Origin: an uncultured Prochlorococcus sp.
Lineage (GTDB): Bacteria > Cyanobacteriota > Cyanobacteriia > PCC-6307 > Cyanobiaceae
Length of the DNA: 63,813 nt
Assembly (NCBI GenBank): GCA_902534675.1
Contig: CACAQQ010000002.1
Coordinates: 1 to 63,813 of the forward strand
Direction: 5' to 3'
The position numbers and the translations under genes were made by a program. The notes under the pieces are model-generated. The model was not told the origin of the DNA, did not search any database, and was given only the letters and a program-made list of their open reading frames with translations. Of this stretch, positions 1 to 63,813 are shown piece by piece (position 1 is the first letter of the stretch; every line of letters starts with the position of its first letter).

Positions 1-1034
1 TTATTGATGAATCTGAATTAGGAGAATTTGATGATAATTTCACTTGGTCAGCGATGGTATTAGCTGCTCAAGGAAAAAAAATAAATCAAATATCGATAGA
101 TGAAATTGATTGGTTAACTAAATTAAGGAGAGGATTAGAAGAAACTCGAAAGGGATTTGTCACTGAATTATTGGACAAATTGGGAGACGATCCTCTTACG
201 CCTGAATCTCTCGATGATTTAGAGACTTTGTTAATAAGGGCTGATGTCGGTATTGATTCAACTGATAAAATAATTAGCTCTCTTAGAACAAAATTAAATG
301 AGGAAGTGGTGGGTGGAGAAGCAGGAATAAAATTTTTGAAGAAGGAATTAAAAATTATTATCGATAAACCAATAAAAAATTCGGGTATTGATCTTCTAGT
401 TCCCCAGAAGGGTAAGTTGAATGTTTGGTTATTAGTAGGAGTTAATGGTGTTGGTAAGACTACTACATTAGGAAAATTAGCTTATTTGTCATCAAGAAGT
501 AATTATAAAACCTTGATAGCTGCTGCTGATACTTTTAGAGCTGCGGCAGTAGAACAACTTAAAGTATGGGGTGAGAGAAGTAATGTTGACGTTATATCTA
601 ATCAATCAAAAAATGCTGATCCAGCTGCTGTAGTTTTTGATGCAATTAATTCTGCAAAAAAAAGAGATGTCGATTTATTACTAGTTGATACAGCTGGGAG
701 ATTGCAAACAAAAAATAATTTAATGGATGAATTAGCAAAAATAAAAAAAATTATTGACAAAAAAGTCCCAGATGCAATTGTTGAATCATTATTAGTTTTA
801 GATGCAAGTCAGGGTCAAAATGGCTTAAAGCAAGCAAAAAGTTTTGCTAAATCAGCAAATTTAAGTGGAGCAATTATTACTAAATTGGATGGTACTTCTA
901 GGGGAGGAGTCTCTTTAGCTGTATCTGAAGAAGTAAATTTGCCTATAAGGTTTATCGGCGCTGGAGAAGGTATAAAAGATTTGAGACCATTTAATAGTTT
1001 TGAATTTGTGGAGGCTTTGCTTGCAGATAAATAA
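1..1034 (+). CDS. ftsY: Signal recognition particle receptor FtsY (5' end outside window)
   Basis: GTPase that docks the SRP-ribosome complex at the membrane for co-translational insertion. The frame is open to the left edge (an acidic stretch is readable before the first ATG at 54), so the true start lies upstream and the acidic A domain is cut. Visible are the helical N domain and the G domain with P-loop GVNGVGKTTT (about residues 129-138 counted from the ATG at 54), DTAGR and TKLDGTSRGG. The NG core is complete to the stop. The next gene, a phosphatase, follows 65 bases downstream on the same strand. Identity is very secure; only the start is unknown. Confidence 0.96.
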   Translation, partial: IDESELGEFDDNFTWSAMVLAAQGKKINQISIDEIDWLTKLRRGLEETRKGFVTELLDKLGDDPLTPESLDDLETLLIRADVGIDSTDKIISSLRTKLNEEVVGGEAGIKFLKKELKIIIDKPIKNSGIDLLVPQKGKLNVWLLVGVNGVGKTTTLGKLAYLSSRSNYKTLIAAADTFRAAAVEQLKVWGERSNVDVISNQSKNADPAAVVFDAINSAKKRDVDLLLVDTAGRLQTKNNLMDELAKIKKIIDKKVPDAIVESLLVLDASQGQNGLKQAKSFAKSANLSGAIITKLDGTSRGGVSLAVSEEVNLPIRFIGAGEGIKDLRPFNSFEFVEALLADK

Positions 1035-1099
1035 ATATTTAATTAAATATTTTAAAATTAAAATATAATGTTAAAACATATTTATCTATTAGATTTGTT

Positions 1100-2437
1100 G
1101 TGACAAATAAACAAAAATTATTTTCAAACAAATTTATTCAAAATTTTTTAGAAAATGAATCTAAAGTATCTTTAAAAAATAAATATAAATTTGCTGAAAT
1201 TGCTTCTTCACTAGGATACTATTTAAAATCTTTTTCTAATGTAAATAAATTACTTGATTACATATGCTTAATTTTAAAACATATTTTTAATGAAAAAATA
1301 ATTTTAATTATTCCTTTAAATTACGAGGGAGAGATATGGAAAGAAAATACAAAAATTTCAGCTAACAATGAATGTTTAATAATTCAAGAAGAAATTAAGC
1401 GTTTTTTTAATAAATTTTATTTTTCTAAAAATTTTAAAATTAAAGAAATTCTAACTTTTGAAAATGCTTTAAAAAATTATTTCAAAGAATATAAAATTGA
1501 AACAAAAAAAATATTATCAAGAGGTAAATGTAGAGGATTTATTTACATTTTTAGCAAAGACATATCTAGTCAGTCGATCATTGAAGATAGTAATTTTAAT
1601 TTTATTGAAAATTGTCTAGCTGTTGGCTTAGAAAATTACTACTTAATAAAAACAAAGAAAAAGCATGAGAATGTAGATAGAGAAATTTCTATAGGCGCTG
1701 AAATTCAATCTCAATTACTCCCGGATTATTGTCCAATAATTTATGGCGTAGACCTAGCTGCACATTGTAGACCAGCTCTCCAGTTGGGAGGAGATTACTA
1801 TGATTTTATGTGCTTAAAAACTAATATCTCTGAAAAAAGAAAGGAAAAAGCAAGATGGGCCTTGGTAATAGGTGATGTAATGGGTAAAGGTATTCCAGCA
1901 GGTCTTTTAATGACTATGCTTAGAGGCATGTTACGTGCAGAAGTTCTTACAGGGTTGCCTCCTGATAGAATTTTGCATGATTTAAATCAATTGGCATTAA
2001 ATGATTTAGATCAATCTCATAGATTTGTGACACTATTCTATTCAGATTATGATCCTAGATCCGGAAAATTGAGATTCGCTAATGCAGCTCATAATCCCCC
2101 TTTGCTTTGGAAAAGTTCAGATCAGAAAATTATAAAATTAGATGCAGAAGGATTTGTACTTGGACTACAAAAAGATGCTGAATATCAATGTTGTGAAATC
2201 AAGCTTCATGAAAATGATTTAGTTCTTTATTACACTGATGGAGTAATTGATGCTTCGAACTCTTTAGGCGAAAGATTTGATGAGGAAAGGTTAATTAAAA
2301 CCCTCACAAAGTTATGCAAGCAATCCCATACTTCACAAGAAATCTTAAATAAAATATTCAAAAAATTAGATGACTTTACAGGTCAAAATAGGCATCTTGA
2401 AGATGATGCGTCTATGGTTATTTTTCAATTGAAATAG
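1100..2437 (+). CDS. SpoIIE/RsbU-type PP2C serine phosphatase
   Basis: Probable signalling phosphatase of the SpoIIE (PPM) family, which dephosphorylates anti-sigma-factor antagonists in other bacteria; its partner here is not known. The C-terminal half (about residues 190-445) carries the PPM metal-site motifs GGDYYDF, GDVMGKG, ANAAHNPPLLW, YYTDGV and a final DDASMVIF. The N-terminal 190 residues look like a degenerate GAF-type sensor region. The start is GTG at 1100; no ATG lies nearby in frame. It sits between ftsY and argH, all on the plus strand. The function class is secure, the pathway is not. Confidence 0.88.
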   Translation: MTNKQKLFSNKFIQNFLENESKVSLKNKYKFAEIASSLGYYLKSFSNVNKLLDYICLILKHIFNEKIILIIPLNYEGEIWKENTKISANNECLIIQEEIKRFFNKFYFSKNFKIKEILTFENALKNYFKEYKIETKKILSRGKCRGFIYIFSKDISSQSIIEDSNFNFIENCLAVGLENYYLIKTKKKHENVDREISIGAEIQSQLLPDYCPIIYGVDLAAHCRPALQLGGDYYDFMCLKTNISEKRKEKARWALVIGDVMGKGIPAGLLMTMLRGMLRAEVLTGLPPDRILHDLNQLALNDLDQSHRFVTLFYSDYDPRSGKLRFANAAHNPPLLWKSSDQKIIKLDAEGFVLGLQKDAEYQCCEIKLHENDLVLYYTDGVIDASNSLGERFDEERLIKTLTKLCKQSHTSQEILNKIFKKLDDFTGQNRHLEDDASMVIFQLK

Positions 2438-2498
2438 ATATTTTTGTCACCTTTATAAAAAAATGCTTTATTAGAGATACCTAAAGTTACTTATTGAG

Positions 2499-3878
2499 AT
2501 GGCAAAAGTTTGGAGTAATAGGTTTGATAATTCACTTAATCCTTTTATTGAAAAGTTTAATGCTTCAATTGGTTTTGATAGAAAGCTTATTCTAGAAGAT
2601 TTAGATTGTTCGATTGCCCATGCAAAAATGCTTGGTAAAACAAAAGTTTTATCCTCTGCTGAAGCTTTGAAAATTATTGATGGTCTAGAAAGAATAAAAG
2701 TAGAGTATTTGGAGGGTAAATTCATTCCTAGTCCTCCTTCTGAAGATATTCACTATTGTATTGAAGAAAAATTGATAAATTTAATTGGTGAAACTGGAAA
2801 AAAATTACATACCGGTAGAAGTAGAAATGATCAAGTTGGTACAGATATAAGATTGTGGCTAAGAAAAGAGATTGACAATATTGAAATTTTAATAACCGAT
2901 TTGCAAAAATCCTTTTTAAATATTGCTAAATCAAATATTTATACCTTAATTCCAGGATATACCCATATGCAAAGAGCTCAACCGTTATCTTTGGCTCATC
3001 ATTTATTAGCTTATATAGAAATGCTCCAAAGAGACCGTGAAAGGTTTAAAGAAGTACGCGCAAGAGTAAATATTTCTCCTTTAGGAGCTGCAGCTTTAGC
3101 AGGAACAAAAATAAAAATAGATAGGCACTTCACAGCTGCAGAATTGGGTTTTGACAATATTTATAAAAATAGTATTGATGCAGTTAGTGATAGAGATTTT
3201 TGTATAGAGTTTGTTTCTGCTTCTGCATTGTCAATGTCTCATTTAAGTAAAATTTCAGAGGAAATAATTTTATGGGTAACTGATGAATTTTCTTTTGCAA
3301 AATTAACAGATAAATGTGCCACAGGAAGTAGCTTAATGCCGCAGAAAAAAAATCCTGACGTACCAGAATTGATTAGAGGTAAGACGGGAAGAGTGTATGG
3401 ACATCTTCAGGCATTGTTAACTATGGTCAAAGGGGTACCACTTGCATACAATAAGGATTTTCAAGAGGATAAAGAGCCAATATTTGATACTGCAGAAACA
3501 ATATCTGCTTGTATGAAAGCAATGACTATTTTAATTAATGAGGGCATTGAATTTAATATTAAAAATTTATCTGATTCTGTAGAAAATGACTTTTCTAATG
3601 CTACTGATTTGGCAGATTACTTAGTTGCTAAAGATGTTCCTTTTAGGACTGCCTATCAAGTTGTTGGAGAAATTGTTAAATATTGCCTCGAGAGAAAAAT
3701 GTTATTTAAAAATCTCAAAATAGATGAATTTAAAAAGTTTCATCCCGAATTTGATGAGGATGTTTTTGCTGATCTAAAACCTCTTAATGTCGTTAAATCA
3801 AGAAATAGTGAGGGTGGTACAGGTTTTGTTCAGGTAGAAAATGAGGTAAATAATTGGCAAAAAAAATTGTTACTTTGA
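2499..3878 (+). CDS. argH: Argininosuccinate lyase
   Basis: Splits argininosuccinate into arginine and fumarate, the last step of arginine synthesis, in the cytosol as a tetramer. The 459 residues match the usual family length. The fumarase/aspartase superfamily signature is intact ([12 protein letters not shown], the mobile catalytic serine loop), as are TGRSRNDQ near residue 105 and the catalytic-histidine segment GYTHMQ. The start is ATG at 2499. It stands alone downstream of the phosphatase gene. Other genes of arginine metabolism in the window are argJ and speA. Confidence 0.97.
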
Positions 3879-3995
3879 ATCTCAATTATTTTCCTACAAC
3901 ATGGGTATCCTTTGAAGTAGAATATTAATGTAATATTATGGAATTACTTATTAGTAGTTTTCTTATAAGGTAAATTTTTCTTTGTTGAGTTTAAA

Positions 3996-4478
3996 GTGAG
4001 TATTTTTGTTGGCAATTTGCCGTTCCGTGCAGAGCGTGAAGACGTTATACAGTTGTTTGCCCCTTTTGGTGAAGTTTTAAATTGTTCTCTTCCTTTGGAG
4101 AGAGATACTGGGAGGAAAAGAGGATTCGCATTTATTGAAATGGCTGATGAGGCAATTGAATCAACAGCTATTGATGGTTTACAAGGTGCGGAACTGATGG
4201 GTAGACCATTAAGAATTAATAAAGCCGAACCAAGAGGTTCTGGTGGATCTCGTAGAGGCGGAAGAGGCGGCTATGGCGGTGGCGGTTACGGCGGTGGCGG
4301 TTACGGCGGTGGTAATTCAGAATCTAATAGCTCTTACACTAATAAATCTTCTGGAGCAGAAGGTTGGGAAGACAGAAGTTATGGAAATTCTTCTGAAAAC
4401 TCTGAATATGAAAGTGGTAGGAGCAGGAGGAAAAGGGGAATGTCCAATGAGAGCAATGCTTCAAACGAAACAGATTAG
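3996..4478 (+). CDS. Glycine-rich RRM RNA-binding protein
   Basis: Cyanobacterial Rbp-type RNA-binding protein. Residues 2-80 form one RNA recognition motif with RNP2 (IFVGNLP) and RNP1 (RGFAFIEM). A Gly/Tyr-rich run (about residues 88-104) and a Ser/Asn/Arg-rich low-complexity tail follow. Members of this family are often cold- or light-regulated and bind mRNA, but no target can be read here. The start is GTG at 3996. The glycine run is encoded by a GC-rich 15-bp tandem repeat (about 4262-4314) that stands out in this AT-rich DNA. The end overlaps convergent dusA by 4 bases. Confidence 0.93.
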   Translation: MSIFVGNLPFRAEREDVIQLFAPFGEVLNCSLPLERDTGRKRGFAFIEMADEAIESTAIDGLQGAELMGRPLRINKAEPRGSGGSRRGGRGGYGGGGYGGGGYGGGNSESNSSYTNKSSGAEGWEDRSYGNSSENSEYESGRSRRKRGMSNESNASNETD

Positions 4479-5479
4479 AAACCCATTTCTTTAAGGGTTG
4501 TTGTTAATTTAAATAGATATTCAATATTTAATTCTTTCTTGATAGATTTATTGGAAATTTGGTTTCTCCAAATTTTCGCTTTTGGTATACCTTCAACTAA
4601 ATTTATAAGGTGTTTACAGATATCCCAAGATTTCCCCCCACTACTTAAATGAGCTTCTAAGTATGGAATTAAGGAGAATATGATATCTGAAGCAGATTTA
4701 GTTTTTGTACTAACTCCATAAATTTTTTGATCAATTTCAGACCATCGTAAGGGATGTTTATATACTGATCGTCCAATCATGACTCCATCAAAATCATTTA
4801 AAGCTTTTAATGATTCATCGATATTTGTTAAACCACCATTGATTTCTATTAGTAATTCTGGATTTGATTTCTTTAATTTTTTTACTATATCGTAATTTAG
4901 TGGAGGTATGGTCCTGTTTTGTTTTGGATTTAGGCCTTTTAATATGGCTTTTCTTGCATGAACTGTAAATCTGTCTGCACCAGCATTTGCGATAATTTTT
5001 ACGAAATTATTCAAGTTAACAAAACTATCATCGTTGTCTATACCGATTCTGTGTTTAATTGTAACCGGTAAGTTGCAGTTATTTTTTAAGGATTCTATAC
5101 ATTTTGCTACTTTTTTCGGTTCTTTCATAAGTGAAGCACCAAAATTTCCAGAACAGACCCTTGGACTCGGACAACCAACATTAAAGTTTATTTCGTCATA
5201 ACCCCAATCCTGCGCCATTCGGGCTACCTCTTTAAGGACTTTAGGGTCGTCCCCTCCAAACTGAATCGATATTGGGTGTTCTTCACAATTAAAATCAAGA
5301 AAATTTTCTTTTTTATCCGTATAAACTAAACTTTGGGCCACAATCATTTCCGTATATAGTAAAGCTTTAGAACTTATTTTTCTCATTATCATTCTGAAAT
5401 GTTTATCTGTACAATCCATCATTGGAGCAATACTTAATTTATGAATATTTTTAATAGAATTGGTTTGCACAGAACTCAT
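4475..5479 (-). CDS. dusA: tRNA-dihydrouridine synthase (DusA type)
   Basis: FMN-dependent reductase that makes dihydrouridine in the tRNA D-loop. The 334 residues form a TIM barrel with the family's N-terminal APMMDCTD, the active-site cysteine motif NFNVGCPSPRV, and HARKA and EINGG phosphate-binding segments, followed by the helical domain. Length and the HARKA motif favour the DusA subgroup. The start is ATG at 5479, 23 bases from divergent msrB, so the two genes probably share a promoter region. Confidence 0.93.
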   Translation of the reverse strand: MSSVQTNSIKNIHKLSIAPMMDCTDKHFRMIMRKISSKALLYTEMIVAQSLVYTDKKENFLDFNCEEHPISIQFGGDDPKVLKEVARMAQDWGYDEINFNVGCPSPRVCSGNFGASLMKEPKKVAKCIESLKNNCNLPVTIKHRIGIDNDDSFVNLNNFVKIIANAGADRFTVHARKAILKGLNPKQNRTIPPLNYDIVKKLKKSNPELLIEINGGLTNIDESLKALNDFDGVMIGRSVYKHPLRWSEIDQKIYGVSTKTKSASDIIFSLIPYLEAHLSSGGKSWDICKHLINLVEGIPKAKIWRNQISNKSIKKELNIEYLFKLTTTLKEMGF

Positions 5480-5502
5480 TACTCTTTATGTGATTTAAAT
5501 AT

Positions 5503-5997
5503 ATGAATCAATTTTTACCAAGAAGAACGTTTATTTTAATCCCTTTTATGTCAATCTTAAAACTAATCTTTAAGCCTATGCAAGTATCAGCTTCTTCACT
5601 CGGGTCTAAAGAAGAGTGGAATTTATCAAAAGAAGAATGGAAATCTAGACTTAGTCCAGAATCTTATTATATTTTGAGGGAAGAAGGCACCGAAAGAGCT
5701 TTCAGTAGTGATTTAAATAATGAGAAAAGAAAGGGAGTTTTTCATTGCGCAGGATGTGATCAGCCGCTTTTCCTCTCAGATGCAAAATTTGATAGTGGCA
5801 CAGGATGGCCAAGCTTTTGGGATTCTATTCAAGGATCAGTTGAAACAAAGGTTGATTTCAAGTTAATTGTTCCAAGAACTGAATATCATTGTTCTAGATG
5901 CGGAGGGCATCAAGGTCATGTTTTTAATGATGGGCCACTTCCTACAGGCAAAAGATACTGTAATAACGGTCTAGCATTGAGGTTTGTTCCTGAGTAA
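5503..5997 (+). CDS. msrB: Peptide methionine (R)-S-oxide reductase, probably exported
   Basis: Repairs R-methionine sulfoxide in proteins. The MsrB core spans about residues 45-163, with the two zinc CxxC pairs (CAGC, CSRC), GTGWPSFW and the catalytic-cysteine segment RYCNNGLALRF. The first 35 residues are an extra N-terminus with RRTFI followed by hydrophobic residues and VSASS. This resembles a twin-arginine signal peptide and implies action in the thylakoid lumen or periplasm (inference). ATG at 5503 is used because it keeps this leader; a later ATG at residue 16 would remove the RR pair. Confidence 0.92.
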   Translation: MNQFLPRRTFILIPFMSILKLIFKPMQVSASSLGSKEEWNLSKEEWKSRLSPESYYILREEGTERAFSSDLNNEKRKGVFHCAGCDQPLFLSDAKFDSGTGWPSFWDSIQGSVETKVDFKLIVPRTEYHCSRCGGHQGHVFNDGPLPTGKRYCNNGLALRFVPE

Positions 5998-6004
5998 AGA
6001 TTTG

Positions 6005-6030
6005 TGCGGCCTTCCGCAACTTGTTTTGTG
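6005..6030 (+). terminator. Possible intrinsic terminator after msrB
   Basis: A compact hairpin TGCGG-CCTT-CCGCA starts 8 bases after the msrB stop and is followed by a short T-rich run (ACTTGTTTTG). The T tract is imperfect, so termination is likely but not certain. Confidence 0.4.
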
Positions 6031-6072
6031 CATCAATTTAATGGAGAATAGTCTTATTAAATTTTTAAAAAA

Positions 6073-6792
6073 ATGATTGAAAATCAATCAGATAATGTTG
6101 ATCATAAAGAAAATGATGTTTCTAGCCAGGAAAATATTCCTGAGGATACTTCATCATCGGAAGATCAAATAAATGAAAATGATGATTTATCTTCTCAAAA
6201 AGCGGAAGAAATAAATACTGAAGAATTAAAAAATACTATTTCCAATAATGATGCAAGGTTAGAACAGCTAGAAAAGGAACATGAAACATTAAAAAATCAA
6301 TATGTAAGAATTTCAGCAGATTTTGATAATTTTAGGAAAAGGCAGTCTAGAGATCAAGATGATTTAAAAATACAACTTGTTTCTAAGTCTTTAACTGCAA
6401 TTCTTCCAATTGTTGATAATTTTGAGAGAGCAAGACAACAACTTAAACCAGAAAGTGAAGAGGCTCAAGCCCTGCATAGAAGTTATCAAGGGTTGTATAA
6501 ACAATTGGTAGAAGTTCTAAAACAACAAGGAGTTGCTCCTATGAGAGTTGTTGGTCAGCAATTTGATCCAAATTTACATGAAGCTGTATTAAGAGAGCCT
6601 AGTGAAGAGTTTAAGGAAGATTTTATTGTAGAAGAATTGCAGCGAGGTTATCATCTAGAGGGTAAGGTTTTAAGGCATGCTTTAGTTAAAGTTTCTATGG
6701 GACCTGGAAAACAAAATTCACAAGAGGAAGAAGAAAAGGATACAGTTGAAGGGGATATTAATTCAGAGGAAAATACTTCTGAAGATGTATAA
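6073..6792 (+). CDS. grpE: Nucleotide exchange factor GrpE
   Basis: Exchanges ADP for ATP on DnaK in the Hsp70 cycle. The 239 residues comprise an acidic low-complexity N-terminus (to about residue 60), a long dimerising coiled coil containing [12 protein letters not shown], and the C-terminal beta domain ending in the signature [22 protein letters not shown] region. An acidic tail follows. dnaJ begins 29 bases downstream, giving a grpE-dnaJ operon; dnaK is not in the window. Confidence 0.96.
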
Positions 6793-6821
6793 ATTCCAAA
6801 TTCTTACTTGATCATTATCTA

Positions 6822-7946
6822 ATGGCTGATTTTTACCAAATACTTGGAGTTTCAAAAGATGCTGATGCGGATACCTTAAAAAGGGCTTATAGAAAACTAG
6901 CAAGACAATATCATCCTGATGTTAATAAAGAACCTGGTGCTGAAGATAAATTTAAAGAAATTGGAAAAGCTTACGAAGCATTAGCCGATCCTGAAACTAG
7001 AGCTAGATATGATCAGTTTGGTGAGGCTGGTCTTGGTGGAGCGGCTGGAATGCCTGACATGGGCGACATGGGTGGCTTTGCAGATTTATTTGAAACCTTC
7101 TTTAATGGTTTTGGAGGCCAAAACCCACAGGGAGGAAGAACTCAAAGAAGAGGCCCTCAACAAGGAGATGATTTAAGGTATGACCTTAATATTGACTTTA
7201 AAGATGCAATATTTGGCCAACAAAGAGAAATAAAAATTCCTCATCTTGAGACATGTGAAGTCTGTAAGGGAACAGGTGCTAAACCAGGAACTGGACCAAA
7301 AACTTGTTCTACATGCGGAGGAAGTGGACAAGTTAGAAGAGCTACAAGAACACCTTTTGGTAACTTCACACAAGTAGCTGAATGTCCTTCTTGTAATGGA
7401 AGTGGTCAAATAATTGCAGATCCTTGTGCAAGTTGCGGTGGTAATGGAGTAAAGCAAGTCAGAAAAAAGTTAAGAATTAATATTCCTGCAGGAGTTGATA
7501 CTGGTACTAAATTAAGAGTCTCTGGAGAGGGAAATGTTGGATTAAGAGGTGGCCCACCTGGAGATCTTTACGTTTTTATAAAGGTTAAGAATGATCCAAA
7601 ACTTAAAAGAGATGGTGTGACTATTTACTCAGAAATAACGGTGAGTTATTTACAAGCTATTTTAGGCGACACTGTTGAAATTATTACAGTTGATGGAAAT
7701 GTTAATTTAAAAATTCCAAGTGGTACGCAACCAAATACAACTCTTTCACTTGAAAATAAAGGTGTCCCTAGACTTGGTAACCCAGTGGCTAGAGGAAATC
7801 ATGAAGTCTTAGTAAAGGTAAAATTGCCAACTCGAATAACCGACGAAGAACAGAAGCTTTTAGAGAGTTTAGCTTCTCAATATTCAGATAAAAACATCAA
7901 TTCTAGTAGTGGACTATTTAGTAAATTATTTGGTAAAGAATCCTAA
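6822..7946 (+). CDS. dnaJ: Chaperone DnaJ
   Basis: Hsp40 co-chaperone that stimulates DnaK ATPase and delivers substrates. The J domain (residues 1-70) carries HPD within YHPDVNKE. A Gly/Phe-rich linker follows, then a zinc domain with four CxxCxGxG-type repeats ([32 protein letters not shown]) and the C-terminal substrate domains. The 374 residues are typical of full-length type I DnaJ. Its stop overlaps the next start by one base, so translation of the TusA-like gene is probably coupled. Confidence 0.97.
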
Positions 7947-8176
7947 TGACTTCATTAAAGTATTTGGATCTCAAATCTGTTCCATGTCCTTTAAATGTTG
8001 TCAAAATTAAATTGGCTTTAGAAAAGTTATCCAAAAACGAAAATCTTATAGTTGATCTAGATAAAGGCGAACCACAAGAAATGGTATTAAATAATCTAAA
8101 AGAAATGGGATGTTTGTTTAAACAAATTAAAGAAAATGAAAAATTTATAAAAATAAAAATATTGAATGAAAACTAA
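7946..8176 (+). CDS. TusA/SirA-family sulfur carrier-like protein
   Basis: Small (76 residues) protein of the TusA/YeeD/SirA fold. The hallmark is near the N-terminus: DLKSVPCPLNVVKIK, with the CPxP-like cysteine replaced as CPLN, so the active cysteine is kept but the second proline is not. TusA proteins relay sulfur as a persulfide in tRNA thiolation and related routes; the partner here is unknown. It overlaps dnaJ by 1 base and rsgA by 11 bases, a tight translationally coupled arrangement. Confidence 0.82.
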   Translation: MTSLKYLDLKSVPCPLNVVKIKLALEKLSKNENLIVDLDKGEPQEMVLNNLKEMGCLFKQIKENEKFIKIKILNEN

Positions 8177-9083
8177 TACTAAACATTTAGGCATTGTTAC
8201 GAAAAAATTTAATGATTTTTTTTTAGTTGACTTCAAAAATCAAGAAAACTTTGGAAATAGTGAGCCCTTTTTATGTAAGGTTAGGAAGTCTATAAATTTC
8301 AAAGATCAATTAATTTATGTTGGAGATGAAGTAGTAATTGATAATCTTGATTTAAAAAGTAAACGTGCAATAATAACAAGTTTAAAAAAAAGAAAAAATT
8401 TATTAACTAGACCATCAGTTGCGAATATATCTAATATATTTATTATTTTTTCCGTTGAAGAGCCAGAATTGAATTTATCACAACTTAATAGGTTTTTGAT
8501 ATCAGCAGAATCTATTGGAGTTGAGGTTTCTTTAGTTTTGACAAAGTGTGATTTAATATCAAACAAAAAAAGATTGTTTTTAATTGATAAATTTCAGAAA
8601 TGGGGTTACCAAGCAATTACTTTAAATTTACAGAAATCTGATTATTTTAAATATTTTTTAGCTGAGTTAAAGCAAAAAGAGTGTTCGATTTTTATGGGTC
8701 CATCTGGTGTTGGTAAAACTACTTTGCTTAACATGATAATTCCAGGGCTTCAAAATCGTACTGCGTCAGTTTCCCATAAAATTAAGAGGGGAAAAAATAC
8801 TACTCGAAATGTTGAATTATTTTCTTTATCAAATCAAAGTTACATTGTGGACACACCTGGTTTTAATATGCAGCCTTTAGAGATTGATATTAAGTTATTA
8901 CCAAATCTTTATTCTGAAATATATAAACAAGTAATCGATGAAGGAATTAGGTGTAAATTTCGTAACTGCTTACATTTAAACGATGCTGGTTGTAATTTAA
9001 ATAAATCCTTCGAAAGATATTCTTTTTATAAAGAAATGATCGAATCTTTTAAGAGTCACTATTATCAAAACCAGGAAGATTAA
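8166..9083 (+). CDS. rsgA: Ribosome small-subunit-dependent GTPase A
   Basis: Circularly permuted GTPase that helps late 30S maturation. After an N-terminal OB domain, the motifs occur in permuted order: G4 (TKCD), G1 (GPSGVGKTT), switch T-rich region, and G3 (DTPGF). A zinc-binding C-terminal domain follows with [14 protein letters not shown]. The 305 residues are normal length. It starts inside the preceding TusA-like gene and its end overlaps convergent ybaB by 35 bases. Confidence 0.95.
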
Positions 9084-9399
9084 GATTTAATCCACCGGTC
9101 AAATCATTCATTCTTTCTTTCATAGTTGTAGTGGATAATTCATGAGCTTTTTGCATGGCTTGTAAAATGTTGTGCTCTATTTTTTCTTTATTTGAATTCA
9201 AAATATTTTCTTGCACTTCTACTTTTAAAGGAAGTTGGTTGCCACTTATCCAGACTTTTACCATTTCATCATCACTTTTTCCTTCAATCTCCATATTTTC
9301 AAGTTCATCTTGTAATTTTTGAGCATCTTGCTGAATTTGTTTAGCTTTTTTAAAAGCCTCAGTAAGTTGTCCAAAGTTAGGAAGTCCAAAACCCGCCAT
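9049..9399 (-). CDS. YbaB/EbfC nucleoid-associated protein
   Basis: Small DNA-binding protein of the YbaB/EbfC family, which acts as a dimer and coats or bends DNA. The 116 residues have the N-terminal helix with [16 protein letters not shown], a central beta region with VWISGNQ-like segment, and a C-terminal helix containing MKERM(N)DLTGGL. The last 35 bases overlap the end of rsgA on the opposite strand. It follows murB by 18 bases, so murC-murB-ybaB are probably one unit. Confidence 0.9.
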
Positions 9400-9417
9400 T
9401 TTGTAAAAAAAGTTTCT

Positions 9418-10311
9418 TTAATTAGGATAGTCAAAACCAATCATTCTTACTTCTGGTTGCAAATAAATTCCTTTGTTTTGTAGTACTTTTTGTTGAATTA
9501 CTGTTATTAATTCATAAATATCTTTTGAACTTGCTGAAGAAGTGTTAATTATAAAATTTGAATGCATTTTAGATATTTCTGCACCGCCAATTTTAAATCC
9601 CTTTAAACCCATATCATCAATTAATTTTGCTGCATAATTATTTCTAGGATTTTTAAAAACACTACCAAAACTTGGTTGATTATATGGCTGTGTTTCTGTT
9701 TTTAATTTAAGGTTATTTTTGGTTGCTTGAATTAATTTTTCGAGATTTCCATTAGGCTCAAAATGAAGTCTTGCACTAATAATTGTTAAATCATTTCTTT
9801 GAAAAGAGCTAAATCTATATTCAAAATTGATATCTTTTTTTTCAATTTCAAGTTTTTCATTAGTTTTATTATTTATAACTTTTACGGAAATAAGGTTTTT
9901 TGCTAGCGATAAATTACCTGTGCCAGCATTCATATAAACTGCTCCTCCTAATGTCCCTGGAATTCCAACAGCCCATTCACCTCCTTGTAATCCATTTTTA
10001 GCAAGAGAATTAGATAATGTTGGGAGCATTACACCTGCTTCAGCTTCAACAATTCCTGAATAAGGCTCTATCGTTAATGATTTCATCTTTTTTGTACACA
10101 CAACTAAACCTTTTATGAAAATATTATTTATTAAAAGATTTGAACCTGCGCCAATTATTTGGCATCTTTGATTGTTTAAATTAGCCCATTTTATTAGATA
10201 TGAAAATTCGTCAATGCTTTTTGGCTCAGCAAAAAATTCAGCTACTCCTCCCACTTTTATAGTTGTATAACTACTTAAATTAAAGTTTTCAGAAAAAATC
10301 TTTTTATTCAT
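9418..10311 (-). CDS. murB: UDP-N-acetylmuramate dehydrogenase
   Basis: FAD enzyme that reduces UDP-GlcNAc-enolpyruvate to UDP-MurNAc in peptidoglycan synthesis. The FAD-binding motif GAGSNLL lies near residue 57, GIPGTLGGAVYMNAG near 120-135, and PSFGSVFKNP carries the catalytic serine region. A C-terminal HSNFI segment and the 297-residue length fit the type II MurB proteins. It lies 17 bases downstream of murC on the same strand. Confidence 0.96.
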   Translation of the reverse strand: MNKKIFSENFNLSSYTTIKVGGVAEFFAEPKSIDEFSYLIKWANLNNQRCQIIGAGSNLLINNIFIKGLVVCTKKMKSLTIEPYSGIVEAEAGVMLPTLSNSLAKNGLQGGEWAVGIPGTLGGAVYMNAGTGNLSLAKNLISVKVINNKTNEKLEIEKKDINFEYRFSSFQRNDLTIISARLHFEPNGNLEKLIQATKNNLKLKTETQPYNQPSFGSVFKNPRNNYAAKLIDDMGLKGFKIGGAEISKMHSNFIINTSSASSKDIYELITVIQQKVLQNKGIYLQPEVRMIGFDYPN

Positions 10312-10328
10312 AAATTAGAAATTTTATT

Positions 10329-11738
10329 TTAATTGTTTTTCCCATTTAAAAATGACCAGAAATTATGACAATCACCAGCTCCCATATTCAAAATTAAATC
10401 TCCTTCTTGAGTTAATTCGTAAAAATTATTTGTAATTTCATGATAATTATTTATGTAAATAACATTTTTATTTTTTTTATAAATCAAATCAGTGATAATT
10501 TTTGAAGTAATTTTATCTTCGTTATCTTCTCCTGCTCCATAAATACTGGTTACATAAATAACATCTGCTTTTGATAATTCTTCAGCGAATTCTTTAGTAA
10601 ATTGTTTTACTCGAGAGTATCTATGAGGTTGAAATATTGCGATTAATCGACTTTTGCGGTATTCATTATTATGTTTTTGCTTAATAAATAATCTTCCTAA
10701 TTTAATCGTCTCTTTTATTTCGTTTGGGTGATGTGCATAATCATCATATAAGCTTCTTTCTTCTATTTGGCCTCTGAATTCAAATCTTTTTTTTGGTAGT
10801 TTAAGATATTTTATATTTTTCTTAATTTTTATAAAATCCACACCTATCATTCTTGAGGCCGCAATTGCTGCGGTGATATTAGATAGATTATGTAATCCTG
10901 GAATTGGAATATTTAAACTACTAATAAGATGTCCATTTTCATAATATTTTCCTATAGTGTATGTCGAATTGATTTGAGACGGAATTATGGCATAAGCAAC
11001 GTCTTTGGCTGTAATGTTTGACCAATTACTCTTTGAATAGAAATTATTTCTTGACGTTTCACAATCAAAATTAAGTAATAATTTTTTAGAGTTTGTAGCG
11101 AAACTTTTAAAAGAAGATATTACTTCACTTAAATTTGAAAAGTGATCGCAATGATCAAAATCAATGTTATTAATTATTCCAATATCAGATTTATATTTAT
11201 TAATTGTCCCATCAGATTCATCAACTTCAGCTACTAAGTATTGTGTATTTTCTAAATGACAATTAGAGTTGTAGATAGGAATTATTCCTCCAGTTATTGA
11301 AGAAGAATTATGGGTACATAACTCAAGTAATGTAGAAAGAAATGTACTGGTTGATGTTTTTCCGTGACTTCCTGCTACTGCCAATGTAGTGTAAGTGCGC
11401 ATTAGCATTGAAAGTATTTCTGAACGATGTTTTATTGATAAATTTTTATCTCTGCAGTAAGAAAATTCTTCATTTTCTGGTTTGATCGCTGAGCTTACAA
11501 CAAAATTAATCAATTTGTTGGGAAATTTTGAAATCACAAATTCAATATTTTGTTGAACTTGAGAAGTAAAGATTACTGCACCTAATTGTTCTAATTTATT
11601 AGTTTCATTGTTTTTAACTAAATCAGATCCTGAAACTGAACAACCTTTTTTAAGTAAACCCATTGCTAATGCTGACATTCCAATACCTCCGATTCCAATA
11701 AAATGAAAATGACTTCTCAACAGTAATTCTTTATCCAA
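10329..11738 (-). CDS. murC: UDP-N-acetylmuramate--L-alanine ligase
   Basis: ATP-dependent ligase adding the first amino acid of the peptidoglycan stem peptide. The Rossmann motif GIGGIGMSALA is near residue 16, the ATP P-loop GSHGKTSTS near residue 118, and the C-terminal Mur ligase domain has YDDYAHHPNE and FQPHRYSR. 469 residues is the family size. The ATG at 11738 is divergent from gap2, leaving a 191-base shared upstream region. Confidence 0.97.
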   Translation of the reverse strand: MDKELLLRSHFHFIGIGGIGMSALAMGLLKKGCSVSGSDLVKNNETNKLEQLGAVIFTSQVQQNIEFVISKFPNKLINFVVSSAIKPENEEFSYCRDKNLSIKHRSEILSMLMRTYTTLAVAGSHGKTSTSTFLSTLLELCTHNSSSITGGIIPIYNSNCHLENTQYLVAEVDESDGTINKYKSDIGIINNIDFDHCDHFSNLSEVISSFKSFATNSKKLLLNFDCETSRNNFYSKSNWSNITAKDVAYAIIPSQINSTYTIGKYYENGHLISSLNIPIPGLHNLSNITAAIAASRMIGVDFIKIKKNIKYLKLPKKRFEFRGQIEERSLYDDYAHHPNEIKETIKLGRLFIKQKHNNEYRKSRLIAIFQPHRYSRVKQFTKEFAEELSKADVIYVTSIYGAGEDNEDKITSKIITDLIYKKNKNVIYINNYHEITNNFYELTQEGDLILNMGAGDCHNFWSFLNGKNN

Positions 11739-11929
11739 TTTTTATCGTTTACTTAAATCAAAATAACTTCTAGGTAAAATTTTGCTATTTTTTCTTAAAA
11801 AAAAAGTTTTTTTTCCTTGAATTAATACAAAACTAGACTTATTTGCTTAATAAATCAAAAAAACCTTACGTTATTGCACAAAATTCAGTATGATCAGCAA
11901 CTTAGGTTAATCATTAGAAATTATTAGTT
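11739..11929. promoter_or_regulatory. Divergent murC/gap2 promoter region
   Basis: Shared upstream region of two outward-facing genes. On the plus strand a good -10 hexamer TATGAT lies at 11889-11894, 36 bases before gap2, with no convincing -35, as is common in Prochlorococcus. The murC side is A/T runs without a box that can be picked with confidence. Confidence 0.5.
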
Positions 11930-12952
11930 ATGACTTTGCGTGTTGCAATTAACGGTTTTGGCAGAATTGGTCGAAACTTTATGCGTTGTTGGCTTAGTAG
12001 AGGGGCTTACACCAATATTGAAGTAGTTGGAATTAACGTTACCTCAGATCCAAAGACTAATGCTCATCTATTAAAGTACGATTCAGTTCTTGGTCAACTT
12101 GATGGTGTCGATATTCAATATACTGATGATACTTTTGTAATTAATAACAAGACAATTAAGTGTTTCTCTGATAGAAACCCACTTAATCTCCCCTGGAAAG
12201 AGTGGGGTGTAGATTTGGTGATTGAATCTACAGGAGTTTTTAATACTGACGTAGGTGCAAGTAAGCACTTAGAGGTAGGAGCAAAGAAAGTTATATTAAC
12301 TGCTCCTGGTAAAGGCGATGGAGTTGGTACTTATGTAGTTGGAGTTAATGCTGATACATATAAACACAAAGATTATGATATTTTGAGTAATGCTAGTTGT
12401 ACTACGAACTGTTTAGCTCCAGTTGTTAAAGTTTTAGACCAAACTTTTGGGATTAACAAAGGTTTGATGACTACAATTCACAGTTATACAGGGGATCAAA
12501 GAATTTTAGATAATAGTCATAGAGATTTACGAAGGGCTAGAGCCGCTGCTACAAACATAGTTCCTACTTCTACAGGTGCTGCAAAAGCAGTAGCACTGGT
12601 ATACCCAGAAATGAAAGGCAAATTAACAGGAATTGCAATGAGAGTTCCAACTCCTAATGTTTCAGCAGTTGATTTCGTTTTTGAATCTTCTAAATCTGTC
12701 ACAACCGAAGAAGTCAATAATGCTCTTAAAGAAGCATCTTTAGGCTCAATGAAAGGTATTATTAAGTATGGAGATGAACCTTTAGTGTCTAGCGACTATG
12801 CAGGTACCAATGAATCATCAATAGTAGATAGCGACCTCACTATGTGTATTGGCGATAATCTTGTTAAGGTCCTTGCTTGGTATGATAACGAATGGGGGTA
12901 TAGCCAAAGGGTTGTAGATTTAGCAGAGATTGTTGCTAAAAATTGGGAATAA
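11930..12952 (+). CDS. gap2: Glyceraldehyde-3-phosphate dehydrogenase, Calvin-cycle type
   Basis: Catalyses the NAD(P)-linked interconversion of 1,3-bisphosphoglycerate and glyceraldehyde-3-phosphate. The Rossmann motif [10 protein letters not shown] is at residues 8-17, and the active-site cysteine lies in [10 protein letters not shown] with its partner histidine further on. 340 residues. Cyanobacterial Gap2 serves the Calvin cycle; the 340-residue length and [16 protein letters not shown] motifs fit that form. The stop codon abuts the end of convergent thiL with no spacer. Confidence 0.95.
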
Positions 12953-13939
12953 TTAAAAGTGCCTGAAAGGTTTGTTTTTTAATAATTGATTTTTATTTTT
13001 ATCTTTAAATTCTGTTGATGGTTCACCATCAATAAAATAACCAATCTGGTAAATATTTTTATCGAGCTTGGATAAATTATTTGCCCATTTTTTGGGTAAT
13101 GAGAAAATTAATTCGTAATCTTCACCTCCAAAAAAATAATATTCATCCCATTTATCTCCTTTAGGCCAATTTTTATCTTTGGGTATTTTTTCATAATTTA
13201 TTATCGCTTTACAATTGCTAGCTATTGCTAAATCTTGTATGGCTTGAAAAAGACCATCGCTACTATCAGTACATCCTATTCTCTTTATCTCTTTATTAGA
13301 TCTAGTTTTAAGAAGATTTTTTAGAAAATTTGGGTAAACTTGAGGGCGACAAAAATGTTTAATAGATTTACTGATCAATCTTTCATTAAGAGAAATATTA
13401 TTTTCAAAATTTATTTTGTTTTTTATCATAAATCCTAGTTTGCTAAGGCCGTGAATCCCTGTAGTTAGGATAATATCTCCTGGTTTGCATGCGTTTCTTC
13501 GTAATTCAAGTTCACCTTGAATCCCAAAGGCTGTTATTGAAATGATTTTTTCATTCCCCTTTGAGCAATCTCCTCCTAGAATTAGCCCGCCATATTCGTT
13601 TAACGCTTTATTAATTCCTTTGTATAATTCTTCAACCCAAATCCACTCAGTTCTAGCAGGTAGGATTAGACTTATAGTAATACCTATAGTTTTCTTGCTT
13701 CCACTGGATAACAAGTCAGAGATGTTACTAACAACTGCTTTCCACCCAAGGTCTTGAGGGCAAATAGTAATGTCATTGAAATGAACATTTTCTACCAAAG
13801 AATCAGTATTAACTAGTAAATTTTCATTTTTAGTTTTGATTAAAGCGCAATCATCTAAAATTTGATTTTTAGGCATAAATTTTCCTAGCCTATTTATTAA
13901 TTCTTTTTCCCCTAAATCTTCTAATGTTTCTTTATGCAT
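12953..13939 (-). CDS. thiL: Thiamine-monophosphate kinase
   Basis: Phosphorylates thiamine phosphate to the active cofactor thiamine diphosphate. AIRS/PurM-fold kinase with DDCAL near residue 30, the NTDSLVENVHF magnesium/substrate segment, GGDCSKG, TTGIHG and the C-terminal FGGEDYELIFSLP. 328 residues, normal length. Its start overlaps the end of the cyclophilin gene by 8 bases, so the two are co-transcribed. thiO, another thiamine gene, lies 24 kb away. Confidence 0.94.
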   Translation of the reverse strand: MHKETLEDLGEKELINRLGKFMPKNQILDDCALIKTKNENLLVNTDSLVENVHFNDITICPQDLGWKAVVSNISDLLSSGSKKTIGITISLILPARTEWIWVEELYKGINKALNEYGGLILGGDCSKGNEKIISITAFGIQGELELRRNACKPGDIILTTGIHGLSKLGFMIKNKINFENNISLNERLISKSIKHFCRPQVYPNFLKNLLKTRSNKEIKRIGCTDSSDGLFQAIQDLAIASNCKAIINYEKIPKDKNWPKGDKWDEYYFFGGEDYELIFSLPKKWANNLSKLDKNIYQIGYFIDGEPSTEFKDKNKNQLLKNKPFRHF

Positions 13940-15023
13940 TTAATTTGAGATTTTCAATACCGTCTAAAACATCAATTGAAATTATTGTGTCATCTTTAGT
14001 AAGCTCCTCTAATACCTCAAATCCATCTACAACATAACCAAAGGCAGCATTTCTCCCATCAATTAAATTTCGACCTGCTGGATTTAATTCTGCTTCATAT
14101 AAAAAGAAGAAAAATTGTGATGAGCCATCATCAACTGCGGTATTCGAATGGGACCATCCTAGAGTTCCAAGTGTTGCAAAAGGTAATGTTGGCGTCTCTG
14201 TGTAAAGACCTAAATCTTCAAAAGTTTGATTATAAAAAGTATCTTTTTCATCAGGAATTCTAATTTCTAGGGGAACATGACGTTCTTCGTTTGTTTCGGG
14301 ATCTACATAACCAATTGCTTCACCAATTGGATCACCTGTTTGCAATACAAAAAATTCTTCCGCTCTGTTAATAGGTAAATCTTTGTAGAAGTTTTTTGAA
14401 GATAAATCTATAAATGCTCCTGCAGTAAGTGGAGCGTTGAATCCATCCACAACAGCTATCATATCTCCTTTGGAGGTCTTTATATTGACTTTTGCTCTGC
14501 CCAGTAATCTTGGTAAATTATCAAATTCTTGGGGAATAGAGTATGGAAATTCATTAGGTAGAAAATATTCTTCTATTCCACCTATTTTATCTAAAGCATT
14601 TCTTCGGGTTGCTATAAATGAATATTTATCCTTTGATTTAGCGTAATCTTGAAGGCTATCAAAATTTTTTTTGAGCTCTAAAAATGTTTTTTCAGCAATT
14701 TTCTTTTTATCGTTTGGTAATTCTTGGATAATTCGACTTTGGTATTTTTTAAGTAAAGATTGACATTTTGTAACAGTTTTCGTAAGAGCGGGCCATCTTC
14801 CTCCTCTTACAAGATCACTAGTTTCTTCCAATTTGTGTTGAATCTCTTGTAACTCAACTTGCTTGATAGGGAGCGCGTTCCTGAGTATTGCGTTAGGGTC
14901 TTTTACTGCATTTCCAGTAGGTAAATCAGCTAGTACTTGAATCGGTTTAAAGAAAAAAACCTGTAAAATTATTATTAAAAGAGTTAAAAGAAGTTTGTTC
15001 TGATTTGATAAGAATTTTTGCAT
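13932..15023 (-). CDS. Lumenal cyclophilin-type peptidyl-prolyl isomerase (CYP38/TLP40-like)
   Basis: Exported cyclophilin. An N-terminal hydrophobic signal sequence (about residues 10-32) is followed by a helical-bundle region (residues 40-165) and a cyclophilin domain (about 175-360) with [10 protein letters not shown] and [11 protein letters not shown] segments. This order matches plant CYP38/TLP40, which acts in the thylakoid lumen during photosystem II assembly. Several catalytic positions of active cyclophilins look altered, so a chaperone role without isomerase activity is possible. It is divergent from efp by a short gap. Confidence 0.88.
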
Positions 15024-15066
15024 AGCGCTCTTGCAGGTTTATGATCCTTGGGGATGTAATACAGGA

Positions 15067-15627
15067 ATGATTTCCAGTAACGATTTTCGCACAGGTACTA
15101 CCATCGAATTAGATGGACAAGTTTGGCGTGTTGTAGAATTTCTACATGTCAAGCCTGGTAAGGGTTCTGCTTTCGTGCGAACAAAATTAAAATCAGTTCA
15201 AAGCGGCAATGTGGTTGAAAAAACCTTTCGAGCCGGAGAATCAGTACAGCAGGCTATCCTTGAGAAGTCTAACCTGCAACATACTTATGTGGAGTCGGGA
15301 GATTATGTTTTTATGGATATGATAAGTTTTGAAGAGACAAGACTTTCCTCTGAACAAATAGGTAAAGGCTCAAAGTATTTGAAAGAAGGAATGGAGGTTA
15401 ATGTAATTTTCCATAATGGTAAGGTTTTAGAAGTGGAACTTCCAATATCTATTACTTTAAAAGTTACTGAGACTGATCCAGGAGTCAAAGGAGATACTGC
15501 TAGTGGGGGCACGAAACCAGCTATTCTAGAAACAGGTGCTCAAGTTATGGTCCCTTTATTTATTTCCGTGGGAGAAATGATTAAAGTTGATACTCGTAAT
15601 GATAGTTACCTTGGACGTGAAAATTAA
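15067..15627 (+). CDS. efp: Elongation factor P
   Basis: Binds between the P and E sites and relieves ribosomes stalled at polyproline. The start is set at ATG 15067, not the upstream GTG-like extension, because this gives [10 protein letters not shown] and the standard 186 residues, with an ACAGG ribosome-binding site just upstream. Three beta-barrel domains are evident; [11 protein letters not shown] marks the loop whose lysine is modified in other bacteria, and [17 protein letters not shown] is the family signature. The stop overlaps the accB start, the conserved efp-accB pair. Confidence 0.96.
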
Positions 15628-16133
15628 TGGCTATGAAATTAGATCATGAAGACTTAAATCGCTTAATAGAGAAAATCTCTACAAGCGATATTCAGGAGTT
15701 CTCGTTAGAGGGGGAAGATTTTAAACTCGAAATAAAAAGAAATTTATTTGATCAGAACCAAGTTACTAATAATTTAGTTTCTAATAATTCATTTGATAGT
15801 CAAACAATTGCGAATAGAAAATCTATCAAAGATAATGTCTCAATTGCTAATGAGTCTGAGTCGCCTCAAATAGCCCCTCCTGGACGTTCAGATCTTACTG
15901 AAATTACTTCTCCTATGGTTGGAACCTTTTATAGAGCTTCAGCGCCTGGGGAGGATCCATTTGTAGAAGTAGGAAACAATATTAAGGTTGGTCAAACTAT
16001 TTGTATTTTAGAAGCTATGAAGTTAATGAACGAAATTGAATCTGAATTTAACGCTGAAATAGTGGAGATTCTCGTTGAAAATGGAACGCCAGTTGAATTC
16101 GGTCAAGTTTTAATGCGTGTTAAGCAGTCTTGA
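15627..16133 (+). CDS. accB: Biotin carboxyl carrier protein of acetyl-CoA carboxylase
   Basis: Carries biotin between the carboxylase (AccC) and transferase subunits in malonyl-CoA formation. The C-terminal biotinyl domain (about residues 90-168) has the thumb and the biotinylated lysine in EAMKLMNEI. The N-terminus is an amphipathic segment and a Ser/Asn/Pro-rich linker. It is coupled to efp by a one-base overlap and its 3' end overlaps convergent pdxA by 24 bases. The partner accC is at 59086. Confidence 0.96.
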   Translation: MAMKLDHEDLNRLIEKISTSDIQEFSLEGEDFKLEIKRNLFDQNQVTNNLVSNNSFDSQTIANRKSIKDNVSIANESESPQIAPPGRSDLTEITSPMVGTFYRASAPGEDPFVEVGNNIKVGQTICILEAMKLMNEIESEFNAEIVEILVENGTPVEFGQVLMRVKQS

Positions 16134-17144
16134 ATTGTTAGTCATTTCTATGGCAGCTTTTATAGCTTCAATCATGCTTTGAGATTGAGCTATTCCTTTG
16201 CCAGCAATATCAAATCCCGTTCCATGATCTGGAGATGTTCTTATAAAAGGTAAACCAATTGTGGTATTAACTGAGTAATTAAGAGCTATAACTTTCATCG
16301 GTATTAAACCTTGATCATGATACATAGCAAGAATGCCATCATGTTTTTCTGCATCTTTTTCTCTCCAAGCTTTTGCCGAAGAATTCCAGCAACTATCTGG
16401 TGATAAAGGGCCTAATAATTTAATATCTTTATTTTTTTCATTCCAAGTAATTAATGCATCATTGAGCCAATCTTTTTCTTCATTACCTAAAATCCCCTCT
16501 TCGCCTGCATGAGGGTTTAATCCGGCAACTTTTAAAGTAGGTGTATCAATATAGGTTCTACAAAACTCTTTAAAAAGATCTAATTTTGAATGGATTAATT
16601 CTTTAGTTAATATCTTGGGAACTTCACAAAGGGCTATATGGGTTGTAGTTAGTAAAGTATTAAATCTCCAGCCTGTAATTGGCGATTTTGCTGTGAATAA
16701 CATTCCAACATTTTTTACTCCACACAATTTTGCTAACACTTCAGTTTGACCAGCAAAATCATGACCAGCCTGTGACCATGATTTCTTGCAAATTGGTCCA
16801 GTTACAAGTGCTGAATCTGGATATTGCTTTACAATTTCAATTGCTTTTGTTAAATAATGGAAACTTGAATTGCCATAACTTGATTTATAACCACTTTCGG
16901 TTGAATTAAATTCAAGATCATAAATCGTTAAATTTTTAGGATTCGCGAGTTTTTTTAATCCTAGAGATCTAAGATGATTATAAGTATTTTGTAGATTTTT
17001 TTTTGAACCAACTACTATAAATTCAATATTTTTTGGTATCTCATCAGAACAAAGAGCTTTTAAGATTATTTCAGGTCCAATACCAGACTCATCTCCAACG
17101 CTTAAAACCAGTTTAAATTTATTGTTTGTATTCTGAGAATTCAT
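16110..17144 (-). CDS. pdxA: 4-hydroxythreonine-4-phosphate dehydrogenase
   Basis: Oxidises 4-phosphohydroxy-L-threonine in the DXP-dependent pyridoxal-phosphate pathway. N-terminal GDESGIGPE, central GPICKKSW and the metal-binding HDFAGQTE, GLNPHAGE, MYHDQGL and the C-terminal SPDHGTGFDIAGK motifs are all present. 344 residues. It lies 21 bases downstream of the epimerase gene on the same strand. Confidence 0.95.
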   Translation of the reverse strand: MNSQNTNNKFKLVLSVGDESGIGPEIILKALCSDEIPKNIEFIVVGSKKNLQNTYNHLRSLGLKKLANPKNLTIYDLEFNSTESGYKSSYGNSSFHYLTKAIEIVKQYPDSALVTGPICKKSWSQAGHDFAGQTEVLAKLCGVKNVGMLFTAKSPITGWRFNTLLTTTHIALCEVPKILTKELIHSKLDLFKEFCRTYIDTPTLKVAGLNPHAGEEGILGNEEKDWLNDALITWNEKNKDIKLLGPLSPDSCWNSSAKAWREKDAEKHDGILAMYHDQGLIPMKVIALNYSVNTTIGLPFIRTSPDHGTGFDIAGKGIAQSQSMIEAIKAAIEMTNNSRLLNTH

Positions 17145-17165
17145 AAAAACTTTCTAAATTTATTT

Positions 17166-18044
17166 TTAAATATTTAAATAGCAATTTTTTAAGCCTACTT
17201 TATAGTTTTTATAAATTAGTTTATATCCAAGTGTTTCGCATAAAAGTTTATTAGAAACTCTTCTATTTTCCATCCAAAAAGATTGTGCTATAGGGGATAA
17301 TTCCTCTTTTGCATCCTCAAATAATATTGGCTTTGGCATTTTTAAACCAAGTAAATTGTAGCAATATTGAATAACTTCTATTTGAGAACAAGGTTCATCA
17401 TCTGAAATATTAATTATCTTGTGAAACTTCAATGAATTTTTATTTTGCAACAAATAGATAATTGCAGATGTAATATCAGCAACATGAATTCTTGAAAATA
17501 CCTGATTTTTTTTTGAGATAACACGAAGTTTCTCATTTCTGATTGCTTCAAAAGTAGATCTTCCAGGTCCATAAATTCCGGGTAATCTAAAAATTTGAAC
17601 TGGCAAACCAGATTCAATCCATTCTTTTTCACAATTTAATCTCTTATGACTCCTTTTTTGAAAAGGGTTAGGTGGATCAATTTCAGAAACCCAATCACCT
17701 CGGGTATCACCATATACTCCTGTGGTAGATAAATATCCAACCCATTCAATGGACAAACTTTTTAGTTTACTTTTAAGAATTCGTAATACTGGATCATTTC
17801 CATTTTTATCTGGAGGTATGCAACTAAGAATATGTGTGACTCCATCAAAAATTTTTTTATTCGGAATCATAAAATTTTCACTGTTAAAAACGAAACTATT
17901 CGGATCATTGTTTTCAGATCGTGTACTTGTTAAAGCAGAACAACCTAATTGCCTCACAGTTTTTGCAAAGAAACTACCACTAAAACCACATCCAAAGATT
18001 AAAAATTTATTTTTATTATTTAGTGAACTTGCGGAATTATTCAT
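17166..18044 (-). CDS. NAD(P)-binding epimerase/YeeZ-like protein
   Basis: Short-chain-dehydrogenase-fold protein. The N-terminal FGCGFSGSFFAK dinucleotide motif, YLSTTGVYG, the RLPGIYGPGRS segment and INISDDEPC match the NAD-dependent epimerase family of YeeZ/YlbE type. The catalytic YxxxK is not obvious: the tyrosine is seen in TTGVYGD but no lysine four residues on, so enzymatic activity is uncertain. Substrate unknown. 292 residues; start ATG at 18044. Upstream of pdxA. Confidence 0.78.
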   Translation of the reverse strand: MNNSASSLNNKNKFLIFGCGFSGSFFAKTVRQLGCSALTSTRSENNDPNSFVFNSENFMIPNKKIFDGVTHILSCIPPDKNGNDPVLRILKSKLKSLSIEWVGYLSTTGVYGDTRGDWVSEIDPPNPFQKRSHKRLNCEKEWIESGLPVQIFRLPGIYGPGRSTFEAIRNEKLRVISKKNQVFSRIHVADITSAIIYLLQNKNSLKFHKIINISDDEPCSQIEVIQYCYNLLGLKMPKPILFEDAKEELSPIAQSFWMENRRVSNKLLCETLGYKLIYKNYKVGLKNCYLNI

Positions 18045-18080
18045 ATGGCGATAAAGTAGTACATATGTATTAATTAATTA

Positions 18081-18308
18081 ATGAAGACAGCAGTTAAACC
18101 TGAATTAAAATCAAATACTTTCTGCATTAGCAAAAGTTATACCCCTTTAATAGAAAAAGAAAGGGGTTTTGTTAATTTTAAATTCTATCAAAAATTATTT
18201 GTTGTTCTTATTTCATTTTCTATAAATTTAATATTCCCAGAATCGCCAAGAGAGTTGGGAAATATATGTGAAAGCTATAACTCTAGAATAATATGTAATG
18301 TTTGGTAG
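18081..18308 (+). CDS. Small conserved-looking hypothetical protein, one membrane span
   Basis: 75 residues, function unknown. A polar N-terminus (1-38), a hydrophobic segment (about 39-54, LFVVLISFSINLIF) and a short C-terminus with two cysteines (ICESYNSRIICNVW). This could be a signal/anchor sequence with a disulfide-forming tail. A strong terminator-like hairpin lies inside the reading frame (18141-18167), which is odd for a translated gene. The stop is at the 3' end of the convergent HNH gene. Confidence 0.55.
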   Translation: MKTAVKPELKSNTFCISKSYTPLIEKERGFVNFKFYQKLFVVLISFSINLIFPESPRELGNICESYNSRIICNVW

Positions 18309-18710
18309 TTAAGCTGCTTTATATCCTGATTTATCTTCATTGTAATTTTTATTATTCACTTTAAAATCAGGATTTGCCCATTGCAGTAATCTTATAGCTA
18401 ATCTTAAATCTCCTTCTAACCAAGCTCTAATAGCCATTGCTCTTCGAGGATCATAAAATTTTTGTCTTCTATACCAATAGAAAGCATTTTCATCTGATTT
18501 ATCCCCATTACAGGAAAGGCATGCAGGTACACAGTTTTCTGTTGTACTTAAGCCCCCTTGACTACGTGGTAATACATGGTCAATTGATTCTGATGGTTTT
18601 CCGCAATATATACAACTTTTTCCTGTGAATCTATGAATAGATTTTCGCCATTGTCTTAATCTGAACTTAGGACATAAATCCTCTAAAAAGACCGCATCAT
18701 TGATATGCAT
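18309..18710 (-). CDS. HNH endonuclease domain protein
   Basis: 133 residues dominated by an HNH nuclease domain: CIYCG, IDHVLPRSQGG (catalytic H region), NCVPACLSCNGDKSD (second zinc pair). The C-terminal YYRRQKFYDPRRA-type segment is common to a widespread cyanobacterial housekeeping HNH family. There is no intein, phage or restriction partner next to it. The biological substrate is unknown. Start ATG at 18710. Confidence 0.88.
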   Translation of the reverse strand: MHINDAVFLEDLCPKFRLRQWRKSIHRFTGKSCIYCGKPSESIDHVLPRSQGGLSTTENCVPACLSCNGDKSDENAFYWYRRQKFYDPRRAMAIRAWLEGDLRLAIRLLQWANPDFKVNNKNYNEDKSGYKAA

Positions 18711-18869
18711 TCAGACTATTTAATTAAGTAAATAATGGCTTGAAAATATCAAAAGTCAATATTGATTTATTACTTTTTAGCTGAAATTTGTCTGTAAAAA
18801 AAAATTTAGTGTTGATAGATACAAAATAGAATTAAATATATGTAAAATTCAATATCTAAAATTTTTTGA

Positions 18870-19319
18870 TTAATAACTATATCTTTCTATTGTCTCATCT
18901 GAAAAATCTTCATTAACTTCTTCTAGTTCTTTTTCTAATCTTCTCTTATTTTGTTCTTTTTCTTGAGCTTCTTTTATTTTTTCTTCTTCTTCTTTTTGTA
19001 AATCCCTCATTAGTTTTCTATTAGGATGAAGTTTATTTAGATATTCAATGCAATAACTGAAGGATTCTTTATTTCTTATAACTGCTTCAGTAATTTGTGC
19101 TGCAGCTTTTTTAGGTGAGATTTTAAAAATTCCTCCTTTTTGCTTTTTAATATATGTATATGCTGCTTCCCAACTACTTTCATGATCATTACCTCCATCT
19201 CTCATAGTGCAGTAAATTTCTGCACCAAAGGACCCGGCGTTAACTCTGGACGTTTGAAATGATACAGAAGATATTATCCCAAAGGTAAGAAAAATTAGTT
19301 TTTTTTTAAATCTTTGCAT
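18870..19319 (-). CDS. Secreted hypothetical protein with charged C-terminal helix
   Basis: 149 residues, no family recognised. An N-terminal signal peptide (about 1-28, hydrophobic stretch ending near VNAG) is followed by a globular part with three cysteines (CTMRDGGNDHESSWEAAY and YCIEYLN). The C-terminal helix is Glu/Lys/Arg-rich (about 105-140) and likely a coiled coil. The location is probably periplasm or lumen. Stand-alone gene with 159 bases of unremarkable A/T-rich DNA before it toward the HNH gene. Confidence 0.75.
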   Translation of the reverse strand: MQRFKKKLIFLTFGIISSVSFQTSRVNAGSFGAEIYCTMRDGGNDHESSWEAAYTYIKKQKGGIFKISPKKAAAQITEAVIRNKESFSYCIEYLNKLHPNRKLMRDLQKEEEEKIKEAQEKEQNKRRLEKELEEVNEDFSDETIERYSY

Positions 19320-19375
19320 TTAACTTTTGCCTGCCATTTAAAAATATCTTTTATTCAAAATATGTCTATAGATAA

Positions 19376-19888
19376 TTAAGATTTTATTACTCCAAATAAG
19401 TTCAAGCATTTCACAATTAAAGGAAGAATTAGAAGCACGGTAATAAGCCTTACCGCATGTAAAGTTGCCACAGCAGCTCCTACGCCATATTCAGAGCCTA
19501 CAAGACTCATACCACTAATACCTCCTGGTGCAGCACCCAGAATTGTCGTTATTACATCTATTTTAAGTAATCTGCTTGTCCACAATCCAATTGCTAAACC
19601 AGTAATAACTAAAGTAAAAGTTATTAAAATAGCGGGTCTCCATAAACTTTGTAGATCAACTAATGAGTCTTTAGTTAACGACGTACCAATGACCGTTCCA
19701 ATTCCAATTTCTAATATTGTTCTTGTTCCAGTTGGCCACTGTGCTACATCGACTTTACCACTGATGCTAAGTATACTCGCTCCTATTAAAGCCCCCGCGA
19801 GAGGAGCTGCAGGGATTCCTGTTTTTAGAGCCATAGCTCCAAAAATGCTACCTGCAATTAGATAATAGATAAGATTTATGTTTGCCAT
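19376..19888 (-). CDS. AbrB-type membrane protein (half-length)
   Basis: 170 residues with about five hydrophobic spans. Glycine-rich motifs (GAAPGGISGMSLVGSEYG and HAVRLITVLLILP) are the hallmark of the AbrB/ammonia-monooxygenase-regulator membrane family (PF05145 type). The family often has two such repeats; here only one is present, so the protein probably dimerises. The transported substrate is unknown. Not related to the AbrB transcription factors. Start ATG at 19888. Confidence 0.8.
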   Translation of the reverse strand: MANINLIYYLIAGSIFGAMALKTGIPAAPLAGALIGASILSISGKVDVAQWPTGTRTILEIGIGTVIGTSLTKDSLVDLQSLWRPAILITFTLVITGLAIGLWTSRLLKIDVITTILGAAPGGISGMSLVGSEYGVGAAVATLHAVRLITVLLILPLIVKCLNLFGVIKS

Positions 19889-20012
19889 AAATTAGAACTA
19901 TATTTTGGTCATGATATTAGAAAATATTTTTTTTGCTTGGGTTTATAGTCAAAATATATTTTTAGTTTCCTCCCGTAATGCCCCCTTTTGTTGGCATAAT
20001 AATATGTAAAGC

Positions 20013-20219
20013 ATGAATTTTATGTCTTCACAAATTTTATTCAAATCTAAGGGAAGTCGCATTAAGAAAAAGTTATCTTTTGTTGAGTGTGGCCACCAGC
20101 TTGAAAAATTAGAGTTTGCTCTTGCAATAGCTCAAACCAAGGGAGATGAAAAAAAATCAATAATCCTTAGAAAAAAGATTGTTGAATTAGGTGGAAATGT
20201 TGAAGAACCAGGCACTTAA
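20013..20219 (+). CDS. Small cyanobacterial hypothetical protein
   Basis: 68 residues, basic N-terminus and a helical centre (LEKLEFALAIAQTKGDEKKSIILRKKIVELGG) that resembles a short helical hairpin. No membrane span or signal peptide. ATG at 20013 or the second ATG at 20022 may start it. Its stop abuts the 3' end of the convergent aminotransferase gene. Function unknown. Confidence 0.65.
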   Translation: MNFMSSQILFKSKGSRIKKKLSFVECGHQLEKLEFALAIAQTKGDEKKSIILRKKIVELGGNVEEPGT

Positions 20220-20220
20220 C

Positions 20221-21384
20221 TCAGTTTTTCTCAAGATATTTAGTTGCCACTACTAGGGCTTCACCTACTTCTTTTGCAGTTATTTTTCCTAAATCAAAAA
20301 GTACATTACTGATAGCAGAAATCACAGTAATGATATCTCTATCATTTACATATCCAAGGTGACCGACTCTAAATATTTTCCCTTTCAGGTGATCTTGACC
20401 ACCAGCAAGTAGAATATCAAAATTATTTTTTATTATCTTTCTAAATTCTTCAGCATCCATTTCTTCTGTTTTTATTGCAGTAATAGAAGGACTTAAATAA
20501 TTTTCATCAGCAAATAATTTTAAATTTAAAGCTTTTACAGCATTGCTTATGGCTAATTTATGTTTACTATGCCTACTGAAAATGTTGTCTAAGCCTTCTT
20601 CTCGCATCATTTTTAAAGCTTCATCTAATGCAAAAACTAAATTAACTGCTGGAGTATATGGATTACTATTACTTAAAAGACTCTTTCTATAGGATTGTAA
20701 ATTTAAATAAAATTTTGGTATATTAGATCGCTCTGTAGCTTCCCACGCTTTTTGGCTAATTGAGATAAAACTTAAGCCTGGAGGGATCATATATCCCTTT
20801 TGTGATCCTGAGGCAACAATATCTAATTGCCATTCATCTACTGGTACATTGCATGCTCCAAGACTTGTAACGCAGTCAATTATAGATAATGCTGTATTGT
20901 GTTCCCGAATATATCTACTTATAGTTTCTAAATCATTAATTACACCTGTTGATGTTTCAGAATGGGTCAAAATAACCGCTTTTATTTCTTTTTGTTTATC
21001 TTCCTCTAGCACCTTTTTGAATTCTTCTGGATCAAGTGGATTTCCCCATTCGGAATCAATTTTTATTACTTCCAGACCAAATTCTTTAGCCACTTTCACC
21101 CATCTTTCGCCAAATTTACCATTTTCTCCACAAATTACTTTATCTCCTCTACTTAAGGTATTTATTATTCCAGCCTCCATTGCGGCAGTCCCACTACCAG
21201 TGATTGTTAGAACATCATTTTGAGTTTGATGAAGCCACTTTAAATTTTCAGTTGTACTCTCTACGAGATCTTGAAATTCTTTACTGCGATGGCCTATTGG
21301 ATGCTTACTTAATGCTTGTAAAACTTTTTCTGGAACTGGTGTGGGTCCAGGAATCATCAATGATAATTTTTGTTGTATGGCCAC
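20221..21384 (-). CDS. Class V aminotransferase, alanine/serine-glyoxylate type
   Basis: PLP enzyme of the alanine-glyoxylate/serine-glyoxylate aminotransferase family, which supports photorespiratory glyoxylate detoxification. MIPGPTPVPEKV at the N-terminus, GSGTAAMEA, HSETSTGV and the PLP lysine in SGSQKGYM (about residue 200) are diagnostic. In many cyanobacterial genomes this gene carries the legacy name 'soluble hydrogenase small subunit', which is misleading. 387 residues. Confidence 0.9.
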   Translation of the reverse strand: MAIQQKLSLMIPGPTPVPEKVLQALSKHPIGHRSKEFQDLVESTTENLKWLHQTQNDVLTITGSGTAAMEAGIINTLSRGDKVICGENGKFGERWVKVAKEFGLEVIKIDSEWGNPLDPEEFKKVLEEDKQKEIKAVILTHSETSTGVINDLETISRYIREHNTALSIIDCVTSLGACNVPVDEWQLDIVASGSQKGYMIPPGLSFISISQKAWEATERSNIPKFYLNLQSYRKSLLSNSNPYTPAVNLVFALDEALKMMREEGLDNIFSRHSKHKLAISNAVKALNLKLFADENYLSPSITAIKTEEMDAEEFRKIIKNNFDILLAGGQDHLKGKIFRVGHLGYVNDRDIITVISAISNVLFDLGKITAKEVGEALVVATKYLEKN

Positions 21385-21444
21385 TTTTTATTAAATAGGT
21401 CATTCTTAGATTAGTTCTCATTATATATTTTTCAATTACTTGAT

Positions 21445-22563
21445 TTGAAAAAAGGATTTTCTTTACCTTTGTGGGTTGCTGGAGCTGCTAGGTCAGCATT
21501 AAATAAACTAGTAGGGTTACCATTTAAGAATTATGAACTAATAAAAATTCCTAATGAAAAAAAAGAAATAAAAATCGAGATTCATTCTGTTGGTTTACTT
21601 AAAGATGACTCGCATGCGTTAGGAATTACCTTTGCAAACTCTGGTTTAGATCTTGACATTACACAAAACTTAGAGATTTGGACAATAGCCTCTTTAGAAA
21701 AAATTTCTTTTAATAATCCAATTCAGATAAGTCAAATAAATATTATTGCAGGATCTGGTGTAGGCATAAAAGAAGATACATCAGAGATATGCATTTCTAA
21801 TTTTGCCAAAGAAGTTTTATATGAAAATTTATTAGATAGTATTCCTGCCGGCTTTAATTTGAAATTAGAAATTATTTTCCCAAAGGGGGCTTTTTTAGCA
21901 GAAAGAACTAGTAATAAGTCATTTGGTATTGTTCATGGATTATCTATTATTGGCACTTCTGCTGAGACTTATTCGAGTGCTTCACCTGATCAATTAGAAG
22001 AAGCTAAGAATAATTTAGAAAAGTTAATTCAAAATGATTTTAAAGGGGAAGTTATATTTGTTATTGGTGAGAATGGGTTAAATTTGGCCAAAACTTATAA
22101 TGTTAATCTGCCAATTATCAAAATTGGAAATTGGATAGGGCCATTATTAGTCGATGCAGCAATAAAAAAAGTTAAAACTGTAATTCTTTTTGGTTATCAC
22201 GGGAAATTAATTAAATTAGCAGGCGGAATTTTTCATACACATAATCATTTGGCTGATGCAAGAATTGAGATTCTTGTTTATTTAGCGATTCAAGAAAAGT
22301 TACCACATGAAATAATAGTTGAATTATCTCAGTTAGATAATCTTGAGAATGCATTACTACTTCTTGAAAGATTTAATAAATCTTTAGCTGATAAATTATT
22401 CAAGAATTTATCAAATACGATCGAAAAGCGTTCTTTTAAATATGTAAATAGGTATGTAAAAACCGATATGGAAATTGCATCAATTATTTTTGATAGAAAA
22501 AGAAAAATTAGGTGGGCTGGAATTAATGGCAATAATTATATTTCTTATTTTCAATCAGATTAA
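21445..22563 (+). CDS. cbiD: Cobalt-precorrin-5B C1-methyltransferase
   Basis: Methylates C1 of cobalt-precorrin-5B in the anaerobic (early cobalt) route to cobamides. Family motifs include SALNKLVG, ITFANSGLDLDIT, GSGVGIK, NLAKTYNV and HGKLIKLAGGIFHTHNHLADAR. The start is TTG at 21445, giving MKKGFSLPLWVAG; no ATG is usable before conserved sequence. 372 residues, normal for CbiD. guaA follows 49 bases later in the same direction. Confidence 0.93.
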   Translation: MKKGFSLPLWVAGAARSALNKLVGLPFKNYELIKIPNEKKEIKIEIHSVGLLKDDSHALGITFANSGLDLDITQNLEIWTIASLEKISFNNPIQISQINIIAGSGVGIKEDTSEICISNFAKEVLYENLLDSIPAGFNLKLEIIFPKGAFLAERTSNKSFGIVHGLSIIGTSAETYSSASPDQLEEAKNNLEKLIQNDFKGEVIFVIGENGLNLAKTYNVNLPIIKIGNWIGPLLVDAAIKKVKTVILFGYHGKLIKLAGGIFHTHNHLADARIEILVYLAIQEKLPHEIIVELSQLDNLENALLLLERFNKSLADKLFKNLSNTIEKRSFKYVNRYVKTDMEIASIIFDRKRKIRWAGINGNNYISYFQSD

Positions 22564-22612
22564 TTTTTTGATTCATTATGCTTTTGTAAAAAAATTGAGT
22601 TAACTTTTATAC

Positions 22613-24199
22613 ATGAGTCAAATAATTTTAAAAAAAGAACGAGATCCTTCAATATTAATTTTGGATTTCGGATCCCAATATTCTGAATTGATTGCAAGAA
22701 GAATTAGAGAAACTAATGTTTTTTCTCTTGTAGTAAGTAATTACATTTCAATTGAGGAAATCAAAAATATTAATCCTAAAGGGATTATTTTGAGTGGAGG
22801 CCCAAATTCTGTATATGAACAAAATGCACCTAAGTGTGATGAAAAAATTTTTAATTTAGGAATTCCTATTCTTGGCATATGCTATGGAATGCAATTAATG
22901 GTTAAAGAACTTGGAGGATCTGTTATTTCAGCAACTAAAAGAGCCGAATATGGTAGAGCACCAATAAAGATAGACCAAGAATCAGACCTCCTTGCTGATG
23001 TAGAAGATAAATCTATTATGTGGATGAGTCATGGTGATTCTATTAATTATTTGCCTGATGGATTTAATAATATTGCTCATACCGAGAACACACACCATGC
23101 AGCAATTTCAAATGATGTAAAGAAATTATTTGGCGTGCAATTTCATCCTGAAGTTATTCATTCAGAGTTTGGGATGACGTTAATTAAAAATTTTGTTTAT
23201 AAAATTTCTTGTTGTGCAGCTGATTGGACAACCGAAACCTATATAGAGGAAACTATTCCCTGGATAAGAGAGCAAGTTGGCAATAAAAAAGTTTTGCTTG
23301 CCTTATCTGGAGGAGTTGACTCCTCAACTCTTGCTTTTCTTCTCAATAAAGCTATTGGAAATCAGCTTACATGCATGTTTATAGACCAAGGTTTCATGAG
23401 AAAAGGTGAACCAGAATTTTTAATGAAATTTTTTGATAAGAAATTTCAGATAAAAGTTGAATATATTAATGCAAGGGAAAGGTTTATTGCCAAATTAAAA
23501 GGGATTACTGATCCAGAAGAAAAAAGAAAAATTATAGGTAAAGAATTTATTAGAGTATTTGAGGAAGAGAGCAAAAGATTGGGACCTTTTCAGTATTTAG
23601 CCCAAGGAACTCTTTATCCTGATGTTATTGAAAGTGCTGGGACTAATATTGATCCCAAAACAGGAGAAAGAATAGCTGTAAAAATAAAAAGTCATCATAA
23701 TGTGGGTGGATTGCCAAAAGATTTACAATTTAAATTAGTTGAGCCATTAAGAAAACTTTTTAAGGATGAAGTCCGAAAAGTGGGAGCTGCTTTAGGTTTG
23801 CCGGATGAAATTATAAAAAGGCATCCATTCCCAGGACCAGGATTAGCTATAAGAATTTTGGGAGAGGTTAATAATGAAAAACTTGATTGTTTAAGAGATG
23901 CAGACTGGATAGTAAGAGATGAAATTAAAAAAGCAGGCCTTTACAATGATATTTGGCAAGCTTTTGCAGTATTGCTACCTGTAAAAACAGTAGGAGTTAT
24001 GGGTGATAAAAGGACTTATGCATGGCCAATAGTTTTACGTTGTGTATCTAGTGAAGATGGTATGACAGCTGATTGGTCAAAAATTCCTTTTCAGATTTTG
24101 GAGAGGATTGCAAATAGAATAGTAAACGAAGTAAGTTCAGTTAACAGAGTTGTTTATGATATTACAAGCAAACCTCCTGGAACTATTGAGTGGGAGTAA
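22613..24199 (+). CDS. guaA: GMP synthase, glutamine-hydrolysing
   Basis: Converts XMP to GMP using glutamine. The N-terminal class I amidotransferase domain has the nucleophile in GICYGMQ with partners HPEVIHSE. The ATP pyrophosphatase domain has the PP-loop ALSGGVDSS (about residue 230), and the C-terminal dimerisation domain ends in [11 protein letters not shown]. 528 residues, full length. Start ATG at 22613. Confidence 0.97.
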
Positions 24200-24270
24200 G
24201 TCTTCAAATTTTTAAAAAATTTAAAATTTTTTATTTAAGCAAGAAATTTTTAAATGAGATTTAAAACGTA

Positions 24271-24984
24271 ATGCCCGATATTATTAAATTAAGTCGATCT
24301 ACAGTCGAGAAATATCTTACTTGTCCAAGATGTTGCGTACTGGACAAAAAATATCAAATAAAACCGCCATCATTACCATTTACCTTAAATATAGCTGTAG
24401 ATAATTTATGTAAAAATGAATTTGATTATTATAGAAAAATTCAGGAGCCGCATCCTTTATTTATTGAATATGGAATTGATGCTGTGCCTTTCAAACACAA
24501 AGATTTAGAACGTTGGAGGAGTAATTTTCAAGGGATAAGATATAAGTCAATTGAACATAACTATGATTTTGGTGGAGCAGTAGATGATGTTTGGCAGAAA
24601 AAAAATGGTCATCTTATTATCGTTGATGTAAAAGCAACATCTAGAAATAATTTTGATTGGTTTGAGACTTTTAATAAATATGAATATGCAAAAGCTTATA
24701 AAAGACAGTTAGAAATGTATCAGTGGTTGTTTAAAAAAAACGGTTTTCAAGTGGCTAAAGAAGCTTATCTTTTATATTTCAATGGCAAGAAAAATGAAGA
24801 GTTTTTTAATAACCAATTAAATTTTGACGTACATCTAATTAAATTAGATTGTTCTACTTCATGGGTAGAAAATAAGATAATTGATACGGTAAATTTATTA
24901 CGTTCTGATAATTTCCCCAAACCCTCTTTAAATTGTGAATACTGTAATTATTTAAAGAAGCGTTGGAAGTTGTCGATAACTTAA
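24271..24984 (+). CDS. Stand-alone PD-(D/E)XK nuclease-like protein with Cas4-like cysteines
   Basis: 237 residues. The core nuclease signature is readable: GGAVDDVW (Asp of motif II) then LIIVDVKATS (D-x-K of motif III) and QLEMYQWL (the QxxxY motif of RecB/Cas4 nucleases). The N-terminus has CPRCC (residues 18-22) and the C-terminus CEYCNYL. This is the arrangement of cysteines that in Cas4 and AddB hold an iron-sulfur cluster. There is no CRISPR array or cas gene in the window, so a DNA-repair or other role is more likely. Substrate unknown. Start ATG at 24271. Confidence 0.75.
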   Translation: MPDIIKLSRSTVEKYLTCPRCCVLDKKYQIKPPSLPFTLNIAVDNLCKNEFDYYRKIQEPHPLFIEYGIDAVPFKHKDLERWRSNFQGIRYKSIEHNYDFGGAVDDVWQKKNGHLIIVDVKATSRNNFDWFETFNKYEYAKAYKRQLEMYQWLFKKNGFQVAKEAYLLYFNGKKNEEFFNNQLNFDVHLIKLDCSTSWVENKIIDTVNLLRSDNFPKPSLNCEYCNYLKKRWKLSIT

Positions 24985-25064
24985 TATTAACAGGATAGTT
25001 TTTTATATTTCTGGAAAAATAGTGAATTAAAGATAATCTTTAATTAGATTATTAATTTAGACTT

Positions 25065-25673
25065 TTGATAAAATCGAAAAATTCTGAAAGAAAGATAACT
25101 AATCATCTGCAACAAGATGTAGTAAAGGTATCTGGTAAAACAATTTTTATTAATCCTTTTTTATATTGGCGGAGATTTGACGAAAACACTAATAGATGGA
25201 TTAGAGAACCTGGTCAAATGTCAGAGGATCAAATTTCACCAAACAGGAACCGTTTTTATCCAGAAATAGAGTGGGCTGATTTAAGTCATGAGCAAAAGCT
25301 AATCAAAGATGCAACTGTTGAGATGTTTTTAAAAACTCTTGAATTGATAAGTACATTTCATCCTTATCTTAGTTCCGGACAATTATTAGAAGTGGAGAGA
25401 AAAATGGCGATTATCAAAAAGATTCCTTTCGAAAAGTGGGTTACAAAATCTTTTGCTAAAAAAGCAAGATTATTAGAAAATGAAAAAAGAAAATTTCAAA
25501 GAGAAAAATTTTTTAATAGTTGGAGGGAATGGTTTAGTCTCGAAAATACTCAACAAGCTATTTTGCCATTTATTATCACAATATTTATTTCATCATTCAT
25601 TGGCTGGTCTTTAGGTATCTCTAAAAATAGTTGTAATCCTTATTTCGAACAAAACTTAGAGCAATTAAATTAA
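25065..25673 (+). CDS. Hypothetical protein with C-terminal membrane span
   Basis: 202 residues, no family recognised. A soluble N-terminal part with FLYWRRFDENTNRWIREPGQ and PEIEWADLSHEQK, a charged helical middle, and one hydrophobic span near residues 167-186 (ILPFIITIFISSFIGWSLG) followed by a short tail. The start is TTG at 25065; an internal ATG at 25218 would remove the Trp-rich part. Probably a membrane-anchored protein. Neighbour of the nuclease-like gene, same strand, 80 bases downstream. Confidence 0.65.
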   Translation: MIKSKNSERKITNHLQQDVVKVSGKTIFINPFLYWRRFDENTNRWIREPGQMSEDQISPNRNRFYPEIEWADLSHEQKLIKDATVEMFLKTLELISTFHPYLSSGQLLEVERKMAIIKKIPFEKWVTKSFAKKARLLENEKRKFQREKFFNSWREWFSLENTQQAILPFIITIFISSFIGWSLGISKNSCNPYFEQNLEQLN

Positions 25674-25776
25674 TTTTTTAAGATTGGTCAGTGTTAAACT
25701 TAATATTATTCTGCAATAACAAATTTTTGATTTAGGGTTAAAATGTTAATAATTTAAAGTTAAAAATATAGCTTTT

Positions 25777-25926
25777 ATGAATGAAAATTTCATTTCAAAT
25801 AAAGTAAAAAATGTTGAGTCTGATATGGAAACTGAAAAGAGTGATTATAAAAATTTAATTTTTAGACTCAAAGAAATCAGTGAAACCATTGCTTTATTAG
25901 AAAAAAAATATTTAGATAAATTGTAA
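25777..25926 (+). CDS. 49-residue helical microprotein upstream of the PBP2 gene
   Basis: An open reading frame MNENFISNKV... to ...KKYLDKL with ATG at 25777 and TAA at 25924-25926, three bases before the TTG start of the transpeptidase gene. The product is acidic/lysine-rich and predicted helical (FRLKEISETIALLEKKYLDK has heptad-like leucine spacing). Position and spacing suggest translational coupling. No function can be assigned; conservation would settle whether it is real. Confidence 0.5.
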   Translation: MNENFISNKVKNVESDMETEKSDYKNLIFRLKEISETIALLEKKYLDKL

Positions 25927-25929
25927 ATT

Positions 25930-27720
25930 TTGATAAAAACTAGTCTTAATAAAAAACTTATTTCTTTTAAGAGACAACCTTTAGTTTTACTGATTTTTTC
26001 TTCCATTTCGTTTCTATTGATTTTATTAAGGTTAATTTTTTTACAACTTTTAAATTATGAATCTTTTAAGAAAATGTCTGATGAAAATCGGATTAGACTC
26101 ATTGCTTCTCAACCAATACGTGGAAGAATAATTGATAAAAATGGTTATGTTCTTGCAGATAGTAGAGTTAAATATTCTTTAATAATAAAACCTCAATCTG
26201 TAAATGAAAGTAATTGGGAAAAACATAAATCAAGTCTTTCTAGTCTGTTAAATGTTGATAGTAATTTAGTTCAGACAATGTATTTTGATGGCTTAAAAAA
26301 TAAAAAACTTTCAGTAAGTATCATTGATGATTTAAGTATGGATCAATTAATAAAATTTAAAGAAAATGAAGATAATTTATTTAGTTTTGAAATAGCTACT
26401 AGATTAATTAGAAATTATCCATATAAATCTGTCGCTGCGCATGTAATTGGTTATACGCAGCCATTGACTGATTCAGAATATAAATTTTTATCTAAAAGGG
26501 GTTATAAATTAAATGACTTAATAGGTAGAACCGGAATTGAATATGTTTTTGAAGACTTCATAAGAGGTGAATGGGGCGGAGAGATGATTGAGGTAAATTC
26601 TGTGGGTGAATTTCAAAAATCATTGGGTATAAAACCCTCAATAAAAGGAAATGATATTGAATTGACAATAGATATAAACTTGCAATTAGTTGCTGAAGAA
26701 GTACTTAAAAATAAAAAAGCTGGAGCGATTATAGTTATGGATCCAAGAGATGGTGCAATAAGAGCTATGGCAAGTAAGCCTACTTTTGATTTAAATTTCT
26801 TCTCAAGGGATTTTAAGCCTCAAGAAGAATATGATAAATTATTTAATTCGCCGGAAAAACCTCTGTTTAATAGAGCACTAAATGCTTATGATCCGGGAAG
26901 TGTTTGGAAGATTGTAACAGCTTTAGCTGGCTTAGAAAGTGGGAAATTTCCTAGTGATATTATGCTAGAAACAAAACCATGTATTACCTATGGTAGTCAA
27001 TGTTTTAGAGAACATAATGATTTAGGTTTTGGGGTTATAGGTTATGAAGATGCTTTAAGAGTTTCAAGTAATACATTCTTTTATCAAATCGGACATGGAG
27101 TAGGAGTTGATGAAATTCATGAAGTATCAAGAAAGCTTGGTTTTAATTCTTTTTCTGGAATTGAAATTGCTGAACAAGAAAATATAGGATTAGTAGCTAG
27201 TAGCGAATGGGCTGAAGAAGGTAGAGGATGGGGAGAGCCAGGAAGAACTCCTTGGGTTCCAGAAGACATTGCGAGCATGTCCATAGGACAATTTGTGGTG
27301 CAAGTTACCCCTATTCAAATAGCTAGAGCATATGCTGCTATTGCTAATGGAGGTTATCTAGTAACTCCTCATTTGTCTAAAAAAAATGGAAAATATCTTG
27401 CAAATAAAGGACGTATGCAAATTGATATTGATCCAAATAATATTCAGTTGATAAAAAGCGGTCTAAAGAAAGTAGTTGAGTCTGGTACGGGTGTATCCAT
27501 TAATTATGGAATTTCGAATTTACCACCGGTTTCAGGAAAAACTGGAACAGCTGAAGATGGTGAAGGGGGGTCAGATCACGCTTGGTTCGTCTGTTTTACA
27601 CCTTCTGAAAAGAGTGAGTTGCTTGTAGTTGCTTTTGCCCAAAATACTCCTGGCGGTGGTTCTGTACATGCACTTCCTATGGCTAGAGAAATTTTGAAAG
27701 TTTGGAATGAAAAAAAATGA
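25930..27720 (+). CDS. mrdA: Penicillin-binding protein 2 (elongasome transpeptidase type)
   Basis: Cross-links peptidoglycan during lateral wall growth. One N-terminal membrane anchor (about residues 17-41), the PBP dimerisation domain with GRIIDKNGYVLADS, and the transpeptidase domain with SxxK as SVWK (in YDPGSVWKIV), SxN as SSN, and KTGTAEDG. 596 residues. The start is TTG at 25930. Class B monofunctional PBP; choosing PBP2 rather than FtsI rests on overall motifs and is less certain than the enzyme class. Confidence 0.9.
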   Translation: MIKTSLNKKLISFKRQPLVLLIFSSISFLLILLRLIFLQLLNYESFKKMSDENRIRLIASQPIRGRIIDKNGYVLADSRVKYSLIIKPQSVNESNWEKHKSSLSSLLNVDSNLVQTMYFDGLKNKKLSVSIIDDLSMDQLIKFKENEDNLFSFEIATRLIRNYPYKSVAAHVIGYTQPLTDSEYKFLSKRGYKLNDLIGRTGIEYVFEDFIRGEWGGEMIEVNSVGEFQKSLGIKPSIKGNDIELTIDINLQLVAEEVLKNKKAGAIIVMDPRDGAIRAMASKPTFDLNFFSRDFKPQEEYDKLFNSPEKPLFNRALNAYDPGSVWKIVTALAGLESGKFPSDIMLETKPCITYGSQCFREHNDLGFGVIGYEDALRVSSNTFFYQIGHGVGVDEIHEVSRKLGFNSFSGIEIAEQENIGLVASSEWAEEGRGWGEPGRTPWVPEDIASMSIGQFVVQVTPIQIARAYAAIANGGYLVTPHLSKKNGKYLANKGRMQIDIDPNNIQLIKSGLKKVVESGTGVSINYGISNLPPVSGKTGTAEDGEGGSDHAWFVCFTPSEKSELLVVAFAQNTPGGGSVHALPMAREILKVWNEKK

Positions 27721-27744
27721 GATTAATTTAAAGCTTTTAAAAGT

Positions 27745-28269
27745 TTATAATTTTAATTTTTGCATTTGTAAAAGTCTTTGAATTATATCTTCTATAGTTT
27801 TCGTATCTATAGGTTTACTATATGAGGATAAAAGTTGCCTTCCTAATACCTGACTGCCTAAATGGACTAATTGAATGCGTAATGAAGTAAGAAGTTCTAA
27901 TCCGATTCCACCAGAAAATGTTGCAATTGCAATTGGTTGACCGTTAAATAGATTTCTGAAATCATCTCCTGAAACAGAAAGCCAAGCTATGAAGTTGGAG
28001 AGAATTGGAGGTATAGAGCCATTATATTCAGGAGCACAAATGACCCACTTTTCTATTGCGAAAAGCTTTTTTTTTAATTCTTGTATTTCAACTGGAATAT
28101 TTTCTTTGCTGTGAATTCGTGGATTAAATAATGGAATATTAAGAGTGGTCAGATCTAAAATCTCAGAACTTATTTTCAGTTCGTTACTTTTTTCAAGAAA
28201 TTTTTCAGAAAGTTCTAGATTTTTACCACAACTAGCCGTAATGATTATTAGATCTTTTGTTTCAGTCAT
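27745..28269 (-). CDS. NAD(P)H-dependent FMN reductase-like flavoprotein
   Basis: 174 residues with the flavodoxin-like fold of the NADPH-dependent FMN reductase family: N-terminal IITASCGKN phosphate-binding loop, CAPEYNGSIPPILSNFIAWLS and the following ATFSGGIGLELL. It begins 17 bases after the stop of flv1 on the same strand and so is probably part of the flv3-flv1 operon. It could supply reduced flavin or act as a quinone reductase. Substrate unproven. Confidence 0.83.
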   Translation of the reverse strand: MTETKDLIIITASCGKNLELSEKFLEKSNELKISSEILDLTTLNIPLFNPRIHSKENIPVEIQELKKKLFAIEKWVICAPEYNGSIPPILSNFIAWLSVSGDDFRNLFNGQPIAIATFSGGIGLELLTSLRIQLVHLGSQVLGRQLLSSYSKPIDTKTIEDIIQRLLQMQKLKL

Positions 28270-28286
28270 AAATTAGATAAATAAAT

Positions 28287-30089
28287 TTAATAGTTAGCAC
28301 CTGTTTTGCGGTGATGAACTGCCGTTAGACTATCGGATTTTAGTATATTACCGTGTAGTACTTCCGCGTATATTACCCAATGATCTCCACATTCCATTCT
28401 CTCTTTTACAGAAGCATCTAACCATGCGAGAGATTCAGGAATGATTATCTGTTCATTAGGGGTTAATTCAATATTTATTCCTTCAAATCTATCTTCTCCG
28501 GGTGCAAAGGGCTTTGTGAATCTTTTCAAAGGTTCTTTAAACTCTTTTTCACTAAGAATATTTAATGCGAATGAATCTCCTATTTGGAGAAGAGACTCTA
28601 CCGATCTATCTTTTGCTACTGCGATACTTAACCCGGGAGGAGAAAAACTTGCTTGACTTACCCAAGATGCAAGCATAGCTCCTTTAATATTGTTCTCATC
28701 TTTGCCTTTAGAGGCTGTTAGGACACAAAGTGAACCAATTACTCTTCCAAGAGCTTGTAGCTTTGGATCCGTTTTGCTTGTAATCATTCCAGTATCTGAT
28801 TTTCTAGGTTTTTTCTTTGCTTTTTTTATAATTTTTCTTCCAAAGTGAGTGCCTATTTCTTCTAGCTCTTTAATTTTTGGTTTATTCGGGCTGAATTTAA
28901 TCCTTATAGGGTCAAAACTAAACTTAAAACCACCGTCTTTTAATTTTGTTTCAAGTAAATCTATAGCTTCGCCGCTCCAGCCAAAACTACCAAAAATTCC
29001 CACTGGCTTATCTCTATTACCCTCTGCTAACAACGTTCCTAGTGCACTAACTATTGGAGTTGGGGCATGACCACCCAATGTGGGTGAGCCTATTAAATAT
29101 CCATCAGCATTTTGGATAGACTTTACAAGTACATCATTAGGTGTAAATTCACAATTAATACTTTCAACTTCTACAGAGGTTCTATTTATCCCTTTAGCCA
29201 ATGCATCACCTATTGAGGCTGTATTTCCATATGCACTTGCGTATATCAGAGCGATCTTAGGATTATTTGTTGAGAGATTCTCTCCCCATCGAATATAGTC
29301 ATTTAAAAAGCTTTTTAAGCTATATTCGATCGCGGGGCCATGTAATGGTGCAATAGTTTTAATGTCATAATCTGCAATTTTTTCAGTTATTGATACTACT
29401 TGATTAGACATTGGTGCCATCAGGCAATCATAAAAATGTTTCCTATCAATTTCTGTACTAACTCGATTTGTTTCAGACCAATCAGCAGAAGCAATATGAG
29501 CAGAGAAAATTTTTTCACTAAGAAGTATTTCTTGATTACGTTCATAAATTATCAGGCCACCAGGCCAACGTGCTGTTGGAATAGGAATTAATTCAAGTGA
29601 AATTTTATCTAATTCTAAATTAAGTTCTTTTTTGATTATGTTTATTTCAGGTAATTCAATTTCAATACAGTTTTCTAAGGTAGGATTTCTTTGATTCCAA
29701 AGTTCGCTAATAAGTTTATAACCTGGATTAGAGCAAGTAATAGTTGTGTTTTGAAATTGGGTACTTATATTTTTTATTGTTTCAATAATTTGGGGATTAA
29801 TATGACCAGAAATGAAGTTAATTTTATCCAATTTAAATTGATCGCTAAACCTAGAAATTACTTTATTAAATGAATTTAAATATTGTTTCTCAGGTGGATG
29901 AATAATAAAAAGTTCCTCATGACTTCTAATGAAAAAAGTATTAAAAGAGGTTCCTTTTTCAAGGTTAAATTCAAGTTCAAATCTTTCTTTATTTTGGTCT
30001 AAGAATCTTACACAAGAAAAATTTTCGGTAATTTCAAATTCTGATAAGTTTTGATTTTCTTCAAGTAAGCTTATATTAATATCTGACAT
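28287..30089 (-). CDS. flv1: Flavodiiron protein, Flv1-type (degenerate metal site)
   Basis: Partner of Flv3 in light-dependent oxygen reduction to water, an electron sink beyond photosystem I. Domain order: metallo-beta-lactamase-like (residues 1-260), flavodoxin (about 275-415; IYASAYGNTASIGD), and C-terminal flavin reductase (about 440-600). The usual HxExDH iron ligands are replaced: the motif reads SGHINPQIIET. Loss of the canonical ligands is characteristic of the A-class (Flv1/Flv2). It lies 16 bases downstream of flv3. Confidence 0.88.
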   Translation of the reverse strand: MSDINISLLEENQNLSEFEITENFSCVRFLDQNKERFELEFNLEKGTSFNTFFIRSHEELFIIHPPEKQYLNSFNKVISRFSDQFKLDKINFISGHINPQIIETIKNISTQFQNTTITCSNPGYKLISELWNQRNPTLENCIEIELPEINIIKKELNLELDKISLELIPIPTARWPGGLIIYERNQEILLSEKIFSAHIASADWSETNRVSTEIDRKHFYDCLMAPMSNQVVSITEKIADYDIKTIAPLHGPAIEYSLKSFLNDYIRWGENLSTNNPKIALIYASAYGNTASIGDALAKGINRTSVEVESINCEFTPNDVLVKSIQNADGYLIGSPTLGGHAPTPIVSALGTLLAEGNRDKPVGIFGSFGWSGEAIDLLETKLKDGGFKFSFDPIRIKFSPNKPKIKELEEIGTHFGRKIIKKAKKKPRKSDTGMITSKTDPKLQALGRVIGSLCVLTASKGKDENNIKGAMLASWVSQASFSPPGLSIAVAKDRSVESLLQIGDSFALNILSEKEFKEPLKRFTKPFAPGEDRFEGINIELTPNEQIIIPESLAWLDASVKERMECGDHWVIYAEVLHGNILKSDSLTAVHHRKTGANY

Positions 30090-30105
30090 TTTAAAGGCTT
30101 ATTTT

Positions 30106-31881
30106 CTAATAGTGATTAGCAACTTTTCTGTGATGAACTGCTGTCTTGCATGATAAGTCAGAAACATTACCATTCTCAACTATTCCGTAAATTATCCAAT
30201 GGTCTGGAGTCTCCAGCCTGGAACTAACTTTACAATCTAAAAAGGCGAGTGAATCTGAGAGAACTGGTCCCCCTTCAGCGATGTTGCTAATTACATCTAC
30301 ATCTGCAAATCTATCAGCTCCAGGTGCAAATCTTTTTAAAAAATGTCTGAACATTTTTTGATAGTTATCTTCTCTCAAGATATTCACAACAAAACCTTTC
30401 CCAACTTGCATATATGATTCAATAGCTCTATCTTTTGCTACTGCAACTGTAATGCCTGGAGGAGAAAAGCTTGCTTGACTAACCCAACTTGCGACCATTG
30501 CACTTTGTCTGAATGTCGAACCTTCCCCTTGGCTTGCTGTAACTACATATAATCCTCCACTTATTCTACCTAACGCTTTATCTAAATTAGAATCGAGGCT
30601 CTTCATAGAGGCAATATTCTTCTTTTTATTGATCAATTGACCTAAGTCAGTTCCAGCTTCTTCGAATTGCTGATAAATAATGGGATCTGGAATATTTTTA
30701 ACTCTTAAAGGGGAGAAAGCTTCTTTTTGACCAAGTTCTCTTAATTTATTTGCTAACGAATCTATTGGTTCATCATTTCCACCAAATGCATCATAGACAG
30801 CAGTAAATTGTTTTGGTTTTAGTGCTGCAAATAAAGTACCCAGAGATTCTTTTAATTCATTATCTGAGTCTACTGGCCATGTGGGAATTACTACTGCTTT
30901 TGATTCGGAAATTAAACTTGTTAATTCTTGCGGGTCAGAGGATCTTAAATCAATTAATTGAACTTGTGCATCTGCTTTACTTATTCCATGAGATATCGCT
31001 TGACTTAGTCGATCACAATAACCATAGTCGCTTATATAGCAGACTGACACAAAATCATTACCTTTGCTTTTATTGCTACTCCATTCTTGATATTTTCCTT
31101 TCCAAAAATTAACTTGATTATGAAGTAAAGGCCCATGACCTACGGCTAATGTTTTTAATTTAGGTAGCTTATCTATTCTTTTAATTGCCTGCAGAACGCT
31201 TCTAGCGTTTGGACCCATTAGGCAATCGTAATAAAAACGAAAATCATCATATATTTCTTTTTGATCAGTGTCATAAAATTCATCAGAACAATAATGGAGT
31301 CCAAATGCATCGCATGTGTAGAGAACATGAGTGCTGTGGTCATATGAAAAAATTGTATCTGGCCAATGTAAATTTGGTGCGCTTATAAATTCAATATTAT
31401 GTTCTAAACCGCTATTAGGGTTAGTTCCTAGATTTAAAAACTCTCCACTTTTAACTTCTAGTCGCTTAAAGGGAACATGTATTTGGTCTTCAATAAACTT
31501 AAGGGCTAATTTTGAACCAACTATTGTGATATTTTTGTTTAATTCTAGAAGATTACCTATTAAACCAGAATGATCAGGTTCTGTATGGCTTGTAATTAGA
31601 TAATCCACTTCTTGTGGATTTATCTCTTTTAGTAATTCTTCAAACCATAATTCTTCAAATTTTGCGTGACTAGTATCAATTATTGCTAGTTTTTCGCCTT
31701 TAATAATAAAACTATTGTAAGTAGTGCCATTTCTTAAGCCAAATTCAATATCAAATCTACTGCGATCCCAATCCAGAGATCTTATGGCACAAGAATCATC
31801 AGCAAAGTTTTGAGATTGAACTGTCAACTTGTTATTTATTTGTGCCAATTTAGAATTACTTGTCTGGGCAGAGGCTAGCAT
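30106..31881 (-). CDS. flv3: Flavodiiron protein, Flv3-type (intact diiron site)
   Basis: B-class partner of the Flv1/Flv3 heteromer. The metallo-beta-lactamase domain has the complete ligand motif SHTEPDHSG (about residues 97-105), then YTCDAFG and VGHGPLLH. A flavodoxin-like domain (CYISDYGYCDR) and a C-terminal flavin reductase domain with SQASFSPPGITVAVAKDR follow. 591 residues. First gene of the flv3-flv1-FMN reductase run; divergent from alaS with a 119-base shared upstream region. Confidence 0.9.
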   Translation of the reverse strand: MLASAQTSNSKLAQINNKLTVQSQNFADDSCAIRSLDWDRSRFDIEFGLRNGTTYNSFIIKGEKLAIIDTSHAKFEELWFEELLKEINPQEVDYLITSHTEPDHSGLIGNLLELNKNITIVGSKLALKFIEDQIHVPFKRLEVKSGEFLNLGTNPNSGLEHNIEFISAPNLHWPDTIFSYDHSTHVLYTCDAFGLHYCSDEFYDTDQKEIYDDFRFYYDCLMGPNARSVLQAIKRIDKLPKLKTLAVGHGPLLHNQVNFWKGKYQEWSSNKSKGNDFVSVCYISDYGYCDRLSQAISHGISKADAQVQLIDLRSSDPQELTSLISESKAVVIPTWPVDSDNELKESLGTLFAALKPKQFTAVYDAFGGNDEPIDSLANKLRELGQKEAFSPLRVKNIPDPIIYQQFEEAGTDLGQLINKKKNIASMKSLDSNLDKALGRISGGLYVVTASQGEGSTFRQSAMVASWVSQASFSPPGITVAVAKDRAIESYMQVGKGFVVNILREDNYQKMFRHFLKRFAPGADRFADVDVISNIAEGGPVLSDSLAFLDCKVSSRLETPDHWIIYGIVENGNVSDLSCKTAVHHRKVANHY

Positions 31882-32000
31882 AGGACAAATCGCGTTATAA
31901 AATAACTTTAGTTATGTAGAATATAAATCCGCGTGATTATTTTTGCGAAATAACCGAAATTACGCTTTTCTTTAATTTTTAATCTTTTTATTCTGGATAA

Positions 32001-34661
32001 ATGACATCTCAACTAATTAAAAAAATAGTTACTGGAGATGAGATAAGAAATGCTTTTTTAAAATTTTACAGTGAAAAATTACATAAAATCATTCCAAGTG
32101 CATCTTTAATACCAGATGACCCTACGGTTATGCTCACAATTGCTGGGATGCTACCTTTTAAACCAGTTTTTTTAGGTTTAAAAGAAAGACCATCAAAAAG
32201 GGCTACATCTAGCCAAAAGTGCATCAGAACAAATGATATAGAAAACGTTGGAGTTACAGCTAGACATCACACTTTTTTTGAAATGCTTGGTAATTTCTCT
32301 TTTGGAGATTATTTTAAACGAGAGGCTATTCAATGGGCTTGGGAATTAGTTACTGATATTTATCAACTTTCTGTTGAAAATATAATTGTGAGTGTTTTTC
32401 ACCAAGATGAAGAGTCTGCAAAAATTTGGAAAGATGAAATAGGTATTCATCCAGATAGGATAGTGAAACTAGGTGAGGAAGATAATTTTTGGTCATCTGG
32501 CAAAACAGGTCCATGTGGACCTTGTTCAGAACTTTATTATGATTTTCATCCTGAAAAGGGTCTGCAGAATATTGATTTAGAAGATGGAGATCGTTTTATT
32601 GAATTTTATAATCTTGTTTTTATGCAATATAATCGTGATCCATATGGAAAATTGACAGATTTAAAATCTAAAAATATTGATACAGGAATGGGTCTTGAAA
32701 GGATGGCTCAGATACTACAAAAAAAACAAAATAATTATGAGACAGATTTAATTTTTCCTATTATTCAAAAAATTTGTGAGATTGCAAATATTGATTATTT
32801 TTCTTCAGATGATAAAAACAAAATTTCTTTAAAAATCATTGGTGATCATACAAGAGCTGTTATTCATTTAATTTCTGATGGAGTAGCAGCAAGTAATCTC
32901 GGCAGGGGATATATATTAAGAAGACTTATTAGAAGAATGGTCAGACACGGAAGATTATTAGGTATAACAAATGAATTTTTACCCCATATTGCTACTGTAG
33001 GGATCAATTTAATGCAAAATAATTATCCTGATTTAAAAAATAATAATGGTTTAATTTTGAATGAGATAAAAATTGAAGAAATAAGATTTAGGGAAACTCT
33101 TGAAAGAGGAGAGAAATTGCTAGATGAGTTAATTTCTTCAGGGCAGAAATTAATTTCTGGTTTTAAAGCTTTTGAACTTTATGATACTTATGGATTTCCT
33201 CTAGAACTTACTGTAGAAATTGCTGAAGATAATAGTATCAGTGTAGATGTAAAGGGTTTTGAAGAAGAAATGAATGCACAAAAAGAGAGAGCTAAAGCTG
33301 CTTCAAGTAATATTGATTTGACATTAGAGGGATCATTAGAGCGAGAAATAGATCTTTTTAACAAGACTGTTTTTAATGGTTATGATTCACTCCTTTCGGA
33401 AGCTGAAATAAAGGGTATATTCTTGGATTCAACATTAGTTAAGCAAGCAAGTGAAGGTCAGAAAGTTTTAATTGTTCTTGATCAGACAACTTTTTATGGA
33501 GAATCTGGCGGGCAAGTTGGTGATATTGGAACGATATTTTCACAAGATGTAGAGGTCTTGGTTGATAATGTTATGCGAAAGAAAAGTGTTTTTTTACATT
33601 ATGGAACGATCAAAAAAGGAATATTAACTATTGGACAAAAAGTTAAGACTAATGTTAGCTCCTCTAATAGAGCTAAGGCTGCTGCAAATCATACAGCTAC
33701 TCATTTATTACAATCTGCACTTAAATCAATTGTTAACGAAAGTGTTGGACAAAAAGGTTCATTAGTAGCCTTTAATAAATTACGATTTGACTTTAATTCC
33801 TCTAATCCTATTTCTAAAGATCAAATTTCTAAGATTGAGACTTTAGTTAACTCTTGGATTATGGAAAATCATGCCCTAGAAATAAAAAATATGTCTAAGA
33901 GTGAGGCTCTTGAAAAGGGCGCAGTCGCCATGTTTGGAGAAAAATATGATGATGAAGTACGCGTTGTTAATATACCTGGAGTTTCAATGGAACTTTGTGG
34001 TGGCACACATGTTAAAACTACATCTGAATTAGGTTCTTTCAAAATAATTAGTGAGGAAGGAATCTCAGCCGGAGTAAGAAGGATCGAAGCATTATCAGGC
34101 CAATCAGCATTAGACTATTTCAGTGATAGAAATGCTTTAGTAAATCAAATAAGTGATTTGTTAAAAGCAAATCCTAATCAACTTTTTGAAAGGGTTAATA
34201 ATTTGCAAGCAGAGCTCATTAATAAGAATAAAGAGATACAAAAAATGAAAGATGAAATTGCATATTTTAAATACTCTTCTATAAAATCATCCGCAGAAAT
34301 AGTAAATTCTTTTTCAATTCTAGTAAATCAGATTGATGGCTTAGATGGGAATTCTTTGCAATCTGCAGCACTGAATTTAACTTCTCATTTGGGAAAAAAA
34401 GCAATAGTGATTCTTGGGGGAATACCAAATTCAGAAAATAGAAATTTGTTATTTGTAGTTTCTTTAGGTGATGATGCAGTAAAAATAGGATTGGATGCAG
34501 GTAAATTAATTAATCAGATTGCAAGAATTTGTTCGGGAGGAGGAGGAGGAAAGCCTAACTTTGCTCAAGCAGGTGCTAAAAATATTGATAAGTTAAGAGA
34601 TGCTTTAGATTATGCTAAAAATTATCTTCAAAAAACATTAGATAGTCATTCTGATAAATAA
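32001..34661 (+). CDS. alaS: Alanyl-tRNA synthetase
   Basis: Charges tRNA-Ala, and also the tmRNA encoded near 49.6-49.9 kb. Class II catalytic core with [18 protein letters not shown] and TGMGLERM, the tRNA-binding domain, the editing domain with the zinc motifs NHTATHLL and CGGTHV, and the C-terminal DHHA1/glycine-rich domain ([15 protein letters not shown]). 886 residues, complete. The end overlaps convergent speA by 16 bases. Confidence 0.97.
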
Positions 34662-36592
34662 CTACTTTTTCTGAGACTAATTTCGATTTGATTCATTAAT
34701 TTCCTTGCTTCTTTGATAGTTAATTTTTTTTTATCAATTGCTGATTCAGTATTAATTCTTATAGATTCAACCAAAGAAGCTGAACTGTAATCTAATAATT
34801 GTAAAATTTCAGATTTACTGTCCTCTTTAATAATATTTTTGACTTTATATGAATTATCTTGATTTATGTCTATATGAACAACGTTTGTACTGCCAAATAA
34901 ATTGTGCAAGTTTCCTAATGCTTCTTGATAGGCTCCAGTCATAAAAATTCCAATTAGATAATCTTTATCTTCCTCTGGCTTATGTAAATTTAGTAATGAT
35001 TTAATTTTTCCATCATTAATAAAATTATTTAGTTTCCCATCTGAATCACAAGTTAAATCTGCAAAGTTGCCTTTGCAGAATGGCTCCTCTAAGTGCCTAT
35101 GTATTGGTACTATTGGAAAAATCTGATTTATTGCCCAGCTATCGGGAATAGATTTAAAGATAGATAAATTTGCATAATAAGTTGATGCGAGAGTTTCTGT
35201 GATTTCAGATAAATCAGGGTGATTGATTTCATCATTATTCAGGTTATTAGAAATTTCTTTTGCGCAAGCCCAAGTAAGTTCTTCGGCATAAGCTCTTTCT
35301 GCCAAACTTAAAAATCCTAATCTAAAAGCAACTAAGCAATCCTCTTTAAACTTTTTTGCATCATTCCATAGTTCAATTATTTGAGATAAATTTATTTTTT
35401 TATTTTTAAGTTTTTTTAATTCATAGAAAGTTTCAAGTAAATTTGAAATTATTAATTGTTGATTTTTTTTATCAAAAATTTGTAGTTTGGAACTGACATG
35501 ACTTGTCCCTAAAACATTAAAAATTAAAACTGAACAATGGCTTATTATTGCTCTTCCGCTTTCTGAGATTATGGTTGGATGCTTGATATTATTTAATTCA
35601 CATGAATCCTTAATAGTTGCAATTACATCGTTAGCATAATTTTGAAGAGAATAATTAGTAGAGGTGTTGGAGGAGGTTTTGGTTCCATCAAAATCTATTC
35701 CTAATCCTCCCCCAACGTCGATATATTGCATTGGGGCTCCTAGTTTGCATAGTTCCACATATATTTGACTAGCTTCTTGTAATGCGTCTTTGATCACAGC
35801 AATATCACTTATTTGACTGCCTATATGAAAATGGAGCAATTTCATTTCGTTGATAAGATTTGCTTCTTTTAGTTCTTTTATTGTCAACATAATTTCTGGG
35901 ATTGATAATCCAAATTTGGAATTATCTCCAATAGATTTACCCCACCTACCACTACTTTTACTTGATAACTTTGCTCTAATTCCTATCAATGGAGTTGCGT
36001 TAAGTTCTTGAACTGCTTGAATAATTCTTTTTACCTCATCTCGTTGTTCAATAACTATTATTGGATTTTTGCCGAGCTTTCTGGCCAAAGTAGCAATCTC
36101 AATATATTTTTTATCTTTATATCCGTTGCATATTAATAATGAATTTTGGTTTTCAAGAAGTGCGAGGCCAATTAATAGTTCTGATTTACTTCCTACTTCT
36201 AAACCAAAATTCCATTGGCTACCAAACTCTATTATCTTTTCTAGGACATTTTTCTGTTGATTACATTTGACAGGAAAAACGCCTTGATAAATGTTCTTAT
36301 ATTTATAGGTTTTTATTGCTTTTAAAAAAGAGTCATGTAATGCATTTATGCGATCTTTTAAGATATCATTAAATCTTATGATTAATGGAGGATTTATTTC
36401 TCTACTCTTAAGTTCTTTGACAAGCTTAAAAAGATCAATCTTATTTTCAGATTTTATATCTTTAGTTACTGATATATTTCCTTTGGAATTTATAGAAAAA
36501 TATTTATCTCCCCATTTGTCTATGTTATAAGTCGCAATACTATCTTCAATAGTCCAAATATTCTTTAATTTTTTCGGCTCAAAATTGGTCAA
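34646..36592 (-). CDS. speA: Biosynthetic arginine decarboxylase
   Basis: PLP enzyme converting arginine to agmatine, the entry to polyamine synthesis. Fold type III: the PLP lysine lies in [10 protein letters not shown] (about residue 107), [12 protein letters not shown] and [14 protein letters not shown] follow, with [11 protein letters not shown] and [18 protein letters not shown] further on. 648 residues, normal for SpeA. The agmatinase gene is not in the window. Divergent from ndk. Confidence 0.95.
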
Positions 36593-36714
36593 TTTATGTC
36601 TTAATGATTAATAAATGTTTTTGAAAATAACTCAAAACAATATCTTTTATTTTAATGATTACTTGCCAAGTTACCACCCAAAAGTTGAATATACATAGAG
36701 TGATTATTAATTAA

Positions 36715-37173
36715 ATGACCAAAGAGAGAACCTTTATTGCAATTAAGCCAGATGGAGTTCAAAGAGGATATGTTTCTGAGATTATTGGCAGATTTGAAAA
36801 AAAAGGATTTAAATTGGTTGGATTAAAGCAATTAATACCTTCAAAAGAACTTGCTCAAAATCATTATGGAGTACATAGAGAAAGACCCTTTTTTAGTGAT
36901 TTAGTAGACTTTATTTCAAGTGGACCTGTTGTAGCAATGGTGTGGGAAGGCGAAGGCGTTATTTTGAGTGCTAGAAAACTAATAGGTGCAACAAAACCTC
37001 TGGAAGCAGAGCCTGGAACAATTAGAGGTGATTTAGCTATTGATATTGGTAGGAATATTATTCATGGTTCTGATGGAGAAGATACTGCAAAATTTGAAAT
37101 TGATCTATGGTTTAACGAAGAGGAATTATGTGAGTGGGAAACTTCTGATTCGAAATGGCGATCTGAAAATTAA
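36715..37173 (+). CDS. ndk: Nucleoside diphosphate kinase
   Basis: Balances nucleoside triphosphate pools by phosphotransfer through a histidine. Motifs: N-terminal [15 protein letters not shown] and the active-site NIIHGSDG (His about 117). 152 residues, standard size. Upstream a TATACAT box near 36692-36698 is a plausible -10. The gene is followed 3 bases later by the end of convergent thiO. Confidence 0.96.
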
Positions 37174-37176
37174 AAT

Positions 37177-38286
37177 TTAAATCGCAAATCTATCTAAACT
37201 AAATTTTTCTAAAAAGCTTTTTTCTATTTCTTTGAGATTTTTATTTTGAACTATTTTCAAAAGAAGATCACTTGTTATTGCAGAAAATAAAACTCCATTT
37301 CTGTAATGTCCTGTAGCTATAAAAAGATTTTCAATTTTTGATTTTCCAATTATTGGTTTTAGATCTGGTGTACAAGGTCTAAATCCCCACCAATGTTCCA
37401 TTTGTGGCCAATTAATAGCTTCTGGCAATAAGGAGCGAATGCCTTCTTGCAATTGTTTTATTCCATTAGGAGTATTACCCTGATTAAATTTTGAATCTTT
37501 TTCAACTGTCGCTCCAACTATAATAAGTCCATCATCTCGGGGAACTAAATAAGTTTTTGGACCAAAAATAACTCTTTTCAAAAAATTTGTTGGACCTTGT
37601 ATTGATAGCATTTGTCCCTTTACAGGAAAGACTGGAATTTTATTAAAAATTTTTTTACTCCAAGCACCGCTGCATATAATTGCTTTTTCGCAGTTAATTT
37701 TTTTTATTTCCCCAGTGGCACATACAACTGTTGCACCTGTAATTTTGTTTTTTTCGAATGTCAAATCCTCTACTTCTGATCCCTCTTGAAATTCCACTCC
37801 ATGCAAGGAGCATGCTCTCTCAAGAGCACGCATCAGTCTTCTTCGGTTATCTATTTGACCATCTTGTTCAAAAAGTAAACCATGTTTCCAAATAGAATTC
37901 ATTCCATTAATTTCTGTTTGAAGATCTTTGTGATTTAAATATTTTCCATATTCATAAGTGGGAAACTCTTCAAGATCTTCTTTGTTTTTAAAAGGAACTA
38001 CTATGCCACATTTTTTTAAACCGCATTTTATATTACTATCTTGTTCAATACTCTGTATCCACTTTGGAATTAGATTTTGACTTTCTTGGCCAAATTTTAG
38101 TAATTCATCTTCTAGTCCTTCGGCATGAGTAGCTAACATTCCTGCAGCAACAAATCCAGCTGATTCATTTCTGTTTTTGCTTAAAACTAAAACTTTGAAG
38201 TTATTTCTAGAAAATTCATAAGCAATAGATAAACCTAAAAGTCCACCGCCAATGATTAATATTGAATTTTTGGTTTCTTGTCTCAT
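37177..38286 (-). CDS. thiO: FAD-dependent glycine oxidase, probable ThiO
   Basis: D-amino-acid-oxidase-family flavoenzyme. The FAD motif GGGLLGLSIAYEF is at the N-terminus. FVAAGMLATHAEG, PVKGQML, YLVPRDDGLIIVGATVE, WGFRPCTPDLKPIIG and the C-terminal ATGHYRNGVLFSAIT are typical of ThiO, which oxidises glycine to the imine used to build the thiazole of thiamine. 369 residues. Function is assigned by motif pattern; another amine substrate cannot be excluded. Divergent from gatB. Confidence 0.88.
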   Translation of the reverse strand: MRQETKNSILIIGGGLLGLSIAYEFSRNNFKVLVLSKNRNESAGFVAAGMLATHAEGLEDELLKFGQESQNLIPKWIQSIEQDSNIKCGLKKCGIVVPFKNKEDLEEFPTYEYGKYLNHKDLQTEINGMNSIWKHGLLFEQDGQIDNRRRLMRALERACSLHGVEFQEGSEVEDLTFEKNKITGATVVCATGEIKKINCEKAIICSGAWSKKIFNKIPVFPVKGQMLSIQGPTNFLKRVIFGPKTYLVPRDDGLIIVGATVEKDSKFNQGNTPNGIKQLQEGIRSLLPEAINWPQMEHWWGFRPCTPDLKPIIGKSKIENLFIATGHYRNGVLFSAITSDLLLKIVQNKNLKEIEKSFLEKFSLDRFAI

Positions 38287-38365
38287 TTAAAAATTAATAT
38301 TTTTATTTGTGTTTAGGTCCTCTTTTCCTTTATATCCAATAATATTAATAAAGAGACTTTTGATA

Positions 38366-39838
38366 ATGAACAATTTGGAATCTTGGGAAGCTGTGATTGG
38401 TTTGGAAACTCATGTACAGCTTAATACGAAAAGTAAAATATTCACATCTGCGTCAACAGCTTTTGGTGATGCACCTAATACGCATATAGATCCTGTAGTT
38501 TGTGGGTTGCCAGGAACTCTTCCAGTTTTGAATGAGACTGTTCTTGAGTATGCTGTAAAAACTTCGTTAGCATTAAATTTAAATGTTGCAGAACATTGTA
38601 AGTTTGATAGAAAACAATATTTTTATCCTGATCTTCCTAAAAATTATCAAATTTCACAATTTGATGAGCCACTAGCTGAAAATGGCTGGTTAGAGGTTGA
38701 AATAATTGAGAAGGACAAAGAACCTTATATCAAAAAAATTGGTATAGAAAGGCTACATATGGAAGAAGACGCCGGAAAACTAGTCCATTCAGGAAGTGAT
38801 AGATTAGCTGGCTCTAAGTATTCCTTAGTTGATTACAATCGTGCCGGAATAGCACTTTGTGAGATTGTAAGTAAACCAGATATTAGATCAGGTAAAGAGG
38901 CATCTGAATATGCTTCAGAGATTAGAAGAACAGTTAGATATCTAGGAGTATCAGACGGAAATATGCAAGAGGGTTCATTACGCTGTGATGTCAATATTTC
39001 AGTTAGAAAAGGACCTAATGCTCCTTTTGGTACCAAAGTAGAAATAAAGAATATGAATTCATTTTCTGCAATTCAAAAGGCTTGTGATTATGAAATAGCC
39101 AGACAAATAAAAGTTTACGAAAATGGAGGAAAAATTTTCCAAGAAACAAGGTTATGGGATGAAGCTAAGCAATTAACGAAAAGTATGAGATTAAAAGAAG
39201 GTAGCAGTGATTATAGATATTTTCCTGATCCTGACTTAGGTCCAATTGAAATAACAAAAGCTCAAAAAGAAATATGGTTAAAAGAACTTCCAGAATTACC
39301 TTGTAAGAAAAGAAATAAATACGTAACTAAATTTGGGTTATCTGCATATGATGCAAGGGTAATTTCTGATGAAATTAATATGGCAAACTTTTTTGAAGAA
39401 ACAGTAGCTAATGGTGCTGAGGCTAAAATAGCTTCAAATTGGATAACAAGTGATATTGTGGGTTATTTAAAAGCAAATAAGCTTAGTTTTAGTGAATTAA
39501 AACTTAGTCCTGAAAATCTTGCTGAAATGATTGGCATGATTTCAAATAACACTATCAGTGGAAAAATTGCAAAAGAAATTTTACCTGAATTAATTCAAAA
39601 AAATATTTCTCCGAAAAAATTAGTTGAGAAAAAAGGGTTAGCTATGATATCTGATTCTTCAAGTATTTTACCAATAATTGATGAACTTATAACTGAACAT
39701 CCAGATGAGGTTCAAGCATTTAGAAATGGTAAAACTAAATTACTTGGTTTTTTTGTTGGTCAATTAATGAAAAGAACAAAAGGTAAAGCTGATCCTAAAC
39801 TTGCAAATAAACTTCTTGCAGAAAAATTAAATAGCTAA
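38366..39838 (+). CDS. gatB: Asp/Glu-tRNA amidotransferase subunit B
   Basis: Subunit of GatCAB, which converts Glu-tRNA(Gln) and Asp-tRNA(Asn) to the amide forms. The start is set at ATG 38366 (MNNLESWEAVIGLETHVQL) because the family begins here and an AAAGAG ribosome-binding site lies upstream; the 19-residue upstream extension is not family sequence. The N-terminal kinase core has HVQLNTKSKIF, FDRKQYFYPDLPKNYQISQ and RCDVNIS; the C-terminal YqeY-like helical domain binds tRNA. 490 residues. Confidence 0.96.
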   Translation: MNNLESWEAVIGLETHVQLNTKSKIFTSASTAFGDAPNTHIDPVVCGLPGTLPVLNETVLEYAVKTSLALNLNVAEHCKFDRKQYFYPDLPKNYQISQFDEPLAENGWLEVEIIEKDKEPYIKKIGIERLHMEEDAGKLVHSGSDRLAGSKYSLVDYNRAGIALCEIVSKPDIRSGKEASEYASEIRRTVRYLGVSDGNMQEGSLRCDVNISVRKGPNAPFGTKVEIKNMNSFSAIQKACDYEIARQIKVYENGGKIFQETRLWDEAKQLTKSMRLKEGSSDYRYFPDPDLGPIEITKAQKEIWLKELPELPCKKRNKYVTKFGLSAYDARVISDEINMANFFEETVANGAEAKIASNWITSDIVGYLKANKLSFSELKLSPENLAEMIGMISNNTISGKIAKEILPELIQKNISPKKLVEKKGLAMISDSSSILPIIDELITEHPDEVQAFRNGKTKLLGFFVGQLMKRTKGKADPKLANKLLAEKLNS

Positions 39839-39842
39839 AGCT

Positions 39843-40460
39843 TCAAAGAAGTTCTTTTATTGTCTTAATCCATTTATTTTGATCATCTGAATTATCTAAA
39901 ATAATGTCTGAAAATTTTCTTTTTTCTTCGAAACTTAATTGAAGATTTATCGATTCACGTGCTTCTCTTTCGCTAATTTTATCTCTTGTGATAAGTCTTT
40001 TTCTTTGTAGTTCTTTGGGACATTTAACTAACCATATTTCAGTGCAAATATCTTCAAATTTTGCTTCAAATAATAATGGAATAACCAATACTATAGTTTG
40101 ATTATTTTTGTATTGACAGCATTCTTCTATCATTTTTTCTTTAATTAATGGGTGAAGTAGTTTTTCAATCCATTCTTTGCTTTCTGAATGTTTAAAAACA
40201 ATTTTTCTTAAAAGTTTCCTGTTTATTACCCTTTCTGAATTGTTCTTATTATCAATAATTTTATTTCCAAAATAATCTAAAATTTTCTTATATCCATATG
40301 TGTTTGGTTTCATTAATTCTCTTGATAAATTATCTGCATCTAATATCGGAATGTTTTTATGTTTTCTAATGTAATTTGTTATGAATGTCTTCCCACTGGC
40401 AATGCCTCCAGTTAAACCAATTCTTCTTTGGTCATTTTTTAATTTTTGAACAATTTCCAT
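39843..40460 (-). CDS. coaE: Dephospho-CoA kinase
   Basis: Last step of coenzyme A synthesis. P-loop GLTGGIASGKT near residue 18, ILDADNLSRELM and LVIPLLFEAKFED are CoaE signatures, with a helical lid containing REARESINLQLS. 205 residues. Its end is 4 bases from the gatB stop on the opposite strand, and it is divergent from argJ. Confidence 0.94.
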   Translation of the reverse strand: MEIVQKLKNDQRRIGLTGGIASGKTFITNYIRKHKNIPILDADNLSRELMKPNTYGYKKILDYFGNKIIDNKNNSERVINRKLLRKIVFKHSESKEWIEKLLHPLIKEKMIEECCQYKNNQTIVLVIPLLFEAKFEDICTEIWLVKCPKELQRKRLITRDKISEREARESINLQLSFEEKRKFSDIILDNSDDQNKWIKTIKELL

Positions 40461-40535
40461 ATATTTAATAATAATCTAATTACCTGTTTCTTTAGCATTA
40501 AAGAGCAGTTATTATGAATTAAAATATAAGAAAGA

Positions 40536-41774
40536 TTGAGCCAGTCTTATTCCAATTGGTCATTTATTGATGAAGGTAACATAACACCCCATGGTTTCCT
40601 TTTTGCAGGAATATCTGCTGGATTAAAAGCATCTAATAAAAAAGATTTAGCACTTATACTCGCTCCAGAAGGAAGTATTTTTAGCGGGATGTTTACCCAA
40701 TCATTGGTTCGTGCTTCATGTGTTGATATTTGTGAGGAAAGGATAAAAAAAACTTCGGGTTTCTTACGAGCAATATTAATTAATTCTGGTCAAGCAAATG
40801 CGTGTACAGGAAATCTTGGACTTAAACATTTTCAAATTGCTACAGCAAAGATTGCAGAACTTTTAGGAATAAAAGAAGAAGAAGTTTTAATGTGCTCAAC
40901 TGGTGTAATAGGTGTTCCTATACAAATAAATGATTTAGTAAAAAATTTGCCGAATTTAGTAAGTGATTTAAAAGTTAATAACTTTCAAAATGCAGCAGAA
41001 GCAATTTTAACTACTGATTTGACTTTGAAAAAAGTTTTAATAGAGACGATTATTCAAGGTAGAAAGATAAAAATAGCAGGATTTGCAAAAGGTTCAGGGA
41101 TGATTTACCCCAATATGGCTACAATGCTTGCTTTTTTATCTTGTGACGCGGGTATTGAAAAAGAAGAATGGGATAAAATGATTACTATTGCGGGTAAAAA
41201 ATCTTTTAATGCAATATCAGTTGATGGAGAGACAAGTACAAACGATTCTTTTATCGGAATAAATGCAGGAGAGAAAATTGATAAAAGATTTTTACCAATT
41301 ATCCAACAAGGTATTGATATTGTTTGTCAAAACTTGGCAAAAAATATTGCAAGGGATGGAGAGGGAGCAAATTGTTTATTAGAGGTTTTGGTTAAAGGAG
41401 CAAAAAATACTGATGATGCAATTATGGTTGCTAAATTTATTTGTAATTCTGCATTGGTGAAAACTGCTATACATGGCTGTGATCCTAATTGGGGAAGAAT
41501 TATTTCTGCTGCAGGTAACTCTGGAGTTAAATTCAATTTAAATGACGTTGACTTATATATAGGTAATGATCAAATTTTGGAAAAGGGCAAGTTAAATAAA
41601 TATGATTCGCAAAAAGTAACAGACTATATTAAGTCCAGAATGAAAGGTAGATATTTAGTTGATGATATTGTACAAATTATGATTAATCTAAACTCTGGCG
41701 AATCGAAAGGTAAAGCTTGGGGATGCGATCTTTCTAAAAAATATGTTGAAATAAACTCGGAGTATACAACTTAG
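40536..41774 (+). CDS. argJ: Bifunctional ornithine acetyltransferase / N-acetylglutamate synthase
   Basis: Recycles acetyl groups in arginine synthesis. The autocleavage site lies in KGSGMIYPNMATMLAFL, where the threonine after MA is the new N-terminal nucleophile. GAVTSN-equivalent N-terminal segments and NSGQANACTG, VDGETSTNDS and DPNWGRIISAAG are present. 412 residues. Start is TTG at 40536. Its stop codon marks the left edge of the accessory island: the 14 bases around it (41769 on) recur at 45493. Confidence 0.95.
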   Translation: MSQSYSNWSFIDEGNITPHGFLFAGISAGLKASNKKDLALILAPEGSIFSGMFTQSLVRASCVDICEERIKKTSGFLRAILINSGQANACTGNLGLKHFQIATAKIAELLGIKEEEVLMCSTGVIGVPIQINDLVKNLPNLVSDLKVNNFQNAAEAILTTDLTLKKVLIETIIQGRKIKIAGFAKGSGMIYPNMATMLAFLSCDAGIEKEEWDKMITIAGKKSFNAISVDGETSTNDSFIGINAGEKIDKRFLPIIQQGIDIVCQNLAKNIARDGEGANCLLEVLVKGAKNTDDAIMVAKFICNSALVKTAIHGCDPNWGRIISAAGNSGVKFNLNDVDLYIGNDQILEKGKLNKYDSQKVTDYIKSRMKGRYLVDDIVQIMINLNSGESKGKAWGCDLSKKYVEINSEYTT

Positions 41775-41847
41775 TTAAGATCCATTGCGGGGCAAGCGAT
41801 CTTAGTGTTTCTAAAAATTAATAAACCGGTAATAAACCAGTAAATTT

Positions 41848-43161
41848 TTATTGGAGTTTATAAACTGCTAAATCTTTTGATTTACTTTCACCTAGTGCAA
41901 TCTTTTCAATTTTTTCTAATCTTGCCATCAAGATAGAAAGTTTATTCTCTAATTTTTGATTTTTGGAAAGTATTGTTTTGTTTTTCTTTTCAAGTGATTC
42001 AATTTTTGTCTCCATTACTTTTTTATCTTTCATAGAAATTTGAGTAGGTTTATTTAATTCACCTAATTTAAAAACAAATCCTGTTTTAATGACCCCATTG
42101 TCTAAAGTTCCTTCACCATAAGATTTAGACCCACCGAAAACATATGAGCCACCTGCATTTATATCAACTCTTTCATTAACTTTTGAAGCACATCCAAAAC
42201 CTAATGCATATCTACTGCTATACGCACCTGTGCCAACACCACAACTTAATTTAGATTCTTTTGATGTCTGAGGTAAGGCAGATAATGCTGCTGTAAGTGC
42301 TGTTGAACCTGCAACTCCTTCCCCAAGATTTTTAATATTAGATGAATTGGTTGAAATATTTGAGGTATTAGTAGAAATATCATTTTTGTTCGTTGTAACT
42401 TGTGCGCTATCTCCTGCTGTAACTTCTACTCCATCAATTAATAATTTACTTCCATCAATATTTATTGGGATTTTATTACCATCAGCATCTTGTGCATAAA
42501 GAGGTTGAACTTTTCTTCCATCGCTTAATGTTTGTTCCTCAACTGTTGTTATCAAAGAGTTTTTACCAAAATGAATGGTATTGTCTGATTGATTATATGT
42601 AATAAGTGGATAATCTTTGACACTTAATCCAGTATCTGTGAGATCTACTTCATATCCATCTAATCCTATTTGAATAGTTCCATCTGAATTTTTTGTAATT
42701 AATGCTTCTCCATCAATAATGAACCCATCTTCAACAATTTCCAATTTATCGCCAGAAAGTTTAATTTTCCCTTTGCCTGTGCCAACATTCACACTATTAT
42801 CTGATGTAATTATTTTTTCTCTAGGTATTACCTTATCGTAATTTGTAGCAAAGTCTGTTATTTGATCGACGGTTTCATCTGATATGTTGTATCTATAAAC
42901 TGTCCCTCTATCGTGAACAATGATATTATTTTCGCCGTCAACATAATGTTTTGCAATATCATCACTAGAAGAACCATTGTTTCCTATTGCTTTTTTTAAA
43001 GTACAACTATTTGTTTTGGCTATACATTGATAGATATGTATCCCCTGAAATCCATCAATTCTGTCGTTTTTTACTGCCCAATAATCCCACTCTGCTCGTG
43101 CTGGCATTGCTCCAAAAAACAATGACATGCCAAAGAAAGATAATGAAATTAATTTTTTCAT
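41848..43161 (-). CDS. Trimeric-autotransporter-like outer-membrane protein A
   Basis: 437 residues, probably surface-exposed. Signal peptide (about 1-23, ends ARA). A short head (24-115) with a beta-rich segment and one cysteine pair; a stalk with two copies of a roughly 32-residue repeat (SDGTIQIG...); a heptad stretch NDISTNTSNISTNSSN; then a YadA-type anchor (about 285-375): GEGVAGSTALTAALSALPQ and four short beta strands (LSCGVGTGAY, YALGFGCAS, DINAGGSYVFGG, IKTGFVFKLG). Unlike known YadA proteins, about 70 residues of coiled coil follow the barrel. Close paralogue at 45573. The family assignment rests on motif reading and needs a profile search. Confidence 0.7.
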   Translation of the reverse strand: MKKLISLSFFGMSLFFGAMPARAEWDYWAVKNDRIDGFQGIHIYQCIAKTNSCTLKKAIGNNGSSSDDIAKHYVDGENNIIVHDRGTVYRYNISDETVDQITDFATNYDKVIPREKIITSDNSVNVGTGKGKIKLSGDKLEIVEDGFIIDGEALITKNSDGTIQIGLDGYEVDLTDTGLSVKDYPLITYNQSDNTIHFGKNSLITTVEEQTLSDGRKVQPLYAQDADGNKIPINIDGSKLLIDGVEVTAGDSAQVTTNKNDISTNTSNISTNSSNIKNLGEGVAGSTALTAALSALPQTSKESKLSCGVGTGAYSSRYALGFGCASKVNERVDINAGGSYVFGGSKSYGEGTLDNGVIKTGFVFKLGELNKPTQISMKDKKVMETKIESLEKKNKTILSKNQKLENKLSILMARLEKIEKIALGESKSKDLAVYKLQ

Positions 43162-43523
43162 TGTATTAACTGAATTATTATTAGTTTCCTAATTTTTTTA
43201 AATTTTTGCTTTTTTTGTTATTTTTCGCTGAAATTTTAAGATCTTTATCGTTAAAAAATTTTCCATATTTTTCCTCAATAAAACACTGACCTAATGATGT
43301 CAGTTGATTTCAGAGGATAAAATTAAAATAAAACACTAATTCAATCTTCGTAAACGCAGTTATAGTCTTGTTTTAGGGTCTATGTAGAGATCAATAGCGA
43401 ATATACAACTTAAAGCTAAAACTTAGTTATAGCAATAGATTTGAAGATTGTATATATGTTGCTTACGGTCTGCTTACATTAAATTAGGACTTATTATTAC
43501 TAATTTAATTTAGTCGAAGTAGG
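43162..43523. other. Intergenic region inside the island
   Basis: 362 bases without a credible gene, next to paralogue A's start. Contents seen: two copies of AATAAAACACT about 50 bases apart, a small inverted repeat CTGAC...GTCAG near 43287-43304, two GCTTAC repeats in 11-bp register (43458-43479), and a weak inverted repeat (AAATTAG...CTAATTT) near 43485-43510 that could end transcription of the minus-strand small gene. Confidence 0.5.
43458..43479. repeat. Two GCTTAC repeats in 11-bp register
   Basis: GTTGCTTACGG directly followed by TCTGCTTACAT. This is the same core and the same 11-bp period as the six-unit array at 45285-45350. It may be a two-site operator for an OmpR-family regulator, or a remnant of a longer array. 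Confidence 0.5.
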
Positions 43524-43698
43524 TTAAACATATCCGTTAACTATGGTTGGATAATCTTTGTTTTTGAACATTTTTCTATAATCATCATGCAATCTTTCAG
43601 TTGCTAATATTCTTTTTTTCATTGCATCTCTAATTAAATCCATCTCATTTAATTTTTGATTGAGAATGGAGAATGGAGAATGGAGTAGTTAGTTTCAT
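43524..43698 (-). pseudogene. Small island gene frameshifted by a 7-bp repeat
   Basis: A strong ribosome-binding site (AGGAGG, minus strand) precedes ATG at 43698. Translation gives MKLTTPFSIL and then leaves frame because GAGAATG (plus strand, 43662-43682) occurs three times in tandem; it stops after 17 codons. With two copies (or five) the frame stays open for 55 residues: MKLTTPFSILNQKLNEMDLI, then a helical, charged stretch, to ...YPTIVNGYV and a TAA at 43524. It is either a slipped pseudogene or a phase-variable gene. An internal ATG at 43643 would still yield the last 39 residues. Confidence 0.6.
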
Positions 43699-43739
43699 AA
43701 AACCTCCTTTTTTATTAATAAAGACTAAAAATTAATAAC

Positions 43740-43922
43740 TCAGTCGCAGTAAATTAAACAATTTTGATTTGTTGGATGTTCTCTACATTCTTTCTCCCAA
43801 AAGTTTTGAAACTCAGGGGTGCATTTTCCAAGTTCTTTTGGGGTTTCGTTTAGATTTAATCCTGCATAATTAAACGCAGTTAAGTATCTTGGAAGAATGT
43901 TAAATTGATTAAATAGTTTCAT
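43740..43922 (-). CDS. Small island hypothetical protein
   Basis: 60 residues, function unknown. AGGAGG lies 6 bases before ATG, the strongest kind of ribosome-binding site in this window. The first residues (MKLFNQFNILP) resemble those of the neighbouring frameshifted gene. The C-terminal half has four cysteines (KCTPEF, KECREH, QNCLIYCD), suggesting disulfides or metal binding. No signal peptide is obvious. The shared motif ACTAGGGTAATAAT lies about 60 bases upstream (minus strand, 43980-43993). Confidence 0.7.
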   Translation of the reverse strand: MKLFNQFNILPRYLTAFNYAGLNLNETPKELGKCTPEFQNFWEKECREHPTNQNCLIYCD

Positions 43923-43979
43923 AAGACCTCCTAGATCTATATCTATATTGTCCTCCTATTGACTTGAAATTCATAGAGT

Positions 43980-43993
43980 ATTATTACCCTAGT
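43980..43993 (-). promoter_or_regulatory. Promoter-like motif ACTAGGGTAATAAT (copy 1)
   Basis: Perfect 14-base match to a second copy at 47258-47271. Contains a TAATAAT -10-like core and precedes the 43740-43922 gene on the minus strand. Confidence 0.4.
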
Positions 43994-44140
43994 AGAAGTG
44001 CTTTGTGGTTGTCACGACTATCTTTTCTCCTTCAGTAGGAGTAGAAATAATTCAAGAGTCAAAAGCACTTCATCGACTTTGTGGACAGCGAGGTGCATAC
44101 GACTCGAAGAGGGCAAACAAATGCCCTCTTATTTTATTTT
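43991..44140 (+). ncRNA. Candidate structured small RNA
   Basis: About 150 nt. A perfect 10-bp stem joins GAAGTGCTTT (43995-44004) with AAAGCACTTC (44062-44071), enclosing a second hairpin CTCC/GGAG with flanking TTTCT/AGAAA pairing. The 3' end is a textbook intrinsic terminator (AAGAGGGC / GCCCTCTT, 44107-44130, then ATTTTATTTTT). A promoter is plausible: TATTGA at 43957, TATTAT at 43979, 16-base spacer. The best open frame across it (43998-44186) has no similarity to anything and runs through the terminator. It is not recognised as a known RNA family. Confidence 0.6.
44107..44140 (+). terminator. Intrinsic terminator of the candidate small RNA
   Basis: 8-bp stem AAGAGGGC/GCCCTCTT, 8-base loop, then an A/T run with nine T of eleven. 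Orientation is plus, so it ends the small RNA, not the minus-strand gene. Confidence 0.75.
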
Positions 44141-44231
44141 TAGTAAACTTTTACTGATTCTTTTCGCTAAATTTTATCGACATTAACATTTAGGATATGA
44201 ATGGTTAGATTTATCAAAATAGGAAACAATT

Positions 44232-44525
44232 ATGTTTGTAAGTATTGATTTATGTTTAGTCCCTATTGGAGTTGGAACTTCCCTATCTCCTTATATAAAG
44301 GAGTGTATTGAAGTTATCAAAAATGAAGGTCTTAACTATGAATTAGGAGCGAATGGAACTGCAATAGAGGGAGATTGGGATAAAGTATTTAAATGTGTTA
44401 AAAAATGCCATAAAAAAATTCATTCAAAAGGTGCGCCTAGAATTTATACAACAATGAAAGTAAATACTAGAACTGATAAAGAACAAAAATTCTCAGATAA
44501 AGTAAAAAGTGTATTAGATAAATAA
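44232..44525 (+). CDS. UPF0045 (MTH1187/YqgV-type) protein
   Basis: 97 residues with the compact ferredoxin-like fold of the UPF0045 family: SIDLCLVPIGVGTSLSPYIKECIEVI, NYELGANGTAIEGDWDKVF, RIYTTMKVNTRTDK. Family members bind thiamine or a related small ligand in some structures; the role here is unknown. ATG at 44232. The stop TAA shares a base with the next ATG, so a downstream microprotein is coupled, and both precede a strong terminator at 44688. Confidence 0.85.
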   Translation: MFVSIDLCLVPIGVGTSLSPYIKECIEVIKNEGLNYELGANGTAIEGDWDKVFKCVKKCHKKIHSKGAPRIYTTMKVNTRTDKEQKFSDKVKSVLDK

Positions 44526-44653
44526 TGGAAAAAGAGCGAAATTACGATAATGATGGATTAGACCCATCCGAAGAGTATTTTAAAAAGAAGGAAAAAGGTA
44601 ATGATGATGATACCTATTTTCCTCAAGAAGAATCACAACCACCACATTATTAA
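44525..44653 (+). CDS. 42-residue acidic microprotein coupled to the UPF0045 gene
   Basis: Frame MEKERNYDND... to ...SQPPHY*, starting in the overlapping TAATG at the end of the UPF0045 gene and ending 34 bases before its terminator hairpin. Highly charged (Glu, Asp, Lys), no membrane span. The coupling and terminator position argue that it is translated. Function unknown. Confidence 0.6.
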   Translation: MEKERNYDNDGLDPSEEYFKKKEKGNDDDTYFPQEESQPPHY

Positions 44654-44687
44654 ACACTTGGATATTTTTTGATATTCAATTTACATT

Positions 44688-44715
44688 AGAGGGTATAACA
44701 ACTACCCTCTTTTTT
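44688..44715 (+). terminator. Intrinsic terminator of the UPF0045 operon
   Basis: AGAGGGTA / TACCCTCT perfect 8-bp stem with a 7-base loop, followed by five T. It ends the two-gene unit at 44232-44653. Confidence 0.8.
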
Positions 44716-44904
44716 AATGTCCATTAATACATTTCTTTTGCTGTTATTGGTGATTGCAAATTACATAAACTTATTTTTAAATATAAAAAAAAGAAAAACA
44801 TGATTGAAAGGGTTATGTTTTGGGATATCATCAAGAATTTTCATAAAAACTAAACTATCACTTTAATATGAATCAATGAGAAGAAAAATTATCCTTGATA
44901 TTTA

Positions 44905-45222
44905 ATGTTGCGACTTTTTCCACTGCCGATTTTTATTGGCATTTATTTATTCTCTTACTGGAGATGTAGAAAAAATATTGCTGATAGTGATAAGCAACTA
45001 AAACCATGTATTGATTGGGCATATGTAAAAAATTTACCTCTCCCACCAAAACCTTCATTTATCGAGTTTTATATTGTTTATGTTTCTTCTTTTTTTAAAT
45101 ATCCCTTTGGGGTAATTATTCAACAACTACCTTTCTCAAAGAAAGTAAGATACTACGAAAGAGAAATGAAATTAATATTTGATAAATGGAATTTAGAAAA
45201 AATTAAAAAAATAACTAACTAA
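44905..45222 (+). CDS. Hypothetical membrane-associated protein
   Basis: 105 residues, no family recognised. A hydrophobic N-terminus (about 3-17, LFPLPIFIGIYLFSYW) and a second partly hydrophobic segment (55-75). The remainder is basic and helical (YEREMKLIFDKWNLEKIKK). The start is ATG at 44905. It sits alone between the UPF0045 terminator and the 11-bp repeat array. Possibly an island-specific gene. Confidence 0.55.
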   Translation: MLRLFPLPIFIGIYLFSYWRCRKNIADSDKQLKPCIDWAYVKNLPLPPKPSFIEFYIVYVSSFFKYPFGVIIQQLPFSKKVRYYEREMKLIFDKWNLEKIKKITN

Positions 45223-45572
45223 TTTATTAAAGTTATCACTCAGATATTGATTTAATTTAGACTTGTTTCAGAAAGCATTTTTTGTTTTCTTACAGTTTTC
45301 TTACATTTTTCTTACAGTTTTCTTACAGTTTTCTTACATTTTGCTTACGGTTGCAAATTAGAAATTTAGTAATAACTAAATTTTTAATTTCTACTTACAC
45401 TTTGCTTATTATTGTATTGACTTAAAAAAAGTCAGTTATTGCAGTCAATTATTAGTGATTATCTTTGTATAGAAATGCATAGAGATTATATGACTTAGTT
45501 AAGATCAATTGCAAGGTAGGGGATTTTAGCACTTTTAACAATTCATAAACCGGTAATAAATCAGTGAATTAA
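45223..45572. other. Intergenic region carrying a phased repeat array
   Basis: 350 bases without a gene. Holds the six-unit 11-bp repeat at 45285-45350, a looser CTTACA/GCTTAT pair near 45394-45412, an inverted repeat GACTT...AAGTC near 45419-45434, and, from 45493 on, sequence homologous to the segment after argJ (41769 on) that marks the edge of the autotransporter duplication. Confidence 0.6.
45285..45350. repeat. Six tandem 11-bp repeats, consensus TTTTCTTACAG
   Basis: Units start at 45285, 45296, 45307, 45318, 45329 and 45340; five are TTTTCTTACAG or TTTTCTTACAT and the last is TTTGCTTACGG. Eleven bases is close to one helical turn, so all cores face the same side. The core resembles half-sites of the cyanobacterial HLR1 element bound by RpaB, but spaced by 11 rather than 10. 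Confidence 0.85.
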
Positions 45573-47105
45573 TTATTGGAGTTTATAAACTACTAAATCT
45601 TTTGATTTAAGATCTCCAAGTGCTATTTTTTCAAGTCTTTCTAATCTTGCTAAGAGTTCAAATTTTTCATTTTCAAATTTTGTAATTTTTTTATTTAGAT
45701 TTTTATTTTCGCTTTTTAGGTCAGTTATTTCATTAGTAAGTTTTTGTTTATCTTTCATACTTATTTCAACTGGTTTATTCAATTCACCCAATTTAAAGAC
45801 AAATCCCGCTTTAATAACCCTATTGCCTAAAGAGTCTGCTCCATAAGATTTAGAACCACCAAATACATATGATCCTCCTGCATTAATATCTACTCTTTCG
45901 CTTACTTTCGATGCACATCCAAAACCTAATGCATATCTACTGCTATACGCACCTGTGCCAACACCACAACTTAATTTAGATTCTTTTGATGTTTGTGGTA
46001 AGGCAGATAATGCTGCTGTAAGTGCTGTTGAACCTGCAACTCCTTCCCCAAGATTTTTAATATTAGAAGAATTGGTTTTAATATTAGAAGAATTGGTTGA
46101 AATATTGGAGGTATTAGTGGAAATATTAGAAGCATTGTCATCAATTTGTCCTTGGACACTTGTACCATTTATCAAAAGGTCTGAGCCGTAGATATTAAGT
46201 GGAATTTTTGTATTATTATCATCCTCTGCCCATAAGTGGTGGACTTTTCTCCCGTCACTTAATGTTGAGTGATCTTCGGGCGTGATTAATGAGTTTTTAC
46301 CGATATGAATATTACCGTCTGCTTGCTTGGTAATCATTGGATTACCATCTATACTCAGTCCTTGAGAAGTAATGTCAATATCATTTCCATCCGCTCCAAT
46401 CTGGATGGATCCATCAGAATTTTTAGTAAAAATGGCTTCACCATTTATATTCAATCCGTCTGCTACTACATCAACATCATTCCCATCGGCACCAATTTGA
46501 ACTGAACCATCACTATTATTTTTTACTAAAGTTGAACTATTAGTTCCGCCTGTGCTTATTCCATCATCATCTATTCTTATAAGTTCTTCTGTACCAGAAC
46601 CACCAAGTGAGATGAATTTAGTATCAGTTGCACCACAAGAAGCACTAGTTGTATTACATTTTTTATCTGCAAGATTTTCCATCTTTACAGGTATATCAAT
46701 AAACATTGGACTTCCAGAACCAGGCAGATTAGTGATATTTGTAAATCCTTCGAATGCATTCGTCTCCATATCAAATACCCTTATTCTCCTCTGTTCAATT
46801 CCATTTCTTGGTGGTTCTAAAAAATATATTTTTCCAGTTTGCTGATTAACAGTATAGTCAGTTGCACTAAATGAATTTTCCACGGAGTCTGGAAAAATAT
46901 TTGATATTATGATGCTTGCCTCTCCATCAGATTTTAGTTTGTAAAGGTGGACTTGTTTGTTACCGTTATTTAAAAGTTCTGAAGAAACGAAATATCCTAA
47001 GTCTGATGTTGCAGTTGAAACTTCTCCAGCCAATGAAGATAAGGGTGTTATTAATAAAGTTGAACTGAATAATGAAGTAAATATTTTTTTGAGTGGTCTT
47101 CTCAT
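45573..47105 (-). CDS. Trimeric-autotransporter-like outer-membrane protein B
   Basis: 510 residues, paralogue of the protein at 41848. Signal peptide (1-27, ends SSLAG). The head (28-170) differs strongly from A and has a propeller-like pattern (KIYFLE...RIRVFDMETN). The stalk has three 32-residue repeats with SDGSIQIGADGND and GLSIDGNPMITK. The heptad region is longer than in A by one NSSNIKT unit. The YadA-type anchor (about 350-440) is nearly identical to A's, and a coiled coil of about 70 residues follows, ending KDLVVYKLQ. Both copies are minus-strand. Confidence 0.7.
   Translation of the reverse strand: MRRPLKKIFTSLFSSTLLITPLSSLAGEVSTATSDLGYFVSSELLNNGNKQVHLYKLKSDGEASIIISNIFPDSVENSFSATDYTVNQQTGKIYFLEPPRNGIEQRRIRVFDMETNAFEGFTNITNLPGSGSPMFIDIPVKMENLADKKCNTTSASCGATDTKFISLGGSGTEELIRIDDDGISTGGTNSSTLVKNNSDGSVQIGADGNDVDVVADGLNINGEAIFTKNSDGSIQIGADGNDIDITSQGLSIDGNPMITKQADGNIHIGKNSLITPEDHSTLSDGRKVHHLWAEDDNNTKIPLNIYGSDLLINGTSVQGQIDDNASNISTNTSNISTNSSNIKTNSSNIKNLGEGVAGSTALTAALSALPQTSKESKLSCGVGTGAYSSRYALGFGCASKVSERVDINAGGSYVFGGSKSYGADSLGNRVIKAGFVFKLGELNKPVEISMKDKQKLTNEITDLKSENKNLNKKITKFENEKFELLARLERLEKIALGDLKSKDLVVYKLQ
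46290..46580 (-). repeat. 96-bp (32-residue) tandem coding repeats in paralogue B
   Basis: Three diverged in-frame copies encode the stalk unit SDGSxQIGxDGN-x-VDxx-GLxIxG. Paralogue A has two. Copy-number differences between the paralogues suggest expansion by unequal exchange. Confidence 0.7.
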
Positions 47106-47365
47106 TTCTATAAAAAATAGGGATACTTTACAAATATATAAATTTTATTAATTTAAAACTTTTTTAAAATTAGATTAATTAAATTTTTTTCAATTTCAAT
47201 TTTTTTTGCTCTCAAGTGATAGCCAATTGCCATCCCCCTTATTAATACGAATATTAAACTAGGGTAATAATGTGATTATTATCTAAAAATTAACTTAAGT
47301 GGTAGCATTGGAATAACAGCAAGGTATATATATTATTTGCCCAAGGTGGAAAATAAAAACAAATA
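47106..47365. other. Intergenic region upstream of paralogue B
   Basis: 260 bases without a credible frame. It contains the start-proximal region of paralogue B (no clear ribosome-binding site) and, on the plus strand, the second copy of ACTAGGGTAATAAT (47258-47271), with nothing obvious downstream before the minus-strand small membrane gene. An unannotated plus-strand transcript is possible. Confidence 0.4.
47258..47271 (+). promoter_or_regulatory. Promoter-like motif ACTAGGGTAATAAT (copy 2)
   Basis: Exact copy of the motif at 43980-43993, opposite strand. If it is a promoter here it would drive a transcript antisense to the gene at 47366-47608. Confidence 0.35.
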
Positions 47366-47608
47366 TTAATTCACTTTAAGTAAATCTATTGGTAGATATT
47401 CATTTATATAAAGAAACAGTATTGTTAAAGTTCCAATTACAGAACCTATAAAACCTCCAAAAAAATTAACTAATAATCCAGATTGTCTAGTTATTGTTTT
47501 TTCGTTTTTGTCTTCTTCAAAATTAGGAGAATCAACTACTTTTAAGCGCTGATTGGTTGTGGGTTGTTTAAGTTGTTGGTGTCGGATGAGGGCTTCGAAA
47601 TCAGGCAT
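47366..47608 (-). CDS. Small membrane protein overlapping the ParA gene
   Basis: 80 residues from ATG 47608 (MPDFEALIRHQQLKQP...). The start lies inside the end of the ParA-like gene in another frame, a 67-base overlap. A basic, charged N-terminal half precedes one membrane span (about residues 44-66, LLVNFFGGFIGSVIGTLTILFLYI) and a short tail. It could be a membrane partner of the ATPase; this is inference from position only. A longer frame from 47632 exists but is less likely. Confidence 0.55.
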   Translation of the reverse strand: MPDFEALIRHQQLKQPTTNQRLKVVDSPNFEEDKNEKTITRQSGLLVNFFGGFIGSVIGTLTILFLYINEYLPIDLLKVN

Positions 47609-48213
47609 GGAATTTGTGAGGCAATTGAACAATAAGCAGACCAGCCCGTCATTCGACGAGGATCTGATCTACCTAAATCGTCTACAGCTTCAAATACAGC
47701 ATTACCAGAGGCTTCTGCTTTATCAAATGCTGAAAGTAAGGGTATAAATGTATCAAAAACATATAAACCAAAATTTTCTAAAGCTGCTTTGGCTTGTTGC
47801 GCTGCTTTTTGCTGTCTAAAATCAACTTTTACTATTACTACTGCATGGTTAACTTTTAAGTTACTTAATAAATTAGCTAGTTCAACAGTTAATTCCACTG
47901 ATCTTGCTTTTGCAGTTGTGGGCAAGATAACTAAATCTGAACCATAAGCTAAGTGTTTAAGTTCTTCTTGATCACTACTAGCCTGGCCATCAGTTATTAC
48001 AATTTCTGATGATCTTGATGCTTTAGCAGCTGCACTGACCGGGAAAACTGGAAATGGAAGATTGCCTCTTGATGCGTATGCTAATGCAGATCTATTCTTG
48101 TCTGCATCTACTATGCAAACTTTTTTACCTTCAGAATGCCAAACACTAGCAAGGTGAATACTTGTGCAGGTCTTGGCTACACCCCCTTTTTGTCCGCAAA
48201 CGGTAATGAACAA
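47542..48213 (-). CDS. Orphan ParA/MinD-type ATPase
   Basis: 223 residues. Deviant Walker A GQKGGVAKT at the N-terminus (usual KGGxGKT; here alanine replaces the glycine before lysine), a Walker A' region with VDADKNRSA (VDADPQ-like) and VITDGQASS. No ParB or parS is visible nearby. Such stand-alone ParA proteins position carboxysomes, chemoreceptors or plasmids; the cargo here is unknown. It starts the operon with the overlapping small membrane gene and is divergent from the aldo/keto reductase. Confidence 0.85.
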   Translation of the reverse strand: MFITVCGQKGGVAKTCTSIHLASVWHSEGKKVCIVDADKNRSALAYASRGNLPFPVFPVSAAAKASRSSEIVITDGQASSDQEELKHLAYGSDLVILPTTAKARSVELTVELANLLSNLKVNHAVVIVKVDFRQQKAAQQAKAALENFGLYVFDTFIPLLSAFDKAEASGNAVFEAVDDLGRSDPRRMTGWSAYCSIASQIPCLISKPSSDTNNLNNPQPISA

Positions 48214-48363
48214 TTTTTTATTTTTATTTCTCTTACTTTGGAGAATAATTTCTTAATGTCAAGAGGGATTGATTGTTAATGCTTTAAAACTTATTTTTTG
48301 AAATATTTTAAAGAGTTTAATATTTTTAGATAACCTTATAAAGTTCCTTGTTTAAATAGGCTA

Positions 48364-49326
48364 GTGAAGAAAAGAATTGGATTAGGTACTTGGTCTTGGG
48401 GGAATAAGCTTTTTTGGAATTACCAATCTTCAAATGACGATGATTTACGTGATACATACAACGAAGCTTTACGAAGAGGCTTTGATCTAATTGATACTGC
48501 AGATTCTTACGGTACTGGGAATCTTCAGGGTAGAAGTGAATTATTGATCGGCAAATTTTTACTAAATACTTCTTTAGCAAAGAAAAAAAGAATTCAAGTA
48601 GCAACCAAACTTGCACCTTATCCCTGGAGAATAGGTAATAGAGGTTTTAATAAACCTTTTTTGAAAAGTTTAGAAAGACTTAATAACAAATTAGATATAG
48701 TGCAATTACATTGGTCAACTGCAAAATATAATCCTTGGCAGGAATTAGGGCTTTTGAATAATCTTTGCGATTTAAAAGATCAAGGCTTTGATTTTCAAAT
48801 TGGCTTATCAAATGTAGGGCCTAAAAGATTGACGAAATTAATTAATTTCTTGGCAAAAAGAGATAAGCGCCTAAAAAGTGTTCAGATACAGTTTTCTTTG
48901 CTTGCTCCCGATTTAGGAAAACAATATCAGGTAAAAAAAATTTGCCAAGAAAATAATATTGATTGCTTTGCTTATAGTCCTTTGTCCTTTGGAATACTTT
49001 GTATTGATCCAGATAAAGAAGATAATAAAGAAAAAAGTTTTATTCGTAATGCTTTATTTGAAAACTATAAAAAATCAACATATGAATTGCGGAGGTGTTT
49101 AAAAAGAATTGCGAATAAAAGATCAGTTTCCCAAGCTCAAGTAGCAATTAATTGGTGTTGTTATCAAGGAACTATTCCACTAGTTGGAATGCGAAAAAAA
49201 TCTCAAGTTATAGATATATCGAATGTATTCAAATGGAATTTAAATAAAAATGAATTTAAAGTACTTCAGGAAGCTTCAAAAAATTGTTTAAAAAAAATGC
49301 CGAAAAATCCTTTTTCGAGTATTTAA
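48364..49326 (+). CDS. Aldo/keto reductase
   Basis: 320 residues, TIM-barrel NADPH-dependent oxidoreductase. GLGTWSWGNKLF near the N-terminus, DLIDTADSYGTG (catalytic Asp/Tyr), KLAPYPWR (catalytic Lys), and QLHWS (His region) are all readable. Start GTG at 48364. The substrate cannot be told from sequence. This gene is the first of the core genome on the right side of the island. Confidence 0.92.
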   Translation: MKKRIGLGTWSWGNKLFWNYQSSNDDDLRDTYNEALRRGFDLIDTADSYGTGNLQGRSELLIGKFLLNTSLAKKKRIQVATKLAPYPWRIGNRGFNKPFLKSLERLNNKLDIVQLHWSTAKYNPWQELGLLNNLCDLKDQGFDFQIGLSNVGPKRLTKLINFLAKRDKRLKSVQIQFSLLAPDLGKQYQVKKICQENNIDCFAYSPLSFGILCIDPDKEDNKEKSFIRNALFENYKKSTYELRRCLKRIANKRSVSQAQVAINWCCYQGTIPLVGMRKKSQVIDISNVFKWNLNKNEFKVLQEASKNCLKKMPKNPFSSI

Positions 49327-49334
49327 TAGAATTT

Positions 49335-49472
49335 TTAGGTAGATATATTTTTATTTTTTTTTATTTCAAAATCATTATTCCATAGTTCAGAAGGAAATTT
49401 TTTACCAGTGAATCTAATAACTTTAGGTTTAAGATTTATTATCAAGTCATTAAGTTTTTTATTCGGTTCCAT
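49335..49472 (-). CDS. Possible 45-residue microprotein
   Basis: Frame MEPNKKLNDL... to ...KNKNIST*, basic, with KPKVIRFTGKKFPSELW as the most protein-like part. No strong ribosome-binding site. It lies between the aldo/keto reductase and tmRNA genes in a 309-base stretch with no other gene. Real only if conserved in related strains. Confidence 0.35.
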   Translation of the reverse strand: MEPNKKLNDLIINLKPKVIRFTGKKFPSELWNNDFEIKKNKNIST

Positions 49473-49629
49473 TTTACAAGATTGGAGTTTTTAATAAGAT
49501 AAGTTAATTTAAAATTTATCTTCTCAGTATTTATACTTATAAAATTAAAAAAATTCTTTTTCATACAAGCACTTGCAGCAATATTTACACAGTAATAAAT
49601 TATCTATTACAAATTCTTAGTTATTTTTA

Positions 49630-49822
49630 AAGTGGAGTCCTTCCAGACTCCGCGTATCATTTGGTTGATAAGGCTGATATAACCCCATCTCCTTTAAGAT
49701 CAAGCAGCAACTGGTGCTGTTTGACGGGAGAAACTAACGATTTTGTTAGCGTTTGTGTTTTTGCTCTAACCGAGCCGGCTTCAGTCACCTTCCTTATGCC
49801 CCGTCGAAACCATTACAACCCC
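49630..49822 (-). ncRNA. ssrA: tmRNA coding piece (5' piece of permuted two-piece tmRNA)
   Basis: Starts GGGGTTGTAATGG at 49822 on the minus strand and contains GACGGGGC. The tag frame (49700-49750) encodes ANKIVSFSRQTAPVAA then TGA. A hairpin (GGAGTC/GACTCC) near 49634-49650 ends the piece. Rescues stalled ribosomes. The acceptor piece is encoded upstream on the same strand, so the gene is circularly permuted, as known in Prochlorococcus and marine Synechococcus. The exact 3' end is estimated. Confidence 0.9.
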
Positions 49823-49828
49823 AAATAG

Positions 49829-49905
49829 TGGAGTTGAGCGGAATCGAACCGCTGTCCGAAACATCGGTTGAGATCACCTAGTCCAATTGGACATTTATAT
49901 TCTGA
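49829..49905 (-). ncRNA. ssrA: tmRNA acceptor piece (3' piece)
   Basis: T-arm CGGTTCGATTCCG and acceptor strand CAACTCC with discriminator A at 49829. CAACTCC pairs with GGGGTTG of the coding piece, leaving G3-U70, the alanine identity element. The CCA end is not encoded (CTA follows). The 5' boundary near 49905 is approximate. A 6-base spacer (49823-49828) between the pieces is removed by processing. Confidence 0.85.
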
Positions 49906-49952
49906 CAGGCAAAATGAGTATTGAATAGTTTTTTTATTAAGTTTTATCGTAT

Positions 49953-51077
49953 ATGAATGTAGTTGCATCAGCTCCAGAGGGACTAGAGAAATCATTAGCT
50001 GAGGAAATTTCAAATTTAGGTGGTTTTAATATTAATACTTATAAAAGATTTATTAATTTTGAATGTGATTTTGAAACTTTTTATAGAGTTCATTTCTATT
50101 CCAGATTAGCCTTTCGTTTTTATAGAGAAATTGCAAGTTTTAATTGCTATGACAAACAATCTTTATATGAGGGCGTTAGAGATTCATTTGATTGGTTAAA
50201 TTGGTTGCACTTTGAAAAAACGTTTAATGTTCAAGTAACTGGGAGAACATCTTCTTTAAGTCATACACATTTCACTGCTCTTGAAGTGAAAAATTCTATA
50301 ACTGATTTGCAACAGGCAGTTTGGAATAAAAGATCAAATATTTCTTTAGATAATCCTGATTTTATAATTCATCTTCATTTAAATAATAATAAAGCAATTA
50401 TCAGTCTTCAAAGTAGTTTGGAAAGCTTGCACAAACGAGGCTATAGACCGGCAGTTGGAAATGCTCCATTAAAAGAAAATTTAGCTTCTGGATTGATAAA
50501 TATGACTCAATGGAACGGCAAAGTTCCATTAATTGATTTTATGTGCGGCTCAGGAACTTTTTTAATTGAGGCAGTAAACCAATTTCTAAAAGTTCCCATA
50601 AATATTGATCAAGTATATCTTTTTGAGAATTGGTTAGACTTTAGGAAAGATATTTACCTTAATGAGAAAAATAAGGCAAAAAATAAAGTTATAAATTATG
50701 AAAAATTACCAAAAATAATAGGCTGTGAAATTAATAAAAAGGTTTTTGAGCAGGCTAATGTAAACATATCATTGGCTGGACTTGAAAATTATATTGAACT
50801 TATAAATAATGATTTTTTAGCACTCCAATTAAAATGTATACCTGGGATCATTTTATGTAATCCTCCATACGGCAAAAAATTAGGCGATGAAAATGAATTG
50901 ATTAGTTTATATGAACAAATGGGAGGATTCCTAAAGAATAATTTTTCAGGTTGGGAATTTTGGCTGCTAAGTGGAAATCCAAAACTAACAAAATATTTGA
51001 AAATGAAATCTTCATTGAAAATTCCCGTCAGTAATGGTGGGATAGATTGTAGATGGATAAAGTATTTAATAAGGTAA
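49953..51077 (+). CDS. Putative RNA methyltransferase (RlmL-like N-terminal half)
   Basis: 374 residues. A THUMP-like N-terminal region (about 1-155) precedes a Rossmann methyltransferase domain with the SAM motif PLIDFMCGSGTFLIEA and the catalytic NPPY as LCNPPYGKKLGDE. Members of this family make m2G in 23S rRNA. It lacks the second (RlmK) domain of the fused E. coli protein. ATG at 49953, 48 bases past the tmRNA acceptor piece, divergent from it. Confidence 0.9.
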   Translation: MNVVASAPEGLEKSLAEEISNLGGFNINTYKRFINFECDFETFYRVHFYSRLAFRFYREIASFNCYDKQSLYEGVRDSFDWLNWLHFEKTFNVQVTGRTSSLSHTHFTALEVKNSITDLQQAVWNKRSNISLDNPDFIIHLHLNNNKAIISLQSSLESLHKRGYRPAVGNAPLKENLASGLINMTQWNGKVPLIDFMCGSGTFLIEAVNQFLKVPINIDQVYLFENWLDFRKDIYLNEKNKAKNKVINYEKLPKIIGCEINKKVFEQANVNISLAGLENYIELINNDFLALQLKCIPGIILCNPPYGKKLGDENELISLYEQMGGFLKNNFSGWEFWLLSGNPKLTKYLKMKSSLKIPVSNGGIDCRWIKYLIR

Positions 51078-51078
51078 T

Positions 51079-51480
51079 TTATTTTTTGCCTAAAACTGCT
51101 TTTGTTGTCTTGCCTAAACCCTCTAATGTTTGTGGAAGATAAGGTCCTTTGGCTAATTTCCCCCCAAGCTTTAAACTTAAGCCTGCAAGAAATAAATCGA
51201 TAAATATTATGAGTAATAAATTATATTCAATATTCCAGTTATTATATTTTGTGAGAAAAAGATAAAAAATAATATGGATGCAAATTAGTACTAATAATAA
51301 TAATGTGCTGCCAATTGCCAAAAATATTCCACCACTAATTATTCTTCTTTTTTCTCTATCAACTTCTTGAAGAGCTATTCTTACATGCAAATCCATCACT
51401 GAACTTGCGATCGCTGAAATTCTGGAGGCGGTATTCGCAAAGTTTTTATTTTTCGGTTTTTCCATATTATTTTCTGCCAC
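51079..51480 (-). CDS. YqjE/holin-superfamily-like membrane protein
   Basis: 133 residues with two hydrophobic spans (about 48-72 and 84-102) and an N-terminal amphipathic region, the pattern of the phage-holin/YqjE-like DUF1469 family. Despite the family name, no phage genes lie near it. It overlaps the upstream gene by 14 bases and forms a pair with it. Probably a stress-associated inner-membrane protein; function unproven. Confidence 0.72.
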   Translation of the reverse strand: MAENNMEKPKNKNFANTASRISAIASSVMDLHVRIALQEVDREKRRIISGGIFLAIGSTLLLLVLICIHIIFYLFLTKYNNWNIEYNLLLIIFIDLFLAGLSLKLGGKLAKGPYLPQTLEGLGKTTKAVLGKK

Positions 51481-51928
51481 TGTTTAGGAGAGTTCCTATT
51501 AGTAAACCAATACCAGCAGCAATAGCAATAGATAATAGTGGTTTTTTTCTAATTGGGCTTTCTATTTTTGGTCTAAGAGTATTGTTAAGTTCTTCTAATA
51601 ACTCTTCTAATTGATTTTCAATAGGTTCAATTTTTTCTGATATCTCCCAATTGTTTTCCTTTATTGAATCAATGATTTCAAAAAGTTGACGTTTTGTTCC
51701 AATTGCAGAGGTTCCACTATGGCTAGCTATTACTTCAACTAATTCATCAATACTCCCCTTAGTTGCTTCAAGGGTTTGTTGTGCAATGGCAGGCCATTTT
51801 TCTTTTATTAAAGGGATTAAACTATCAATTTTCTCAAGTAACCATTTTTCCGAGATAACTTCTTGTTCAGGAAGTTTAGAGTTACCTTCTTTTTCTTCTA
51901 CTTCTTTGGGAGGATTGTAAGTCTCCAT
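51467..51928 (-). CDS. YqjD/ElaB-like protein
   Basis: 153 residues. A long acidic, probably coiled-coil body (residues 20-125) ends in a C-terminal anchor with PLLSIAIAAGIGLLIGTLL, the signature of YqjD/ElaB (DUF883-type) proteins that tether ribosomes or other cargo to the membrane in enterobacteria. Coupled with the next gene by a 14-base overlap, as yqjD-yqjE are in E. coli. Function in cyanobacteria unknown. Confidence 0.72.
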   Translation of the reverse strand: METYNPPKEVEEKEGNSKLPEQEVISEKWLLEKIDSLIPLIKEKWPAIAQQTLEATKGSIDELVEVIASHSGTSAIGTKRQLFEIIDSIKENNWEISEKIEPIENQLEELLEELNNTLRPKIESPIRKKPLLSIAIAAGIGLLIGTLLNSGRK

Positions 51929-52114
51929 TATTTATACTTATTTATTTAAGATTAGACCCTATTATCTTAATTTGAAACCCTTATCTAAAGAATTGTGCGA
52001 TTTATAAAAATTAAAACATATAAAAGTTTATTTACATTTCATTTATCTACGCTTTTCTGCAAGAAGGTTTTGTTAAGCTATTACTGAATTTATTAAAAGA
52101 GTTTAAATTTCATC

Positions 52115-52252
52115 ATGGATATTACATTTGCATCATTAATTTTTGCATCTCGCACAATTCCTACAGATTTTGGATTAGTAGCTGCAGCTATTGCTGGAGC
52201 TGGAAGTTTGCTATTCATTGCTTTAAGATTTGTTCCTGATGCTAGTAATTAA
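52115..52252 (+). CDS. 45-residue single-span membrane protein
   Basis: Frame MDITFASLIFASRTIPTDFG... to ...RFVPDASN*, starting 187 bases right of the YqjD-like gene. One clear membrane span (about residues 19-39, GLVAAAIAGAGSLLFIALRF). Size and composition are like small photosystem or cytochrome b6f subunits, but it matches none that I recognise. No strong ribosome-binding site. Confidence rests on composition. Confidence 0.55.
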   Translation: MDITFASLIFASRTIPTDFGLVAAAIAGAGSLLFIALRFVPDASN

Positions 52253-52334
52253 AAAATAGGAAACATCTTTAAAAAATATATCTTTATCTCAACTTTGTTT
52301 TGAAAATAGATCCAATTTATTTATCAACTAGATA

Positions 52335-52697
52335 ATGAATAAATGGGTTTTGCTTGAACATAAAGTTTATTCTTCTAACTCTTTTGATATTCATTTTGAT
52401 TTTCTTGTTGAAAATGGAATAGATTGCTTAACTTGGAAATTTTTAAAACTACCTATATTAAATCAAGCTTCTATAGAAATTTATAAGCAGCCAAATCATA
52501 GAATTATATGGTTATCACGGATTGAACATGAACTTTCTGATAGTAGAGGTTTTGTAAAAAGAATTGATCATGGAATATTTAAAAACGTTTCTGATAAATT
52601 GGACTCTGAATATTATCGATTCATTTTGGATGGTCAACTTCTTAATGGTTTGTTCGAAATTTCGCCTAATTCTTGTAGATTGAGCAAAAATTATTAA
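52335..52697 (+). CDS. LigD 3'-phosphoesterase-like domain protein
   Basis: 120 residues. WVLLEHKVYSSNSFDIHFDFLVENGIDCLTWKF and RIEHELSDSRGFVKRIDHGIF follow the order of the LigD phosphoesterase domain (H-x-DF...TW...H). No ligase or polymerase domain accompanies it. Such stand-alone versions occur in diverse bacteria and are mostly uncharacterised. If active it would trim 3' phosphates or ribonucleotides at DNA ends. It lies directly before smc, the only DNA-maintenance neighbour. Confidence 0.6.
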   Translation: MNKWVLLEHKVYSSNSFDIHFDFLVENGIDCLTWKFLKLPILNQASIEIYKQPNHRIIWLSRIEHELSDSRGFVKRIDHGIFKNVSDKLDSEYYRFILDGQLLNGLFEISPNSCRLSKNY

Positions 52698-52773
52698 TAT
52701 TCATTTATAAATAAACGTAATATTTCTATTGAGAATTTTTGCAAATTAGTTATTCTTATTTAGTTATTGAGAC

Positions 52774-55700
52774 TTGAGATTGGTACATATCAATCAGGTC
52801 GAGTTTGAAAATTTTAAATCTTTTGGGGGAAATGTAAAAATACCTCTTGAAGAGGGTTTTACAGTGGTTACGGGTCCTAATGGTTCTGGGAAAAGTAATA
52901 TTTTAGATGGAATTTTATTCTGTTTAGGTCTAGCTAATAGTAGAGGGATGAGGGCTGAAAGATTACCAGATCTAATAAATAACTCCAAAGTTAAAGAGGG
53001 TAAGTCATCAGAAACATCTGTATCGGTAAAATTTAATATTCATGATTGGTCTCCCAGAGAAGACTTCCCTCCTTTGGAACTAGAAGAAGAAGAAATTGCA
53101 CTTAATAAAGGTCAAAAAGAATGGGTAGTTTCTAGAAAATTAAGGCTTATGCCAGGTGGTTCTTATGCGTCTACTTATACTTCTGATGGAAAACAATGTA
53201 CCTTGCAACAAATACAGAGAATATTAAGAGATATTAGTGTTGATCCTGAGGGCAGCAATGTTGTTATGCAGGGTGATGTAACAAGAATAGTATCAATGAA
53301 TAATAAGGAGAGGAGAAATCTTATTGATGAATTAGCAGGAGTCGCACTTTTTGATACAAGAATAGAACAAACTAATGCAAAATTAAATGACGTTTTCGAA
53401 AGACAAGAAAGATGTGAAATTTTAGAAAATGAATTGCAATCTAGTAAAAATAAGCTTGAAAAAGAATGTGAAAAAGCAAAGCGATATAAAGAGTTAAAGG
53501 CAAAACTGCTGAAAATAATGGAATTAGAGAAAGTTCTTATTTTTGATAAACAAGTTAAGCATGTTGAATCTATAGAGAAAAAAGAAACTGAAATTGAAAA
53601 AAATAAAATATTATTTAATGAACAAAAAGATTCTATTAATAAAGAAATATCAGTCTTAGAACGCGCTTTGAAAATTCTGGTGGCTGAGCTAAAGGAGAAA
53701 GGAGAGGATACTTTGATAAAAGTGAATTCTGATATTGGAAGTATTAACTCTAGCTTGAGAGAACTTGATAGGATATCAAGTTTGAATAAAGAAGAGGGTA
53801 TTAAATTACAAAATCAGAGAGATGAAATTGCAATATCTAAGAGGAATATCGAGTCAGAAAAAATGAGACAAGAAAATTTTGATGATAATTTCTTAAATAA
53901 ATTAAACTCGCAAATTGACGATTTCACACTAAAACATAAATTATCAAGAAAAAAACTTTCTGACGCAGCGGGAGAATCTGGAGAATTCTCAAAACAAAGT
54001 ATCAAATTAAATGCGGAGCTTGAAAGTATAAAAAATAAAATTAATCCTTTGGAAATAAAAAAAAGGAAAGTTGAAGAAGAAATGATTCAAAATAATATTC
54101 AAAAAGATGCAATATCTGCGCAGATCGATACTTTAAATGTAGAGAAGAAGAAACTTTTAGAGGGCAATCAAAGAAAAAATGAGACATCCAACAAAAATAA
54201 AAATAACTTGGCAAGTAATAGCTCGGAAATTAATTCTTTAAAAAATGAAATTGATTTATTAAACAAAACTAAAATAAGGCTAAATAAAGAGCAGTTAAGG
54301 CTTGAAAAGGATTTATCTAGATTCGAAAGTAGAAAGGAAGCTTTAAATGAATCCAGGGGTTCATACGCACTTAGAATTCTTTTAGAAGCAGGGTTAGAGG
54401 GTATTCATGGTTATGTAGCTCAACTTGGAGAGGTCAGTGAGAAAAATAGATATGCATTAGAAATTGCAGCTGGAAATAGACTCGGACAAATTGTTGTTGA
54501 CAATGATCATATTGCAGCTAAAGCAATTGAAATTCTTAAAAAGAAGAAAGCGGGAAGATTAACTTTTTTACCTTTAAATAGAATTAAAAGTCAAAAGAAG
54601 AATTATGCAATTACAAGGTTTGAAAATAATAGAGAGCATGGATTTGTTGATAAAGCCATTAATCTAATTACTTTTGATGAAGTTTATTCAGATGTTTTTA
54701 GATATGTGCTTGGAGATACTTTGGTTTTTTCAGACTTAGCATCAGCTAGGTTATCTAAACAAAAAAGTAGGTTGGTTACTTTAAGTGGTGAATTATTAGA
54801 AGCAAGTGGTGCAATTACAGGAGGCAGTAAGTTAAATAAAGATTTAGCTTATAAATTTGGTACTCATAATGATCTTGATGACTCTAGTCCTATTAAAGAA
54901 AGATTGTTGGTTATTGAAGAAGCTTTAAAAGAGTCAAATAATGATTTGATTATAAAAAATAATAGACTCAATAATTTAAATTCTAACCGCAGTAAAATAA
55001 TTGAGGATTGTGCTTCATTTAATAAAGAAATTGAAGTAAATAAAAATTCTCTTCAAGTTGTCATGAAAAGAATTGAGGATTTCAAATCGACTTTAAATAA
55101 ACTTGATGATAATAATAATTTAATAGTTGGGGAGTTAGACCGTTTAAAAAATGAATTGAAGCCTCATTATGATAAATGTGATCAATTGCAAATCATTATT
55201 CAGAAAAATTATGAAAAAAATCAAAAATCATCATTAATAGCTTTTAATAACGATTTTAATAATCTTGATAAAAAACTTGAATTACTTATTAATGAGAGAG
55301 ATACATTACTAGATAAGAAAAATCAATTTGCTTTAAATAAAGAGCGTATCAATAATTCATTAAAAATTATATTATTACAAGAAAAAAACTTGCAGGAATC
55401 TATCAAAGACCTTGCAATTGCTCATACTGAATGGATAGAAAAAAGAGATAAATTTAAAAAAGATCTTTTAGTTCTGGATAATCAAAAAAGTTCCCTAGAG
55501 AAGGATTTAGGTTTATTGAGAAGGAAAAGAGATGAATTAAACTCATCAATTTCAAATAAAAGGCAAGAATATAATAACTATCTATTAAAGTTGGAATACC
55601 TTGAAAGGGACATGAATTCTCTTAAAGAAGAGATAAGGTGCGAGAAAATAAAATTAGAAAATTATAAAAAAGATTTACCTAAACCTTCCCCGAAGTTTGG

Positions 55701-56364
55701 AGAATATGAAGGGAAGAGTCTTGAATCTTTGCAATCAGAAATCTCTATTGTAAATGCAAAATTACAAAGCTTAGAACCTGTTAATATGTTGGCTCTTGAT
55801 GAATTAGAAGAATTAATTGAGAGATTAAATGGTTTAAGAGAAAAATTAGTAATACTATCGAATGAAAGATCTGAATTATTGCTGAGAATAGAAACTGTAT
55901 CTACTATGCGTCAGGAGGCTTTTATGCAAGCATTTGTAGAAGTTGATAAACACTTTAGAGAAATTTTTGCAAATTTATCTGATGGAGATGGTTTCCTTCA
56001 ACTTGAAAATCATAATTCTCCTTTGGAAGGAGGCTTAACTTTAGTTGCTCATCCTAAGGGGAAAAATGTAAGAAGATTAGCTTCTATGTCGGGTGGGGAA
56101 AAATCATTAACTGCTTTAAGTTTTTTGTTTGCTTTGCAAAAATATAAACCTTCGCCTTTTTATGCGTTAGATGAGGTTGATAGCTTTTTAGATGGCATAA
56201 ATGTTGAGAGGTTATCAAAATTAATATCTAATCAGTCATCAAATGCTCAATTTATAGTTGTTAGTCATAGAAGGCCTATGATTGGTGCGTCTGAACGAAC
56301 AATTGGTGTTGCCCAAGCAAGAGGTGCCAATACTCAAGTTGTTGGGTTACCAAATGCTGCATAA
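52774..56364 (+). CDS. smc: Chromosome segregation ATPase SMC
   Basis: 1196 residues, complete. N-terminal ATPase half with Walker A GPNGSGKSN (about residue 35), long coiled coil (about 170-510), globular hinge (about 520-660, AGLEGIHGYVAQLG...GRLTFLPL), second coiled coil, and the C-terminal ABC-type ATPase half with signature MSGGEKSLTALS and Walker B FYALDEVDSFLD. Organises and segregates the chromosome together with ScpA/B, which are not in the window. Start TTG at 52774 (no usable ATG before the conserved VHINQVEFENFKSF). Confidence 0.96.
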   Translation: MRLVHINQVEFENFKSFGGNVKIPLEEGFTVVTGPNGSGKSNILDGILFCLGLANSRGMRAERLPDLINNSKVKEGKSSETSVSVKFNIHDWSPREDFPPLELEEEEIALNKGQKEWVVSRKLRLMPGGSYASTYTSDGKQCTLQQIQRILRDISVDPEGSNVVMQGDVTRIVSMNNKERRNLIDELAGVALFDTRIEQTNAKLNDVFERQERCEILENELQSSKNKLEKECEKAKRYKELKAKLLKIMELEKVLIFDKQVKHVESIEKKETEIEKNKILFNEQKDSINKEISVLERALKILVAELKEKGEDTLIKVNSDIGSINSSLRELDRISSLNKEEGIKLQNQRDEIAISKRNIESEKMRQENFDDNFLNKLNSQIDDFTLKHKLSRKKLSDAAGESGEFSKQSIKLNAELESIKNKINPLEIKKRKVEEEMIQNNIQKDAISAQIDTLNVEKKKLLEGNQRKNETSNKNKNNLASNSSEINSLKNEIDLLNKTKIRLNKEQLRLEKDLSRFESRKEALNESRGSYALRILLEAGLEGIHGYVAQLGEVSEKNRYALEIAAGNRLGQIVVDNDHIAAKAIEILKKKKAGRLTFLPLNRIKSQKKNYAITRFENNREHGFVDKAINLITFDEVYSDVFRYVLGDTLVFSDLASARLSKQKSRLVTLSGELLEASGAITGGSKLNKDLAYKFGTHNDLDDSSPIKERLLVIEEALKESNNDLIIKNNRLNNLNSNRSKIIEDCASFNKEIEVNKNSLQVVMKRIEDFKSTLNKLDDNNNLIVGELDRLKNELKPHYDKCDQLQIIIQKNYEKNQKSSLIAFNNDFNNLDKKLELLINERDTLLDKKNQFALNKERINNSLKIILLQEKNLQESIKDLAIAHTEWIEKRDKFKKDLLVLDNQKSSLEKDLGLLRRKRDELNSSISNKRQEYNNYLLKLEYLERDMNSLKEEIRCEKIKLENYKKDLPKPSPKFGEYEGKSLESLQSEISIVNAKLQSLEPVNMLALDELEELIERLNGLREKLVILSNERSELLLRIETVSTMRQEAFMQAFVEVDKHFREIFANLSDGDGFLQLENHNSPLEGGLTLVAHPKGKNVRRLASMSGGEKSLTALSFLFALQKYKPSPFYALDEVDSFLDGINVERLSKLISNQSSNAQFIVVSHRRPMIGASERTIGVAQARGANTQVVGLPNAA

Positions 56365-56409
56365 ACACACTTTTTTAAATTTATACGTCAGAATGATAGA
56401 AATATATCT

Positions 56410-57450
56410 ATGAGTTTGTCTAACACATCTGCAAATAATCGTCCTAATTCTGTTCCTAGAGAACGTTTATGGTTAAGGTCAGAATTGATGGGAACACAAG
56501 TTATTACCACTGATACTGGGAAGCGTTTAGGCGTAGTTGGAGAAGTTGTTGTTGATATTGATAGAAGAGAGGTAGTTGCGTTGGGACTTAGAGATAATCC
56601 ACTTACAAGATTTTTGCCAGGTTTGCCTAAATGGATGCCCTTAGAAAGTATAAAGCAAGTTGGAGATGTCATATTAGTTGACTCCTTAGATTCTTTGAGT
56701 GAAAACTTTTCTCCAGAAAGATATATAAAGGTAATTAATTGTCAGGTAATTACAGAATCTGGACAACTTATAGGACGAGTCCTAGGTTTTTCTTTTGATA
56801 TCGAGACGGGGGATTTAATTTCTCTAGTCACGGGAGCGGTTGGTGTTCCACTTTTAGGAGAGGGAGTTTTAAGTACTTGGGAAATTCCTGTTGAGGAAAT
56901 TGTAAGTAGTGGTACTGATAGGATTATTGTTTATGAAGGTGCTGAAGAGAAATTGAACCAATTAAGTAGCGGACTACTTGAGAAACTGGGAGTAGGAGGT
57001 TCTTCATGGGATGAAAGAGAAGCAAATGGATACTCAGCAAATCTTGTACCAGTTGCGAATCAGTTGCTATCTGGTTCGGAATCAGAACAGCAAAATAATT
57101 TAATTGAAGAATATGAAGAAATTGTTGAACAAGATGATTATGAAGAGGACTATGAAGATGAACTTGAATATGTTGAAATAAAGAGTTCTTCAAAGGAAAC
57201 AAATAATAGAAAAAAGTTATATATGGAAAATGATTTTTCTGATCAGAACGAAAATCAAAATAGCATAAATCAAATGGAGGAAGTAAAGAATATTGATTTT
57301 AATCAGAAGAAACAATCAAATACTAATTTAGCTTCGAAAAGACCAATTCAAAATGCAACAGAAACTTTAGATATTGAACCATTAGATACAAAAGATTTAG
57401 TTAATGATAATAAAAAGTCCAAAAATTTTGAAATTGATGATCCCTGGTAA
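56410..57450 (+). CDS. PRC-barrel domain protein with acidic tail
   Basis: 346 residues. Two PRC-barrel domains are readable (about 20-85, with LGVVGEVVVDIDRREVVALGL, and 105-175, GRVLGFSFDIETGDLISLV). The C-terminal 150 residues are acidic and low-complexity (EYEEIVEQDDYEEDYEDELEY). PRC-barrel proteins act in RNA processing or photosynthetic membrane assembly; the partner is unknown. 45 bases after smc, same strand. Probably cytosolic or membrane-associated. Confidence 0.8.
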   Translation: MSLSNTSANNRPNSVPRERLWLRSELMGTQVITTDTGKRLGVVGEVVVDIDRREVVALGLRDNPLTRFLPGLPKWMPLESIKQVGDVILVDSLDSLSENFSPERYIKVINCQVITESGQLIGRVLGFSFDIETGDLISLVTGAVGVPLLGEGVLSTWEIPVEEIVSSGTDRIIVYEGAEEKLNQLSSGLLEKLGVGGSSWDEREANGYSANLVPVANQLLSGSESEQQNNLIEEYEEIVEQDDYEEDYEDELEYVEIKSSSKETNNRKKLYMENDFSDQNENQNSINQMEEVKNIDFNQKKQSNTNLASKRPIQNATETLDIEPLDTKDLVNDNKKSKNFEIDDPW

Positions 57451-57453
57451 TTG

Positions 57454-58719
57454 TTAAAGTTTTTTTATTGAATTCAAAATTATAGAAGCAAGTTTTTCTG
57501 CAGCACCTTTATCGCCTCTTTCTTTGTGCAAATTATCACTAATATTTTTTAAATGATCCTTATTTTTAATCAGAAATAATACTTCTCTTGCAATTTTTTT
57601 AGGCGAAATATTTCCTATCCTTTCGGGGACAATCATTCTTTTAGCTTTGATATTTGGCCAAGCAAAAAACTTCTTTTTTTTAAAATAAAAATATTTAATC
57701 ATAAGAGTTAGGAATCTATTTATGAATGAAATTTTCCCAATTACTCCAAAAAGTCCATCCCATGCATTCATCATGTTTAAATGTTGAGTTGGTAGAACAA
57801 CTAACATAGGAAGAGCTATTGCTGCTAATTCTGAAGTATTTGCTCCCACAGTTGTGATTGCAAGATCACACTCTTTTAATATTTCATAGCAAGGATGTTT
57901 CTTAATAAGATAAATTTTTGTATTTTTTGTTGTTTCAATTACATAATCAAAATAGGAGTCTTTGATATTTTTAATTGTCTTGATTTTTGATGAGTAATAT
58001 TTTGCAATTGGATTTCTATCGCTTTGAAAAAATAAATATTCACTTTTGTTGGTGGTTGGTGCCATGGGAATTATAAAATTTATGTTTTGATTTTCTTTAG
58101 CTATATGATCTGCAATTTCTAAGAAGAAAGGAATACCAACAGAGAGCTTTGCTTTTTTTGAACCAGGCAATAATGCAATATAGTGATTTCTTTTATTTTG
58201 TAATGATATTTCACTATTAAGTTTGATATCAGCCATTAAATCACCAATGATTTGACATTTATACTTATATCTTTTAGGAATTGACTCTTTTACTTTTAAA
58301 TTCATAGCAGCAATTTCGTTTGTCCATTGAGGCCATCGCGAAATCCATTCAGCATATGTGATATTCAAATAACCTAGTCTTTTAGCTAGTAAAATGCTCC
58401 AAAATTGATCCCCACCAAGGAAAATAACGACTCCTTTTTTTGGCCAATTCGCAAAAGAACGTGGCTTTATTAATAATTTCCAAAAACTTTTGGATTCTGT
58501 AATTAATTCGAATTTATTCCATGAATTTGCAACTAAATATTCTTTACCAGTGGCATTTGGGCAAGGAACAAGCACTAACCTAAGAGTGAAATCGAGTTTA
58601 TCTTCATTAATTAGAGATTTATTGATTTTGTTAAGCTCATTCACCACAGGATTTACCCATGTTGCTAATTCACCAGGACCATTAGAAACTATAACTACTG
58701 CAACTGATTTTTTTTTCAT
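57454..58719 (-). CDS. LpxB-like (lipid-A-disaccharide synthase related) protein
   Basis: 421 residues. The start is set at ATG 58719 (MKKKSVAVVIVSNGPGELATW) because an upstream extension would run into the tRNA-Leu gene. SNGPGELATWVNPV, FLGGDQFWS, LLPGSKKAKLSVG and TTVGANTSELAAI are shared with LpxB-type GT-B glycosyltransferases. It is the cyanobacterial 'LpxB-related' family rather than canonical LpxB. The acceptor is unknown. The frame upstream includes the tRNA, so transcription may be linked. Confidence 0.8.
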   Translation of the reverse strand: MKKKSVAVVIVSNGPGELATWVNPVVNELNKINKSLINEDKLDFTLRLVLVPCPNATGKEYLVANSWNKFELITESKSFWKLLIKPRSFANWPKKGVVIFLGGDQFWSILLAKRLGYLNITYAEWISRWPQWTNEIAAMNLKVKESIPKRYKYKCQIIGDLMADIKLNSEISLQNKRNHYIALLPGSKKAKLSVGIPFFLEIADHIAKENQNINFIIPMAPTTNKSEYLFFQSDRNPIAKYYSSKIKTIKNIKDSYFDYVIETTKNTKIYLIKKHPCYEILKECDLAITTVGANTSELAAIALPMLVVLPTQHLNMMNAWDGLFGVIGKISFINRFLTLMIKYFYFKKKKFFAWPNIKAKRMIVPERIGNISPKKIAREVLFLIKNKDHLKNISDNLHKERGDKGAAEKLASIILNSIKKL

Positions 58720-58743
58720 TGCAGTTAACCAAAATACATTAAA

Positions 58744-58825
58744 TGCGGACGGCGAGACTTGAACTCGCAAGGCATAAGCCACACGCTCCTTAGACGTGCG
58801 CGTCTACCAATTCCGCCACGTCCGC
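58744..58825 (-). tRNA. tRNA-Leu, anticodon AAG
   Basis: 82 nt with acceptor GCGGACG / CGTCCGC and discriminator A at 58744; TTCAAGTC T-loop; long variable arm; GGTAGACGCGC D-arm. The anticodon loop CTAAGGA gives AAG, which as A34 (possibly inosine) reads CUU and perhaps CUC. A34 is unusual for a bacterial Leu tRNA. The CCA end is not encoded. Confidence 0.92.
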
Positions 58826-59085
58826 AAAGGGTTTTCAGGCACCGTCGGGTACCTAAACCTTAAAAATATCATACATTATTGACTGAAATAAGGATCTAGT
58901 TCTAAAGAGATTTTTTGGATATATGGAATTATTTTTCTATTGCATAAAACAAATATTTATACATATATAACGTTCTAGGCTGTATTGTAAAAAATGTCCT
59001 CTGATCATTAAAAAATTTTGTTAAGTACTTTGGCAAATAATTTTTTATTTTAAGTCATTTTTATTGCTTCAATTTAGTTTTCATA

Positions 59086-60435
59086 ATGGTTGAAAAAGTT
59101 TTAATTGCTAATCGTGGAGAAATAGCTTTACGAATTGTCAGAAGTTGTAGAGAACTAGGTATCGCAACAGTTGCAGTTTTTAGCACCATAGATAAAAAAG
59201 CATTACACGTTCAGCTGGCTGATGAAGCAGTGTGCGTTGGAGACTCGTTAAGTAATAAAAGCTATTTAAATATTCCAAACATACTTGCTGCAGCTACGTC
59301 GAGAGGAGTTGATGCTATTCATCCTGGTTATGGATTTCTTGCTGAAAATGATAAATTTGCTGAGATGTGTAATGATCATGGCATAGTTTTTATTGGTCCA
59401 TCTCCTAAAGCCATTAGATCTATGGGAGATAAATCTACAGCTAAAAAAACTATGGAAGCAGTAGGGGTTCCAACAGTACCTGGTAGTAAAGGCTTGTTAT
59501 CAAATGTTGATGAGGCTTATAAATTGGCAGATGACATTGGTTATCCGGTAATTATCAAAGCAACTGCTGGAGGAGGTGGAAGAGGAATGAGGCTGGTTGA
59601 AAACGCTAATAATCTTGAAAAAATGTTTAAAGCAGCTCAGGGTGAAGCAGAAGCTGCTTTTGGTAATGATGGTTTATACATGGAGAAATTCATAAAGAAA
59701 CCAAGACATGTAGAAATTCAAATTTTGGCGGATAGATCAGGTAATGTCGTGCATTTAGGAGAGCGAGATTGTTCAGTTCAAAGAAGACATCAGAAATTAT
59801 TGGAAGAATCTCCTAGCCCTGCAATTAACACAGAACTTAGAAAAAAAATGGGAAATGCAGCTATTGCCGCTGCAAAAAGTATTGGTTACGAAGGAGCTGG
59901 TACAGTTGAATTTTTAGTGGACGATAATAATAATTTTTATTTTATGGAAATGAATACTAGGATTCAAGTTGAACATCCTGTTACTGAAATGGTCACAGGA
60001 GTTGATTTAATTGCTGAGCAAATTAAAATTGCAAGTGGAGAAGACTTAGAATTTAATCAGGATGATATCCATTTAAATGGTCATGCCATTGAATGTAGAA
60101 TCAATGCTGAAGATCCTTCTCATAATTTCCGACCATCACCAGGAAAAATTACTGGGTGGCTTCCTCCTGGCGGTCCTGGTGTGAGGGTCGATAGTCATGT
60201 TTATACCGGTTATGAAATTCCTCCATTTTATGACTCATTAATTGGCAAATTAATAGTGTGGGGAAAAGATCGTAATACTGCAATTAAACGAATGAATAGG
60301 GCTTTAAATGAATGTGCAGTGACAGGTATCCCTACAACAATTAACTTTCATTTAACCCTACTCAATAAAGCTAAATTTAAGGAAGGTAAGATACATACTA
60401 AGTATGTCGAGGAAGAATTATTAATAAATTACTAA
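59086..60435 (+). CDS. accC: Biotin carboxylase of acetyl-CoA carboxylase
   Basis: Carboxylates biotin on AccB using ATP and bicarbonate. ATP-grasp fold: N-terminal [14 protein letters not shown], glycine-rich [10 protein letters not shown], catalytic region [14 protein letters not shown]. 449 residues, full length. The 260 bases before it (58826-59085) hold no gene; a TATATAA box near 58965 could be a -10. accB is 43 kb away beside efp, so the two subunits are not in one operon. Confidence 0.96.
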
Positions 60436-60452
60436 GGGGCTATACTTGATCT

Positions 60453-60767
60453 CTATGAGATATGTGTATGCAATGCAAGTTTTATGAGCCCTTGCTGACC
60501 GACTAAAATTTCTCTTAAAAAGCTAATAACGCCGATCCAAATTACGGGTCCAACATCAACGCCTCCAATAGGAGGTATTAGTTTTCTTGTTAAATTAAGA
60601 ACAGAGCTTGATGGTATTGAAATTAATAACCATAGCCCTTTACTTAAATCAATTTTTGGGTACCAAGTGAGTATTAATCTTATTAGAAAAACTATAGTTA
60701 GGTATGAAAGAGAAATTCCTAAACTAATATCTAAAATTTGAAGAGAGTTTATAAGCAAGGAAATCAC
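60453..60767 (-). CDS. Ycf19/YggT-family membrane protein
   Basis: 104 residues, two to three hydrophobic spans, with RLILTWYPKIDLSKG and the conserved LNLTRKLIPPIGGVDVGPVIW motif of the YggT/Ycf19 family. These proteins occur in thylakoid or inner membranes and have been linked to division or photosystem biogenesis. It lies between accC and psbX on the minus strand and is divergent from psbX. Confidence 0.85.
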   Translation of the reverse strand: MISLLINSLQILDISLGISLSYLTIVFLIRLILTWYPKIDLSKGLWLLISIPSSSVLNLTRKLIPPIGGVDVGPVIWIGVISFLREILVGQQGLIKLALHTHIS

Positions 60768-60848
60768 AATTATTTAATTCATCTTAATAAATAACCCATT
60801 GAAACGTATTTAATTCGTATTATAAATTGAGAATTTAATATTTAAAAA

Positions 60849-61034
60849 GTGTTTCAAATCTCTGATTTATTATTAGCCGCAGATTTTTCTGCTGAAGTTG
60901 CAAATAATTCCGCAGTTGGAATGATAGGTAGTTTTATTGCCGCTGCCTTACTTATCGTTATTCCAGCCACTGCATTTTTGATTTTTGTTAGCCAGAAAGA
61001 TTCCCTCGATCGTACTTCTACTGGAAGACGCTAG
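60849..61034 (+). CDS. psbX: Photosystem II protein PsbX
   Basis: 61 residues, one membrane span (about 22-45, [29 protein letters not shown]). This matches cyanobacterial PsbX, a small subunit that tunes the QB/plastoquinone region of photosystem II. The start is GTG at 60849 giving [12 protein letters not shown]; the N-terminal extension is longer than in freshwater cyanobacteria. Upstream TATTAT/TATAAAT elements near 60820 serve as a probable -10. ycf66 follows in the same direction. Confidence 0.88.
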
Positions 61035-61112
61035 TTTTTGGCGAAGTTTTAAGTACACTATATATAGGGGATATAAGTAACCCTTTAAAAAATAAATTTT
61101 TGGAGAAAGAAT

Positions 61113-62042
61113 GTGGTCAATGCTAGTCTCAATTGGGCCAGTATTGTTGGTATAGTTCTCGCGGTATGTGGAGGAGGCCTTTATTTTTTGAGGTCCTTTA
61201 AGCCTGCCTTGGCAAGGGATTATGATGTTTTCTTCGCAGCAATTGGACTTTTGTGCGGAGGAATATTATTTTTTCAAGGCTGGAGGTTAGATCCTATCCT
61301 TCAGTTTGGTCAGTTTTTATTAGCAGGAACTACAGTTTTTTTCGCATATGAAAGTGTGAGATTGAGGGGCGTTGCTACTGATCAAGCTAGAAGGTCATCT
61401 TATTTTGATGATGATCCTATTTCTGATGTTCCAAGAAATTCTAGAGGTCGATTTAATGACGATTATGATAGGTTTGAAGAAGCTGAAAGACCATCTAGAA
61501 GATTTAAACCTCAAGAAGATGAATTTGAAGAAGACTATACGGAGGGGAGATTTCGTAGGAGGAATGTTTCAAGAGCCATACCCTCTGCTGCAGCAAGTAG
61601 AAGTAGGCCATCTACAAGGGAAATAAGTCAGTTTGAAAATGACGAGCCTATAAGAAGGAGAAGGCAGACTTCTGAAGATAGAAATAGGCAACAATCAGAA
61701 ACAAATAACTTTGGTGAAAGAAGAAATTCATCTCGCGATGAAGTTAAGACAGGGTCAAGACCCAGAATGAATCGTACAGTTTCTAGACAAGATAATATCT
61801 CTCCTCCTGCTGATTCTTCTCCATTAAGAAAGAAACCTACTAGATCTCCTATTAGGCAGCAAACTTCAACAGCTCAAGTAGAAGATGCTTCATTTAAAGA
61901 TGCTAATCAAGCTAAAAAACCACGTGACACTCGTAGAGTAAGCTCTTCAGCTAGATCAAGTTCAAAAAATCAAAGTACTAGATATAACGTTGGAACAAAC
62001 AAGAAAAAACCTAGAGATAACAGTTCTAGATTTGATGATTAA
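61113..62042 (+). CDS. ycf66: Ycf66-family protein with disordered arginine-rich tail
   Basis: 309 residues. The first 90 hold the Ycf66 core with three membrane spans (about 8-25, 40-58, 65-82; VGIVLAVCGGGLYFLRSFKPALARDYDVF). The rest is low-complexity, Arg/Ser/Asp-rich and presumably disordered. Start GTG at 61113, with GGAGAAAG as ribosome-binding site and a TATATATAGG box near 61062. Its role is unknown; it is conserved in cyanobacteria and some plastids. The neighbour psbX suggests a thylakoid role. Confidence 0.87.
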   Translation: MVNASLNWASIVGIVLAVCGGGLYFLRSFKPALARDYDVFFAAIGLLCGGILFFQGWRLDPILQFGQFLLAGTTVFFAYESVRLRGVATDQARRSSYFDDDPISDVPRNSRGRFNDDYDRFEEAERPSRRFKPQEDEFEEDYTEGRFRRRNVSRAIPSAAASRSRPSTREISQFENDEPIRRRRQTSEDRNRQQSETNNFGERRNSSRDEVKTGSRPRMNRTVSRQDNISPPADSSPLRKKPTRSPIRQQTSTAQVEDASFKDANQAKKPRDTRRVSSSARSSSKNQSTRYNVGTNKKKPRDNSSRFDD

Positions 62043-62318
62043 TTATAGTATTCCTGCCCATTTTAAAAACGATTCTTTACTAAATAGTTCAATCAATATT
62101 ATTGAAAGAAAGCCAATCATTGCAAATCTTCCATTAGTTTTTTCAGAATAACTACTCCACCCAAATTTATATTCATCTTTAATTTCTATCGATTTTTCAT
62201 CTAATTGATTATCTCCAATTTGTTCATTGATATAATTTGGATCTTTCTGCTGTTCTATAAAACTCTCATTCTCTAGATTAGTGACTTCTGAGTTAGTTGG
62301 TTCTTCTTTCGAATTCAT
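62043..62318 (-). CDS. hli: High-light-inducible (Hli/SCP) protein
   Basis: 91 residues. The C-terminal span carries the chlorophyll-binding LHC-type motif EKTNGRFAMIGFLSIILIE (about 58-77). The N-terminal 50 residues are acidic and polar. Hli proteins bind chlorophyll and carotenoid and protect photosystems in strong light. The start, ATG at 62318, lies 8 bases after the end of the ABC transporter gene on the same strand, so they are probably co-transcribed. Confidence 0.9.
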   Translation of the reverse strand: MNSKEEPTNSEVTNLENESFIEQQKDPNYINEQIGDNQLDEKSIEIKDEYKFGWSSYSEKTNGRFAMIGFLSIILIELFSKESFLKWAGIL

Positions 62319-62326
62319 TTTTTTTG

Positions 62327-63813
62327 TTAATCCTTAAAATTATACTTATCAGACGTCAATAATTTCCAGTCTCCCTGTCCATTTAATTCTAAAATATTCT
62401 CGTGAAAATCTTTTAAGCTAGGTCTATGTCCAACACTAATAAGAGAAAGTTCTCTTTCCTTAAGTAAACTATATAGTTTTTTTTCAGTGTTAATATCTAA
62501 AGCACTTGTTGCTTCATCAAGTACTGCAAATCTTGGAGAATTTAGTAAGAGTCTTGCAAAAGCCAATCTTTGTTGCTCGCCTAAGGAAAGAATTCGTGGC
62601 CAATCTTGTTTGATATCAAGATTAGGATACCGATCCACTAAAGTTTTTAAATTTACTTCATGAAGTACGGAAGTAAGATGTTCATCACTAAATTTTTTGA
62701 CTTCTGTGGGATAACATAATTGTTCCCTTAAAGAACCAAGTAGCATATATGGTTTTTGAGGTATGAATAATAATTCCCCAATTTTTGGTTTTTTAATTAC
62801 TCCCTGATCGGGTTCCCATAAACCACTAATCATTCTTAGTAAAGATGTTTTTCCGCACCCAGATGGTCCTACTACCAAAAGTGATTGATTATTGTCGATG
62901 CTTAAATTTAAATTTTTAATTATTGCTTTATTTGATCCTGGTGGACAAAGGTCAGCATTATTAATAAGAATTGAGGGGTAATCTGAAATAACGTTTTGAT
63001 TACTTGTTGGGTTGGTTTGACTAATAGATTCAACTTTTGATTGGAATCCTTCTAATCTGCCAATACCAGCAGTAAATTTTGCAAGTTCTTCGATTTGATT
63101 AACAATGAAAAATAACGAACCTTCAACCATTCCAAATGCAAAGCTTGCCTGAATAAAGCGTCCATAATCAATATCACCTTTAAAGTAAGGGATTGCCATT
63201 ATTAAATATGGAAAGAAATTTCCAGCATAATTAATGGATCGTCTCATGACGTCTATTATTACTCTCCATATAATCAGTAAATTAAAGTTTCTCACCACTT
63301 CTCCTAAGCGTCTTTCAGTTTCACTTCGCTCAGGATTCTCCCCAGAGTAAAAGGCTATTGATTCAGCATTATCTCGAATATGTACTAAGCCATATCGAAA
63401 ATCAGCTTCATATCTGAGTTGATCAAAGTCAATCTTTACAAGATTTTTTCCAGCAATTAAGAGGATAGAAGTTGCAAATGCGGCGTAACCAAATAAAGAA
63501 AAAGTAAGCGTTGTACTAATACTCCATAAAATAAGAATATTAAGTGAAAATGTTAGTAGGGCATCAAAAATACCTAATGTGAAAGAGAGACTTTGCCCGG
63601 TAAAAGCTCGGGTATCATCTGTGATTCTTTGATCGGGATTATCTACATCGGTTTGGTCTTCATCATTGGGATTTAACTGGTAATAAGCTTTATTAGTCAT
63701 ATAATCTTTGACTAGACTTTTTGAAAGCCATTCTCTCCAAATTATTCCTAACTTATATGTAAAAAATATTTGGGAAACCCTTATTGGTAGAGCCACAGCG
63801 AAACAACAAGCGT
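62327..63813 (-). CDS. ABC transporter, permease-ATPase fusion of ABCD/SbmA type (N-terminus cut)
   Basis: The frame is open to the right edge, so the N-terminus is missing. At least 494 residues are visible. The membrane domain has about four spans (ITDDTRAFTGQSLSFTLG and the following hydrophobic segments), and the ATPase has Walker A GPSGCGKTS, signature LSLGEQQRLAFARLL and Walker B FAVLDEATSALD. The layout resembles peroxisomal ABCD half-transporters and bacterial SbmA/BacA relatives. Substrate unknown. Upstream of hli in the same unit. Confidence 0.85.
   Translation of the reverse strand, partial: ACCFAVALPIRVSQIFFTYKLGIIWREWLSKSLVKDYMTNKAYYQLNPNDEDQTDVDNPDQRITDDTRAFTGQSLSFTLGIFDALLTFSLNILILWSISTTLTFSLFGYAAFATSILLIAGKNLVKIDFDQLRYEADFRYGLVHIRDNAESIAFYSGENPERSETERRLGEVVRNFNLLIIWRVIIDVMRRSINYAGNFFPYLIMAIPYFKGDIDYGRFIQASFAFGMVEGSLFFIVNQIEELAKFTAGIGRLEGFQSKVESISQTNPTSNQNVISDYPSILINNADLCPPGSNKAIIKNLNLSIDNNQSLLVVGPSGCGKTSLLRMISGLWEPDQGVIKKPKIGELLFIPQKPYMLLGSLREQLCYPTEVKKFSDEHLTSVLHEVNLKTLVDRYPNLDIKQDWPRILSLGEQQRLAFARLLLNSPRFAVLDEATSALDINTEKKLYSLLKERELSLISVGHRPSLKDFHENILELNGQGDWKLLTSDKYNFKD

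What the first reader, a model, noticed from the sequence alone, without database searches (positions are those of the whole stretch)
41848..47105. Two trimeric-autotransporter-like surface proteins with a coiled coil after the barrel
Seen: both proteins have a signal peptide, a variable head, 32-residue stalk repeats, NTSNIST heptads, and a four-strand anchor beginning GEGVAGSTALTAALSALPQ. Then about 70 residues of coiled coil follow. Known: in YadA-type proteins the barrel is the last element and its terminal residue is read by the BAM machine. Inference: here the extra coil would sit in the periplasm and could clamp the protein to the wall or to a partner. Surface adhesins are unexpected in such a streamlined open-ocean phototroph; a role in cell contact or phage adsorption is possible.
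Basis: partly seen in the sequence, partly recalled or inferred. Interest (0 to 1): 0.8.

Follow-up and report, generated by a model that had tools for sequence, protein, structure and literature searches.

The report
Trimeric surface adhesins with periplasmic coil
Some strains of the ocean's commonest photosynthetic bacterium carry swappable three-chain surface adhesins whose membrane anchor continues into an extra three-helix coil inside the cell envelope, an uncommon design so far described mainly in Veillonella and Fusobacterium.

Summary
Two minus-strand genes (437 and 510 aa) in a Prochlorococcus single-cell-type assembly encode type Vc (trimeric autotransporter) proteins: signal peptide, unlike heads, beta stalk, NTSNIST heptads, four anchor strands (PF03895, 1e-8), then a ~46-residue helix after the barrel. 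The helix is a real coiled coil: position d is 99% hydrophobic over 64 tails, the trimerisation motif R-h-x-x-h-E occurs in 48 of 53 tails (shuffles: 1.2), and its distance from the barrel differs between homologues by whole heptads. Nearly every readable homologue in the Prochlorococcus/Synechococcus family has the tail; other cyanobacterial anchors end at the barrel. A Cys-X16-Cys pair, placed to staple the first beta hairpin, accompanies all tailed anchors. Post-barrel coils are known in Veillonella and Fusobacterium (CbpF), so this is a new cyanobacterial variant. No wall-binding domain, fixed length or universal end peptide was found, so I favour a trimer-assembly and anti-pull-out coil over a wall clamp. 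The genes sit in a strain-variable slot between argJ and ParA (empty in 64 of 136 genomes, adhesins in 31). Both heads resemble two propeller blades per chain, possibly a six-bladed trimeric propeller.

The parts
41848..43161 (-). TAA1, 437-aa trimeric autotransporter gene
   Evidence: ORF; PF03895 1.1e-8; AF2 model
43093..43161 (-). TAA1 signal peptide, residues 1-23
   Evidence: direct reading of sequence
42808..43092 (-). TAA1 head; seven strands at residues 27-101, propeller-blade-like
   Evidence: AF2; Foldseek PDB hits largely beta-propellers, E > 0.001
42412..42768 (-). TAA1 beta stalk
   Evidence: AF2 strands; 32-residue period weak
42322..42393 (-). TAA1 NTSNIST-type heptads leading into the barrel
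   Evidence: sequence; 21-nt repeats D2
42061..42273 (-). TAA1 four-strand YadA anchor (C307 and C324 form CX16C)
   Evidence: PF03895; AF2 strands 305-366; CX16C
41896..42033 (-). TAA1 post-barrel coiled coil, residues 377-422; RLEKIE trimer motif at 41905-41922
   Evidence: AF2 helix pLDDT ~77-84 over most of it; heptads; family statistics
45573..47105 (-). TAA2, 510-aa trimeric autotransporter gene
   Evidence: ORF; PF03895 2.4e-8; AF2 model
47028..47105 (-). TAA2 signal peptide, residues 1-26
   Evidence: direct reading of sequence
46671..47027 (-). TAA2 head; strands at residues 37-124, two propeller-like blades
   Evidence: AF2; Foldseek includes 8pjq SAKe2BE, prob 0.92
46197..46613 (-). 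TAA2 beta stalk with 32-residue repeats
   Evidence: 20/32 identities at period 32; AF2 strands
46005..46157 (-). TAA2 stalk helix with NTSNIST heptads, residues 317-367
   Evidence: AF2 helix; repeats D2
45789..45974 (-). TAA2 four-strand YadA anchor (C380 and C397 form CX16C)
   Evidence: PF03895; AF2 strands 378-439; Foldseek to AtaA, Hia, YadA anchors
45621..45758 (-). TAA2 post-barrel coiled coil, residues 450-495; RLERLE trimer motif at 45630-45647
   Evidence: AF2 helix pLDDT 70-87 over most of it; heptads p=0.001
41775..47350 (.). Variable island holding both genes, inserted directly after the argJ stop codon and before ParA
   Evidence: comparison with empty site L146; slot survey

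Best explanation
These are trimeric autotransporter (type Vc) surface proteins of a picocyanobacterial branch in which the chain continues past the 12-strand barrel into a parallel three-helix coiled coil on the periplasmic face. The coil most likely helps the three chains find and hold each other during barrel assembly and then acts as a stop that resists pulling the trimer out of the membrane, doing in cis part of what partner proteins such as TpgA do for other TAAs. A cross-strand disulfide at the periplasmic rim of the first hairpin probably stiffens the barrel. Outside the cell, swappable heads, probably two propeller blades per chain, make contact with something strain-specific. Shown: TAA fold family, the coil with its trimer motif and heptad-quantised length, the Cys pair, family-wide conservation, the variable slot. 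Inferred: trimeric state, periplasmic location (from topology), assembly and retention role, head ligand.
For: YadA_anchor hits; Foldseek matches to AtaA, Hia and YadA anchors at probability 0.99-1.00. Post-barrel helix in both AF2 models. R-h-x-x-h-E in 48 of 53 tails against shuffle mean 1.2, max 6, in the exact g-a-b-c-d-e register; position d 99% hydrophobic in 64 tails. Barrel-to-motif distance congruent to 4 mod 7 in 67 of 77 distinct tails, at six different lengths. Tail in all but two of the readable own-family anchors and in all family-wide hits from named genomes that could be scored. CX16C in every tailed anchor; VKOR in 13 of 13 genomes. CbpF aligns to barrel plus tail and forms stable trimers in E. 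coli. Length variability and lack of a universal end peptide, and no OmpA, YkuD or SLH hits, disfavour a wall tether.
Against: No trimer was modelled; AF2 ran on monomers, with barrel pLDDT mostly ~45-60. Asn at 42% of a positions also occurs in dimeric coils, so oligomer state rests on the motif plus the trimeric barrel. No experiment shows that the coil aids assembly or retention. Homologues are related, so motif and register counts overstate independence.
Confidence: 0.58

Rival explanations
1. The coil tethers the adhesin to the peptidoglycan or another wall polymer, as proposed for the SLH and OmpA domains of other TAAs.
For: Precedent: post-anchor SLH or OmpA domains in Veillonella, Negativicutes and Streptobacillus. 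A basic residue near the C terminus is common (K in the last four residues of 61 of 70), loosely recalling Lpp.
Against: No wall-binding domain by Pfam; no YkuD L,D-transpeptidase, OmpA or SLH hit in 13 genomes; coil length varies by heptads, from 32 to 67 residues before the motif; last residue not conserved.
Confidence: 0.2
2. The coil is a docking site for a dedicated periplasmic partner or chaperone, or for BAM, replacing the missing terminal aromatic residue of the beta signal.
For: Tail-less cyanobacterial anchors end ...GRLGLFFEF*...GIFFQF*, while most tailed ones read ...GFVFKLG + tail, so the terminal aromatic is lost. TpgA shows that TAA anchors can bind periplasmic partners.
Against: No conserved partner gene next to the TAA outside the slot flanks; ParA is cytosolic in type and is present whether or not the slot is filled. 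Surface positions b and c of the coil are variable while the core is conserved.
Confidence: 0.17
3. The tail has little function: it is the 3' part of a recombination module, kept because it marks the chromosomal slot.
For: End-peptide type tracks chromosomal site, not barrel class (41 to 1 against 0 to 13). Barrel, gene end and downstream DNA are conserved between the two window copies (88, 87 and 79%) while the coil between them is 22 of 47 identical.
Against: The coil keeps its core, motif and register despite sequence drift, and it occurs in Synechococcus and Cyanobium away from this slot. That needs selection on structure.
Confidence: 0.05

Closest known systems
Veillonella parvula trimeric autotransporters (VtaA-I etc.; PMC7549365, PMC5491611)
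   Same: YadA anchor followed by a C-terminal coiled-coil (or SLH) domain inferred to be periplasmic; gene cluster with domain swaps
   Different: Diderm Firmicute; some have SLH. That paper lists cyanobacteria only as having YadA anchors. No Cys-X16-Cys staple was reported there in the passages read, and the sequences were not compared here
Fusobacterium nucleatum CbpF (PDB 9GH4/9GH5; PMC12012533)
   Same: Profile aligns over barrel and post-barrel coil, including the ...GF.xKLG end of the last strand; experimentally a stable trimer
   Different: No barrel cysteines in the aligned segment; beta-roll head; host CEACAM1 ligand
AtaA-TpgA of Acinetobacter sp. Tol 5 (PDB 9VNJ; PMC13082670)
   Same: Anchor fold (Foldseek prob 1.00); idea of periplasmic reinforcement of the anchor
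   Different: Reinforcement comes from a separate peptidoglycan-binding protein, not a cis coil; no OmpA-domain protein was found in 13 Prochlorococcus-genus genomes
Yersinia YadA and Haemophilus Hia
   Same: Four anchor strands per chain, coiled-coil stalk entering the barrel
   Different: Barrel is the C terminus, no tail, no Cys pair in the aligned region
Dorison et al. 2026 bioRxiv survey of TAAs (known only through its citation in PMC13082670)
   Same: Said to report C-terminal periplasmic extensions as widely distributed
   Different: Not readable here; it may already include cyanobacteria

Membership tests
Type Vc trimeric autotransporter (TAA) | YadA anchor domain PF03895 | tested here: met
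   1.1e-8 and 2.4e-8, above cut-off
Type Vc trimeric autotransporter (TAA) | Sec signal peptide, passenger N-terminal to the anchor | tested here: met
   direct reading; no dedicated predictor was available
Type Vc trimeric autotransporter (TAA) | Four anchor strands per chain preceded by a helix | tested here: met
   AF2 models; Foldseek to Hia, YadA, AtaA
Type Vc trimeric autotransporter (TAA) | Homotrimer forming a 12-strand barrel | not testable with these tools
   only monomer prediction offered
Classical (proteobacterial-type) TAA | Barrel is the extreme C terminus with a terminal aromatic | tested here: not met
   about 70 residues follow ...GFVFKLG. Not required of TAAs in general
TAA with post-anchor coiled coil (Veillonella/Fusobacterium type) | Coiled coil after the YadA anchor | tested here: met
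TAA with post-anchor wall-binding domain (SLH/OmpA) | SLH or OmpA domain after the anchor | tested here: not met
   no Pfam hit in the tail
Phage YadA-domain structural proteins | Sequence relatives on phage genomes | tested here: not met
   no match in phages or viral contigs. Fold-level anchors exist in enterobacterial phages

The most novel reading that the evidence does not exclude
Prochlorococcus carries a strain-swappable surface recognition system: trimeric autotransporters with a previously undescribed head in which each chain gives two propeller blades, so that the trimer closes a six-bladed propeller (a lectin-like ring), mounted on a disulfide-stapled barrel locked from inside by a trimeric coil and exchanged as cassettes in the argJ-ParA slot, plausibly to vary cell contact, grazing or phage attachment.
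Probability: 0.35. Interest if true: 0.75.

Novelty: new variant of a known kind. Interest (0 to 1): 0.5.

Why it matters
It shows that TAAs with a cis periplasmic coil also form a family-wide design in marine picocyanobacteria, with a Cys staple that is absent from the classical anchors examined. That gives a clean natural comparison (tail-less against tailed cyanobacterial anchors) for asking what BAM reads at the end of a trimeric barrel. It also puts a name on a presence/absence surface locus in the most abundant photosynthetic organism, a candidate for the strain-specific surface differences thought to matter for phage infection and grazing.

Tried and rejected
Phage origin: tblastn of both proteins against phages and a viral-contig scan found no relative, so rejected. 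Wall tether by a known chemistry: OmpA, SLH and YkuD all absent at threshold in 13 genomes; SLH may be too divergent for Pfam, so this weakens rather than excludes it. Braun-lipoprotein-like C-terminal lysine: the last residue is variable. Conserved end peptide SKDLAVYKLK as a functional dock: it follows the chromosomal slot rather than the barrel type, so I do not read function into it. Head identification by sequence: no Pfam, PHROGs or NCBIfam match and no PDB sequence relative; only fold comparison suggested a propeller, below significance (no hit at E <= 0.001). A barrel tree to date the gain of the tail was too poorly resolved at its base. Matches at profile positions 21-60 in family f23 (L162, L164-L168) look like other small barrels and were not counted as TAAs. 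Some loci (L044, L049, L058) were not read because of contig-end coordinate shifts, and L051 is not a convincing anchor.
Full report
WHAT IS THERE. The window comes from a Prochlorococcus-type assembly of 819 kb in 56 contigs, about 53% complete (the nearest named relatives are Prochlorococcus single-cell genomes). Both reported proteins exist, on the minus strand: TAA1, 41848-43161 (437 aa) and TAA2, 45573-47105 (510 aa). Both match Pfam YadA_anchor above its cut-off (1.1e-8 and 2.4e-8). They share the segment from about residue 137 onward at 67% identity, but their heads are unrelated by sequence. The 32-residue stalk repeat is strong in TAA2 and weak in TAA1.

STRUCTURE. AlphaFold2 monomer models give the same plan twice: head strands, a beta stalk, the membrane-entering helix (clear in TAA2, broken and low-confidence in TAA1), exactly four anchor strands (305-366 in TAA1, 378-439 in TAA2), then one helix of 46 residues (377-422 and 450-495, pLDDT about 70-87 over most of it). 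Foldseek links the anchor to AtaA, Hia and YadA anchors with probability 0.99-1.00. Overall pLDDT is only 63-70 and no trimer could be modelled, so the models support the order of elements, not the quaternary structure.

THE POST-BARREL COIL IS REAL. In each window protein the 47 residues have hydrophobics at 10 of 13 a/d positions (shuffle p 0.006 and 0.001, with the same register in both). Over 64 distinct homologous tails, position d is hydrophobic in 99% of cases (mostly Leu), a is Asn, Leu or Ile, and b, c and g are charged. The motif R-h-x-x-h-E occurs in 48 of 53 tails against a shuffle mean of 1.2 and maximum of 6; that it is a known trimerisation motif of short coiled coils is general knowledge, not tested here. 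It falls in the g-a-b-c-d-e register that the motif requires. The distance from barrel end to motif is 4 modulo 7 in 67 of 77 distinct tails, realised as 32, 39, 46, 53, 60 and 67 residues: insertions and deletions come in whole heptads. Sequences are related, so these counts are not independent. Six of the eleven different distances fall in one class of seven, which is the more conservative form of the same statement. The two window coils share only 22 of 47 residues while their barrels share 81 of 88: sequence drifts, register does not.

DISTRIBUTION. In the genus, 54 of 200 genomes (20 of 66 near-complete) have a YadA anchor; in the family 20 of 201, in 14 of 59 genera. In the own family all but two of the readable anchors carry the tail; the exceptions are L035, a different anchor type in a 62%-complete genome, and L050. 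A scan of named genomes returned 72 loci, all Prochlorococcus, Synechococcus or Cyanobium apart from one SAR116 MAG fragment, and every complete tail that could be scored was present. Some Synechococcus-like members are 2,170-3,602 aa long with anchors followed by tails of 118-169 aa. In other cyanobacterial families the anchors end at the barrel (0-3 residues).

CYSTEINES AND THE LAST STRAND. Every tailed anchor has Cys-X16-Cys at the start of strand 1 and the end of strand 2. With the two-residue turn of the hairpin these two residues face each other, so a cross-strand disulfide at the periplasmic rim is likely (inference). VKOR, a disulfide-forming enzyme, is present in 13 of 13 genus genomes. 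The Cys pair also occurs in four tail-less anchors (L050, L069, L161, L163), so it probably predates the tail. Tail-less cyanobacterial anchors end in an aromatic (...GLFFEF*...GIFFQF*), whereas most tailed ones read ...GFVFKLG before the tail; CbpF likewise reads ...GFTLKLG.

COMPARISON WITH WHAT IS KNOWN. Bechon et al. 2020 (PMC7549365) found an SLH or coiled-coil domain after the YadA anchor in all Veillonella TAAs, and extra domains in other Negativicutes, Synergistetes and Fusobacteria. [quoted passage not shown] Poppleton et al. 2017 (PMC5491611) propose that the SLH version stabilises the trimer through peptidoglycan. The best sequence hit in the PDB to barrel plus tail is F. nucleatum CbpF (9GH4). 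Its barrel is predicted at residues 378-431 of a chain ending at 479, and it formed stable trimers when made in E. coli (PMC12012533): direct evidence that BAM tolerates a tail. AtaA is reinforced from the periplasm by the separate peptidoglycan-binding protein TpgA (PMC13082670). [quoted passage not shown] The coil is therefore not a new kind of thing; the cyanobacterial family, its Cys staple and its genomic setting are what I did not find described.

MECHANISM. The anchor topology puts the chain after strand 4 in the periplasm (established for TAAs). What is conserved in the tail is the coil core and the trimer motif; what is not conserved is length, surface, and end peptide. The end peptide follows the chromosomal site (41 to 1 against 0 to 13) and not the barrel class. 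This pattern fits a part whose job is trimerisation, aiding assembly and resisting extraction, better than a fixed-reach wall tether or a specific dock. Complete genus genomes gave no OmpA, YkuD or SLH hits (the SLH negative is weaker because SLH can be divergent), which removes the known chemistries for wall attachment. The assembly and retention role itself is inferred and untested.

HEADS. Foldseek of the two independent models returned mainly beta-propellers for the head region, including 8pjq, a SAKe2 design (as I recall, a two-blade self-assembling Kelch; prob 0.92) for TAA2, and several propellers, a SAKe6 design and a fucose lectin for TAA1. No such hit reached E 0.001. Each head shows seven or so strands, about two blades. 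Three chains would make six blades, a common propeller size. I treat this as a hypothesis at roughly one in three.

GENOMIC SETTING. The two genes lie in an island between argJ and a ParA-like gene. Compared with an empty site (L146), the insertion begins right at the argJ stop and ends near 47351. Among 136 genomes with both flanks on one contig, 64 have a gap under 400 bp (mostly 175 bp), 31 have one to four TAAs, and 41 have other DNA. Flanking genes are often 85-99% identical while the TAAs are typically 30-80%. Synechococcus RCC307 has a TAA between the same two flanks (L119). Copies of the argJ/TAA 3' junction recur inside the island, suggesting cassette exchange by recombination. No sequence relatives were found in phages or viral contigs.

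VERDICT. Observation confirmed; interpretation partly supported. A new variant of a known kind, of moderate interest, with a more exciting possibility in the head and in the variable slot.

Noticed in passing
41775-47350 (argJ-ParA slot): Strain-variable insertion slot: empty (mostly 175 bp) in 64, TAA-bearing in 31 and otherwise occupied in 41 of 136 genomes.
   Followed up: partly
41742-41773, 43381-43412, 41760-41846, 45484-45570: Copies of the argJ 3' end / TAA downstream junction recur inside the island as direct repeats, as if cassettes were inserted there by recombination.
   Followed up: partly
45273-45349: Tandem array of CTTACA every 11 nt (GTTTTCTTACA), a spacing like that of OmpR/PhoB-type regulator sites; not upstream of either TAA.
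   Followed up: no
43740-43922 (-): 60-aa ORF ending ECREHPTNQNCLIYCD, a cysteine pattern that recalls the CP12 C terminus; no supporting Pfam match.
   Followed up: no
44232-44525 (+): Thiamine-binding protein (PF01910, 7e-35) as island cargo; close copies next to TAAs in L107, L113, L134 and L139.
   Followed up: partly
47542-48213 (-): ParA-like gene, mostly 93-99% conserved in 167 of 200 genus genomes and bordering the slot; not linked to TAA presence.
   Followed up: partly
L093-L097, L121, L125, L128-L131, L136, L137: A further set of TAA genes away from the argJ slot with their own end peptides (SSSEMISVATKD, KLSKGL), carrying the same barrel types as slot genes.
   Followed up: partly
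L039, L040, L041, L047, L048: Giant open frames (2,170-3,602 aa) in Synechococcus-like genomes ending in a CX16C YadA anchor plus a long coiled tail.
   Followed up: partly
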